Shown in pieces: positions 1-64,000 of a DNA stretch of 64,000 bases. The stretch is from Mesaphorura yosii (taxonomy: Eukaryota > Arthropoda > Collembola > Poduromorpha > Tullbergiidae): positions 24,791-88,790 of the forward strand of contig WIXG01000323.1 in assembly GCA_009869945.1 (NCBI GenBank). The letters run 5' to 3'. The position numbers and the translations under genes are program-made. Position 1 is the first letter of the stretch. Each line of letters opens with the position of its first letter. Under the pieces are notes generated by a model, which saw only the letters and a program-made list of their open reading frames with translations, made no database searches and had not been told where the DNA came from.

Positions 1-31
1 TTAATTCTTCTCGTCCCGTCTTTCGTTTCAG

Positions 32-1097
32 GCGGAAGTCAGCGCGAAGGATACGGAAAGTAAGCTACTGATTTTCTGTCAGCAAATCAGCATGCGTGTA
101 AAATTGGAAAATTCAGTTCGCCACGTTGCTTGACCGAAATTCTCGGCGCAGTTAAGATTTTTACCTGAAATTCGTTATTCTCCCGTATGAAAATCCATAT
201 TTGGCATTTTACGCATTCGTGTATGGCGTATTTATGCAGTCGCCTTGCGTTTTGTGTAGCATAAAATTGGGTAAAGGCAGGAAGCCAAAAAGTGGAGATG
301 AAGCAGCAAAAGATGAAGGCAGAGATGATCGAGTTGGTCTTGCTCTTTCCTTTCCTATGCTCTGCTGCGATCACTGCGATGTGTGGGTGGGTTTTATCTC
401 CCGTGCGCTATTGCTATTTTTAGAACAATATTATAAAGCACATTACATCTTCTGTTGCAAGAAGCATCAAACAGAACAGGAACGAGTGGCTCAGGCTCGA
501 ATTCTATGCGAATGTGAATCTAGCGCATTGATGAACAATTTCGGGTTAATTAATGCGATTCTTTAATTAATTTGCATGCCTGCAGAAGCCCGCTTCGTCT
601 TCTCCATCTATGACTTTGAGGGCAAGGACAAGATCGACGCGTACAACCTCGGGGATGCCCTTCGTGCTCTCGATCTGAAGCCCAACCTGAAGGTCATCGA
701 GAAATTGGGCGGAACAAAGAAGAAAGGTGAGCCCTCGAAGTTGCTTTTGTTTTGAGCTCCTCAGCTTCGGCTGTACTTAAGAAATCTTGCTCATGCAGGC
801 GAGAAAACCATGAAATTCGACGAATTCCTGCCAATCTTCGCCCAGGTGAAGAAGGAGAAGGACATTGGCACGTACTCAGAGTTCATGGAGATCATGAAGC
901 TGTACGACAAGCAGAACAACGGCTCGATGCTCGTGGCGGAGCTGACTCACCTCCTCCAATCTCTTGGCGAGGTCATGACGAAGGAAGAGGCCGAGCAGTG
1001 CGTGAAGGATACCTGCGAGGTGGACGACGAAGGATATATTTACTATGGCAAGTTCCTCAAAAAACTCCTCGCTGGACCGTTCCCAGACGACGATTGA
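32..1097 (+). CDS. Mlc1: Myosin essential (alkali) light chain, 5'-partial
   Basis: Non-calcium-switching light chain that wraps the lever arm of muscle myosin II. Three exons are visible (32-59, 586-726, 799-1097); the start codon lies in an exon upstream of the window. The phases join cleanly: exon 1 leaves one base, completed by two from exon 2, which in turn leaves one. EF-hand-like repeats are recognisable: FVFSIYDFEGKDKIDAYNL, then EFLPIFAQVKKEKD, then IMKLYDKQNNGSMLVAELTH, ending in EVDDEGYIYYGKFLKKL. The blocks LGDALRAL and KLGGTKK are typical of insect alkali light chains. The ORF filling the 526-bp intron 1 looks like noise. Stop TGA at 1095-1097. The family is confident; the exact paralogue name is inferred. 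Confidence 0.93.
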
Positions 1098-1616
1098 ATG
1101 TGTAGGCGGCGAGAAGGTTTGAACTGACCTTGCAGTTACATCGGCCAACGGTTCTTGAAAGAGCTTTTCTCTTTTACGATTTGTTTTCTTCTTTTGTTGT
1201 GATTGGCTCCTGACTCACCTTCTTCGATTAAATCTAGTATAGCCTTCGTTGTCCCTGTTCGGGTTCGGGTTGGTTGAATTTTATCCTTGGAATTCCTTTC
1301 ATCCTTGAAAATTTACGTACTTCCATTCAAAATGTGATACAAAACTCAGCCGATTTCGCGTTTCGCCCACGAAAAACTGCACAATTCCAAAATCCTGATT
1401 CCAATTCGACAAATTGATGGTGCAAATCTATCAAATCTTTACTTCATGGCCTCATTTAACAGGCAATTGCTGTTTTTATTTATAATACACAACAAGGCAT
1501 TAAATTAATAGAATTAGTTAACAAATACTTCAACAACAACAAGAATAGTTAACAACTGAGAAGGAACGAAGCTCTTCAAGGTTCAAGAGTCAAGTCAACC
1601 CTTAAGCCGAGCCGTG
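1098..1616. other. Intergenic, tail to tail
   Basis: AT-rich sequence between the 3' ends of the myosin light chain (+) and the secreted protein gene (-). I see no coding signal; it should hold both 3' UTRs. Confidence 0.5.
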
Positions 1617-2473
1617 TTATCTTCTCTGGACTTTCGTCGCCGTCGAAGGCGTCGGGCTCATTGCCCGCTTCGTATCATGGAAGAATGGATCCGAGTCGAA
1701 GGTAAGTGAGTCCTTGTGCCGAGTGCAAGCGACGTGGTGCCGTGCGACCAAGCAGAAGGCCCTCCGCAGAACACTCAGTAGCAACTGCCACCAGTTGTAG
1801 AATCCCATCTTGTCAATGTTGATGTGGTACGTCGGCTGGGCCGTCATGGAGCCGTGCATATATTGGAGCTGGTGTAAAGACGCATGCTCGATTTCGGGGG
1901 TCTTTGGCTCGAAGTGTGTGAAACCAAGGCCATGGCCATGGTGCGGGCGCTGGTGGCCGACTTGCAGATGGAAATCGTCGAGATCTTGACGGGACGCGGG
2001 TTTCCTGTCTGGGCCCGGACGGGGACGAACCCTACGCCGGCCATGTCTCATGTTCGTATTTTTCGGGCCCCGGTTCGGTTTTCCGTGGAGTATCTCCATT
2101 TCCTTTTCTTTCAGCTTGAATATCTCATCGTCCTCTTCTTCCGACTCGGTTAAGAACAGGCTTTGGACCAGCGACAACCCGCCACGGTAGAGCATCATCG
2201 CTGTGCCCTTAAAGTCGGAGGGAGGGCGAAGATCAGGGTCGTCTTCGGTCAGGCCTGGAGCTGGGCCTGGATTGGGTCTGGGTCGGCGTCTTGGCGAGGC
2301 GGCGGAAGCTGCATGGAGGAGACCTGCAAAAAATTCGGTACAGCGTACACAAAAATGTTAGAAAGATGATTTATGACAGCCGAATTTTGATAAAAGCAAA
2401 ACTCACAGGCAGTCAAGGCGAAAGCCATTGCAATTTTAATGTGTGCAGGAACTTGTGAGCTGATTCGTGACAT
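1617..2473 (-). CDS. Uncharacterised secreted Arg/His/Pro-rich protein
   Basis: I do not recognise a family. Two exons (2473-2407 and 2323-1617) join in phase 1 across an 83-bp intron and give 257 aa. The ATG at 2473 is preferred because an upstream in-frame start would be GTG. The N-terminus is a good signal peptide, with hydrophobic core IAMAFALTACLLHAASA before a basic proline-rich stretch. The mature part has an acidic patch (TESEEEDDEIFKLKEKE), a glycine next to a run of basic residues (RHGRRR) that could be a prohormone cleavage/amidation site, a His-rich segment and a Trp pair (FYNWWQLLL). Only two cysteines occur late in the chain. A neuropeptide precursor or cuticular protein is possible but unproven. 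Confidence 0.6.
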
Positions 2474-3491
2474 TTTTCCGGACGCGATTCCACAAATATC
2501 AATTAGCAAACTAGTGAATTCCACAAATAAGTCGAATTTTGGGGAGATCACAAAGGAAAACTGGCCATTCGTTCTTCAAGACTTGGTCAATGTCGCCGTA
2601 CTGAATGGTAAAACGATCTTGAAACGAAATCCACCAAAACACGTACCACAAAATAATTAACACGAAACACGACGTGAACTTGTAAACGAATGAAGATGGT
2701 CGGTCGGTCGGTCAGCCAGCGGCGGAGATTCTGCGAGCAGTGAACAATTTGTATCGTTACTCGTCTTTCGTCTCGTCTCGATTTCTCAAATACGTGAGAA
2801 ATGCGGCATGCAAAATGAAATGAAGTGAAGATGAATGAAGAATGACTTTAATGAATCATGCAATTCGTAATACTCGCAATTCGCAATTTACGAGATTTCA
2901 TTTTCGTTTGGGTCCTCTGCTCTGGGCGTCTTGGCCGTGCTTGGTAGAAAAGAAATCTGCGATGATCCGCATCCGTATATGCATTAGGGCTATTTGGTGT
3001 TCATTTCATAGAAATTATGCATTCATACGCCAGTTTACAGCTGAAAAACTCGTTTATCGTTTACGTTTTGTTTCACAAACACAACACGAAAACCGGGTCA
3101 AGTTTACGTCTGACAATTGAAATTGCTGTACTGCACTCGCAATGCTGCAGTCAGCCTAGGCAGCAGGTTGAATAATTGTGGCGTGCAGCGTGCAGGTGGT
3201 TCATCATCCTTGAATTGGAATCCTGGTTGCTTTCACTTTCAGCTTTAACTTGATTGCTTCAGATATTCGTATCAGTAAAGAGAAAATGAAAATGAAAATG
3301 ACACAAGTTCAAGTTCAGATTACAGCTTACAAGCAGAATATTAATTGCAATAAATTAAATGCTGTAACGTAACGCAATTGCAAATTGCAAATTCGTGCAG
3401 GCAATGCAGTAAGGAATTATGTTCAGCCACGGCAGTCATTGACTCCAAACAAGACAGACACACGGCGGCGGCCGGCCTCAGCCACAGCCTT
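2474..3491. other. Intergenic
   Basis: Holds the 5' flank of the secreted protein gene and the 3' flank of the GPCR gene. A short GGTC tetranucleotide run lies near 2700. I see no gene. Confidence 0.5.
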
Positions 3492-5500
3492 TTACCAATA
3501 GGCGTACACGCAATGCGTCCAGGAAGCCGTCATCGCTTCTCTGAAGTCCGTCCTCAGCACCGTGTAAACGAAAGGATTCACGGCACAGCCCACAAAATAC
3601 ATGCAGAGAGTGACGATTTCTGCGTATGCGTACGAGTCGTTGGGCAGCCGGAGACCGCCGTCGTCGTCGACGTCATTCTTCTCGGTCGCAAACATTTTGC
3701 AGATGGCCAGCAGCCCCGTCGGCGTTTTGAGCACGAGCAGCGTCGCGAGAGTCGCGAGGAGTGTGTGCATGATTTGCGGGTTGACGAGACTCAACTCGGT
3801 CGCCGTTTCGTGGCGCAGGTTCGGCCGCTCTTGCGTCATGGAGAAAAGTCGCCCGCCGTACGGATCGACAACGTTGGCCGCAGGTGGAGCGCCAGCGACT
3901 GTGCGCTGCGGCGGGCGTGGTGGAGGGCCTTTTGGTCTCTGTCTCTGACTGCGAATCCGTTCGACGGGACTTTGGTCTGATGACTGAAACATCTTCACGG
4001 CTTTTATCCTTGTCCAGAGCTTCTCGTACCAACGATTCTGATTCTCCTGGCCTCTTCTACCGCCCCGTTCTTCGTCGGGCTCCGAGCAGGACGACCGTCG
4101 TGAGTGCCACTGCATGATCTCCGAAATCTGAATCCTTGGCACTTGTTGCTGGGCAGGAGCGCGCGGAGCTCCGGCCACGGGTTCGAAGACGGGCGCGTTT
4201 GCCTGCGCTTCCAGCTGCAGCTGGGCATTTTCTCTCGACTCGGCGTCCGCCAGCGTGAAGATGACCAGAGGGATGATGAGGACGATGGGCAGGACGACAA
4301 AGTAGAAGAAACAGAGCATAAACCACGGGAAGCCGATGGGGTTCTGGAGGTTAAGGATGCAGAAGCCGGTCATCGGGTTGTAAATTATCTGCAAAGGGCA
4401 AAGACGACTGCTAGTTGAGCTTCTAGAAGCTTCTAGAATATTCCTATGTTATGCTGCATGCAAGCCGCAAACAACTCACCCAATTGTCCGGTACCGCCGA
4501 GTAGCCTGCAGCAGCAATGCTTAGTGTCCACGCGCCAATGAAGAGGACGTGAAGCTTCTTGTAACCGAGGATGTCATTGTATTGGGAACTCCAACCGAGT
4601 GCCTGAAACAATATAAGAGTGAAAAACAAAGAAATGCGTAATTTATCCTTGGTCCAATGCTAAACGCCTTACCAGCAGCCTTTCGACCAGCCCCACGACG
4701 AGAATCCACGACGGGACGACAAAACACGTGAAATTCACGACAAACTGGAACACGCAGAAGAAAGTTGCGTCCAGCTCTTTCTCAGGCGGAGACGGAGGCA
4801 ACGCTCGGTGAGTCACAGCCACTGCCACAACTTCTTTGCCGGCAGTCACAGAATCCCAAGGGCGAATCATCAGCGCATCGCCGTGCACGAGCATCGTGCA
4901 CGCATGCAGGACGCAGCTGATGAGGTCCGCCATGGTCAGGTTAAAAAGCGTGATGTTCCACCAGTGCCAGCGCATTTGGAGCTGGGCGGCCGTCAGAATC
5001 AAATGCACCGTGTAGCTGTTCGCGAGCACTCCGATCACGACGACTGTGAACAAGAAGGCCGTCAGGCCAAGGCGCTGCGAGGCGTTGACCATCGACACGT
5101 CGACATCGACGCCGACATCGTTCGACGGTGGCGTCGCCGAACTGCCGTTGGAGTTGGCGTGGACGATTTCTGTGACGATGCTGGCCAATGTCGAATTTAT
5201 GAGGTCGGGAAAGAGTGTCGTCGTCGTTGTCGTCATCTGGGATTCAGCCAGCGTAGGCGTGGGCGTAGGCACGGGAATTATTGGATGAAACGGATGAAAG
5301 TCATGTGACCCGATATCTGGAGAGTCTGGACCGACTGTGGTGCTGAGGACCGTCGACACGGTGACCTTCGCCAGTTCATTGAGGGCCTCAAAGCTGGACG
5401 GCGCCCTCGAATTGAAGTTGTACCGGTTGCTGTTGCTGTTGTTGACGTTGAAGAGATTGGACAAAGTGTCCACGTACGACGGACCCGCGCCATCCGCCAT
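3492..5500 (-). CDS. Orphan rhodopsin-type (class A) GPCR
   Basis: Three phase-0 exons (5500-4673, 4602-4480, 4388-3492) encode about 615 aa. A long Ser/Thr/Asn-rich extracellular N-terminus of about 145 aa with many N-x-S/T sites precedes seven membrane segments. TM1 contains GVLANSYTVHLIL; TM2 contains NLTMADLISCVLHA with the conserved Asp. The end of TM3 reads LVERLL in place of DRY. The third intracellular loop is very long (over 150 aa), charged and proline-rich. TM7 has NPFVYTVLR, a canonical NPxxY. TM6 is atypical (TLLVLKTPTGLLAICKMF), without an obvious CWxP. No ligand can be assigned; peptide-type receptors are nearest in overall style, which is inference. No paralogue is seen in the window. 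Confidence 0.85.
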
Positions 5501-6227
5501 GATTCGCCCTTCGTTTACGGTTGCTGTCCCAAAACTAAAGTTGGAGAACGAAATTCGACTTCAGTCGATAGTCCGTGTGTGAGTTTTCTCGACTCGATGA
5601 TTTCATGACGATGACGGCAATGACAAATTTGCCGATAATCGACCAAATCACGGACGGACGTGCTTCGGCTTCCAAGATTTCTTTTTCTTGTCCTGCGTCT
5701 CGCGTCCAGCTTGCGATCGAAAATCGATGCTGGGCCTGGGAAATTGATCCCGTCCCCAATTAGGAGCATGCGAATTGTGTCATCACGAACTATTCGATAA
5801 TTATAATTGAAGATGTCCGTCTTTATTTTTGTACTCAAGAAATTAGCTGAACGTCACAGTCACAGTTATAGTAAAGTAAAGTAAAGTAAGGAAATCGTAC
5901 AAGAAACAAGAGTAATTCAGCAAATCGCAAATCACAAATGAAACGAACATGATAATAACACGATTAAACAACGATTAACTATTATGATTATGGCTTATTG
6001 ACGTTGACGTACGTCGAACAACTTAATTAGGTTAACGTTAAAGGTTAGCATATAACATCTCGATTCGAGTCTGAGCAAAACACAACATAAATTCGAAAAT
6101 GAGGTAAATCTCCTGCCAATGCCAGCTCGTAGACTGCCTCCATTCCAAAAACCGCACGGCGCGTAGAAAATGAAAATGCTGACTAGATCCATTGCAGTTA
6201 ATGTTAATTAGCTTGACGGCCGGTTGG
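5501..6227. other. Intergenic
   Basis: Upstream of the GPCR and downstream of EI24, both on the minus strand. A short (GTAAA)n run lies near 5873. The small ORFs here lack coding character. Confidence 0.5.
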
Positions 6228-7698
6228 TTATAATTTGCGACGTGCCTGTGCCTTGACGAAATCATTTCTTGTCGCCGCTGCGCCGGCTGAATTCTGATGA
6301 TTCTGGCGCTGCTGCGACTGCGACGGACGCTGCGGCTGTGAACGGAAGGTCAGTCCATTTGAAATGGCCACGACGATGGAGAAGAGCCGGAGCCGTTGGC
6401 CTCCATTGTAGTGAACCGGCTCGCCATCGTTGCCCGCGATGATGAAAATGGGGAAGACGATGGCAAACAGACAGCCACTGATGAGGAAGTCGTTGGAGTA
6501 GGCGGTGATGAGCGCCATCGGGAGCCCGAAGCCCAAGAAGTATGGCCAGTTTGTCTCAATGTAGTTTAGGCGCTGGTGCAACGGCCAGCCCATCAGAATC
6601 CACTTGTACTCGAAGGAATACAGCGAGTACAGCAAACACATGTGCAGTTGGTAGATGGCGACGGACAGATAAGGCAGAGGAAGAATCGATGTGATCATCG
6701 CTTGGACCAGGAAAAGGGCTTGGATCAGAATGGAAAAAAGGTTATCGGCTATGAAAGTGCTGAGTGAAGGAATTCGCTTTGGACGGCCCACAGAGTAGCG
6801 ATATGCAAGGGATCCGATATCCTGAAAACATTTACGAATTAGTAGAATAAAAGCCAGAGCCACAAAGCACTTTTTCAGCGGTTATCAAGGCGTGAAGCCA
6901 AATCTGGCATGTTTACCTGAAACCAGAGAGCATTGACGATTCTGGAGAGTATAAACAGCGGAAGCACCCACAAACTGTCGAAGGTTGACTGCAGAATCAG
7001 ACGCAGCCAGTACCAGAGGGTCGTAGTGGTTGTGGAGGTTCCGAATATTGCTGATAAGAGCGCCTGTGAGATACGAAGCGAACCGATTGGATCAGTGTTA
7101 GTATATGAGCACACAATTTTCGAAGCTTTTCCCAACAATGGAGGACTACCTGCAGGAAAGGCAGAAGCGCGTGTCTGAAGAGAATGATGCTGAGTCCAAA
7201 TACGAGTCCATTCAGGCCACAACATTGCATAACCCGATTAATTAGTCTTGGTTCACTGCAACGACAAAAACACATCTTATCAGCGACTGAGCTACCGAAA
7301 CACTGAATGGCTCGCGAAATTACAAACTGGTGTGAGACTTACTGTGACGATGTGTGATGCGAACTCCGGTGAACAGGCGACAATTTTCGGCGGGCAGAAT
7401 TGTTTGAGTTACTATTCGACTGCAGCTCCTGAAATCTGCTTCGATCTGAATGCTGTAAGGCAATTACATGCAAGATTATTGATAAGATTACCTCTTCAAG
7501 TAGTCAGTAAGGTTGGGGACTTACAGCATTTCTTTGAATTCCATCCAACTTGAACAGCCAGTAGATTCCTTTGATGCTGTCCACGGATCCTTTGCCAATT
7601 GCGAGTCCAAGATCCTGCAACCAAGTCACATGTAGAGTCGTAGAGCATTCAACAGCATTAACTGATCAGGTTACTGATAAGCTTACCTTAAAATTCAT
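6228..7698 (-). CDS. EI24: EI24 / EPG-4 ER membrane protein
   Basis: ER multi-pass protein needed for autophagosome maturation (EPG-4 in worms, p53-induced PIG8 in mammals). Six exons join in phase: 7698-7687 (only four codons, MNFK), 7614-7525, 7428-7343, 7255-7150, 7063-6917 and 6821-6228, giving 344 aa, close to the usual length. Diagnostic blocks are EPRLINRVMQCCGLNG, FDSLWVLPLFILSRIVNALWF, then IGSLAYRYSVGRPKR (human has IADLAFEVSGRKP), LLYSLYSFEYKW and RLNYIETNWPYFLGFGLPMA. The C-terminal tail is Gln/Arg-rich and poorly conserved. The gene is divergent from a fucosyltransferase gene 424 bp away. Identity is confident; the very short first exon is the least certain part. Confidence 0.93.
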
Positions 7699-8121
7699 GT
7701 TTATGTTATGCGCGTCGTCAGTGGAATATCTTACTTGGATTATTGATTAGAACTTACGATTAAGAAATCACAATAAATTCTAAACTTGAAAGACTCGGGC
7801 AACTCCCTCTTCAGTGTAGTAGTCGTAGATAAGGCAAAGGAATTGAAGTAATTATTATTGACAAGCGATTAAGGTTAAGTTAAGGTTAATTAATTGCGAA
7901 AGTCTTATGTACTGGTGCTGCATTTGAGTTCAGCGACTTGCATCATGTTCTAATTTCATGATCGTGCTTTCGTGCTTGCAGCCAGTCAGCTTTTGAATTA
8001 CGCAACAGAGAAGTAAGCGACTTTTCCTTGTCGCACGATTCAAATGGATTACCAGTTCCAGACTTTTTAAAATATGTAGCCCCTTGATCAATTTATTAGT
8101 TAATTAGTGATACACCGTGCC
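7699..8121. promoter_or_regulatory. Divergent promoter region, EI24 / fucosyltransferase A
   Basis: A 423-bp interval separates two ATGs on opposite strands, so both promoters must lie here or overlap. It is AT-rich. I see no clear TATA or core element. Confidence 0.35.
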
Positions 8122-10092
8122 ATGTTCTGTAACCGCATCACATGGTTCAAATGGATCGCCGTCTTTCTCTTTTTGTTCCTGGTCTACTTCAATCTTGACT
8201 ACCGGACGATTGTGGTGCGAAATGTAGGCGAGGACGAGATCGGGTAAGTTTCGCGTGTTCAGTCCAGCGTTCAGCAGTCAGGAACGATGCACGCAATGTC
8301 TGACGCTTGATTCCTTGTTTTGTGTTAGCGGACAAATTAAGCCACCGTCTCCCACCGCTGATCAACGGGCCACACTTTCAAATGTGGACTGGGTCGCGCT
8401 GTCCTCGTCAAACTCGAGCTCCGACAAATTCGACGCTCTGGAACTGATCTCTTCCGTCGTCCAGCAGCAACTGAGCGACTTGCAGTCTGTTGCGCCGGTC
8501 GAATGTGATAAAATGGTCACAATACAATGCGGACATATTCAAGGTGACGGACACGTGCTGTAGCCTGGCCCTTAATAATTCAGGAACCGCCGCTAGCGGT
8601 GCAGGATCGGAAATCGAAAATCAATTTTATATTGTTGATTGACAGATTGTGGGTTTGCCTGTCAGGTTCACCATCGAATTGCGTGCCTCATGACTTCCTA
8701 CGCTCTTAATCTGCCTCTGATCCACGATGAGTACCATGGCTGGTCGTACGAGAGTCGATGGAGTGATATTTTCAGACCGCTCGGGAGTGCGTGCAAACCG
8801 GGACCGAATACGTTCACTGTGGAGTGGCAGGGCGTCGGGACACTCCCTTTAATATGTAATGCATTCGAGGTCGAGACGGCGCGGTGCATGGTTTCCCTTT
8901 TGCCCCATGCACCTTATGCTTTCAACCTCAAGTCACATTTCCTTCACTGCACTCCTCATTCGTCTGGTGACTTGAGCGGTCATTTTTTGTCATTTGCTTG
9001 TCATTTGCTTTTCATTTGCTTGTCTTGTTTTGCTTTGATTTTTGGCTGAATCAAGTGCCAGAGAAAATTTAATTTCTGCTGTGCACTGCTCTCCTCATTA
9101 TCCTCATCTCATCATAACTCTAAACATGTATCATGACCTTTTGGCGATGGAATACTAGGATATTCTTTAGGTTGCAATTTGATGTCTGATTGTAGATCGT
9201 CGACGTTGCTACATGTTTTGTGCAACCGAGACAATGTATCATCCTCTCGACGGCGGTCTGCCCGTTACAAGGGAGCTGGGTGAATTCGTGGAGCTTGTTC
9301 ACTCCGAGCCTTGGCTATGGTGGATTGGCCAATTCATGAAGTACGGCCTGACGCTTAGGGAAGATCAGCGTTCCGCATTAGACAAAGACAAACAGCAGAT
9401 CGGGCTCACGCCGACGTCCACAGGAGCCGAGTCGAGTACAACTCCAATTGTCGGTATCCAAATACGGCGGACCGACAAAGTCATCGAATCAGAAGATTCT
9501 ATCCATCCTCTGGAACAGTATTTTGAGGAAAGTACAATTTTCTACCAAAGACAAACTGGAAAGACTGAAATTCAAAACAAGGCAGTTTTTGTTGCGTCTG
9601 ACGACCATTTAGTTTTAGAGGAGGCGATGGAAAGGTAAGATGCGCCAGCATCACCAGCATCACGCTAATAAGTTGTAATTCAAGCCAAGCCAATCACTGA
9701 TTAATGCTTAGACGACTCTTCACGTAGGTTTCAGCCGCCAGAATGGAAAGTGTTTCGATTTCCGGCCAATGCGACTCATCGCAAAATGTCACAGCGGACT
9801 CAAGACTTGTACTCCATCGTCCGTGATTTGATCGTGCTGTCAGAGTGCGATTTTGTCGTGTGTGGCTTCTCGTCAAATGTAAGCAACCGAATTATCGAAT
9901 AGCGTGAGGGAAATGTGAATATTTTTGTCAAGCTGAAGTCCTATCTTCTTCTCCTTGCAGATTTGCCGGCTGCTACTGGAGATGCTGAGTTTTCGTTTCC
10001 TGGATCCGTGGAACCGGATCAAATCACTGGACGGCGAGTACTCGTATCTCTACAAATCCAAAGTGATACCACAAACTGTCCTCAAGTATTAG
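8122..10092 (+). CDS. FUT8-like fucosyltransferase A (GT23)
   Basis: Type II Golgi glycosyltransferase of the alpha-1,6-fucosyltransferase family, which in FUT8 adds core fucose to N-glycans from GDP-fucose. Six in-phase exons (8122-8243, 8329-8543, 8646-8855, 9196-9634, 9728-9878, 9961-10092) give 422 aa. A short cytosolic tail is followed by one membrane anchor (WIAVFLFLFLVYFNLDY, from about residue 11). GT23 motifs: CGFACQVHHRIACLMTSYAL, WLWWIGQFMKYGL, the GDP-fucose loop VGIQIRRTDK, FVASDDHLVL and CDFVVCGFSSN. The chain stops at VLKY, so the C-terminal SH3 domain of FUT8 is missing, and the N-terminal coiled coil is short. First of three tandem copies. Acceptor specificity is unknown. Confidence 0.88.
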
Positions 10093-10668
10093 CCAAGCCA
10101 TATACATTTAACATTTACAGATATTTTAGTCATTAGCATAAAAGCAAATAGCAAACCAAATCTGTGATTCAAGACCGTTTATTCAATTTCAACATATTAT
10201 TCCATTTCAATTCCAGTTAAATTACGTAAGCGTTTTATGTTTATGGAATAAAATGAATAATGAGTTTATCACTAGCTGAAACGAAGAGAGGTGAGTCAGG
10301 CTACCAGATTCTGATACTCGTCACCTCACTTGTAACCTTGCTTAAATTCACACGTCGTACGTTATATGTGAGCTAATTAGCAACGAATATTAATGTCTAC
10401 GAGACGAGGAGGGCGAGCAAAGAGAATAAAAAGCATACAACTCGTGCGGAGGAAATAATTAAGCTGTTAGATTGCCAAATTGTCTTACAAGGTAGAAGTC
10501 TCGTAAATTATCCACAAGTGTAGGCGTAATTCGTAATTCTTGGCTTGTCAGATGCAAATGCAAGGCTAGCAGGGCAATTCATTACGTTGAGCTGCACTGA
10601 AATGCAGTTTGTCAGTCGCCATCACCAATCAGCAGCACAACGCACAAACTGCTGGAGTCACCCGCGAC
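10093..10668. other. Intergenic / 5' UTR of fucosyltransferase B
   Basis: Contains the 3' flank of copy A and an open but ATG-less leader in frame with copy B (from a TTG at 10609). No other gene seen. Confidence 0.45.
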
Positions 10669-12297
10669 ATGACTATAACTTACCGGCACCAGCATCAGCA
10701 TGGCCATGGCCATGGCCATCAACGAAGACGACTCTCCCTTTTGGTGATATCCGTATCAGTGCTTCTTTGTATTGCTGGATTATATCTGTTTAACGTACCG
10801 GTGACGGGACCAGCACACCCGTGGATAATTCACAGCCTGGGCCTGGGCGGGAGGAGTCGAGGTCATTTTCTGACAGAAATTCGGCCACGGCCACCCGAGC
10901 TGAGTGAAGGACAAAATAAAATAGTGCAATCGCTGACCCATCGGCTCGACTCTCTCGACATCGACAATGCTGCAAATTTGATCCTGAACTTCAGCCTGAT
11001 CTTCAGATCATCAGTGCTTGACGTCGTATCCGAAATTGTGCAGGCGCAAATTAAGGCGCTGCAGACTCTAGGAAAAGAAAAGGAGCAGTGTTCGAGTCGC
11101 CCTACCATCGTGTGTGGTCATAATGACGGTAAGTTCTTCGCAGGTTGCGCCGCAAATAAACGTGGCAGGCGAATACAAATCTTCGACGTTAAGAATTCAG
11201 GTTTCAATTGGCTAATTGTCAGCTTGTGGCCTCGGCTGCCAAATTCACCACCGCATCGCGTGCCTGATGACGTCGTATGCGCTGGGAGTGCCGCTGATCC
11301 ACGACGAAGAGGGTGGCTGGCCTTTCGATCAGCGCTGGGACGAAATGTACGAGCCGCTCGGAGCCACGAGTTGCCATCCAGGGCCGAATACGTTCTCGAT
11401 AGAATGGATGGGAGGCGGAAAGGAACCCCTTATTTGTAAGTGTGCGGTGCGATTCTTCCATTCTTCAAGGCGTTCCAAGTTCGTTTCCGTTTCGTATCTT
11501 TTTTGCATTTGCATTTGCCATTTACAGACAGGACGTACGGCTTCTCCAGCGACACATTCAAACACCCGCTGCTCGATGGACTCCCGGTCCCAGCCGCCCT
11601 CGCTTCGATCGTGGAGCGTCTGCATCCAAACCCGTTTTTGTGGTGGGTGGGCCAGTTTATGAAGTACGGCCTCAGGCTTCGGCCCGAAATCGACGCAAGG
11701 ATTGAGCGAGATAAGGGAACGATAGAATTCACCCGTGCCGCTGAAAACGCTGCCGTGGTGGGCTTTCATGTGCGACGAACAGACAAAGTGAATGAATTCC
11801 CCGGTTCAGTGCACGATTTGGACAAATACTTCAAAACCGCTACAAGGAGTCTTGGATCCATGGCGGGAAAGATGGTTTTGGTTTTCGTAGCCTCCGATGA
11901 CCATCTTGTCCTGCACCAAGCCCACAGCCACGCCAAGCATCAGGCACCCGTCGCCACCTGGAATGTGGTGTCCTTCCCCAGCAATCAAACGCTCCAGACT
12001 CAGCACGCTCGGAGCGCCGACCTGTACTCAATCGTGAGGGATGTGGCGGTACTCGCCGAGTGTGACTTTGTCGTGTGTGGGTTTTCGTCGAATGTACGTG
12101 CAAATGACAAATTGAATCCACTCCTTTGATAATTTTAATTTTCGTGCCCGCAGATTTGTAGACTGCTGCTGGAGATGCTCAGCGGCCGGCTCGGAGCGGA
12201 GGATGCCCGCCACCGGATTCGATCGCTGGACGAGGGAGTTCAATATTCGTACGTGTACGCCTCGAAGTCGATTCCGGAACGCATACTCAAATTTTGA
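10669..12297 (+). CDS. FUT8-like fucosyltransferase B (GT23)
   Basis: Tandem paralogue of copy A with four in-phase exons (10669-11128, 11223-11435, 11528-12093, 12154-12297) and 460 aa. The ATG at 10669 is the first in frame. A His-rich cytosolic tail precedes a membrane anchor (LSLLVISVSVLLCIAGLYLF). The stem of about 100 aa is longer than in copy A. Family motifs are intact: CGLGCQIHHRIACLMTSYAL, FLWWVGQFMKYGLRLRP, VVGFHVRRTDKVNEFPGS, FVASDDHLVLHQA and CDFVVCGFSSN. It also lacks the SH3 domain and ends KSIPERILKF. The intron that splits this region in copy A (9635-9727) is absent, so one 566-bp exon replaces two. Predicted Golgi GDP-fucose transferase. Confidence 0.88.
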
Positions 12298-12515
12298 AGA
12301 GTTTTGGTGGTAAGTGAAGTCGCCAAACTCGGAAGGCTGCCTCAACCCAGTCCGCGAGCGGCAACATGGTCGAAGAAGATTCCTTCACGGATGCTGCAGC
12401 TAAAGCCAGAAGAGCGGTTTCGGTATTCCTTCCGTTATTCGTTCACAGGCGCGCCTGTGAATTGTACAAATCGACAACAGTACACAAACTCGATAACGCG
12501 CAAATTCAGACACTA

Positions 12516-13389
12516 CAATCTCCCTCTCGGAGCCCCGAACTGCAGCCCAGGGCCGAACACGTACACACTGGAGTGGCAAGGAATTGGACACGAGCCTCTT
12601 ATTTGTAAGTTTGTTTAAACAGACGAATTCGTCTTTCATGCTTTTACCAGATGTTTCCTTCAGATAAGACAGACGGAAGCTGCAGCGGCACCTTCAAGCA
12701 TCCGCTCCTCGACGGAATTCACGTCCCGTCCCAGCTTGTTGATATCGTCGAGCGGGTGCACCCGAGCCCGTGGTTGTGGTGGGTCGGCCAATTTTTCAAG
12801 TACGACCTCAGGCTTCGGCCGGATGTGCAGACAAGAATTGACCACGACAGCGTGCATCGACCTTACAACAGCAGCGGCATCGGCGTGCAAGGCCGGGCCC
12901 CAGTTTAAGTTGTTGGGATACAAGTGCACCGAACGGACAAGATCATTGAGAACCTCAATTTAGTGCACGAACTGCACGAGTATGTTTGGGCTGCCGAGCA
13001 GATCTTTGAGTCTGCTTCCGCTGCCGGCGACAGTTCAAAGTCGAAGTCGTCAGTTTTCATCGCCTCCGATGACCACGTCGTTCTGCGCCAAGCCCACGAA
13101 CAGTATGGCTATCGTCCAGCAGCCTGGCCCTGGAACGTGCTGTCCTTCCCACGAAACCAGACGTTCTTTTTCCAGCTAGACCGGAGCGACGAATTGTACT
13201 CGCCGAGTGCGACTACGTCGTCTGCGGATACACGTCAAATGTCTGCAGGCTGCTGCTGGAGTTGCTCAGCGCCCAACTCGGAGCGGAGATGCCCGACGCC
13301 GAGTTTTGTCCCTGAACGAAGGTCATGAAGCGGAGTACTCGTATCTGTACGCGGCGAAAAGCTTTCCGATGCGAGTGCTGAAGTATTGA
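12516..13389 (+). pseudogene. Decayed FUT8-like copy C
   Basis: Third tandem copy, clearly broken. The anchor, the stem and the CGxxCQxHHRIAC motif are missing; homology begins at NLPLGAPNCSPGPNTYTLEW. One ancestral intron survives (12605-12663, GT-AG, same phase as in A and B). An in-frame TAA lies at 12906-12908, directly before VVGIQVHRTDK, where the first of the paired GDP-fucose-binding arginines is His. Relative to copy B, 25 bp are missing at about 13197-13201, between two copies of the pentamer TACTC, which shifts the frame. A further single-base loss lies near 13287. The intron between GFSSN and the next block is absent. The natural end, VLKY plus TGA at 13387-13389, is still recognisable. 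Confidence 0.85.
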
Positions 13390-13859
13390 ACAGCAGAAAT
13401 AAATCGTACGCATGTGCATTCGCATACTGGCAACCTGCACTGAGCCCTGCAGGCAATTACTTAATTTATGCAGATCGTGTGCATTGTGCATTTGCATTTG
13501 CGCTTGGCGCAGGCCAGGAAGAACCCAATTTCGAATTGCATCAAGTTTTGTATTGAGAAATGAAAGTTTCGCTTCACTGTCGTTCTCGTCCTCGTGCTGA
13601 TCTTATCTTCTGTCCCACGTATTCGTACATTACAGTACACTGTTATTATTTTATGTGTGTGATCTGTGTGTCTGTGTTGTAGTGTGATACGGAAGTTACC
13701 TGTCTGGTCAGTCAATCGTTAATCGTTGCCTTAGTCTAGTGACACTGTTATGTATTACGCGCATAATTAGTTAATTACTGCTCTTTAGCAGTGGCAGTGG
13801 CTTAAGTATTAAAGTTCTTAGTTTAGTCGTCAGTCAGGCTCGTCCACTCCACAGGTAGC
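13390..13859. other. Intergenic
   Basis: Begins with an AATAAA just after the copy C stop, probably the old polyadenylation signal, and ends with the 5' flank of the first ABHD12-like gene. No gene seen. Confidence 0.45.
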
Positions 13860-15273
13860 ATGGACTCCAAGTTCCACGCCCAACCCCGGGCTCCCGGCCC
13901 GCACACGGCTCATACCCTCTTCAAACTCGCCGCCGGGCTCCTACTCGCTCTTTTCTACACTGTGTAAGTGCCCCAGCCTTCTGAGCGTCGAATTTGGGTT
14001 CCAGATAAGGAATTTTGCTTCTTTGTTCACAGCACAAATTTCTACGGACTCTCCACCGCACTGAAGCTCTCCTTCGCGATCTACGCTGTCATCCCCTTCC
14101 TGATCCACTTTTCCGATTGGCTCCAGAAGAGCATAATCTTCATGCACAACGTGTGGTGGCCGCCTGCCGACCCATCAGCCTACTTTATGCCTGCGTATCA
14201 CAACGTCGAGGGAGGGCGGAACTTTTACGTGGACCCGACTACGGGACAAGAGGCTTCGCCTGGAGTCGGTGTCGGTCTGGGCGTGTGGCACATTCTTCCC
14301 GCATCTCTCGTGTCGTCGGCTCCCGACAAAGCCCAAGACCCTGACTTGGCCCAACACTTTCGCCAGGCGCTGGCCACGTCGGGAAAGCCCATCGTGATGT
14401 ACTTCCACGGAAACATGGGCTCGCGCGCCACAGGACACCGTGTGGACGTGTACAAAATGATACGTGACGAGAAGATGCTTGACTGCCACGTGATTGCGTT
14501 CGACTACTCGGGGTTCGCTGACTCCCAGCCAGTGAAACTGCCCTCGGAGAGCTCCGTCGTGGAAGATGGGCTCGCAGTTTACAAGTGGATTTGTGATACC
14601 GTCGCAACAGGCATCAGCGCACGCGCCGACGACGGTACGTCAAGACCTACGCCAAAGCCAAAGTTGTACGTGTGGGGCCATTCGCTTGGCACAAGCATCT
14701 CGACTCATTTGCTGGCCACGCTCCAGGACCCGGATTCCGTCTCATGCAAGAAACTTGGGCCGAACTTAATCCAGCCGTCGGGGCTTGTCCTGGAAGCGCC
14801 GTTTACGACGATGGCGGAGACGTTCAGGAGCTACCCGCTAAATATCGTATGTCACTAAGCTTACGCCATTCGATTCCTTTGGTGGTATCGCTGGGATTTG
14901 ACCTTTGGCTCCTTTCCTGCAGATTTACAGTTTCTGGCCGATTTTCGACTGGCTCTTTGTGCTTCCGCTGTACTCCAACGACATTGCCTTCGAAACGGAT
15001 TCGTACCTGCGAGATTTGAACCGAATCCCGGTTCTCATTTTCCATGGTGCGTCAGATGCGGTTGTGCCGTTCGAACTTGGCGAGAAACTGTACAAAAGGG
15101 TGAAGGCTGCTCGAGAAACCAGCGCAAGCGATGCGTCCGTGCCGTCAGTCGCAGCCGCAGCTCCGATCCGTTTTCAACGGCTGGATGACATTCCCTACGA
15201 ACTGGCCCACACTTTCCAGTACATGCACTCCAAATTCCCGAAGGCGGTAATGGAGTTTTTCTCGAATTGCTGA
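13860..15273 (+). CDS. ABHD12-like lysophospholipase, copy 1
   Basis: Alpha/beta-hydrolase of the ABHD12 type. In vertebrates ABHD12 is an ER membrane serine hydrolase that cleaves lysophosphatidylserine and monoacylglycerol. Three in-phase exons (13860-13963, 14033-14846, 14923-15273) give 422 aa. Two hydrophobic segments lie near the N-terminus (FKLAAGLLLALFY and LKLSFAIYAVIPFLIHF), followed by GVWHILPASL, the oxyanion block YFHGNMGSRATGHR, the nucleophile elbow WGHSLGTS, EAPFTTMAE, the acid HGASDAVVPFELG and a likely catalytic His in YELAHTFQY. The usual RHKYIYKSPELP ending is not conserved. AATAAA at 15350-15355 is a good polyadenylation signal. A second copy lies at 18187-20222. Substrate is inferred from the family. 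Confidence 0.88.
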
Positions 15274-16037
15274 CCACCGCTGACTTGTTACATAATTTTA
15301 CGAATTTCCTATTTCCTTCATTTTTTTTACTTTTTCTTACTAAAATGTCAATAAAGACTAAAGACTTTCTTCCGTGCACGTTTCAAAAACAGCGAATGAG
15401 ATTTTGGTCGGCGAGAATGCAAATGCGCACATGCAGTTCATAGAAAAACCTGTCAAACGACTTTTCAAGCAAGCCATGCGTGCGTGATGTTTCGTTCTCC
15501 ATGTATTAGAGTAGGCTTGGGCGGCTCTGTGCCTATGCTGGACTCGACTCGACACTCGAGCAGGAATTCATGCGTGTGCGTTGACAATTAAATTCCATCC
15601 GCTCTCCGTTTTTGTTTCAGTCTCTTTCATTCCCGATCGCGATGGGCGTCTCGTGCTTATGTTTCGTTTTGTGTGAGTTTAACTTGTGATTTTGCATGCG
15701 ACAGTGATAATGATAGTGAATGTGGCCTTGATTGCGTAAGTGTAAGTGTAAAGTAAAGCTCAAGTGAAGTGCCTGCAATTTTTAATTATTGTGGTTATGG
15801 TCTCGATTCGCATTCGCCATTACAACTGCGATTTCCTCCGCTCGGCTAGCTTCTTTTCTGCATTGCAAAACCGTCGCTGTGCTCTGCTTTGTCGGTGTTT
15901 TGTTTTGTTCTGTGCTCCTGTTTTTCTGTTTTAATGGGTCTGTGAATAAATAACGTTTATTGATCGAATAGATTCAATTCAATTGACGACTTCGGAATTG
16001 GAGTTTGTCCAGCAGTGAAATACTGGACAACTTGACC
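15274..16037. other. Intergenic
   Basis: 3' UTR of ABHD12-like copy 1, then T- and C-rich sequence upstream of the MsrB-like gene. I see no coding exon. Confidence 0.45.
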
Positions 16038-16512
16038 ATGGGTGTCCCTTTCAACTTCACCTGCATCGGAGTCGGGACGTACGTCTGCTCCCGATGTGGC
16101 TTTGAATTATTTCCCTCCGACGCCAAAATCGTGGCTGGCCCTTCGAGTTCGAATTCGAACCAGGCATCAGCGCCAGTTCAAGGACCGCTCTTCACAAAAG
16201 CTGTGAACTCACGCTCAATAATTAGAATTCCCATTCCCGGTGCCGACTCGCCAAATTCTGCGTCGATGGAGGTCGTGACCAAGGTCAAGATAAACTATAT
16301 CGCACTCTTAATTTCAAATTAACTCGAATCACGGAAATATTCCTTGACTTTGACAGATCGCCTGCGGAAAATGCGGAATTCATCTCGGATTCGAACAATT
16401 GATAGCAGGAGCTGCCGAAGGTGAAGCCCGAAGTTCTTTCAGTGTCCCTTCAAGGTATCTGCGCTTTGTGCAGGCCAACCGATGTGCCGTCCCCTTGTCT
16501 TTCTTGTTCTAA
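16038..16512 (+). CDS. Divergent MsrB-like zinc protein, Ser at the catalytic site
   Basis: Two exons (16038-16283, 16357-16512) join in phase 0 and give 133 aa; the ATG sits in ACCATGG. It keeps both zinc-binding pairs of methionine-R-sulfoxide reductase B, in TYVCSRCGFELF and ACGKCGIHLGFE. The central WPAFTET segment is replaced by a Ser/Asn-rich linker. At the catalytic position, where MSRB1 has Sec (RFU-IF), this protein reads SSFSVPSRYLRFV, so Ser (codon AGT) replaces Sec or Cys. It is therefore unlikely to be a normal reductase. It may have become a binding protein, like other beta-tent folds such as the CULT domain. It lies just downstream of ABHD12-like copy 1. The donor (AAG then GTCAAG) is weak. 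Confidence 0.65.
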
Positions 16513-16702
16513 TCAATGATTAAATGAGTAATAGTAATCCGAGCACACTACAAATATGTTAATAAAGCCTAACCGGCACTAAATTACAAAATCGAACTGG
16601 CATTAACAAATTTATTCGCGATTCGGCGTACAAAAAAGCCAGCTTAATTTGACTAATGACTTCTTTACTTACACACTCAAGGCCTTAACAGTATTTCGTC
16701 AG

Positions 16703-17410
16703 TTAATTTTCATCCTTCGGAATCACCGGTGCCTTGCCGTACATTTCGAGGATCAGCTGGGTGGTTGATGGAGGCATATTCGAAGGGCTGGACAGCTCCG
16801 CCTGTAAATTAAATCAAGCAATGTTACTTAATGACTAATGACTCCGACTGTCTGGCTATTAAAAATGATTCGTATACTCTCTCTCTTACATTTGGGAAGG
16901 TCATCAAATTCTTCAGCGGGTGCTTGTGCGTAAAAGGGGTCCAAACCCCTTGAATCGACGGGCATGTCGTCTTTTGATAATGCTTGTAGTGCTGGTCTCC
17001 TGCACTGCCTCGACTTCGGAAGCTCTCGATCCACTGGGCAATTTCTTCGTATGGAAGGTCGTAGAGGGACATCCAGTGACGATCTCCGTTCACTGTGAAA
17101 CAGAATGATTAGCATTGGGTTCAATAATTAAACAACCGAAGATGCCCGATGTGCTGTAGTGCTTACGATACTCTGATATCACGATCGGTGATCGATGTCT
17201 CCTCGGCTTCAAGTAAAGCACAATGCTCGGATTAGCCTTGGCAAAGTTGAGGGCGTCGTGTCTGATCCACTCCCGAGCCCCATTACTACTTGCCCACTCC
17301 TTGCAGAATTTTATAGTGATACGAGAGCACTGGAGCACAAATCGACCGACTCCGTTGTAGTAAGGAGCGTGGATGAACCCGGTTTTGAGGTTGAGGTTAC
17401 GAATCGACAT
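16703..17410 (-). CDS. MRPL43: Mitochondrial ribosomal protein L43 (mL43)
   Basis: Component of the mitochondrial large ribosomal subunit with a thioredoxin-like L51/S25/CI-B8 fold. Three in-phase exons (17410-17167, 17092-16890, 16801-16703) give 181 aa. Recognised by NGVGRFVLQCSRITIKFCK, ASSNGAREWI, FAKANPSIVLYLKPR and TTCPSIQGVWTPFTHK, which match human mL43 (NPGVVIYV, NPSIQGQWHPFTNK). The C-terminus is short, as in other arthropods. The 5' flank is shared only with a long gap before the second ABHD12-like gene. Confidence 0.93.
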
Positions 17411-18186
17411 TTCGTGGTACTGAATTTTATAAATACAACCACCAGTACCCGAAATAATTAAATGATAAAGATCTGAATCTTGAAATCAATTCTCGCACGC
17501 GTACGGCAAGCGAGATCCAAATCTCGTTCCATGCCAAGAGAGCTGAGAGTCATGTGCTCATCTTCGTCTCCATTTGAATCTTGCACAGAGATCAACAAAA
17601 AAAAAAGTCAACACCCCAAAAGAGTTGAATGAAAGTCATCTGTCCCAGACGCAGGAATAGAAAATCACCTCAATACTCAAGCCCAAGCTTTGCAGCAAAG
17701 AGAAGGTTAAATCAAGGGTCACTCTGCTTCAAAAGTATCTATCCCAGAGCCAATCTACGAATTAATTGGAATTTGGCGACAATCCTGAATCTCGTAAGCT
17801 TTTCCTTATTCATTATTCATGCTTTGACTATGAGTCATAATCACCGGCAAGGGGCGGATTCACGGGGTAAATCACAGGATATTTAGCCTGAATCAAAGGT
17901 CAAAGGCCAATAAACAAGCATAATATTAACGTAGATAAGAGTCTCGACCACATATATTTCTCAGTCTACATTCGGAGCGTTCTGACTCCATCAATCAATC
18001 AATTTCTATACTCGGGGCACCAATTTGGCAAATTTCGTCTCTTGTCAGATCGTCAGGGCACTCTGGAATATTTCATCACCGCCTCGGCGACGGTTGTCAA
18101 TAATTGTCAAACGCCAGCTTGTCATCATTGTATTGCACTAGCCTCCAACTAAAAGGAATTGACTTCGGCTCCATTCCAACTCCAAG
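17411..18186. other. Intergenic, divergent
   Basis: Between MRPL43 (-) and ABHD12-like copy 2 (+). It contains an A9-type run near 17600. The ORFs present show no family resemblance. Confidence 0.45.
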
Positions 18187-20222
18187 ATGGGGTACCGAGC
18201 TCTTTTTACTGGAATCACGTTAGCGGTGGTCTCCGTCCTCATAATTTGGTACCATGAAATGTAAGTCTCTCACTCCAACTTCATATGCTTCATGGGATAG
18301 CTGGTCAGTTATCCTTTAAGCCATTTACTTTACCCAGACCAGAGACCAGACAAATAACAGGTTTTCGCTGGGTGCTTGCTCCCTCGTAATTTATTGATTT
18401 GGGACTGGGCCGTGACATCTCAGCGCTTATGCAAATAACGACTAATTAAGTTTATTGTAGTCGTAGTCTGGTCAATTCATTCATTGTTGAGCTTCCTTTC
18501 TATTTTGTAAACTAATGTTAACGACTAACGAGTTTGGGGTTGACGGCGACCGTTGATTGTCTACTCTGCTTGTTTGTTTAGTGCCTGACTACTTATCGTC
18601 TGCTGTTACTGCATGTGAACGCTTGGTGCTTGCCTCTGCCTACTTTAACCATGGCCTCCAGTGGCGGTAGTGCTACAACGACCCAGTTTGGGGAATTTGG
18701 TGCCTTGACGCGGTGCTGTTGCACCAAAACATTTGACGACGACTACGATCATTACTCTTACCACTACCACCATGCACCAACCGAATTTGGCTTCAGCTTC
18801 GATGCTGATATGGAGCTCCGGCCAGCCACGCAGGCTCACGCCAACGCCCCTGCTCAAGTTTCCGCATTGCCCCCATCGCCTGCGCGTCCTGACCGATATA
18901 CTGATCTCAGCGCAACCGCCGATCTCAGAATTCCAGTAGCTGATCCTGACATTGACATTAACGACTCTCGTTCTCGTTCACATATTCTTAGGCAAATCTA
19001 CTTTGGGGTCAAAATCGCTGTGTTCGCCACCATTTCGTTGTACCTACTCGTGCCCTTCGTGTACCACATCACGCCGAGTATACAGCGCCATATCGTCTTT
19101 CTGCCCTACGGTAAGTTCCGAATTGGCAATGGCTAAATGGCTTGACTTATCATATCAGTGAAGTGACCGTTATCACTACACGTTGTTTCCTTGCAGTGAG
19201 ATGGCCAAAGGGCGTCAATTTCTCAGATCCCGACTCAGAAGGCATCGTTGGTGGCCAGAACCTCTACCTTCATCCCGAGCCAGGCTCCCGCGTCGGTGTC
19301 TGGCATTTTCTTCCGATCTCCGAAGTGGAGGGCTCACGTGACCAGCCTCCTTCCTACTGGACTGATTCCCTCCGCAACAGTGGAAAGCACATATTCCTCT
19401 ACATGCACGGAAACTCGGGCTCCCGCGCCGGCGAGCATCGAAAGGAGCTGTACAAACTGCTGCAGAATCTTGACTTTCACGTCGTATGCTTGGACTACCG
19501 TGGCTACGCTGACTCCGCCCCCATTTCGCCCAACGAAACGACCACCGTCACGGACGGAACATTCGTATACAAGTGGGTGCGGGAAATAATCGGAAAAGGG
19601 CCGAAATCGCCACAGCTCTTCGTTTGGGGGCATTCGCTTGGAACCGGAGTCTCCAGCCATGTCGTAGCGAATTTGTGTATCGGGGGCGACCCTCCTTCGG
19701 CGTTGATTCTCGAGTCGCCATTCACAAGCATTGCAGAAGAAGTTAAATACCACATGCTGAGCGCCGTAAGTCTTCGTTTGATCTTTGACCTTCGACCTGC
19801 GATCTAATTTGTAATTTTGCCTGTCCTGAATTTGCATGCAGCTCTGGCGGTACATGCCCTTCTTCAACTGGATTTTCACGTCACCGCTCAAGCGCAACGA
19901 CATCGCCTTCGAATCGGACGTGCACATTGCCAACATTCACATTCCGATCTTTATCCTGCACGCCGTCGACGACCCCGTCGTGCCCTACTTCCTGGGCAAG
20001 AAGCTGTACAAGGCCGGGCTGAATACACGCCCGAACTCCTCAAAGCCAATGTACTTTCGGCGCTTCGGAGAGGGCCACGCTCATAAATTCATTTGTCGCT
20101 CTCCTGAGCTGCCCGAACTCATCCGGGAGTTTGTCCGCTGCACGGCCGCCGAGAAGTGGCCCTCTCAGATGCTCGAGCAGCAAACGCTGCAGTCGTTCAT
20201 CGAAATCGAACCGATTGACTGA
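18187..20222 (+). CDS. ABHD12: ABHD12-like lysophospholipase, copy 2, two possible N-termini
   Basis: Closer of the two copies to vertebrate ABHD12. Shared exons are 18992-19110, 19197-19765 and 19842-20222. Two starts fit. An upstream exon 18187-18260 (MGYRALFTG plus one hydrophobic stretch) joins 18992 in phase 2 and gives 380 aa. Alternatively an ATG at 18651 (ACCATGG) reads straight through 18651-19110 and gives 469 aa with a Cys/His/Tyr-rich head. The body has FGVKIAVFATISLYLLVPFV, GVWHFLP, YMHGNSGSRAGEHRKELY, WGHSLGTG (nucleophile), ESPFTSIAEE, HAVDDPVVPYFLG (acid) and HAHKFICRSPELPELIREF (His). A polyadenylation signal is at about 20449. It converges with the MsrB selenoprotein gene. 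Confidence 0.9.
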
Positions 20223-20488
20223 AGGCTGTTTGATAGGATGAAGGCATTTGGGTAATTCGCATGGACGCATCGATACCGGACCAGGCTGAAGGATGGACGA
20301 CTGATTTATTGCATTTTGTGACAAAATTGATCGATTTTAGTTTACTTCTCAAAATTATTGCTAAATTGCTATTGTGGGCTTCCAACACGATACGCTTGCC
20401 ACTGAATATTAATTTTACTGATAATACTTTCACTTTGATGAATAAACATATTACGCTTTGCACCAACGGTAAATCGGGGGCTCGGCCT

Positions 20489-20560
20489 CCAGCAGCAAGA
20501 GGAATCCATTCTTAGACGCTGGGTTGACCAGTTTACTCGTAGAATTTCATGCACTGCTGG
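20489..20560 (-). promoter_or_regulatory. Candidate type II SECIS element in the MSRB1 3' UTR
   Basis: Read on the minus strand, 74 nt after the stop. Helix I is CCAGCAG (20560-20554) paired with CTGCTGG (20495-20489). The non-Watson-Crick core is ATGA (20550-20547) opposite GGAT (20507-20504). Helix II starts ATTC/GAAT. A bulge with AAA lies 12 nt after ATGA. An apical mini-helix CTGG/CCAG closes a TCAAC loop. This is the layout of type II SECIS elements, which recruit SBP2 and the Sec-specific elongation factor. It was folded by hand only. Confidence 0.6.
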
Positions 20561-20633
20561 CGCCAGGCTCCAGATTTGTGCCGAATACAGAAGTGGTAAG
20601 GCTTGTACTCTTGTCATGCAGTGCAATTAAGAC

Positions 20634-21158
20634 TTAAATGTTGCAGGTACCGCCGTCTGATTTATTGCGCCCGGCCGGCGCTCGTTGCTGGACGGATTCT
20701 TTTCCATTCTTCGCCTTCGCCTGCTCTTCGTTCGACACGAACCGAAGAGCGTGCGAGAATATTCAGAACCTCGATTTTTGCTTGTCGGGCCCATCCTTCA
20801 GGAATTCGTGCCCGAGCGGGTTTCCACATTTCCCACACGAGACTTTCAGCGCCCTCGCCGAGCCCTCCTCCGCCTTTTTAGAGACCGAGTCTGGGTGAAC
20901 CGTTTCGGTGAAGGCAGGCCATGGTGAATGGTGTTCGTACTTCTGCTTGGAACTAAACAACTCGTAGCTGCATTCGGAGCAGACGTAAACTCCTGAAATC
21001 AGCAATTAATTGTCAATTGTGTGAGCGATAAACTATCGACTATCGACTATCGACGTGCTTTACTTATTGATTATCAGCTGTTTTATCAAATTACTGAAAT
21101 TACCTGGCTGGAAGTGGTCGCGATAGGTTTCTTCACTTTCCCAAGTGCAGAAAGACAT
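20634..21158 (-). CDS. MSRB1: Methionine-R-sulfoxide reductase B1, UGA-selenocysteine protein
   Basis: Repairs methionine-R-sulfoxide in proteins of the cytosol and nucleus. Two exons (21158-21104, 20992-20634) join in phase 1 and give 137 aa if the TGA at 20765-20763 is read as selenocysteine. Codon 95 is TGA within [14 protein letters not shown], at the same residue number and context as Sec95 of vertebrate MSRB1 (SRF-U-IFSSSLKFV). The family pattern continues 42 residues past it to a TAA at 20636-20634. Zinc-binding pairs are VCSEC and CGKC. Substrate-site blocks are [12 protein letters not shown] and [15 protein letters not shown]. If TGA were a stop, the catalytic residue would be lost. 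A SECIS-like hairpin lies downstream. Tail to tail with ABHD12-like copy 2. Confidence 0.88.
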
Positions 21159-21629
21159 GTTGCCACGACCTAAGCAGTGAATTTGATTGTCAATTGATCA
21201 GTGCACGAATTGGCTTGACATAAGAACTTATGTAAATAACTTTCTAAAGTAAAGTATTACGAAATACGACAGACAGCCAAAGGCAATGCATTGCAAATGC
21301 AACTGTATTTTGCATCGACAGTTTCTCTTTCCTACAGCACAGATCAAAAATGGGACAGCCGTTCACGTGTTTTGCCTTGCCTTGTTTTTGCTGTGCAAAT
21401 AGTATCATGGCGTGGCGTGGCGAATAAATTCCTAACTTCGTTGATTCAGTTGATTGTTCTTTGTTGTCTCAAGCCATTAGCTTCGAATTAGCAAATTAGT
21501 TAACAAATATTTGTCCTTTTCTTCAATTAGATGTTAATATCCTCCGGAAATCAATTACTAAATCCACGAATTCGTACTCGCCATTGACTGGCTCGTGTCC
21601 AGTTTTAATTTTCTTGCCCTGCATTCAAG
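21159..21629. other. Divergent intergenic, MSRB1 / MIF
   Basis: 471 bp between the MSRB1 ATG (-) and the MIF ATG (+). AT-rich, no coding signal; should contain both promoters. Confidence 0.4.
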
Positions 21630-22019
21630 ATGCCGATTGTTCGTATCGAAACGAGCGTCGATCCGACCCGCATCTCTCCGACGCTGGCTCCTGACCTGAT
21701 CGCTATCCTTTGCAGTAGCAAGGCGATGAGCACAGCCGGGAAGCGCGTCGAAGACTTTGCCGTTTCCATCGTTATTACGCCTAACATTTATCTTCGCTGC
21801 TCGCGGGCGCCGTGCGCCCTGGTTGACGTCACTTCAATCGGCGGGTTGGGCGTGCAAGAAAATGAGGAGCTGTCAAAGATCATGGTGGAGGTCATCTACC
21901 CGGGGCTCGGCATCGATGCAGCCGTAGATCGCAATCGCATAATCATCTGCTTCCACGACGTGGGACCACACGAGATCGGCCACGCCGAGGGCACTTTCCA
22001 TAACGTCGTGGGGAATTGA
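21630..22019 (+). CDS. MIF / D-dopachrome tautomerase family protein
   Basis: Macrophage migration inhibitory factor superfamily: small trimeric tautomerases, secreted as cytokines in animals. Single exon of 129 aa starting MPIVRIETSV, so Pro2 would become the N-terminal catalytic proline after Met removal. Family features are the fold-wide pattern VEDFAVSIVI, APCALVDVTSIGGLG (human PCALCSLHSIGKIG) and SKIMVEVIYPGLGIDAAVDRNRI. The redox CALC motif of vertebrate MIF reads CALV, so oxidoreductase activity is unlikely. A C-terminal extension of about 15 residues ends in GTFHNVVGN. No intron and no signal peptide, as usual for the latter. Drosophila lacks this family, which helps place the organism. 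Confidence 0.85.
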   Translation: MPIVRIETSVDPTRISPTLAPDLIAILCSSKAMSTAGKRVEDFAVSIVITPNIYLRCSRAPCALVDVTSIGGLGVQENEELSKIMVEVIYPGLGIDAAVDRNRIIICFHDVGPHEIGHAEGTFHNVVGN

Positions 22020-22644
22020 AAGTAAATAGCAAAGCAAGATGCAATGCAATTCTAAATGTGTAATTCCTCACATTAATCAACTGTAGTAAATTGAACCTAG
22101 TAAATTGAACCTAGTAAATTGAACCTAGTAAATTGAACCTAGTAAATTGAACCTAGTAAATTGAACCTAGTAAATTATGGAATGGCAATGCAAATGCAGT
22201 AAATGAGTAAATGACGATTGCAATTCGCAATTTCGGGTACCTACGCGTTCTTCCATACTCCAGCAGCAATTCTAGCTCGATTCTCGAGCACTCGAAGGTA
22301 GCAGCTTCTTCGCTGCTAAAAAATGAAAATGTAAATACAAATCCGCATGAGATGCGGTTCACCCTGACTGGAAACGAGTTGAGCCGCTTTCTGCTTGAAA
22401 GTTTGACCTTGTTTTACACGAGTTTCACGAGGAAGGACAAGCACGGCAAGGAGTTATGGAACGGCACACTGTCTTGCTGGAAACTGGTTTCGCTGTTTTG
22501 CAGAACAATCGTCACTGTCTACAATTATTCATGTCATGTGAGTAGCGAGATGCATGAGTTTGAGCTTAGTCTAGTTGTATTGCTTAGTTAAGTATTTATA
22601 GTTGAACGAGAACAATCGCTGAAGAATTCCCTGAAATCATTGAA
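22020..22644. other. Intergenic with minisatellite and an unconvincing ORF
   Basis: Holds a 14-bp tandem repeat (own entry) and a 126-codon ORF at 22211-22591 (ATG start, no family or domain). I would not call it a gene without transcript support. Confidence 0.4.
22085..22177. repeat. 14-bp minisatellite, about 6.6 copies
   Basis: The unit AGTAAATTGAACCT is repeated head to tail with no visible mismatch and ends in a partial copy before ATGG. Perfect identity suggests recent expansion. Confidence 0.93.
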
Positions 22645-23804
22645 ATGGAGCCCAACTTAAGAACGCCCCGAGCCCGATTTCTGGCAGCTTTCTGTGTCAC
22701 GGTGGCTCTTCTGTCTCAATTTTGTGGGCTCGTGACTGGAGCCGATTCAAGTTTGGCGAAGGTACAGTTGAGTTCTGACTCTGTGGCCAGGGTTGGACGG
22801 ATTTGCAATTTTAAAGATTTTTGACCTGTTCTTTATCTACCACAGCTTAAAGAATTGGTAAAACCCTTAAAGTACGACGACTGGGTCAAAGAAGACTGGG
22901 TACTCCAAGGATTTCTTGACTGTACGTAAAAAGCAACGATCTTTTACTAAAACTTTCGCTTCCAATTCTTGACATTACGAATAATTTCGTACTACTTTTC
23001 AGCAAAACGAGGAAATGTCAACGCAGCGCGTCTTGGCGTTGAAGAGGTTCGCAATTTTTGATTTGCCACTTATCCTTTGCCGTGCTGTGTGTGTTCACGA
23101 ATTGATTACGTCAATTTTGATCTTTTCTCTCTGTTTAGATGGTAAAGTATCGGATCGACAGCCGAATTGACGGGATTGAGAATGAGATAATTGACTTGCA
23201 ACTATCACCTCCATACCACATCAGCGTGGCGAAAGACCTGAGTCCTGTGCTGATGTGGGGACCTGCTCGCTGGGACATTCGGAGGATCATCCTTTCGGGT
23301 GGACGGGACAAGCTGAACCGGTACATTGACAAAATGTACGAGGCGTTCTACTCCCGGCTGCGGAAGGTAAATGCGGAACACAAGAACGTGACGCAGGTGA
23401 TTCAAATTCTGGACCTCACCAACTACAATTTGAGGCAACACGCCTGCGTCTCCTGTAAGCCAGATTTCTAGTGATCTCTGACCTCTTCCCCAGTTGAATT
23501 ATTAGCATAATACAATTCCTCCTTTACATTTGACTTGGCAGGCTTCGCGCTGTACGTCGAATGGCTGACCAAGTACGAAAACTATCTTCCGGGTCGGCAG
23601 AGTTTCTGGGCCTTCATCAACACGCCACAGATCTTCAAGCCGCTCCTGAACATTCTGAAGAACGCCATGAGTCCTCCGACCAAGAAGGCGCTCCAGGTGT
23701 ACGAATCTGACAAAGGACAATTTACCCCAGTGCTGCTTAATTTGGTCGACGCAGACAAGTTGCCCAAGGCGTGGGGTGGGACGAAAGATGACTTCCTTAA
23801 TTAA
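22645..23804 (+). CDS. CRAL-TRIO (Sec14-like) lipid-binding protein with signal peptide
   Basis: Five in-phase exons (22645-22761, 22846-22921, 23003-23046, 23139-23454, 23542-23804) give 271 aa. The N-terminus is a signal peptide or anchor (RFLAAFCVTVALLSQFCGLV), then a short helical CRAL-TRIO N segment (WVLQGFLDSKRGNVNAA), then the lipid pocket: QVIQILDLTNYNLRQHA, YVEWLTKYENYLPGRQSF, FINTPQIFKPLLNIL and the closing LPKAWGGT (family consensus LPxEYGGT). These domains carry hydrophobic ligands such as tocopherol, retinal or phosphoinositides and are usually cytosolic, so the secretory signal is noteworthy. The exon 3 donor (GTTCGC) is poor but the phases agree. Ligand unknown. Confidence 0.82.
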
Positions 23805-23907
23805 TCACTAATCACTATCACTAATCGCTGTTTGCGTAGTATTTCTCTTCAGAGTTTCAGAGTCAGAAATAAAGAACACTGCTGTATCAGAAGCCAAATC
23901 ACGCGTA

Positions 23908-24597
23908 CAGTGACGGAAAAAAGTGTCCAAATGTTTTATAATTTGCAACTCAGGATAAACTGTTTATTCAGAGAACATCTTCGACCACTTAACAATAATG
24001 TGGGGCAGATTAGGAGTGTCATATCAGCAAAAAAAAACAAAAAAGCTTTGTTAATAGCAAAGTTAATTCTACCTCCGTAGTGAAAAGGGCGCAGTGGCCA
24101 CATTTGGACACTTTTGAACCTGCCTTAAAAATTCAAGAATTCGGTCGTTTTTACGGTGCCTGTCAAGTAATTCAGTATTTAGTCCATTTTCCCTTCGCTT
24201 TGATGACCGCCTCAATCCGTCTGGGCATACTTTCCACCAAATTTCGACATGTTTCCACAGTAATCTTTGACCACTCGGCTTGAACTCGTTCCCATAGCTC
24301 CGTCATACCTTTCGGTGCACTGTCATATGTGTTTAGTTTCCTCTTGAGGTGTGCCCAAAGATGTTCAATTGGATTTAGATCCGGCGACTGTGCCGGCCAC
24401 GGTAGGACTTCGAACTTTCGTTTTGCCAACCATTCTTGGACTGACTGGGCTGTGTGCTTTGGGTCATTGTCGTGTTGAAAGATGACTTGTGCTAGCTTGA
24501 GCTTATAAAACTTGATGGTTTTCATTAGTTCATCCGCCAAAATAGCCTTGTACAGCTCCTGATTCATGTTCCCCTCAATTTGTACTTGTCCGCACTT
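23908..24597 (-). mobile_element. Truncated Tc1/mariner element
   Basis: One end is intact: a TA at 23906-23907 followed by CAGTGACGG, the usual Tc1 terminus. The 15-mer AAAAGTGTCCAAATG at 23919-23933 recurs inverted at 24101-24115. Transposase coding (24590-24172, minus strand) covers only the C-terminal third: FQHDNDPKHTA supplies the second catalytic Asp and SPDLNPIEHLW the Glu, spaced 34 residues (DD34E). The first Asp, the helix-turn-helix and the other terminal repeat are missing, so the copy cannot move itself. The break lies at about 24597, next to the chemoreceptor stop codon. Confidence 0.88.
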
Positions 24598-24610
24598 CGC
24601 CGGCTCAGGC

Positions 24611-25869
24611 TCAGAATCCGAACGTCAGAAGCAGCTGCATTGTGATGTCGAACACTGCCATCCGCATGATGACGATGAACGAATCACGGTGAACGTTGAA
24701 GAGGTACGGAATTCGGATCCTAAGCGGATTCAGAGTCTTCAGTAGCAGTTTCTGACCCTTTGACAGTCGTGGAGCGTGCGGGTTATTCAAGAACGAGTCG
24801 ATGACTTCCTTACTCGTGTCGCACATGCTCTGTGTTATCCTCAGAATCACTTTTGTGCCGCCAAGAATGTTCACGGCGATGAGGGAGTAGGCGAGAGGGA
24901 GCAGAATCGTGAGTGTCAGACTCCAGTTGGCTTTGATCAGGCAGATAATCGAAAAGTTGACGAAACAGAGACCAGACACGATTATGACTGGCAGACTGGA
25001 GTCCATCATTGACATGCCTTCGTTCTGGAGAAGCTGCACGCAGCGATAATGCAGGACGGCGAATTTTATCTTGCCAGACAGGCGGCGGTGGAGGCGAAGA
25101 CGTGAAAGAGCGTTGAATCTGCAAACAACAATTGAAATTTAGCAAAATTTTCGAATTTCTAGAAAGCATGCTGCTGCACGCACGTTAGTTTTTCCATCCA
25201 AAGCCTGCTGGCATTCGTATGAATGAAAATTTGTCCACCAATCAAATGCACTTCGCTGAACGTGACTGCAACGAGCATGGCGAACCCGAATCCAAGCATC
25301 ATGTTGCCCTCCAGTGACCCGTCGCCGTCGCCGCCCGTGCCCTGGAACGCAATGTGGCGAAAGACAACCGGGTTTGAGTGCAGGACGATCGTCGCCAGCG
25401 GCATGGAGCCCACGACCGCGAGAAACCCGCAAACACCCGCAAACATGGCGTATGACTCCAGGCCATCACGAGCGTTTGCGTTTACGTTTGCTGGGGTTTT
25501 GCTTTTGTAAATCTGAGCCATTTCCCGATTGTACTGGAAAATGCGATTGAAATACCCTTGCGCGCCTGCATACCGAATCGTATTCAATTGCAGAGTGATC
25601 GATATGCTAACCATCGAGAAGAGAAACACACAGAGCCCGACTTCGTTGAAACTAACTGGCGAAGTGGCGATGTTGTAAGCGAGGAGGCAGCAGAGTCCAA
25701 TTTGGGCGAAGATATTGCAGGCTCGAAACAGGAAGAAGAAGAATCGAATCACAACAGGGGCCGGTTTGAGTTTCTGGGCCTGGAAATCGTAGTAGTGCGG
25801 ACTGAGCATCAGGCACGTGAAGAGTTGAAGCACGCCGATGTACAGTGCGAATGTGAGACGAGAAATCAT
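24611..25869 (-). CDS. Divergent 7-TM gustatory-receptor-like protein 1
   Basis: Two exons (25869-25184, 25118-24611) join in phase 2 and give 397 aa. There are about seven hydrophobic segments, among them VVIRFFFFLFRACNIFAQIG, MFAGVCGFLAVVGSMPLA, MMLGFGFAMLVAVTFSEVHL and SLPVIIVSGLCFVNFSIICL. No signal peptide is seen. The C-terminus has KTLNPLRIRIPYLFNV and then a last helix, a pattern shared with the receptors at 44803-46074 and 50677-51981. Size, topology and the short basic loops fit the arthropod Gr/Or superfamily (ligand-gated ion channels, inverted topology), but the canonical TYhhhhhQF motif is not visible. The Tc1 fragment abuts the stop. Ligand unknown. Confidence 0.7.
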
Positions 25870-26419
25870 AATCTTCGTTCACGTTCGCGTCAAATTTGAG
25901 AAAAATTGGAATTCAATTCAGGCTTTTGACTGAAACACAACGGTTTGAAGAGGCCAAAAAGTCGAATGTCGAATGAAGGGCAGGCCAGGAATTCAAATCG
26001 AATTAGTGTCAGCCTAATGTGATGGAAAAACCCGTGCAAATACTTTTACTGGGCGAATGTCCAGGTAGCTGATGGAAAGATGTGAAGCGATAGCAAATAT
26101 TGACAATTCCGAGCATTTCTAACTTTCTGAGACCACAACCCAAATTTTGCATGGCATAAATAAATGGAATCCTGTAATTAGAACAAGAATTGTCCATTTG
26201 GTCAATTGAGGGACTGCGTCGAAATTTGTGTTTGAATGAAATATTTACCAAGAGAATCAATAGTTTTTGGATTTACGTACTCGCGGCTTGGACGGATTTA
26301 TACTTTGGCCTAGGTCGCTTAGGTAATTATTAACCTTTGTAATAAATCGATACGTTTCTGTAAAGCCATAATTTCTGCCACACAGATTGGAGTTAGGTCA
26401 TTTATTCAGATGTATAATT
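25870..26419. other. Intergenic
   Basis: Upstream of receptor 1 and downstream of the RWDD2-like gene. An 83-codon ORF at 26009-26260 shows no coding character. Confidence 0.45.
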
Positions 26420-27361
26420 TTAAAAATTTAGATACTCTTTTATGACAAAACTTAGCTGTTTCTCGTCTAAATACTTTATAAAATCTGACTTTGTTAAGCT
26501 TAGCTCCTCAAAAGAATTAAAGCGCAGTTCTGTTGACCTGCACAAATCCTGCTTTGTGATGAGCGAAATTCTTTGCCAGCTTAGTTGACGCACACGGCTC
26601 CAGTATTCATCACAGCCACTCGCGTCACCCTCGACGCATACGAAGCCCGGTTTGCCAGGCAGTGAGAATCCATTCAGGGCGAACTCCGACGCGGTATCGA
26701 CAAGAAATTTTCGTTTCTTTTTGTTGTAAATGTGATGTGAATAAATCCAAACTCGAGCCAATGCCAAGGTCGAAGGAGCTGGATGTTTCGGAGTAGAGCT
26801 CGAATCGTCAGGCTGAGCAGATGGCTGGTCTTCGAGATAAGTCTGGCAGTAATTAATTGCGGAAAGAATATCACAGTAACCGGCTTCTCCACCTCCCGCT
26901 GAATCCTGAATCATGCTTCTTAGCTCCGCATTCAGCCTGGACAGATACTCTCCTGCAAAGTACAGATACAAATAGGAAACACTCATCAGAAAGTCCGTTA
27001 AGCCGTTAAACGCTCCGGAGTAGAGCAGTTTACCATCTTTTAGTCGACTGGAGCAAGTCGCTGAGATCTTCTCTGTGTGTGGATACCCCGCAGGAATTCT
27101 GATGTGCACCTCCATTTCATCTTGTGGCCTGACTGAAAATGAGATGGAAGAGTTCAACGCACGGCTCAGCTCCGCGAATGCATCGTTGCCCAAATCGTTA
27201 ACACTTCCAGCGACCAAATACTGACCAATTAGATCATTTAATTCTGGGTCGTCGAACCGGACTTGAGACTTGTAAGTGTACATGGACAACAGGAGTTGAA
27301 GCTCGTTCAGCAGAACGTTATCGGCAAGCCCGTCGAGGGTGGAACCCGATTTATCAGTCAT
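26420..27361 (-). CDS. RWDD2B: RWD domain-containing protein 2-like
   Basis: Single exon of 313 aa; the ATG at 27361 is used because the frame's earlier start is GTG. It has an N-terminal RWD domain (about residues 15-150; ELQLLLSMYT, EVHIRIPAGYP) and a C-terminal DUF1115 domain. Markers of the latter are RVWIYSHHIYNKKKRK, NGFSLPGKPGFVCVEG and YWSRVRQLSWQRISL. The pair defines the RWDD2A/RWDD2B family, whose biochemical role is unclear; RWD folds usually mediate protein contacts. Length is close to the human proteins. Head to head with the UGT gene, 528 bp between ATGs. Confidence 0.88.
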   Translation of the reverse strand: MTDKSGSTLDGLADNVLLNELQLLLSMYTYKSQVRFDDPELNDLIGQYLVAGSVNDLGNDAFAELSRALNSSISFSVRPQDEMEVHIRIPAGYPHTEKISATCSSRLKDGKLLYSGAFNGLTDFLMSVSYLYLYFAGEYLSRLNAELRSMIQDSAGGGEAGYCDILSAINYCQTYLEDQPSAQPDDSSSTPKHPAPSTLALARVWIYSHHIYNKKKRKFLVDTASEFALNGFSLPGKPGFVCVEGDASGCDEYWSRVRQLSWQRISLITKQDLCRSTELRFNSFEELSLTKSDFIKYLDEKQLSFVIKEYLNF

Positions 27362-27889
27362 GTTCACGACTGATCAATGCGATATAAAAATCACCAAAAT
27401 TCAAATTCCTCATTTCTGCTTGCATATCACGTGAGCACGTCTTCTGTTGTCTTTGTCTATTATCCAGACTTCCAGCGAGTGGAAAGTGGAGGCTGGGTCA
27501 TGAGATCTCCAGAATCAGCTCAGTAAATGGGACAGTTCCTATTTACTAATGCGCAATACTCGCCAGCAGGAATAATTAATATTTGTTATGTCTTCATTTT
27601 CACGTACATGAAATCATGAAACACGAGCACAGATTAAAATTTAACAATAACCGATAACAGTCGGTCGTGCACACAGCACATGCGATAAAAGTTCCATCAT
27701 CGTGCTAAAAATGCTGATACTGAGTACTAGAGAGCAAAGACCACTTCTTGCACTATCATTACATGGTATTCTCGTAAACCAAGCACTGCACGTCCTCCAA
27801 CTTAAATTTTTGTGCTGGGTCGGTCAGACGGTCAGTCGGCTAGTTCTCAGCAGCGACGACAGCTGAACGAAGTGTAACTGTTTTTAGCC
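27362..27889. promoter_or_regulatory. Divergent promoter region, RWDD2-like / UGT
   Basis: 528 bp between opposing ATGs with no coding signal; it should contain both promoters. No core element was identified with certainty. Confidence 0.35.
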
Positions 27890-29713
27890 ATGAACTTTAA
27901 ATGGAACTCCTCCGCTTGGGTGGTGTGCTTATACTTAATTTGGGGTCTAAAGCCCGTGTCCGTCCAACCCGCCAATATTTTATTCTACTCGGCCCTGGCG
28001 AGCTACAGCCACAAAATCGCCATGTGGCCGCTGGCTGAATCCCTGGCAGCCAGAGGACACCAAATCACGTTCTTATCAGCATTTGACAAGAAGCCAACGC
28101 CGTCGTCAAAAGAAAACGCTAATATCACGGACTACAACCCGAAGATGTTCACAGAGTGGTTCTTATCAGCGGACGAAGAGTTCGCAAAGAGCATTTTCAA
28201 CGGGCGGTCTTCCCTTCTCACCAAAATCATGGACTGGGTCATCATGTTCGATTTGGGCGTCGAAATCTGCGAGAAGCAGCTGCGGGATCCTGAATTTATC
28301 GCGTGGGTCCACCGCTCGAAGTTTGACCTGATCATCATTGACGTCCTCTTCAACGACTGCGCCTACGGGCTCGCGGCTCACTTCAAAGCCGCTACGATCG
28401 CGTACTCCACCTCCACGCTGTATCCATGGACCACAGAGCAGTTTGGTTTGCAGACCGACGCTTCGTGGATCCCGGACACGGTGTTTCCCGGCACCGGCGA
28501 TGCCTACGGCGGCGGGGTTTCTTTCCTGCAGCGAGTTTGGGGCACTTTGCATCCGATGCTATGGCAATTTGGGCGGTCTTGGTTTTATTACGGAAAGCTT
28601 GACGCAATATTCGCGGATACACTCGGAAACATTGGAAATATTCCACCGATTGCCGAAATTGAACAGAAGACGAGCCTGATGCTGATAAACACACATTTCT
28701 CGGAGGACTACGCGAGGTCACTGCCCCCGTTTGTGGTGCCGGCTGGAGGGACGCAGTGTGATAACGGGAAGAAAGGGACGGACCTTCCAAAAGTAATTTC
28801 TTGCGCTTAAAGTCTAAAATTGTAAAAAAAAAACTAAAAATATGGTGTCTTTCTGCTGTTTCTTCCAGGAAATTGCTGATTTCTTGGACACTGACGACCG
28901 TGGCGTGGTTTACATTTCATTCGGCTCGTACGCCGACATTTACTATCACCCAAGACTCTTGGAGACTTTTACTCAAGTCTTTCGAGAGATGAAGTACCTG
29001 AAATTCATTCTCAAGACAAAAGGTGCTGGCGCTGGCGAGCCTGAAATTGAACTGCCAGAGAATGTGCTCGCCCTGAAATGGAGCCCGCAGAAGCAGCTGC
29101 TGAGTAAGTCACTGTGAATTTGCTAACTGTAATGTGTAATTTATGCTCGGTGTTCGGATTTTCAGCACATCCGAAAATGCGAGCTTTCATCTCGCACTGC
29201 GGTCTGTTGAGCACTCACGAAGCGATCTGTGCTGGAGTGCCGATGATTGCCATGCCTGTGTTTGCCGAACAAGATTACAATGCAGTTCGGGTAAAGAAGA
29301 ACGGGTACGGCCTGCAGCTGGAGTCGGCAACCGTCACCAAACAAGAATTGGTCGAAGTCATCGACAGAGTCACGTCGGATCCGAGCTTCACCTCCAACAT
29401 CAAGGCCGCGTCCCAGCTTTTCAACGACCGGCCCGAAACAGGGGTTCAGACGGCGACGTGGTGGACGGAGTACGTGCTCCGCCACCACCACCGACATGGC
29501 GATGAATTGTCGGTACTGAAGCCCCTGTCAAGGAATCAGACTTGGTACGAGAGAAGACTACTCGATGTGTGGGCATTCGTCTTTGCAACAGTCGCAATTG
29601 TGTTGCTAGCAGTGCTGTTCGTGTTGAAATTAATTTTGGACATTCTGATAAGGGTTGCTTTTCATTCGGCCAGGACGGCGGCGGCATCTCGGAAAAAGAC
29701 CAAAACATCGTAA
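27890..29713 (+). CDS. UDP-glycosyltransferase (UGT)
   Basis: Conjugates a sugar from a UDP donor to lipophilic substrates at the ER lumen (detoxification). Three in-phase exons (27890-28792, 28869-29103, 29166-29713) give 561 aa. A signal peptide (WVVCLYLIWGLKPVSV) is followed by the acceptor-binding N domain with PLAESLAARGHQITFL, which carries the catalytic His. The C domain has VVYISFGSYAD, LALKWSPQKQLL and the UGT signature FISHCGLLSTHEAICAGVP with DYNAV after it. In the signature HCG replaces the commoner HGG. A C-terminal anchor (FVFATVAIVLLAVLFVLKLI) ends in a basic tail (RKKTKTS). A polyadenylation signal lies at about 29754. Specific substrates cannot be read from sequence. Confidence 0.93.
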
Positions 29714-31055
29714 ATTTGTGCGTGGTCCAGTTTTTTACTGACTGTGTTGATGTCAATAAATTAAAAATTTTAATTGATAATTTAATTTCACTGCATTATT
29801 TTATTTGAGTAACTAATACTGTCTATAGCAATATTATCTTACAAAAAGTGTCTATAACAATTTTAACCTGAATAATTTTACGCAAGCTTAAAACATTGAA
29901 TAAGAATTCGTCGAAGACCCAAGTAATTTAATAATTAGTAGTTCACTAGAAAGTCGTCGTATTTTATTTCAGGAATTGACCTTAACAAAAGAACGTCATA
30001 CACAATTAAAGATAGAGTTTTGAGATAAATTAACTTGAAAGAGTCTACGTAGACTTAAATTCGTTGCCATTTTTGAAGAATTCGTCGAAGCATTCCTTCA
30101 GCTCAGGGAGCCCTCAGAAGGGAGTTTGGAAAATGTTGGGCTCTGTGTCGGTTGGAACCAATGGGCGGGGCCCCTTCCCCTCCCCCGACAATACCAAATG
30201 GAGTTGCCTGCGAGGAGTTTGTTGTATTGGCGTCTTCTCTTGTCTTGTATGTATTCTGTGATCATGTGAGGATTGCTGGATCTGAGGCTGAATATTCAAG
30301 TGAGTTGTGGACATACCCGGATTAAGCTAGTGAGCTTTGATTCGACCTTAAAGATAGGCGAAACGCGTACACATTAAATACGTGAATATAATTCAGCGTG
30401 GTTAGTAATGCAGGCTGGGCGCTTGCTCCCAACCCAGCATCTTCCTCCGTCTCTGCCCGATTTTGACCTCGACGGCAAGGAGCTGAATTCCGAGACGGAT
30501 TCTGTTGGCTGCTCTCTCCCCGCCACCAACTGAACACAACTGAACAAGCCTTCACTATCTTGGTTGAATATTCACCCAATTAGGGCTGGCACAGAAGATC
30601 GTGGATTTGAAATTATTGAATGTCGTATGGTTCTCTGTTCAACACGAAGTGACCGATGTCGAAACCTTCCGCCTCAGGTTGCTCATCCGTCTCGAATAAT
30701 TGATGGTCATGATTGCTGGCTAATTCCGGATACTTTGAATGGCGCGTGGATCCCCACCCGAATTTTTTCGGCGACATTAACACTTGGGTTGAGGTTTAAC
30801 CTAATTCTGAATCCCCACGAATTCGAATTGTCGGGGGAAAAAAACTGATAAACACTTAGTAATTCAGTAGTGCTACACTTTAATTATGCCGGGTTTATTA
30901 AGTTGAATAAATAAACTGGTTCAAATGTTGGGTCACGAAATGTAAAACTGGGAAGCTCTGTATTCTTCCACTCTTCGGGACTATTCCCAAGTGATTCCTG
31001 ACACGGGGACGCGTGTTGATGTCGGGTTTCGTGTGGTCCAAATTCGGACAACCGT
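29714..31055. other. Gene-poor stretch
   Basis: AT-rich at first (29.75-30.06 kb), then more mixed sequence with a G/C-rich patch near 30165-30190. No conserved protein, RNA gene or transposon end recognised. Confidence 0.4.
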
Positions 31056-31304
31056 TCACTCGAAGTCATATTCTGCCCGGTTTAGCTCCATTTGTTGTTT
31101 CTCCTCCATTTCATCAGCATTATCCTCTTCTTTATCATCGAATAAGGCAGTTGCTGTTGGCTGTGCTGGAAAGAATCCTCGCTCGTAAACAAATACGACA
31201 AAGGTGAGGAATGGATGAGGGATGGACATCGTGACAGGAAAATTCATGTACTCATGAAGGTCATCCTCGTCACCCGGCTTCGATTGAATCATGAACTTCA
31301 CGAG
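31056..31304 (-). CDS. Possible orphan terminal exon with acidic tail
   Basis: Open frame of 82 codons after a fair acceptor (CCCATAG at 31305) to a TGA at 31056-31058. It reads LVKFMIQSKPGDEDDLHEYM, then an aromatic-rich hydrophobic patch (HPFLTFVVFVYERGFFP), then an acidic helix-like tail (DDKEEDNADEMEEKQQMEL). The composition is protein-like, and an alternative acceptor (TTCTTTCCAG) precedes the tail. No start codon, upstream exon or family could be found, so this may be a gene relic or chance. Confidence 0.25.
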   Translation of the reverse strand, partial: LVKFMIQSKPGDEDDLHEYMNFPVTMSIPHPFLTFVVFVYERGFFPAQPTATALFDDKEEDNADEMEEKQQMELNRAEYDFE

Positions 31305-32611
31305 CTATGGGCAGAGAGAGGTTTGAATTTTTCCAGATTGCGTGATGAAATGTAGGTGGATGATTTCTCCCGTTCTTCTTAATTAACCGCCTGACCACTC
31401 AACAATAAGAGTGATGAAACCTCTCTGAGAGTGGTGAAGTGGCTAATGAATTTTCTTGGAAAATCGCATGGAGTGGAACCTAACGATTCGCCGAACTTGC
31501 GCACCCATTGCCCCTTTTTCCCGCTTTACCACTCAGGCACGCCCGTTCTTCGATCTCGGAATAAATGAACCAGCATTTTCGTGTGCGGACTGGCTTGAGC
31601 GAACTTTGGATTCCATGCATCAGGTCGAAATGGTGTGCATGGCTTCTAGAGCGGGGATAAAATGAGCCGATCTCAATGGATTCCAAGGTCATACAGGCGT
31701 TTCCAATTAGGGCTGTGTTGCTGTCGGTAAGTGGAGTCGCGGTTGTTAAACAATGGAGGACTCATCTTGTTCTGGCTGGTCCTGGGAAGTCAGCCCCAAA
31801 ATTCATAGATTGGAGATGCTAAATCATTATGAATAAATTTGATTTGACAAACAAATTGATTTTATGATTTTTCTAGAATAATTGCGTAACTCCGCCAGCC
31901 AAATCTCCGCATAGCCGTCCATGATCAGTCCCATGAAGAAAGGCGTCATAATGAGTGAATTTGTTAAACAAATCCCAACACCCCAACAGGCGCGACCAGC
32001 ACGCATGAGTAGTTACAGGAGACAGGAATGCTACGAGTCACACCACATTCAATTCAGCAATATCAATTCTAATATAAATGCTTTAATATTTGCAATTATG
32101 CACTAACGGGTTAAAATTCCGTGCTCGCCGACGGCCGACATGCGCATGTGTAGGGAATTCTTGTCTACAAATCGCCCGACGATGAATGCACGGCCACTGA
32201 AAGTTCTACGCTCCAACGAGCTCGGCCTTGGCCGATTTGGTATTTGTGCATTTCCATTTCGCGAGTGAGTGTAGTGCAAAGTGTCTACTGATAAGGCAGG
32301 TGGTGGCCAGCTGAATGAGTAACAAGCAGACACTACCATACATATTTTACGGGCGACTGAGTGAGCATGCAGATTGCCCTCTTATGAACTGGCTAAGGTG
32401 AGAGGCTACGGCTACGACATAGAGATAATGAATTAGCAATTAATTGAGTTATTGAGTTATGCAACCCGTAACCAAAAAGCCTTGATTTCCATTTTCAGTT
32501 GACTGTTCGTGCTCTTGGGATCGGGCTAGAAACCCCACCGTCGTCCTCTTCGACTCTTCGCACTATTCACTGCCCCGTCCTGCCCTCAGATCAGCTGTGC
32601 CGTGGTTCAAA
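31305..32611. other. Gene-poor stretch upstream of the P450
   Basis: No supported gene. Short ORFs on both strands (for example 31456-31665 and 32103-32339) show no family resemblance. Confidence 0.4.
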
Positions 32612-34266
32612 ATGTGGACGGAATTCCTCCTCTTTCAAGTCGTGGTTGTCTTCTTGTTCTACTTGATCAGTCAGCGTAGGCCGCACCCAAATTATCCACC
32701 AGGTAAAGAATTAATTAATGGTAGATCGTAGATTAGAATTAACTAATGTTCAGTTAATTTGTGGGTTACTAATTAATTTGCATTTTAGGGCCATGGGGCT
32801 TCCCGATAGTCGGCCACCTTCCCCTCCTGCGCACCGACTCCTTTCGCACAATGATGAAGATGAAGAAGCGGTTTGGCCCCGTCATCAGTCTCGTCTTCGG
32901 AAGCTACCCCGTGATTGTCATCAACGACTACAAAATGATTAAGGAGTCAATGAGCAGCATGGACTTCTCCGGGCGGCCTCGACTTCGCCCTGTCTGCGAG
33001 CGGAGCGGCGGGACTCCGAAGGGCATCGCCTTCACTGACGGCCACGAGTGGATTGAAAAACGCCGCTTTGCCCTGAAGCATCTGCGTGACTTTGGTTTCG
33101 GCAAGAAGTCGATGGAGTCCATCGTCCAGGATGAGATCGTCGAGCTCATCGAACATTTCAGGCGTGACGTGGGCGTTCCAATATCCACCATCTCCCGGTT
33201 CAATGCAGCCATTCTGAACGCACTCTGGCAAATCATTTCTGGTCAGCGTTTCAAGCAGGATGACCCGAAACTGCTGGAAATCCTGCAACTAGTAAACTCG
33301 ACCTTCCCAGCAGCCGATTCGGCTGCATCGCTCTCGACGTTGATGCCATTTCTGTCCCACATCGGGCCAAACGTGTTTGGGTTCAACCAAATGATGAGCC
33401 AAGCGTTTCGAATTGTGGACTTTGTGAGGGAATTCACGACCAAACACAAAGAAGGACATGTTCTGGGCCAGCCGAGGGGATTTCTCGATGTGTACTTTGA
33501 CGAGATCGCGAATGCAAAGCCCGGGTCAGGCTTTTATGGGCCCGAAGGAGGTAAGATCAGTAAATTGGACTTAAGACGCTGTGCTGTCCTTGGCATCCTT
33601 GACTCGACTCTTGACTGGCCCGCTCTTGTTTTTCTAGAACACTCGATGCTGTACGTCCTCGTCGATCTTTTCTCGGCCGGGGCGGAGACGACAAGCACAT
33701 CCCTGACCAATATTTTCCTTTACATGGCTCTGAACCCCGAGTGCCAGGCGAAAATGCATTCCGAAATCGATCGCGTCGTTGGTGGCTACCGTCTCCCGTC
33801 TCTGAGCGACCGCCCTTCCATGCCGTACACAGAAGCCGTGATCCACGAAGTCCTCCGCCTTTGTCCGCTCATTTCCGTCATGCACCGCACGCTCGTCGAC
33901 ATTCCTGACTTTCACGGCTACTTCATCCCGAAGGACACGATCGTCATGCCGGACATTTACGCAGCGCACTTTGACGAGGATTATTGGGACAAGCCCAAGG
34001 AATTCGACCCGACTCGGTTCATTTCCAAAGACGGGACCACGATTCTGAAGAAGGACGCATTCATGCCTTTCTCGGTGGGAAAACGGATTTGTCCCGCGGA
34101 GACCCTCGCGCGTGACGAACTCTTCCTCTTCACGGCGAGCCTGTTTCAGAAGTTTTCGGTGTCGACGGATCCTGCGAACCCGAACCCCAGCACGGAGTTG
34201 ATTATCAAGACGGTCATTTCACCCAAGCCACATAAGATCGTTATGACGGAGCGCCAGACCGCGTGA
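32612..34266 (+). CDS. Cytochrome P450, CYP2-clan-like
   Basis: ER-anchored haem monooxygenase. Three in-phase exons (32612-32702, 32789-33550, 33638-34266) give 493 aa. N-terminal anchor FLLFQVVVVFLFYLI, then the hinge PNYPPGPWGFPIVGHLPLL. The C-helix region has GHEWIEKRRFALKHLRDFG. I-helix FSAGAETTSTSL, K-helix EVLR (ExxR), FDPTRF, and haem loop PFSVGKRICPAETLARDE with the axial Cys. The residue two after that Cys is Ala where most P450s have Gly. Intron 2 (33551-33637) is 87 bp, a multiple of three without a stop, so its retention would add 29 residues before the I helix. The overall pattern fits the CYP2 clan (xenobiotic or hormone oxidation); subfamily not assigned. Next to an ABCC exporter. 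Confidence 0.93.
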
Positions 34267-34904
34267 GCGTGATCGCCGTAAGCCGTCTGATGTTGGCCGA
34301 TCCTTGACCTTTGCAATTGAGAGTGCGAGCCGAGCCCAAGCCAATTGAAGTCTAACTTATCTAATCAGCAAGAGACGACGTGACAACTGACAAGGAACAA
34401 TCAAATATCCATTGCGTGGCTTGCGTGCTCATAAGCAGTAACCAATAACCATGCGATTATTATGTTTCAGAATCACAATAAATTTCCGTGATCAGTTTGC
34501 AGTTATTCTGGACGTGAATTGAGCCACGTTCAGTGCATTGACATGACGTCTGACGTGCTTGACACTATTTCCAACAGCAGCCATAATCCATGAATAATGA
34601 GTACTGAAGCTTATCAGCAGCGCTACTGCGATGAAATAATTGGAATGGGACTTTAAAATTAAAATTGTCACCCACTCGCATGTCGCCTTTTTGTTCTGTC
34701 TAGCCTTTAATCTCGTTCTTTCTGCTTTGCTCTGCTCGTCAACACCTCGTTTGTGAGGCCACACACGACGACAAACCAAACGCAAAACCTGATGACCTAA
34801 TTCGTGAATTAATTTTCCACTCGCTTTATTTAAAAACCACGTTCCAGTTACATTAACACATTTTAATCTGTCGAGTCTGAATCTGGGGCAGATTCAGCAT
34901 CAGC
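34267..34904. other. Intergenic, P450 / ABCC
   Basis: Includes the P450 3' UTR (AATAAA near 34478) and the ABCC 5' flank. No other gene seen. Confidence 0.45.
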
Positions 34905-39648
<4,744 letters not shown>

Positions 39649-40163
39649 ATTAAATTTGGACACGGTTTTTGTAAATACTAATTTTTATACAAGCTACAAG
39701 CATATTAAAATGAAACAAGATTGACGAGACATCTGGTACAGTGCAAATCATCATTAAGAGGAGAATAACTTATGCGACTGAGGGCTTTGACCGCAGATCG
39801 TCATCCGAGTCAGGCAGAATCGGAAGTATTTGCATCTGTAGTTGAAAACGTCTGTAATCAGCAGACAGCGGAAAAGTTTCGACCAAAATCCTCCGTGAGG
39901 TACGACATACGACTAGAAAAAATTAACAATATCCATGTGCAGATTCAAGTTTAATGATGACTGGCCAAAATGAACCGAATCTTCAATAATTGATTGAAGA
40001 AACTGTGAATATCAAGTTTAATTTCCTGACTCAATCGCCTTTTCCGTGTCGTCGGTTCGCCCCATTCCAAGTTTCGAATTCCCGTTCGATTGGCCGGTGC
40101 AAGTTTAATTTTGGAAAAATACTTTTTTAAGAACTATGACGCAAATGAACATTCAGTGCATTT
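39649..40163. other. Intergenic
   Basis: ABCC 3' UTR followed by AT-rich sequence; a 60-codon ORF at 39772 is probably chance. Confidence 0.4.
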
Positions 40164-40631
40164 TCATCGTCTTATTCCTGAACAATATCCATCAAAATTG
40201 CTAAGAACCAATTTTACACGAACATTCAAAATCAAGTGGAGACTGTGGTTGGAGCTGTGACTGTGATCACTGTACTCGTCACTCTGGGCGCACTGAAGCT
40301 TTTGGTATTGGACAGCCGCGCAAATGATCTTGAGCGTTGTTTTGCTGTAGCCGTCTGCATCGTCTGCTTCTTCTTTGATACACTGGCAATTCATAGTTAG
40401 CTGCTGCGCACGCAAAAACAGACATTTCCAAGAGGTTACAGCAGAATTCCCGGTGAAAGAAACTCGCACCATCAATAAGTACTGCGCCTTGCAGTCCACA
40501 CCCCCTCGTTCGTAGTGGGTCGGCCGAAATTCAAGGCTGCAGTTGCCGACTATCTTGAAAGTCCAGATGTACTCTCGGGCCCGTAATAAGGCGGCGGAGC
40601 CTTGGAGGAGTAGAATGACAGCGGGAAGCTC
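40164..40631 (-). CDS. Orphan Cys-rich, probably secreted protein (exon lacking its start)
   Basis: An uninterrupted 155-codon frame runs from just after a TGA (40634-40632) to a stop at 40164-40166. It has no ATG near its beginning, so the start should lie in an upstream exon. The first residues form a secretion-signal-like core (AVILLLQGSAALLRA). The rest resembles a folded extracellular domain with nine cysteines and alternating hydrophobic strands: EYIWTFKIVGNCSLEF, VDCKAQYLLMVRVSF, SWKCLFL, MNCQC, LKIICAAVQYQKLQC, DGYCSG. A Ser/His-rich loop lies between the last two. I do not recognise a family. Downstream AT-rich sequence could hold the 3' UTR. Confidence 0.4.
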   Translation of the reverse strand, partial: ELPAVILLLQGSAALLRAREYIWTFKIVGNCSLEFRPTHYERGGVDCKAQYLLMVRVSFTGNSAVTSWKCLFLRAQQLTMNCQCIKEEADDADGYSKTTLKIICAAVQYQKLQCAQSDEYSDHSHSSNHSLHLILNVRVKLVLSNFDGYCSGIRR

Positions 40632-41407
40632 TCAACCGCAAACACGTCATCACGTCCGGCTTATCGCACTATGTCCCACTCTTGACCCTTGACCCGGCCC
40701 GGAGCGGACGCAATTACAATTAGTGACAAAACCGCAACCCAAAGAATCTTCGCGATTACCAAAGTCGGTTGTATTGTGAAAAGTCGACTGCACAGGGCAA
40801 GAACCGAGTTTCAAATGAGGCAAAAGATTTCGCTCACTGACGAAGATCAGATCAGAATCTTGGTGACATGATAAGAATTAAAAGCGTGCCAATGCTACGC
40901 ACTCATTCGATTCATTCTAGGTCAAAGTTGTTTTCTTGAGGTGAGAATATTTGATGACACCCCTAAACTGCAGAGTTCATTGCTTGCGCAAGCTATTAAT
41001 TGCGATGCAAAGAAATCAGCCCACAGACGCGCGAAAAACAAGCGCAAAATTGTACAAGCAGAAATTCCAATTTTGAATTTCACTTTAACTTTACACAAAG
41101 AAATGTCAAAGTTCACCCAATCGGTAGTGGCTGGATTTTCTGCAAGTTCATTTTGACTAGTTTTTGCGCTCATTATGACCAAATTGTGCACACACAGCTC
41201 GTCAATTTAATTACGCATTTAAGGTGGAAATTAGTGTTCATGAGCATTAATTATAATTTAATTTAAATCAGCTTTTTGAATTCTCGAATTCGTTTAAGGA
41301 TTGGCACGTTCTTATACAGCAGCAAATTAGATTTCCAAATCGGTGCAAGTGCTATGCAATTCGGTTCGTTAGCGACCTCGAGTGGGCACCACCATCTTCT
41401 AAGTGTG
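40632..41407. other. Intergenic
   Basis: May contain the missing first exon and promoter of the Cys-rich gene (minus strand). Nothing else seen. Confidence 0.35.
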
Positions 41408-43084
41408 TCACGGGGACTTCGGCGCTGTTTCGGCCGCGAGGTCAATGTGCATTTCGTTGTCTGCGGGTGCCGCCAGGGTTTGGCACATCCCGTGTCCTCC
41501 ACCCTCCTCGGGCTGCTCCCGACATTCAAGTCCAGCTTGGCACCTCAGTGTAATATTGCCCGCCACATCGTGCTCCCCGCACGGCCCCCCTTCTCGGGAC
41601 AGACAGGCCCCGCTTTCGGGGTGGTACATCAGCTCAGGGCTGGCACACTCGCATTTCCTGGTGCCCTCATCACAGACGAGTCCCTTGGTAGCTTCGCAGG
41701 CATGCTCAGGATGATAACAGTGCTCGCCATGTGGCAACGCCCGAAAGCAACGTGTCCTATTGAGGGGTACCGTCTCCCCAGGCGCCTCATTACACTCGCA
41801 TCTCCCGGTCCCCGGGTTGCAGTGCGCCAGATCCACACAGGTCGTGACCGTTGAGCAAGGTCCACCGATAACGGTCAAGCAGATGTCACGCCCCTCGTCA
41901 TAGACTTGACTGAACAGGTTAGGGCATACGCAGCGGCGGTTGACACAGCGTAGCCCCTGGGCGCATGCCGCCTCCCCCGTTTCGGCACGGGAGCATTCAC
42001 CCCCGTACCCTTGCCCACAGTGGCCGCTGGGGCGCCTGTATCGCTGCTGGCACCCTGAACACGTTCCGTATGTGCATCGCATATTGGCCGCGCAAGTTCC
42101 ACCACTTTGACACCTGTCCCCGGCTTTGAATACGCACTTCCGCGCGGCAAAGTCCCAAATCCGCCCGTTCCCGCACCGGCACTTGCCCTCAATGCAGCGT
42201 GTCTCGTCCCTGCAGGGATCATCGGGTCGATCGCCACCGAAAGGGTCCTGCACCATCTCACAAGCTTCATCATACCTACGTACCGGACCGCAGCGCCTGT
42301 CCCGCCACATAGCCCGCATTCCTTCGCCGCACTCGCACCGGCCACCGGTCAGGGTTGAATTGGGAGGGCAGGGCGCGGGCTTGCCCTCAAGCTCGGGGCA
42401 CGACCGGGCACTCAGGTAGCAAGAGCAATCCTTCGTCAAAGGGTCGTAGAAGAGGTTCATGCTGTTGCAGTACGAAGGGCCAAGGCACACGCCGCGGGCA
42501 CCGTTCCATTCCCCGTCCTGGCACGTGCAAACGTTGGACCGGCAGGATAGGCCGTGCTGGCAACTTCCCGACGAATCGGCGCACGATTCGCCAAGGGTCC
42601 GCCTAGCGGCGCAGGTGAAGTCCTGAAGGGGAGGGTACCAACCATGACCACCGTGGTGTCCCCTGCGGGCAAGAAAATATCACCATGATTTTTTAATTAC
42701 AGATCACACGCGTTTGCACGCTTCTTACCCACGCCCGTGCCCTCGGAACTCAGGAAGATCAAATGTCCTGAGGTTACCCAGGTGCACCGTAAAATAGTCC
42801 TGGGGGCACCCGCAGACCCTACGTCCGGAACCCACACAAATTCCACCCCCACCCGATCCGCATTGGTATTCCGAGTCGGGCCAGCTCGGGTCACACAGTT
42901 CTCCTAGCCCCACGACGCATTTTTGCATGGTTTCATTGAACACGGCGGCGTTCTCCCTTGGCGCGAATTTAGCGCACTTATTCACCTCCGGCTCCGGAAC
43001 TGTCGTGATTTCGGGGCCGCCCTCGGCCGTGCCTCCCAGGGCCAAGGGAAGGAGTACCACAAAAAGTGCGAAAAGGGCTTTCAT
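41408..43084 (-). CDS. Secreted EB-module Cys-rich protein
   Basis: Two exons (43084-42729, 42662-41408) join in phase 2 and give 536 aa. A signal peptide (MKALFALFVVLLPLALGG) precedes a chain of Cys-rich repeats of EB type (C-x-C pairs; EB modules occur in nematode and arthropod secreted proteins). Examples are LGESCADSSGSCQHGLSC, SNVCTCQDGEW, RCIEGKCRCGNGR, RCVNRRCVCPN, RCECNEAPGE and KCECASPELMYHPESG. The recurrent order is a 'C-x-n-C-x-n-C-VN-x-x-C-x-C' unit ending in an aromatic/Gly patch. An in-frame ATG 60 bp upstream (43144) is possible but would bury the signal peptide. The coding part looks G/C-rich against its AT-rich flanks. Likely extracellular; partners unknown. Confidence 0.85.
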
Positions 43085-44802
43085 TCTTAATATGGAAATA
43101 TCTCGAATCAACCTGAGTCTCTGAAAATTTTTCTGCATGCACATTTAAATAGCTAATTAATGTAATTAACGCCATTTAATTGAAGCGGAATAATTTGGCT
43201 TTAGCTTGCCTGAGCGTTAATTAGCGCTTAATTGAGTAAACCTTCGTCGCAGAATTGAGTCCATCATGCTTTCTTATATGGAGGAGATGAATTGGCGCTT
43301 AATTTAGAACTGTACCGCAAGTCAATAAGCATTCGTTTGCAAAAATATTCCAGTCTGCAAATGTTATTCAGAATTGCAAATTAACGTCGCGTACTTTTCA
43401 AGTGCATCAAGTCAAGGCAACAGTCAGCTGTGCCAATTTCTCCACTCGGACTTGAAAAATTGATGTCGTTTTAGGATAGAATTAACAATCAGTTCTTCAA
43501 TATGAGTATGAGTATCGTATACACGTGAGTACAGTCAAATAATGATCCCGTACTCATGCTCAGTTTCGTATTAACAATTAAATCCGGAGTCTGACTCACG
43601 TGAGTACAGATTCTGCGTGATTCGTGAGCACGTACTCAGCTTCTTCAAGTGCAAGTCCGATTCCATTAATTACTTTGTAGATAAGAATTATAATTAGACC
43701 GACGAGAAACGACAAGTATAATGTAAGCGAATCTAATCAACAAGTTTCTTTTCTTTTTCTCTTCGGTGAAAGTCAATTCAACATATTGAAATTAACTGGA
43801 ATTGTGATCTACAAACACAAATGGGTCAGTTTAGTAAAATTTATTACATTTGATCCATTCGGAGAAGACAAATTTGAATGCAGATGAACGAGTTTTGAAA
43901 AGAATGTTCCTTCTTCTCTCAAATCTATCGATTGTCGGAATCTTTCCAGTGACAATTTCGGCGCTGGCAAAATTAGAGCATGCCATTGAGCTGACTTGAT
44001 CTCACAATATCGCAGTGAAAAAAACTTAAAGGAGATAACAAATAACCAACGAGAGAAATCATTTTCCACGCAAGAAAATGGCATGTCACTCCGCTGAGTA
44101 CGCAGGGTTGCAGGTTAATATATCACTGATATCAATGATATACACCTTGCAAACTGGATTCCTGGGCATCTTTTTAGCTACCAGACACGGATTTAATTTA
44201 GAGAAAAGAGAAAAATCACATCAAAATATATATGTAAATATATAAGTGATTATGAAAAAAGAAAGACGAGAGAGTGAGACCTTCTCGCCACGAAATACTC
44301 TACGTTACTCTAATCCACGCCGCCTTCGCCCCTCCAGTGAAGCCCCCAGCAGACTCCTCTCGCTGTTTCCGTTGTTGGTTCAGCTGCTCCGACGCAGACG
44401 CACGACTCTTTGACTTTTGTGGACGGGGAGCGCCACCTCCCCGCCTTGTCCTTTGACTTTAGGAGGGGGGCCAATTCCTCCGGGTTCGAATCGAGCGCCT
44501 CACGCGGACCAAGACTTTGATTTTTGCTGCTCCTGAGGGGAGTCCATGTGCCGGGTGACTTGTGGGCTCCACATTCAGGATTTCGGACTGCGTGTCTGGA
44601 AAGACAAATGACAACGAAAAACGACTGCAAAATTTGATCACAAAAAGAGATATGCAAAGCAAAATTAGCATAATTAATAAATAATGATAAATAATTCAGC
44701 ATCAGAAAATTCGAAATCACCCAATGTCGAATTTTTATTTACAATGTAGATTAAAATACGCATTTCTATCGTAAACACTAGCAGATAACTTGCAGTTGTC
44801 GT
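43085..44802. other. Long intergenic stretch
   Basis: AT-rich, with CACGTGAGTACAG-like motifs near 43522 and 43597 and a palindromic TATCACTGATATCA patch near 44120. An open minus-strand frame at 44310-44720 lacks a start and a family, so I did not call it. Confidence 0.4.
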
Positions 44803-46074
44803 TCATTTGAACGCAATCATCACTTTTCCAGTTGCATACACGAGAAATGCGACATATGTGAGTTTGGCTTTCTTCTCCAGCCCGTACAACCCGCAGACAG
44901 TGAATTTGAGGGGCGCGAGAGACCGAAGAATTTGGCGTGCGTATGCATATTCTCTTCCATGGCGGCGGTGGTGGTGCTCAGTCCCAGTCTCAGTCAGCTG
45001 GCGTTTGAGGCCGGAAATGTACTTGGATGAAATCGTCCAGAGTCCCGACATCACACTTACGGCAACCGTCAAGACGACGTACAGATTGACAGCGAGCAGC
45101 AAGAAGACGAGGGACGCCAGCGACACCGCCACGGCCCACTCGCTTCTGCCGCTGCTGCTGCTGCTGTGGTCACCGTGCCGTATTTCAACAAAAACCATGA
45201 GAAGCAGCATTGTATTCGAGCTCGCGGCGCACTTCATTACCGGAACCACGAGTCCAGAGAATGACCCGTAATTAAATCGATTGCAGAAGATGGAAAGCAT
45301 TCTATAATTCACACAGCATTGATCCAAATCCAAGTCCAAGCTTGGCGTAGGCTTGGGCGTGGGCGGCACGGAAGCACGAAGGACAGACTGCACGATGTGA
45401 TGGTACAAGTAAATGTAAGTCCCGATGAGGAGGAAAGCCGTGATTCCGCGCGAGGCGACGATAAAAACGACCACCGCGATGGCAGCCGACGCTTCGGGGC
45501 TCCCGGTGACTTGGTACAAGTAGTGGCCTTCGACGAAAGCCGAGATGAAGGCGGATCCAAACATCGACGTGACAAACACGTAGTAAAAGTATTTGATGGG
45601 ATTCTGCGCTTTGGGAGTCCGAATCCTCTTCCCTTCCGACTGCGACGTCGACGTAGCCGACGTGAGGAGCTGGTTGAAGAGCGCCAGGAGTTCGTGTCCC
45701 GGCCAGGCGAAGGCGAAACCAAAATTAACGATTGCAAAATACGCCGTGGAAAGCATGAGATAAACAATCGAGACGGCGTTCGTGAATTCGGCTTTGATCC
45801 CGTGCCCGCCGCTGTCGCAGTCGGAGTGTACACGCCGCAATCTCCAAATGCTCTGCGCAAAAATGAGGCAATCCATGAAATTGCAGTAATACACGAGGAC
45901 CGTCTTCCACGCCCAAGCACTCGGTTTTCGTTCCACCCGACACTTTTCGCCATTCCAGACGGCGCCTGCAGCGAGAAACGTGCAGGACGCCGCGCGCACG
46001 TTCACGGCGACGAGGTTCAGAGCTGTCCGCGTCAGCATCGCTCCGATTGCTGTACTGTTTAATGTACACTCCAT
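44803..46074 (-). CDS. Divergent 7-TM gustatory-receptor-like protein 2
   Basis: Single exon of 423 aa; ATG at 46074 (MECTLNSTAIGAML). Hydrophobic helices include AVSIVYLMLSTAYFAIVNFG, YYVFVTSMFGSAFISAFVEG, AIAVVVFIVASRGITAFLLI and AVSLASLVFLLLAVNLYVVL. There is no signal peptide. The last loop and helix read RQILRSLAPLKFTVCGLYGL and end VYATGKVMIAF, homologous to the C-termini of the receptors at 24611 and 50677. A fragment of a close relative (LKFNVGGLYCMKK) lies at about 49.95 kb. Probable chemoreceptor ion channel of the Gr superfamily; ligand unknown. The lack of introns differs from receptor 1. Confidence 0.7.
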   Translation of the reverse strand: MECTLNSTAIGAMLTRTALNLVAVNVRAASCTFLAAGAVWNGEKCRVERKPSAWAWKTVLVYYCNFMDCLIFAQSIWRLRRVHSDCDSGGHGIKAEFTNAVSIVYLMLSTAYFAIVNFGFAFAWPGHELLALFNQLLTSATSTSQSEGKRIRTPKAQNPIKYFYYVFVTSMFGSAFISAFVEGHYLYQVTGSPEASAAIAVVVFIVASRGITAFLLIGTYIYLYHHIVQSVLRASVPPTPKPTPSLDLDLDQCCVNYRMLSIFCNRFNYGSFSGLVVPVMKCAASSNTMLLLMVFVEIRHGDHSSSSSGRSEWAVAVSLASLVFLLLAVNLYVVLTVAVSVMSGLWTISSKYISGLKRQLTETGTEHHHRRHGREYAYARQILRSLAPLKFTVCGLYGLEKKAKLTYVAFLVYATGKVMIAFK

Positions 46075-46521
46075 AAAGCACAACTGGAATGGACTGCCTG
46101 TAGTTTCGATCTAAAAGCGCACTAAAAATAGTGCGCATTAAGCAAGGCCTGATGCAATCAGATTAATCGATGATTAGGAGTTTAAATTTAAATGAAGTGT
46201 CTTTGTTTGCACGGAGCGGCAGGGCAAACAAACCAAACAAAGACAAAGGATGGACGACTTCTAATTAGAGCCGGCTCGGGTTCGAAGAGCCCGATTGTAC
46301 TCAAAACTGGCAGAATCCTTCGTTTATTTATTCACCTATGAAATTTGCAGTAGTTTCAAGCTTGATTAAATTGTACTAGTACAATTAAGGTGGTAGAAAC
46401 ACCTGGGGCCGATTCTTCTTAATTCACCATTTTATTATAAGCATGACAGATAACCATTTCTTAAATTTTAAGTATTTCGGATTTAGAAAAGCAGTTACAA
46501 TTACAATTCAATGTCTACGGT
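46075..46521. other. Intergenic
   Basis: Between receptor 2 and the PSMA1 3' end. An ORF that overlaps the receptor start in another frame is a shadow. No gene. Confidence 0.45.
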
Positions 46522-47660
46522 TTAATCGGTGTCCATTCCAGCTGGAGGAGCCGCGTCTGCCTGTGGTGGAAGCGGAACCGCGTCGGGTGGCGGTTCCGGA
46601 GGTGGAGCGCCACCATCGTCGTCTCCTGCATCAGCAGCCGGCGCTCCCTTCCCCTTCCTCTCGCTCGGGTCCAGCAGATTCAAGTACACGTCTGCACGCT
46701 CATCATCAAAGCTGTCAAAGGTGAAGCCTTCTCCAACGATTCCGATGCTCACGTTCTGCAAAAGGATCAAAGAAATTAAAATTAAGATGGCAAACCTTAC
46801 GGAAGCAAATAGTTCAAAATCAAAGTTAATTTACTTATTTGACTACCTTATTTGTGAGCTCCATTTCCGCCGGAAGAGTGTCCCTCAACGCTCTCAAAGC
46901 ATGAGCCACCAATTCATTCAACCCCGAGCCAATTAATTCATCCAAGTGCTTCTCCAAATACGTCCTCGCCGCCTGGCTTCTCGCACCGATCGCCATAGCC
47001 TTGCAATCGTAGTAGTTGGCGGAGGGGCACGTCTGGTACAGATGCGGCCCACGCTGGTCGTAGCCAATCACGAGCAATCCAATTCCATACGGGCGGCGAT
47101 CATATCCCTGTGTTGAGCCCTGCATCTTGTTGCCAAGCATGGTGAGGAGGCGAGAGAGGGGCAGTGGTGTGTCGTTCGCGTAGCGGTAGTTGAGGCACTC
47201 GATTCTCATGTAGCGGACGAGGAGGCGGCCGTCGGCGGTGAGGCCTGCACCAATAATTCAATCTTAAAATTAAAGGCTCAGAAAAAATCAACTTGTACTC
47301 GAAATCAGCAAAATTCTTACCCGAAATCGACACACCCATGTGTTCATCGACGGGAATGATCTTCTTCTGGTGGGCAGCTAGATCGGATGAAGCTCGTTTC
47401 AGTGCCACAACCACGGCGTGCGTAGCAGACTTGACCCCAACAGTAGCCGAACCCTGTTTCACGGCTTCCATCGCGTACTCGACCTGGTGGAGCCGTCCAG
47501 CCGGGCTCCATGTCGTCACGTCGCTGTCGTAATGGTTACGGAACTGTGAAGAGGGAGATATTTATGTGGGAATTAGACAGAGACTGAAAAATGGGTCAGA
47601 TTATTGAAAGAGATAAGCCGGCAGCGGGTTGGGAGCAAACTGGCAACCGCCACTTACCAT
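46522..47660 (-). CDS. PSMA1: 20S proteasome subunit alpha type-1
   Basis: Alpha-ring subunit (alpha6) of the 20S core that gates substrate entry. Four in-phase exons: 47660-47658 (only the ATG), 47543-47321, 47244-46847 and 46755-46522; 285 aa. Family blocks: [87 protein letters not shown] and ARTYLEKHL. The C-terminal tail is Pro/Ala/Asp-rich and longer than in human (263 aa). Putting the start codon alone in exon 1 means the donor GT directly follows ATG. Head to head with the 19S subunit gene PSMD6. Confidence 0.95.
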
Positions 47661-48316
47661 TTCTGCTGATCAGATGATATTGTAACCCGAAAAATTCCAG
47701 AAGTGAGGAGCAAATTAACAACCAAATGTGACCAAGCCAAAACAGAGCACAATATTTACTTAACGTGTAGCTTTGTATTTTAATTGACTTAATTCGAAAC
47801 TGGAAGATTAGAATTTCTGCTCTGTCATTCACCTTCTGCCTTCTGCGGCTCGGCTGCTTCTTTTGCTTCTCGCTCACACGCCAAATGCGAATGCAAAGTT
47901 TCGTAGTTTGAGAATATCATGAGAGCAAGGAAAAAGTTACACCGGCATGCATGGGCATTTCTATTTGCAACGCAATCCTGCACTGTCATCGTCATCTTCG
48001 CTGTGCGTAGTGCCGAGTCTCTTCTCTTGCGGTCTTTTCAATTGGGAGTTCAATCACTTCAATTCTTCAATCTTCAGTCTCCGGATTCGCTCAACCAAAA
48101 TTCCAACACAATTTACGACATTTCAGCAATTGATAACCTTTTTCGTGATTTCAAGTTGAATTAGGCAGCAGACGAGTCGAAATAATTACTTGAGGTGAGT
48201 GGACCTCGAATTAAATTAAGTGCTGTGGTGCCTCGTTATTGAATTGAAGTTAAGTTCAATTTTTTTCGTCCCCGCAGCCTTTTGGAAGTATCGCCATTTA
48301 GTTAACAGCTCCAGCC
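47661..48316. promoter_or_regulatory. Divergent promoter region between two proteasome genes
   Basis: 656 bp between the PSMA1 ATG (-) and the PSMD6 ATG (+). It contains the 5' UTRs and probably an intron of PSMD6, since an acceptor-like CCCCGCAG lies at about 48278. It is well placed for coordinated expression. I could not identify a definite Nrf1/ARE-type or other proteasome-control motif. Confidence 0.4.
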
Positions 48317-49721
48317 ATGCCGCTCATCGTCTCCGACGAAGGCCTCGAGAAGAACCCGGACCTGCAACTGGCCCAGTGGCGCTTCATCCTCGACTCTAAC
48401 CCCAATCTACCCGCAGCCGAGGCGCAGAAGATAAAAACTTCCCTTCTCGAGGTAATCACCCGTGACCGGATGGCGCCTTTCTACGCCGAGATCTGCTCCG
48501 GCAAGCCACACTGGATCGTAATGGACGACCAACTCTACGCACAAATGGCAAAAGAAAACGAGGAGAAAATAAAAGATTTGGATGCGTTCATCGAGGACGC
48601 TGAGAAGAATTTGGGCGAGATGGAAGTACGCGAGACTAATCTCAAGAAATCAGAATACTTGTGCAGGATTGGCGATAAAGAAAAAGCGCTCGCTTCCTTC
48701 CGAAAAACTTATGAGAAGACTGTTTCGCTCGGCCAACGACTTGACATTGTCTTCCACACCATTCGGATTGGATTATTCTACATGGATCACGATGTCGTCA
48801 CGAGGAATGTGGACAAGGCGAAGAGTTTGATTGATGAGGGCGGGGATTGGGATCGGAGGAACAGGTTGAAGGTGTATCAGGTACAGATACTGATTAAGTG
48901 CGTTAATTATATCCTGGAGGATAAAGGGACTAAACTCCAACTTGTGTTATAGGGCACCTACTCGATGGCCATCCGGGATTTCCGTACCGCGTCCGAACTC
49001 TTTCTCGAGACCATATCGACCTTCACCTCCTACGAACTGATGGACTATGTTGATTTCGTCAAGTGGACCGTCGTCTCTGCTATGGTCTCGCTCCCACGGA
49101 ATGAGATCCTGGATAAAGTCATAAAGGGGGCGGAAATTCAGGAGGTGCTGCACTCTCAACCTCTGCTTAAGGAGTTTGTCACGAGTTTGTATGAGTGCAA
49201 ATACGAATTATTCTTTCGGCGGTTGGCGGACGTTGAGACGGTGAGTTGTGCACTGAATGCTTGAAGTCATTATTTATATTTGGCTAATCTAATCGAAACT
49301 CTCCTCCAGCTCCTCAAGAAGGACCGTCTTCTTCACCCGCACTACCGCTTCTACGTTCGAGAGATGCGTGTCAAGGCTTACTCACAACTTCTCGAGTCGT
49401 ACTCCAGCTTAACACTGAACTACATGGCCAACTCGTTTGGAGTGAGTCCGGATTTCATTGATAGCGAGCTGCATCGGTTCATTGCGGCCGGGAGGTTGCA
49501 TTGCAAGATTGACAAAGTTGCGGGTAAGGACCCTTTGGAGTAATTTTAATATGACGGTGGGACTTTAACGGATATTGATTGATTTCTTTTCTGCTTTCCG
49601 CGCAGGAGTCGTCGAGACGAATCGCCCCGATAGCAAGAATGCCCAGTACCAGGCGACGATCAAGCAAGGTGACATTCTCCTCAACCGAATCCAAAAACTA
49701 TCGCGTGTCATCAACATTTAA
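48317..49721 (+). CDS. PSMD6: 26S proteasome regulatory subunit 6 (Rpn7)
   Basis: PCI-domain subunit of the 19S lid, needed for lid assembly. Four in-phase exons (48317-48880, 48953-49240, 49310-49523, 49606-49721) give 393 aa (human 389). Conserved blocks: [81 protein letters not shown] and [14 protein letters not shown]. The PCI domain follows: [36 protein letters not shown] with H in the second position here ([10 protein letters not shown]), and [15 protein letters not shown], ending KLSRVINI. Promoter side shared with PSMA1. Confidence 0.96.
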
Positions 49722-49929
49722 GCAGAAATTTTAATAGCAATCTTATTTAATAATTCATTTTCTAAACTATTCTAAAATTAGTTGGAGGGCCAGGAATTTG
49801 TTTCACACATAAAAGTGCTGTATTAAAAATAACAATAATTGTGTGAGAAACGGCAGCGGGTTTCTGGTTTGCATCGCTGATCTCTTCATTCTACGTCTGT
49901 CCACTGCAGGTCGACTCTTCTACTTGAAA

Positions 49930-50480
49930 GTTATCAGCAGCCTCGCGGTCCTGAATGTCAGATCCGACGTTCGTCAGTTTAGCGGACTTTTTCATGCAGT
50001 ACAGACCTCCAACGTTGAATTTCAAGAGTACTATCGACCGTACCAGCTCCTGTCAATGCTAAGTTACAGATAGCCACAACCCTCGTTTTCTTGAAGCTCT
50101 CGCTGGCATTTTGAGGTGTGAGTAATCGAAGCTGTCCAGAATCCAGAAATGATGTTTACAGCAACAGTCAGCATGACAGAAGTGATCACGCCCACCGCCA
50201 AGAATATGAAGGGTATCAGCGAAAAGGCCCAATTGTCAAACTGCGATATTGAGATTTTTGCGTACAAACTGTCTTCGATTAAGGAGAAGATGGACAAATA
50301 CACGTGAATATTTACACTGATCAGTGTTTTTGTCGTCACCATGCTAATATTTTGGGATGGAACGGACTCGAAATTACGCAAGGGAATCTTATTCAGGCAG
50401 TTCCACTTCGGCCACAGTCCACGCCACTTCCATGTGCACAAAAAACAACACGAAGACGAACCGTAGGATGACTACAAAGA
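49930..50480 (-). pseudogene. Degenerate gustatory-receptor-like fragment
   Basis: Resembles the C-terminal half of receptor 2 (44803-46074). One frame reads FIFLAVGVITSVMLTVAVNI and then SGFWTASITHTSKCQREL, matching LLLAVNLYVVLTVAVSVMSG. After a stop or a very short intron (an acceptor-like TTGACAG at about 50060), another frame reads QELVRSIVLLKF and NVGGLYCMKKSAKLTNV, matching the receptor 2 C-terminus. The last helix is then lost in unrelated sequence. A further related frame lies at 50493-50729. No start codon or full set of helices is present, so this is a relic or, less likely, exons of an unrecognised multi-exon gene. Confidence 0.55.
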
Positions 50481-50676
50481 ATAATTTAATTGCTAACTGG
50501 AAAACGAGATGAGAATGCTGGTGTCGTTTTGTCCGTCCGAAATGGGGAAAACATTTTTGTCCACCAGTTGAAGCTCCTCGAAAGAGGTTAAAAATTCAAT
50601 TGTGCATTGAAAGGTCAGGCCAGGGGCCATAACTAATCTAAGATATTGTAAAATCGGGAGCCGAAGGATTTTGCTT

Positions 50677-51981
50677 TTAATGAAATTGCTTGAAAGGAAA
50701 TGTACAGAGTAGGAGAATGGTCTTATCAACTAATGTGTGCCAGAACCCAAGCACTGCCACTTCGTCGCAGTTGTAGGACGAATTCAGATGAATTTTCATA
50801 GGACGCAACGTTTCAAATTGCATCCTGATGAATTCGAAGTCATGACCGCCGCTTCTCTCCCGATGCATGACTAGTCGTTCAGATTTCCAGGCACTGAGCA
50901 CACGTTTTGAGTTGAGCCATATCTTTCCAAACATTTGCAGCACGAACGAGGCGAAGATGGTGCAGATAACTACGATGTATATTGAGACGAAACGCTCTCG
51001 TATTGTGCCACTTGAGGCAAGTCCGAAGGCTGCCGATACGCAGGAGAAGAATACACAGAGAATGAGACCTCCAGACATGACATGGCCACCCCAATTCATG
51101 AACAGTTCAATGGCCATGAACAACTCCTGATACATCCTGAAGAGAGTCTTTGTGTGACTCAGACCTTGAAGGGATCGGCTCCTTAATTTGGTAATGTAAT
51201 CAGTGGTAGCCCATATCCCAGCAGTAAATACGATTACGATCATATTCCACCTTGCAAAAACGCCAAACGACACATAAAGATAGAGAATATAGGCGAGGAT
51301 TGTGCCCAGTACTATGATGACTACTGGGAACTTGAAACCAAAAAGGAGCTCCACAGGCCGGATGAATTCGTAGGTCACACGTATGCAAATGTCAGGACGA
51401 ATGCCCACTAACAGACCGAAAATCATTGGACACGCGAATGAAAATGACAGGTGGATGATTTTCAAGATTTTCCGCAGTACGACTCGTGTCTCCTCCTCTT
51501 CCGACTTTTCAACCGGTGTCCAGTATTTCCCAAATGTTCCTGAACGTAGAGCAGCAAATGATTCAGGAATGAGATCTAGTAAATGGCAATGACGAAACTT
51601 ACCGTCGATTTGTTTGAATAGGCGGAGCACCGAGTTTACGCAGCGGATGGGTTCCATGGCACAGTTTCCCCAACCGTAGAGGTAGTCTACGTACATTGTT
51701 AATCCGTGCATACAAACTACTTTGATCCCAAACAATAATGCGATGACTGGAATAACTCCTCCTACAGTCAAGTACCAACTAATGTACGTAACGAAGATTA
51801 GACATGGCTGCGCCATAAAGCTGAGAGCTATGTTTGCGTAGTAATGCCACCGAAAGTACCAAATGCGGATCCGTTGCACGCGTCTAGTCTTCATATTTAC
51901 TCTGAACGGGCAAACGCCAAAAAGGAGAGCTACCTTCATTGCGCGACGAACAATACCAAAAGTCTTTTCATCCAGAATCAT
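50677..51981 (-). CDS. Divergent 7-TM gustatory-receptor-like protein 3
   Basis: Single exon of 434 aa; ATG at 51981. Helices include YANIALSFMAQPCLIFVTYI, VGGVIPVIALLFGIKVVCMH, LSFSFACPMIFGLLVGIRPD, FPVVIIVLGTILAYILYLYV and SGGLILCVFFSCVSAAFGLA. A Cys/Trp-containing first loop (YGWGNCAMEPIRCVN) follows TM2. The C-terminus, RMQFETLRPMKIHLNSSYN and GFWHTLVDKTILLLC, aligns with receptors 1 and 2. It sits between two decayed relatives on the same strand, as expected of a birth-and-death tandem array. Probable chemoreceptor channel; ligand unknown. Confidence 0.72.
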   Translation of the reverse strand: MILDEKTFGIVRRAMKVALLFGVCPFRVNMKTRRVQRIRIWYFRWHYYANIALSFMAQPCLIFVTYISWYLTVGGVIPVIALLFGIKVVCMHGLTMYVDYLYGWGNCAMEPIRCVNSVLRLFKQIDGKFRHCHLLDLIPESFAALRSGTFGKYWTPVEKSEEEETRVVLRKILKIIHLSFSFACPMIFGLLVGIRPDICIRVTYEFIRPVELLFGFKFPVVIIVLGTILAYILYLYVSFGVFARWNMIVIVFTAGIWATTDYITKLRSRSLQGLSHTKTLFRMYQELFMAIELFMNWGGHVMSGGLILCVFFSCVSAAFGLASSGTIRERFVSIYIVVICTIFASFVLQMFGKIWLNSKRVLSAWKSERLVMHRERSGGHDFEFIRMQFETLRPMKIHLNSSYNCDEVAVLGFWHTLVDKTILLLCTFPFKQFH

Positions 51982-52405
51982 GTTTGAACCTCTTTTGGAG
52001 TGCGAAATGACGTATTGCTCAGAAATGTGAGTTGTTCCTTACTCGGTATTTCTAAATCAAATGCTTCCAAAGAAATTCGACCCGTGACAAACCACCTGAA
52101 ACCGGATCTCGTACAATCGAGATTTCAGGAAAGCGGAACATTTTTTAGAGAGATGAGCATACGCCAGTAAAATATGCATAAATACACGTGAAAGGCAGGG
52201 CAAGAAATTAATCCAGAGAAAAGCCGGGGCGTTTTCAGAGGTTTATTCCAGAAGAAGCTATCGATTGGTTTCAGGAAGATTGAACATAAAACCAGCGCCC
52301 GAAAATGGAAAAAACTTAAGGCTTGCTTACTTTAGAACTTCGTTCATCTTTAACGCACTATCACAAATGCATACGCTACACAATTTCGAGACGAGTTGTT
52401 CCTGA
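51982..52405. other. Intergenic upstream of receptor 3
   Basis: AT-rich 5' flank of the receptor gene. The 52.32-52.41 kb part is probably the decayed tail of the next fragment. Confidence 0.4.
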
Positions 52406-52560
52406 TTATAACTTCCAGCCCGCAATTTTGAAGTTGAAGCCCGTGGCCTTCCTTAATTCCTGTGCAATGCGTACTTTCCCATACTTACAATCAAATTCTA
52501 TTGCAACCTGTAGCGACATGCGAAAGGCAGAATTTGGAGACTCTTCGTCTAAAATCATGA
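52406..52560 (-). pseudogene. Chemoreceptor C-terminal relic
   Basis: A short minus-strand frame, ILDEESPNSAFRMSL then RIAQELRKATGFNFKIAGWK, ends at TAA (52408-52406). More stops follow where a receptor would have its last helix. The segment resembles ARQILRSLAPLKFTVCGLY of receptor 2 in position and pattern. Similarity is weak and short, so this is tentative. Confidence 0.35.
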
Positions 52561-53143
52561 TTGGATTTAACTGTGCTTCTTTTCTGGTCGAACCTTCTCC
52601 AAACGTCCCTGAATCTGAACTGGTGGACAGGGACTTGATTAATTGAATTTAGCTGGAAGTTGATGATTAAATAATGTGCAGACAAAGGCGAGGACCCAAA
52701 GTAATTCTTAGAATTATCTGTGCTCCTTCACTTCCTTCCTAAAAACTTCTAACGGTAAATTGCAAGGTGCTTTCTAAACTGAAATCATTTATTTTGCACG
52801 CACAAAGGCAATCAGAATCAGAAATACACAACAATAGCAATCAACTAGTCTACAAGCAACTGGCCTAAAATTGTCAAAATGTCGCACAATCTTAGTGGGC
52901 TAAGACTAACATTAAAATGCCTATTCACTATTCATCAATGCTTCAAAAACGATGCAAAATACACACTCCAACGTCGAAGGCTCCAGCGTTCGGCGCAGCA
53001 GTGAAAGCGACAAAGCGATGTCCATGTTCAATTTCTCGTCAAATACGGTTGCCAAAGTGTCTGTGTCCCCTTCCCACGGAGCGAGACTCCAGCCTGGACA
53101 TTCCACTCGGGAGCCGAGTCCCAACTTGAGTAGAGGGGGGGGG
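52561..53143. other. Intergenic
   Basis: Between the receptor relic and the 3' end of NSMCE3; no further gene recognised. The poly-G run near 53135 lies just past the NSMCE3 stop. Confidence 0.4.
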
Positions 53144-55277
53144 TCAGGATGACTTTGCTGATCTCCGTGTCGCTCGCCCCTTGCTCATTCTTGCTCCATC
53201 ATTCAAAGCAGCAGCAGCAGCAGTAGTGCCGCCACCCTTCGCTTTAGTTGTAGTCGGACTGCTCGCGCTCTGATCCGCTTCGCTGTCCTCATCGCTTTCT
53301 ATGATGGCTCTTCCCCGCTTTCTCATGTTTGAGCTCGCGCTTGCAGCTCTTCGATCAGGGCTTCGGCTTGTGCTGGCATCCGTTGCAGTTGCTGCTGGAG
53401 TAGCACTTTTGCCACAAACCACACGACCTTGCACACGGCCACTACGCCTGCCCGACGCACCCTCCGTCTCGGTTTCTGCTTCGTCGATGGGCACGAATCT
53501 TCCCCTTCGCCGGCTGTCCAAATTTGGCGACCCGTGGCTGTCTCTGTCTCCTCTTGTTCCATTTCCACGCAACTCACTTTGCGCCAGTGCATCCGCCATC
53601 GCTTCGTGATCTTTTTCCATGTCTGCACTCGTTCGCTCTTCGACTGCCACGTCTTTCTCAACTGCTTCCCTCTCTTCCTCCTGCACGATGTTGTACTGAT
53701 CCATAAAGTCGCAGGGCTTCTTACCAGGGAAGTATTTGCACACAAACTTGAGAATTGCGTACTTGCTGAATTCTTTTTCTGCCCGCTTCCCCCAAGAGTA
53801 GCGAGTAATATTTTGTTCGGTCTCGGCGTTCAAATACATTGTCGAGACGTATTCCTGTTTAGATAAAAAATCACAAAGAGCTTGTAAAATTGGGCATTGG
53901 CTATCAAGAGGGTCAGGTTGGAGGTCACTCGTCTCATAACTCATAATCTCATTACCTTCTTGAGGAACCTTGCCAAATCCTGCCTCTTCGTAATGAAATT
54001 AATGTGGGTATTGATTCCAATGGTGTCATCCCCGTCTATTTCTTCCTCTTCGACAGGATCAGTGGGTTCATGTAACTGAAGTTCGGTTAGAATCTTCCAA
54101 ATTGTATCTGGACAGAATCTCATGGTCAATGGACAAGCCAAATGATTAAGATCCTTTTTCAAAAACATTATTCAACCCTAAATTGTTACCTTCCTCGATG
54201 CTTCTATTCAGCATGAATATAATCGCGAGTAGGATGAACAAAATCGAACGCTTGTAATCCATGTCGGAATTCCTCTCGGTCACAATATCGCTGACACTCA
54301 AATTGTAGTGACTCGACAGCATGTAAGATGAGAACTCGCCAGTTTTTGTGCTAGCTTCGAGCCCGTGAACCTTCATTCCAAGGACCTATTCGAGAAATAC
54401 GATAATCAGTTAATTTCTAACATTCTAACTGGGAACCGCTATTAAAACTGAAAACAAAGACACTTACGTTATCAAATACATTACTCAAGTCCTTCATGAC
54501 ATCTGGAAATGCTTTGCCTTGGTCGTTCATCGCGTGTCTAATAATGTCAGACCTCTTTATTGGCGCTTTCTTGTGCTGCATCAAGAGGAAGTACAGCAAG
54601 CTGTTGTGGACCATCTCTTTGTTAGTCAAAGTGACTCCTGCACGAACTCCACCTTGAGTTGGAGTCACACGGCTGCATTCGCTCTCCTCTTGCGGCGATT
54701 TTTTACCTGTGCTCGTGCTCTTCTTGGCTTGGCGCGGTGATCTGGAGTTAGCTGTTTTCTTGCCCCTTCTCTTGGGTGCCATTTCAGTGTCAGGATCAGA
54801 ATCGTCATCATCTTCATCGTCCTGCATGAAGTACAAAATAAATTAGTCACTTGCCTGTTGAACTGTTCGTGCTCAGTGACTAATTGGGGCTCTTCTGCTT
54901 ACTAAGTCGTCTGAATCTGACGACGAGTATGTTGGTATACTATTTGCAATTCTGGAAATGTGCGCTGGCACCCTTTCAATTGCTCCACCACGGCTTCCAC
55001 TGTTGGCGCTCGCGTTGGGTGTGCTCTTGCCATGGACAATCCTACCCATCGGCGGCGGCATTAGTCCAGACGATCTTCCACGTGCTACCGACGCACTCAC
55101 CGTGGGGTTAGCGATGTCAGGTGACAGGGAACGCGCTGTGGCTCCACGCGCTGTAGAACTGCGTCCTCTTCTCACGGGGCTCTGGCTCCCATTTCGTCCA
55201 CTGCTGGCGCTGGCACCAGAAACCTGCGCCTCAAAGCTGGCCCGGGCCTGTCGAACTCGTCCTCGAAACGAAGACAT
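53144..55277 (-). CDS. NSMCE3: NSMCE3-like MAGE-domain subunit of the SMC5/6 complex
   Basis: NSE3 partners the NSE1 RING ligase in the SMC5/6 DNA-repair complex. Five in-phase exons (55277-54903, 54821-54468, 54385-54190, 54107-53956, 53854-53144) give 595 aa. A disordered Ser/Arg/Gly-rich head (about 125 aa) and an acidic then basic linker precede the MAGE homology domain. Its landmarks are NSLLYFLLMQHKKAPIKRSD, VLGMKVHGLEAS, SILFILLAIIFMLNRSIEE, DTIWKILTEL, NFITKRQDLARFLKK, then YVSTMYLNAE, YSWGKRAEKEFSKYAILKFV and PCDFMDQY. A long charged Ser/Ala-rich tail (about 170 aa) with a poly-Ala tract encoded by a GCN run near 53210 ends it. It is about twice the human length. Head to head with TTI1. 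Confidence 0.88.
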
Positions 55278-55573
55278 TACGAAATTGTGGAGGTGAACTG
55301 AATTTGAGCTGATGAACTCACAAATCACTGATTAACTTGAATACACATCAGAAATGCGATTTGATTTCTTTCATCAAAACAGTCAAAGTCTAAGCTAAGC
55401 TAAAGCAAAGCTTTTTTGTTTTGAATGAAATGCCGCCAACTCCTTGCCCTTGTTTTTCCTTTATACGGGCTTCGTACAGCGGGCTAGCAAGCGAACATGT
55501 GTGAAAGTTACGTCAAGCTGAATACAAGTTTCTGTCTGCAGGAGTACTTAAATGAATTAAGCACTGAATAGAC
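55278..55573. promoter_or_regulatory. Compact divergent promoter, NSMCE3 / TTI1
   Basis: Only 296 bp separate the two ATGs, so both genes must draw on one intergenic control region including 5' UTRs. No TATA box in a convincing place. Confidence 0.45.
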
Positions 55574-58500
55574 ATGGACACTGATCAGGATTCAGCCGGT
55601 GCTGATGAAGATGCAGATAATGCAGACACAGAAAGCAGTAGCTCTTCAGCTACTTCAGCAGTGGAGAGTAAATTATTCCAGCTACTGCGGCCGCACTGTG
55701 TCCTGATCATGAGGAGTCCAACATGCGCTAATCTCCAGCAACTGTCAAGCATCTTGCAGGAAATTCCGCCAGATCTCGACCTCCCGCCCCAGCTTGTCGA
55801 GTACATGGTCTTCCCGTTAAGTGCGCACCTAAAATTCGATGCTAATTTGAGGTATGACTGATTTCAGGCTAATTTTCGTTATCTTAACAGAAATGGTCAT
55901 GGTCGGCGCCATATTTATATCTGAAATCTGATTTGTGCAGGCAAGACGTACTGATTGATGTGTACAAGTGCCTTGGACTCATTGTGTCAAGATGGAGCGT
56001 TGCGAGTTTTTTAATTTTCATGGAGCTATTTACTCGGCTGAATGTCGGCCTTGGGAGTCAGGAAGAGCCGACGCGACGTAAGTTCACAGGATTTCATAAT
56101 CGCAGCAACTGACTTGACTTGATGCCTGATGAATTAGTGTAAGGTGTAATATGTTTGTAGTAAATCCGAAACTCCCGGAAGAAGCGCTGACTCCGCTGCT
56201 ATCCTGCCTAGCTCATCTGATCACCAAAAGTCTTCCACATCATCTGAGCATTTTATATACTCCAAAATTTGTTCCTTCTGTTGGACACGCAATTTTTATG
56301 CTTCTGCAAATTGTGACTGGCGATGCTGCAGTTGAAATACGGTAATTTTGTCAAGACTTATGTAATTAATTGATCCGAATTTGCCTACAGTACTTTTCCA
56401 TGATTTCAGGATTATCGCGTTAGATGCGCTTCATGACTTGGTTAAGTCATGCTCTGGAAATGAATCTGCGTGTCGTCAATTGTTCAAATTCCTTCCGGGG
56501 TTGACGAGTGGGCTTCGAAGTGTGTGTGCTTTGAGTGGGAAGAGGCACAAGAAGTTGGCGGTGGTAACTTTAATTTGTTTTCATTTCATTCATTAGTTCA
56601 TTGCCATTGTCAGTGTGTATGTAATGTGCCAAATTTTTGCAGCGATCTTTGAGCACGCTCCAAACAGTCATGAAAGTATGCACAAGTGGCGAAACGGCCG
56701 ACACTCTGCAGTTGGCTGACGTCAATCTGAGTGCTGTTCTCCGCCAAATTAGTGATTCCTACATGGCAAGCGAGGAGGAGAGCGTCAAAAACGGGTTAAC
56801 AGACTTTTCAGTCGATTTAGTATACTCGCTGAATGAGTAAGCTTAGATACAAATTTTTTTCGGTAAAAATCTGTCGCAATTTAAAAATTTATATTTCGTT
56901 CACACAGAAAAATGCCTATCTGTGAAGAAATTCTATGGAATAATATTTTTACACTCGCAAGTGAGACGACTCAAGTTGGAGAGAAATGTCGGGCAAGAAT
57001 TTCGGAGGTTCCACAATCAATCAGATCTCAAATCTGCAGTCCTGAAGTAATTGTGACCTTAACAAGAGCAGCATCAAACCAAATCAAAGGCAACGACGAG
57101 ATTGGCTGTGTCCTCATTCTCAAGCGTATTTCATCCACAATTGCCATCACTGCGCTGTCATCGAACCAGCTCAAAGATTTTTTAACCGTGCTTGTGAATG
57201 TGATCAGCTGCTCCTTGACAAGAAAGTCAAAATCGCCTTGTCTTGACATCGAACTGAGATCGGGCGACAGCTTGAGTGAAGTTTGTGCGGCGATTTGCTT
57301 AAATCTAACGACTGGAAATGATCTCACTGATATTTTGGACCAACTTTCAGAATTAATGAAGGACGTCAGTTCCGCTGAATGGATTTCCAGCTGCAAAAGT
57401 GCCGCCTTGATTTTTATCACAAATTGTATCCTTCGTTCGTGCGGCCGCGGCGGAAGTTTGCCCGGGGCTCGTCGTGCGATTGAAAGTGAGGAAGTCATTT
57501 CAACAGTGTCAACTTTCGTGAGATGTTTAAGTACAGCCGCGGATGCCAGTCTTATGGAGGTTGCGAAGCCCGAACCAATTCCAGGTCCAAGCTCCCGGCT
57601 GTTGCCTTTGCCAAGCACTGACACACCGGCTTTCGAGTTGACTCGTGCCATCTACGAAATGTACCTGCTTGAAGGGCTCCAAGTTCTCCTGTCTATCGAC
57701 CCCGCCTCCAATCACCCGTTCATCCTCCCAGAAATCGTCTACATTCTGCTGGAGCATGCAGGCCGTGAAGACTATGACTTCGTGTCCGATGCGGCGATGC
57801 GTACAATTCAAAGCATTGCACCCACCGAATCAATAGACTGCATTCTGGCTGAAAATCTTGACCTCATTCTAAGCGAGCTGAGTCTGCGCATGAAATCGGA
57901 TCGCGGAGGTGCAGCAGCAGGAGCGAAGGCAAATGAAAGGTTGCCCGTGGCTGTCGTTTTTCTTGCCAAGTATTTTGACTTTAGTCAGCAGAGCTTCGTA
58001 CGATTTGTGGGAGACGTGTTCTTTGAGAGCCAGAGGGACGTCGGGGAAGAAGGCAGAAGGCAATTGGTTTATTCTCAATTGTTTTACGCGTTGATAACGT
58101 CTTTGTGGAGGCAGAAAAGTGTGGCACAGGAGGAAGACAGTCAAATGGAAGTTCAGGGTCAGAGCGAAGACCATCGCCAAGGCCCAAGTCGAAAATCTCT
58201 GCTCGAACGCTTGCTGGAGTATCAAAAGTTAGTCGGCATGAGCATGGCTGAGGCTGAAACGGAAGACATGGACACAGATGCCAATCCAAGACCAGATAAA
58301 GAAGAAGAAATGCAAGACCAAAACGCAGAAACAGTTGAAGATGAAGACGTTCCACTTCCACCAGACGCAAATCTCGCCCTCCGAATCTGTAATCGAGTCC
58401 TGCATTATCTGCCGATTAGCAACCGCCCGACAAAACTGCTCGCAATGGACATTCTTATTAAAGGGGTTCAGCTCCTGCAACCTTACGAAAACAGTCTGCT

Positions 58501-59177
58501 TCCCCTCTCACACCAAATATGGGACTACCTCGTGCCAAGATTTGAAGAACACGATCACGTCATCGTACGACAGGCATTTGAGCTGCTTCGGGCTCTCTGC
58601 AGGGCGAGTGAGACCTTTCTGAGGAAGAGGACCGTGGCGGAAGTGTTTCCGAAGCTGTCAGCTCTTCTGCACACGCTTGCACTCGATGGAGAAACGGTAA
58701 AAGACAAAAATCGGGTTTACTACACAACGACGCAGGCTTACAAGTTGCAGCTTTGTGTTCTTGAGGTAATTCGGATTTCGAACGGATTCACAAAATTGCA
58801 AACTGAAGCTGAACATAGCATTTTCTAATTACTTTTCCGCCGTCCGCAGGGACTCGCTGAGCTCTGTCAAAGCATCGAAATCCACGAACGGGACCTGCAT
58901 AAAGTCGCGGATGGATGTCTTCTTTATCTGAATCCTAAGCAGCATCGGAATTTGAAAGTAAGACTTGTATGAATAACATGACTTTTGGTAATAAAAGGAA
59001 ATTATTCACGTCCTTTTCACCGATTCTCTGTTTCAGGCCGCTGCAATAAAGTTACTCAAGGAATTAGCACACTCGAAGCGTGGCGCCTCGATATTCATCA
59101 AATTGGTTGAGAGCGGAATTTATGAAGCACCAACGCCGCCACCGATTGACTCGGGATTCAGGCAGCTGCCTTGCTGA
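55574..59177 (+). CDS. TTI1: TELO2-interacting protein 1 (TTI1)
   Basis: HEAT-repeat scaffold of the TTT complex (TELO2-TTI1-TTI2), a co-chaperone that matures PIKK kinases such as mTOR, ATM and ATR. Eight in-phase exons (55574-55851, 55941-56077, 56161-56341, 56410-56563, 56643-56836, 56908-58765, 58850-58957, 59037-59177) give 1016 aa (human 1089). The N-terminus has LLRPHCVLIM, LPPQLVEYMVFPLSAHLKF and YKCLGLIVS, as in human TTI1 (LRPVCVQL, LQQYILFPL). Mid-protein: GHAIFMLLQIVTGD, LDALHDLV. C-terminal HEAT: NRVLHYLPISNRPTKLLAMD, HQIWDYLVPRFEEHDHVIVR and LYLNPKQHRNLK. An acidic Asp/Glu/Gln insertion sits in the large exon 6. The 3' end is 126 bp from the converging receptor gene. Confidence 0.88.
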
Positions 59178-59303
59178 AACTCAAGCAGCCCAGCCAAATG
59201 CGGATTGGATATTTACGTTTTACGATAAGACAACGGGTTTTAATAAATAAAATTTATTTACGGCGAATTTCGATATTTCGAACACGAGGCGGTCATTCGT
59301 CAT

Positions 59304-60844
59304 TTAAACAATTTCTTTGAGGAACCTTCCATGCACGACGACATGATGCAAGTCATGCGAATGGAGCCTTGCATTGACCCACGGAATAAAGCTGGCCACG
59401 TGTAGCCTTAACAATGCGGGGTTCGCTTGCTTCGTCGTTTCCTGGAGAATGTACTTAAGATGCCTGGCCGACTTGTAGACTTCGTCGGTCTGGATGAGGA
59501 GTGCGGGCGGATCGCGGTCTCTGTCCAGGAGGTAGTCGTTCATGAGCATCTGCGCGTACCGACACTCGTCATTCGTCTTGATGGCCGCCCACACGATGTA
59601 GCCGACGAGGCCCAGGTAAAGGCCAAACACAAACAGAGTCGCGACGATGTTTCGGACGACGACGGGTGATTGCTCTTCGAAAACGTCCATGTAGCCGATC
59701 AGCGCTGCAAAATAAAATATGGCTGAGTAAGCTTAATCAATCACGAGCCTACGAGCCAGGTGAAAAGAAACTATAGAAACTGTCGATGCCACGACTTACT
59801 TGTGAGAGACACAAGCCCCGAAAGGTAAAGAATGATAAAGAGGATGTTCACTCCGATGGTGTACGCGTACGCTGGGAATGCCCAACTCATGTACAGTCCA
59901 AACACGTCGTTGACGTACACGGCTTGCCTCGTGATACGTTTGTACAGTAATTTAAGGTTGGCGAGCCGTTCCAGGGTTGGGCGTTCGTTTTCGACGACGA
60001 GGTCGCGGAGATGTGCGTTGAGCAGCTGAAACTGCGACCGGAGGCCTGTGACGAATGCGTAGTAAAATGGGAGTGTAAAACTGTAGAGGACATCCACCCA
60101 GTGATCTAGTTCGTCGCTGACGACGAAACTGCCCGTAAAGATCGGGATGATGTGCGTGCACAGCACGGCGAGATACATGCCGATCAGCGTCGTGCCGATC
60201 CCCTCCGCCCGCTCCAGCTGCTCCTTCTTCGTCTTCTCGGGCACGCACTGCAGGTATTCGTCGCGGAATTTGTCGTACGACGTGATCAGATTCCGCAGCG
60301 TATGACCGTAGCCCCAGACGATTGCTAGCGGGAGCACGGCAGGGAGCGTCCTGGATGCGATTGTAAAGTTGAAGATGACATCCCAGTTCAATTTGCCCTC
60401 AACGAGGAGTATGTAAAAAATCTCCCAGACAATCTTGCCGGTGACGCCGAGCACCAGGAGCGAGTAGCAAAAAAGGGGCACAGTCAGGAGGAGGCTGAAA
60501 ATGTTTTTTGGGAGCAGGATGCCCCACAGCCAGTCCGACCAGGTACGCTTGGGCTCACCGGGCTCCCCGAGGAGGAGGTGGACGGGGAAGCCGAGGAAGA
60601 GGAAGGGGTAGGCCACGCTGGCGATGTTCTGGTGCCAGACACGCTGCAGGGCTTCGTCAGTGGTGAGCTCCTTTGGCTTGATGCCCGACTCATCGCCATC
60701 ACCTTGACCAGGCTCCGGTGCGCCGGCGTCGCCTTCACAGTCTTTTTCCTTCTCGGACGCTGAAAGTACTGGTAATTTGAGTGTTTTCCTCTTTGGAACA
60801 CAGGGCACAAGCTCCAGAATCTTCAGTACGCTGAACGCAGTCAT
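59304..60844 (-). CDS. Divergent 7-TM receptor-like protein 4
   Basis: Two exons (60844-59800, 59704-59304) join in phase 1 and give 481 aa. A long soluble N-terminus (about 65 aa, acidic) precedes helices such as NIFSLLLTVPLFCYSLLVLG, LPAVLPLAIVWGYGHTLRNL, GIGTTLIGMYLAVLCTHIIP, YAYTIGVNILFIILYLSGLV and FVFGLYLGLVGYIVWAAI. The layout, cytosolic loop (RLANLKLLYKRITRQAVYVN) and long final segment are typical of arthropod Gr/Or-superfamily channels. Its C-terminus (ARLHSHDLHHVVVHGRFLKEIV) does not share the motif of receptors 1-3, so it belongs to a different subfamily or is something else. Identity as a chemoreceptor is inference. Confidence 0.62.
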
Positions 60845-61512
60845 TTCGAGGAGTCTGGCGTACGCGAGCTTGCTGATACATTTTTAAAATTCAAATGAGT
60901 GCCAGAGCAGAGAAAAGCTCTACTATAAGCCATACGATAGCGAGAGGACATGAATTATCAATTACTGATAAATTAGTGTATTAAAATATCAAGGGTAAAA
61001 AGGCTCAGTGAAACGCGAAACGCGCACTTGACACACGCAGCGGCAGAGCATATCACAAATGGCTTTTGTTATGCATGCAGACGACTGCGTCTGTGACACT
61101 GCGTTCGCATCTCGTGTGCACACAACACGATTATCATTTTACGAATGGACTCTGACGCAATCAGCGACCCGAACATACTCAACACTTTGTGATAAACAAC
61201 CTTTGACGCCCGTTCACGACGCCGGTTCAAATGATAAACGAAATTCCCTGCAGCCCTGCACTGCTGCACGGCGAGCAGATGCTCTTGACAATGGCTTTGA
61301 CTTTGACAATGAAATCAAACGAGAGAGCAACAGCAAGCATGAAATGAAAGGTACCTCACATCCGCCGACTCGCCGAATCGTCGACACGATACGACACGAT
61401 ACTTCAATTATGCCGTTTGCGTTTATTGCAAATCACAAATCGCAAATTACGCATCCCTTCATTCCACAGAGTTTGTTTTTATGTATGAATGAGCTCAGAA
61501 ACTCAGAATGAA
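60845..61512. other. Intergenic
   Basis: 5' flank of receptor 4 and 3' flank of the Thr-rich gene. A 150-codon plus-strand ORF (61059-61511) has an ATG but no domain, low hydrophobic order and no splice partners, so I left it out. Confidence 0.4.
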
Positions 61513-62618
61513 TTAAAAATCAAAATCATTCCAAGTATCTTCGTCGTCCTCGTCTGAATCTTCCTCCGGTTCAGATTCCACTGGAACTTCATTGCTCTGC
61601 TCCCCACCGGCCTTGATCTCGTCTTCAGTCTCGAAAGTGTACGAAGGAGTCGTGGTGGTGGTGGTTGTCGTTGTCGTGCTCATTGTCGTCGTCGTGGTCT
61701 TTGGAGTAGTTTGGGTCTGAACCGGAACCGACTCCCACTCCCGAACCAGGGACTCTGCCTCAAGCACGGGCACAGGCTCAGGTGGACGTGGACGGCTCGT
61801 TGTCGTAGTCGTACTCGTAAAGCGTCGGTCATCGTAAGCGTTCGAATTCGAGTACCAAGCCCCTCGCAGTGTGGCCTCCGTCGTCGTCGTTGTCGTCGTG
61901 GGCGAAGGCGGAGGAGTGTTGTACCTGTTCCAGTAGTCGTCGATGGCGAGATTTTCGCCTAAAATTTGCGAATTGCAAATCAAAACATTTTATTTGGCCG
62001 TCTTTCTTGCAACTTCTGGCCCCTGGCCAACTTACGAGTGGTGGTTGAGGTTGGAATTTGAGCTGGGACAGCCCCATAATTATAATTGTAGTTGTAATTG
62101 AAGTAAGGGTGCGGGGCTGGCGTGGTCTGGTAGTAGTCCGGAGGGTTGTACCCTTGAACGGGAGGAGGAGCGCCTGTCGATGTGATGAGCTCATTTCTCG
62201 GATAGCGTCCATTTCCATTCTGTTCTGGCACGTGTGCCTGTACCTGTCCCTCTGATTGCGCTGCCCCACGCGGCTCTGCCGTCGCCGTCGCGACTACCCT
62301 CGTCGCTGGCAGAGGCAGCAGGTACCGCGGGTTGATGTAATTTGTCGGCGAGTAATCAGCGTGAAAGAGTGGGTACCGGAAATAGCTCGTGTCGGGGTCG
62401 TACAGGAAACCTCCATACACGTTTGTACGGGTGCTGCCCCAACGCCAGTAGTTTCCGCTCCCTGTGTATTCTCTACGGACCTCCATCGGGAGGAGCGGGC
62501 TCAGCTGGATGGGCGGCGTGTAGACAAAGCGCCCTGGGGCATAGACCTCGGGAACAGGAAAAGCCGAGGCATAAGCCAACACGGCCAAAATTAAGAAAAT
62601 TGAGCATGAAATCCTCAT
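61513..62618 (-). CDS. Secreted Thr-rich, Tyr/Asn-repeat protein
   Basis: Two exons (62618-62036, 61958-61513) join in phase 1 and give 342 aa. Signal peptide MRISCSIFLILAVLAYASA, then a Pro/Tyr-rich region (PEVYAPGRFVYTPPIQLSPL) and an aromatic region with paired-Tyr motifs (YFRYPLFHADYSPTNYINPR). A Phe-Asn-Tyr repeat (YFNYNYNYNYGAVP) follows. Exon 2 contains Thr runs of 7, 5, 5 and 10 residues, which would be densely O-glycosylated, and ends with an acidic tail (EPEEDSDEDDEDTWNDFDF). No cysteine-rich domain or chitin-binding motif seen. It could be a mucin or a matrix/cuticle component. Family not recognised. Confidence 0.72.
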
Positions 62619-62884
62619 TTTGGAATTTGGAGGAAGTAAAGCACAAAGCGAACGATAGGAAATGGAAACTGATACTGATTTTCTTTCTTGCTCTTTCGTG
62701 TTGATCAGTCCATCGTCCTTGAGACAGTGAACTGATGCCCTGAACTCCTGACCCGAACTTCGTCCTTGCCGTTCGTACTCGTCGCACTCTGCACGGTCGA
62801 GATTTCAAAATCGCTGTCGCAAATCGCGATGTAAAAACATGATGTCATCTCACATTTTATTGTATTGCACAACTTTTCATTTTA

Positions 62885-63583
62885 CTAACATCCTCTGCGT
62901 ACACTTTGAACGATGGGCATAATCGCACTCAAATCCATGACCGTATCTTCCTGCATGCAGAAACTGAACCCTGTGAAGTTGATGCCAGTGAATAGAGTCC
63001 AGAACTCGGATCCAGTTCGGTAGACGGAGCCAACAGGCCCCAGACCGCTGATGTCAGTTTGATTTGCCTGTAGGAGGCTGTCTTGCCCTACGAAGCCTGA
63101 ACCGGAGTACAGCGTCAGCGTTGAGACCAGGATGTCAGCCGGCGAGCCCGCAAATCGTGCTGAGCGGAAGCCACCACCTGGCGCGATGTGATTGCACAAA
63201 AGACTGCGTGCTAACGGCAGCGCGGTCGAGGTTCCGGTGAAGGACGGGCCAGAGTACAAAATCCACCTGGCGGAAGCCAAAATATTGCTGAGCAATTGAG
63301 CTATTGGCTAACGAACACTTTTTTTAATATGCACTTACCCTCCAATTCTGCACGTCAAATGCCGAGAGGTCGGCGAGAGCTCCAGAGAAAGATAGCCGAC
63401 CAAATCCGGCTCAGCGTTACGTGTTGACAGATAAAAGTCGGAAGCTGCTGCAGTGTCTCTGTCGTAGATGAAGATTTGCGGAGGATCAGCGGATTGAACA
63501 GGCGTAAGTGTGACCAGAAGCAGGGCCAACGCCAAGAGTAAGGGACTCCGCATCATGTCGACTTGCTTTCCACTTCCTTTCAT
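62885..63583 (-). CDS. Secreted beta/gamma-crystallin-like protein
   Basis: Two exons (63583-63339, 63266-62885) join in phase 2 and give 208 aa. A second in-frame ATG at 63556 (MMRSPLLLALALLLVTLTPV) gives a cleaner signal peptide and may be the true start. The mature part shows Greek-key-like repeats with the pattern aromatic-x-G-x-x-F-x-G: WILYSGPSFTGTSTAL, LTLYSGSGFVGQDSLL and WTLFTGINFTGFSFCMQED, each followed by a strand and turn. This is the signature of beta/gamma-crystallin domains, which often bind calcium in secreted invertebrate proteins. The first domain (IFIYDRDTAAASDFYLS) is degenerate. Ends VQSVRRGC. Family probable, function unknown. Confidence 0.7.
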
Positions 63584-64000
63584 TTTTGATTGCAGTCAGC
63601 AATTTGCGAGTTTCCAGAATTAGAATCAAGCTCACGCTGCACTTGCAATTCGATTTGAGACTTGAACATCAATTGGGAGTAAGCTCCTAACTTGCTCTGA
63701 ATTGTTAACTCAATCAATCCTGTTCGAGCGGATGCAGGCTACCGATAACTGATAAGCGATTTCAACTTTCAAGTGTTACGTATTTCACGTTTCTGACGAA
63801 GTGAGTAGTGCATTCACAATAATCTCAAACTAAAATTATGAATGATTAATGAGCTCATGTCACTGGGGTGGTCCGTAGAAGACTTATGCTAGAAATAAAA
63901 GATCTTACCGGAAAATGACCCTATTTGGGCCCCCTCCGAGTAGACTGAAAAGTTGTACATTTTTGGAAAGCTTAGGCCCTAAAGAGTCTAAAATAACCAA
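63584..64000. other. Window end, nothing recognised
   Basis: 5' flank of the crystallin-like gene and AT-rich sequence up to the window edge. No gene or repeat seen. Confidence 0.4.

Follow-up and report, generated by a model that had tools for sequence, protein, structure and literature searches.

A putative selenoprotein MSRB1 gene with UGA at codon 95 in a genome predicted to decode selenocysteine

We analyzed a window of 64 kb (the whole stretch of DNA under study) and conclude that its MSRB1 (SelR) locus is, with high probability, this animal's ordinary selenoprotein gene, in which UGA at codon 95 would be read as selenocysteine (Sec). Because our analysis is based on sequence alone, we infer the recoding itself, along with transcription of MSRB1, Sec insertion and catalysis by the product. 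Encoded on the minus strand, the gene consists of two exons that, when spliced, yield a 137-residue reading frame with an internal TGA and both CxxC motifs (Table 1). A first-pass annotation of this DNA had placed a TGA at codon 95 of an MSRB1 gene, with no strand stated; the spliced translation and a gap-free alignment to the solved MSRB1 chain 2kv1 bear out that placement.

Table 1. Features of the MSRB1 locus (positions in the window) and related loci elsewhere in the genome (by contig).
Feature	Position or contig	Strand	Basis or detail
MSRB1 exon 1	21158-21103	minus	19 protein letters, including Cys4; spliced translation and ungapped alignment to 2kv1
Intron	21102-20992	minus	111 nt, GT..AG ends; spliced translation
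MSRB1 exon 2	20991-20634	minus	Most of SelR domain, UGA codon, TAA stop; Pfam, phmmer, spliced translation
TGA codon 95, proposed Sec codon	20765-20763	minus	Context SRF-U-IFS; spliced translation
SECIS-like element, type II, 3'UTR	20560-20489	minus	Rfam SECIS_1, grammar score, fold
SECIS helix I	within 20560-20489	minus	CCAGCAG/CTGCTGG
SECIS core	20550-20547 / 20507-20504	minus	ATGA / GGAT
SECIS AAA	20534-20532	minus	
SECIS helix III	20531-20528 / 20522-20519	minus	CTGG/CCAG
AATAAA, possible poly(A) signal 3' of SECIS	20310-20305	minus	
SPS2, UGA form	C589		SECIS-like, 44 by grammar; family support from SelD exons
SelS, UGA form			GGUG end; SECIS 35.0 bits (Rfam)
SelT, UGA form	C196		Family support from Rdx in neighboring exon, 29.5 bits
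GPx, UGA form	C426		SECIS 21.8 bits; GSHPx 33.1 bits
GPx, UGA form	C141		SECIS 35.2 bits; GSHPx 25.6 bits (cut-off 27)
MsrA, UGA form	C66 (L050)	minus	GMSUFWFPEA catalytic site; PMSR 40.2 bits; SECIS-like downstream, 35.8 by grammar
GPx, Cys form	C262, C1052		2 of 4 GPx loci
SelT, Cys form	C264		1 of 2 Rdx loci
MsrB, Cys form			Both further MsrB loci found in genome
MsrA, Cys form	C130		5 MsrA contigs found (C66, C75, C103, C104, C130); active site read in C66 and C130

The predicted product, queried with a cysteine typed at the TGA residue, matched the Pfam SelR family (PF01641) at 81.9 bits, compared to a cut-off of 24.9. Its best phmmer match was 2kv1, with residues 1-115 aligning to residues 1-115 of that chain (167 bits, E 2e-48), while MSRB3 scored 62.6 bits and MSRB2 scored 43.4 bits. 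Judged by these alignments, the locus is nearest to MSRB1, not to MSRB2 or MSRB3. Vertebrate MSRB1 (also called SelR or SelX) carries Sec95 and a 3'UTR SECIS element. The predicted protein resembles the vertebrate enzyme over this gap-free region, at position 95, at Cys4 and in both CxxC motifs, and it differs in length (137 residues versus 124 in 2kv1, a chain that may be tagged), the extra residues forming a C-terminal tail.

The principal alternative is that the UGA is a plain stop, making the locus either a pseudogene or the gene for a truncated, 94-residue protein without the catalytic residue. A TGA is literally present, the two other MsrB loci are Cys forms that could cover part of the function, and the SECIS-like element described below falls under the Rfam cut-off. 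However, homology continues beyond the TGA, which aligns with residue 95 of the solved MSRB1. The 14 residues directly after the TGA score 30 against the stretch that follows position 95 of 2kv1, and this score was reached by only 1 of 127,912 six-frame 14-mers of the window (14-mers with a stop were passed over), that one being the 14-mer directly after the TGA. Codon composition is also similar on either side, with GC at codon positions 1-3 of 0.50, 0.45 and 0.66 before the TGA and 0.57, 0.45 and 0.64 after it. By these sequence measures, the frame that follows the TGA is coding, and the earlier claim of conserved coding on both sides holds. The splice sites are also intact, a SECIS-like element lies downstream and Sec machinery is present in the genome, all of which argue against a plain stop, an explanation that we regard as highly improbable.

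The SECIS-like element lies ~213 nt downstream of the UGA. Read by hand, its ATGA and AAA motifs are separated by 12 nt and GGAT is found on the 3' side, a spacing equal to that of the Rfam consensus. The Rfam SECIS_1 model matched positions 20558-20491 of the minus strand from end to end at 21.1 bits, short of the gathering score of 35 (E 0.037, for an input of 121 bases, 20470-20590, against 4227 Rfam families). Rfam listed this match only with the 121-base input, and the tool's filters are described as laxer on short input; no SECIS was found in the whole window at the gathering threshold, in a permissive scan of 19000-21500 or in a scan of locus L001. A genome-wide Rfam SECIS search listed two places, MSRB1 not among them, but this silence means little because the same search omitted the SECIS of the GPx gene on contig C141, which scores 35.2 bits.

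We also scored SECIS elements with a grammar of our own, which replaced a first, loose scan that gave four sites in 3 kb and was judged unspecific. The MSRB1 element scored 39.0 and ranked first among the nine sites that reached 22 or more when both strands of the window were scanned (next site: 33.1). One 64-kb strand, dinucleotide-shuffled 100 times (6.4 Mb), gave no sites of at least 39, two of at least 36 and 11 of at least 33, a result that serves as a guide and not as a clean test because the grammar postdates our sight of the candidate, having been devised when it and the Rfam alignments for the elements of SelS and of the C141 GPx gene were already in view. When applied to other genes, the grammar gave scores of 46 for SelS, 48.8 and 39.4 for the two GPx genes (all three listed by Rfam) and 44 for SPS2 (not listed by Rfam). 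Among the loci covered by this round of scoring, sites of at least 33 were those of SelS, both GPx genes, SPS2 and MSRB1, plus one on contig C211 (35.8). This last site (C211:103202-103264, L018) scores 22.8 bits in Rfam, and no recognized selenoprotein was found upstream of it.

Helix II of the MSRB1 element contains 7 standard pairs of 10. The minimum-energy fold includes helices I, II and III, yet pairs the core GAA with UUC, and the centroid fold keeps helices I and III only, dropping helix II. The folding energy does not stand out (z -1.12; 28 of 200 shuffles fold equally well). An alignment of five SECIS elements looked poor in the 3' half. We consider that the modeled fold gives modest backing to the element. 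Overall, the SECIS search that the first-pass annotation had called for was positive for a 3'UTR element, although not strongly so by Rfam alone (21.1 versus 35 bits).

Components of the Sec machinery were sought in the genome (93,006,257 bases in 1127 contigs). There were four matches to tRNA-Sec, one of which is over the cut-off (74.6 bits) with a TCA anticodon; the other three were rejected as tRNA-Ser. The same tRNA-Sec search of 14 control genomes gave matches in all 14, with five having matches over the cut-off. A match to eEFSec was found on contig C108 (45.5 bits; cut-off 27) and in 0 of the 14 controls, while SepSecS was represented by five matches over the cut-off on C190. One SPS locus was found (C589), with three SelD exons (best 103 bits, each below the whole-protein cut-off of 125) and the peptide ELKGUGCKVPQ, in which U is encoded by UGA, just upstream of them. 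An SBP2-like exon on C312 was recovered with a hand-typed query sequence (E 3.5e-7), and its best solved relative is SECISBP2 (E 9.1e-7; next 0.37). The PF01248 family, tried as a route to SBP2, gave seven matches on five contigs, which by eye are RPS12, Snu13, NHP2, RPL30 and RPL7A, with no SBP2 among them. A PSTK-like gene on C5 scores 129.2 bits for PSTK (cut-off 382) versus 67.8 bits for KTI12. From these predicted genes, we conclude that the genome decodes Sec. The first-pass annotation had proposed a check for Sec machinery and named its absence as evidence against Sec: tRNA-Sec(UCA), eEFSec and an SPS2 with UGA were found, plus the SBP2-like exon, and these together with the SepSecS and PSTK-like matches rule out such an absence.

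Given a SECIS-like element and this machinery, we weighed two further explanations for the UGA. One is readthrough with an amino acid other than Sec, as proposed for the hymenopteran SPS1-UGA gene. This proposal provides a published precedent (PMC4561486), but that case concerns a gene lacking a SECIS in selenoproteinless genomes, whereas a SECIS-like element and Sec machinery are both found here, and we assign such readthrough an extremely small probability. The other is an assembly error, in which one wrong base would be enough to turn a TGC or TGT codon, both of which encode Cys, into TGA; as a SECIS-like element would be unexpected in the 3'UTR of a Cys gene, save as a relic, we consider this hardly credible.

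UGA is also found at the usual Sec site of six further genes: SPS2, SelS, SelT, two GPx genes and MsrA (Table 1). SECIS-like elements were identified for five of the six, SelT being the exception: the strict grammar found none that was convincing at this locus and relaxed settings gave one weak site (32.1). The score of the MsrA element (35.8) is matched by the best shuffles (36.1), and the Rfam scan that listed the two GPx elements gave no SECIS for SPS2 or SelT. In Pfam searches, neither four SelS exons nor the UGA-bearing exons of SelT and SPS2 returned a family, weak matches below the cut-off apart. SelS was named by eye from a GGUG end, which we take to be that of SelS, plus its SECIS.

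Two features of the GPx loci were also observed. The C141 gene (L039) has two similar SECIS-like elements, at 2823-2889 and 2974-3042 (35.2 and 26.3 bits), apparently in one 3'UTR ahead of an AATAAA. Two SECIS elements in a single gene are known mainly from selenoprotein P. On C426 (L038), positions 44-238 form a long hairpin (inverted repeat) that gave Rfam microRNA matches below their cut-offs and is perhaps a small transposon.

If MSRB1 is a selenoprotein gene, as we propose, the ribosome would read UGA codon 95 as selenocysteine, with the 3'UTR SECIS recruiting an SBP2-like protein, eEFSec and Sec-tRNA(UCA). This would yield a zinc-binding methionine-R-sulfoxide reductase in which Sec95 carries out catalysis and Cys4 probably serves as the resolving residue, roles that we assume from the vertebrate enzyme. 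We also considered a more elaborate and, in our estimation, rather unlikely model: that MsrA and MSRB1, and with them both branches of methionine-sulfoxide repair, have kept Sec, and that the weakly paired helix II of the MSRB1 SECIS (7 of 10 pairs) lowers the efficiency of Sec insertion, such that MSRB1 output would track the supply of selenium while the Cys-type MsrB genes act as a back-up.

Several features bear on the lineage of this animal. The window encodes a 7tm_7 chemosensory receptor at 59774-60883 (34.4 bits, Pfam), a family typical of arthropods. Two long open reading frames, at 44803-46107 and 50680-52038, resemble this receptor by eye, with no Pfam match. SPS1 is reported in all insect genomes (PMC4561486), whereas the only SPS locus found here is the UGA form. 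MsrA, reported as a Cys protein in insects and vertebrates, has Sec in a centipede, Daphnia, Ixodes and the chordate Branchiostoma floridae (PMC4244043). The single SPS locus and the MsrA with Sec suggest an invertebrate outside the insects, and the receptor makes the arthropod origin inferred in the first-pass annotation plausible, although these indirect hints fall short of proof. Because these two features point away from insects, the selenoprotein losses of insect orders, which the first-pass annotation had offered as a comparison, are probably inapplicable.

Relatives of this gene have been described in ticks and insects. SelX of the tick Amblyomma maculatum (JO845128) is classed as a selenogene in PMC3840058; the SelX primers given there, when translated by eye, read HSPWPSF and KVYCGKC, compared to HSPWPAF and KVSCGKC here, a fit judged over these primer stretches. 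The authors of that work also state that Sec coding was not lost in a tick methionine sulfoxide reductase. Among insects, MSRB1 is listed with the selenoproteins of other Paraneoptera but is a Cys form in phylloxera (PMC7376646). Elsewhere among arthropods, a centipede with 20 selenoproteins has been published (PMC4244043), and the Sec trait is described as lost in two astigmatan mites (PMC5330540).

Selenoprotein MSRB1 in arthropods is already published, and the present gene is of a well-known kind. As rich non-insect arthropod selenoproteomes have been published as well, our analysis settles no open question. Its contribution is one compact invertebrate genome in which the Sec trait is retained, with UGA at the usual Sec position of MsrA, MSRB1, SPS2, SelS, SelT and two GPx genes, and it provides a clean annotation example, since a standard gene finder would end MSRB1 at F94.

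The surroundings of MSRB1 contain other predicted genes and a repeat. Two neighboring alpha/beta hydrolase genes (13968-14858 and 18582-20221; ABHD12-like by eye) share 40% identity over 141 aligned positions, and the second of these is arranged tail to tail with MSRB1. On the plus strand, a MIF-family gene at 21630-22016 (49.2 bits) is divergent from MSRB1, with the two start codons ~470 bp apart. A 14-bp minisatellite (TAGTAAATTGAACC) with 6.6 copies and 100% matches occupies positions 22084-22176.
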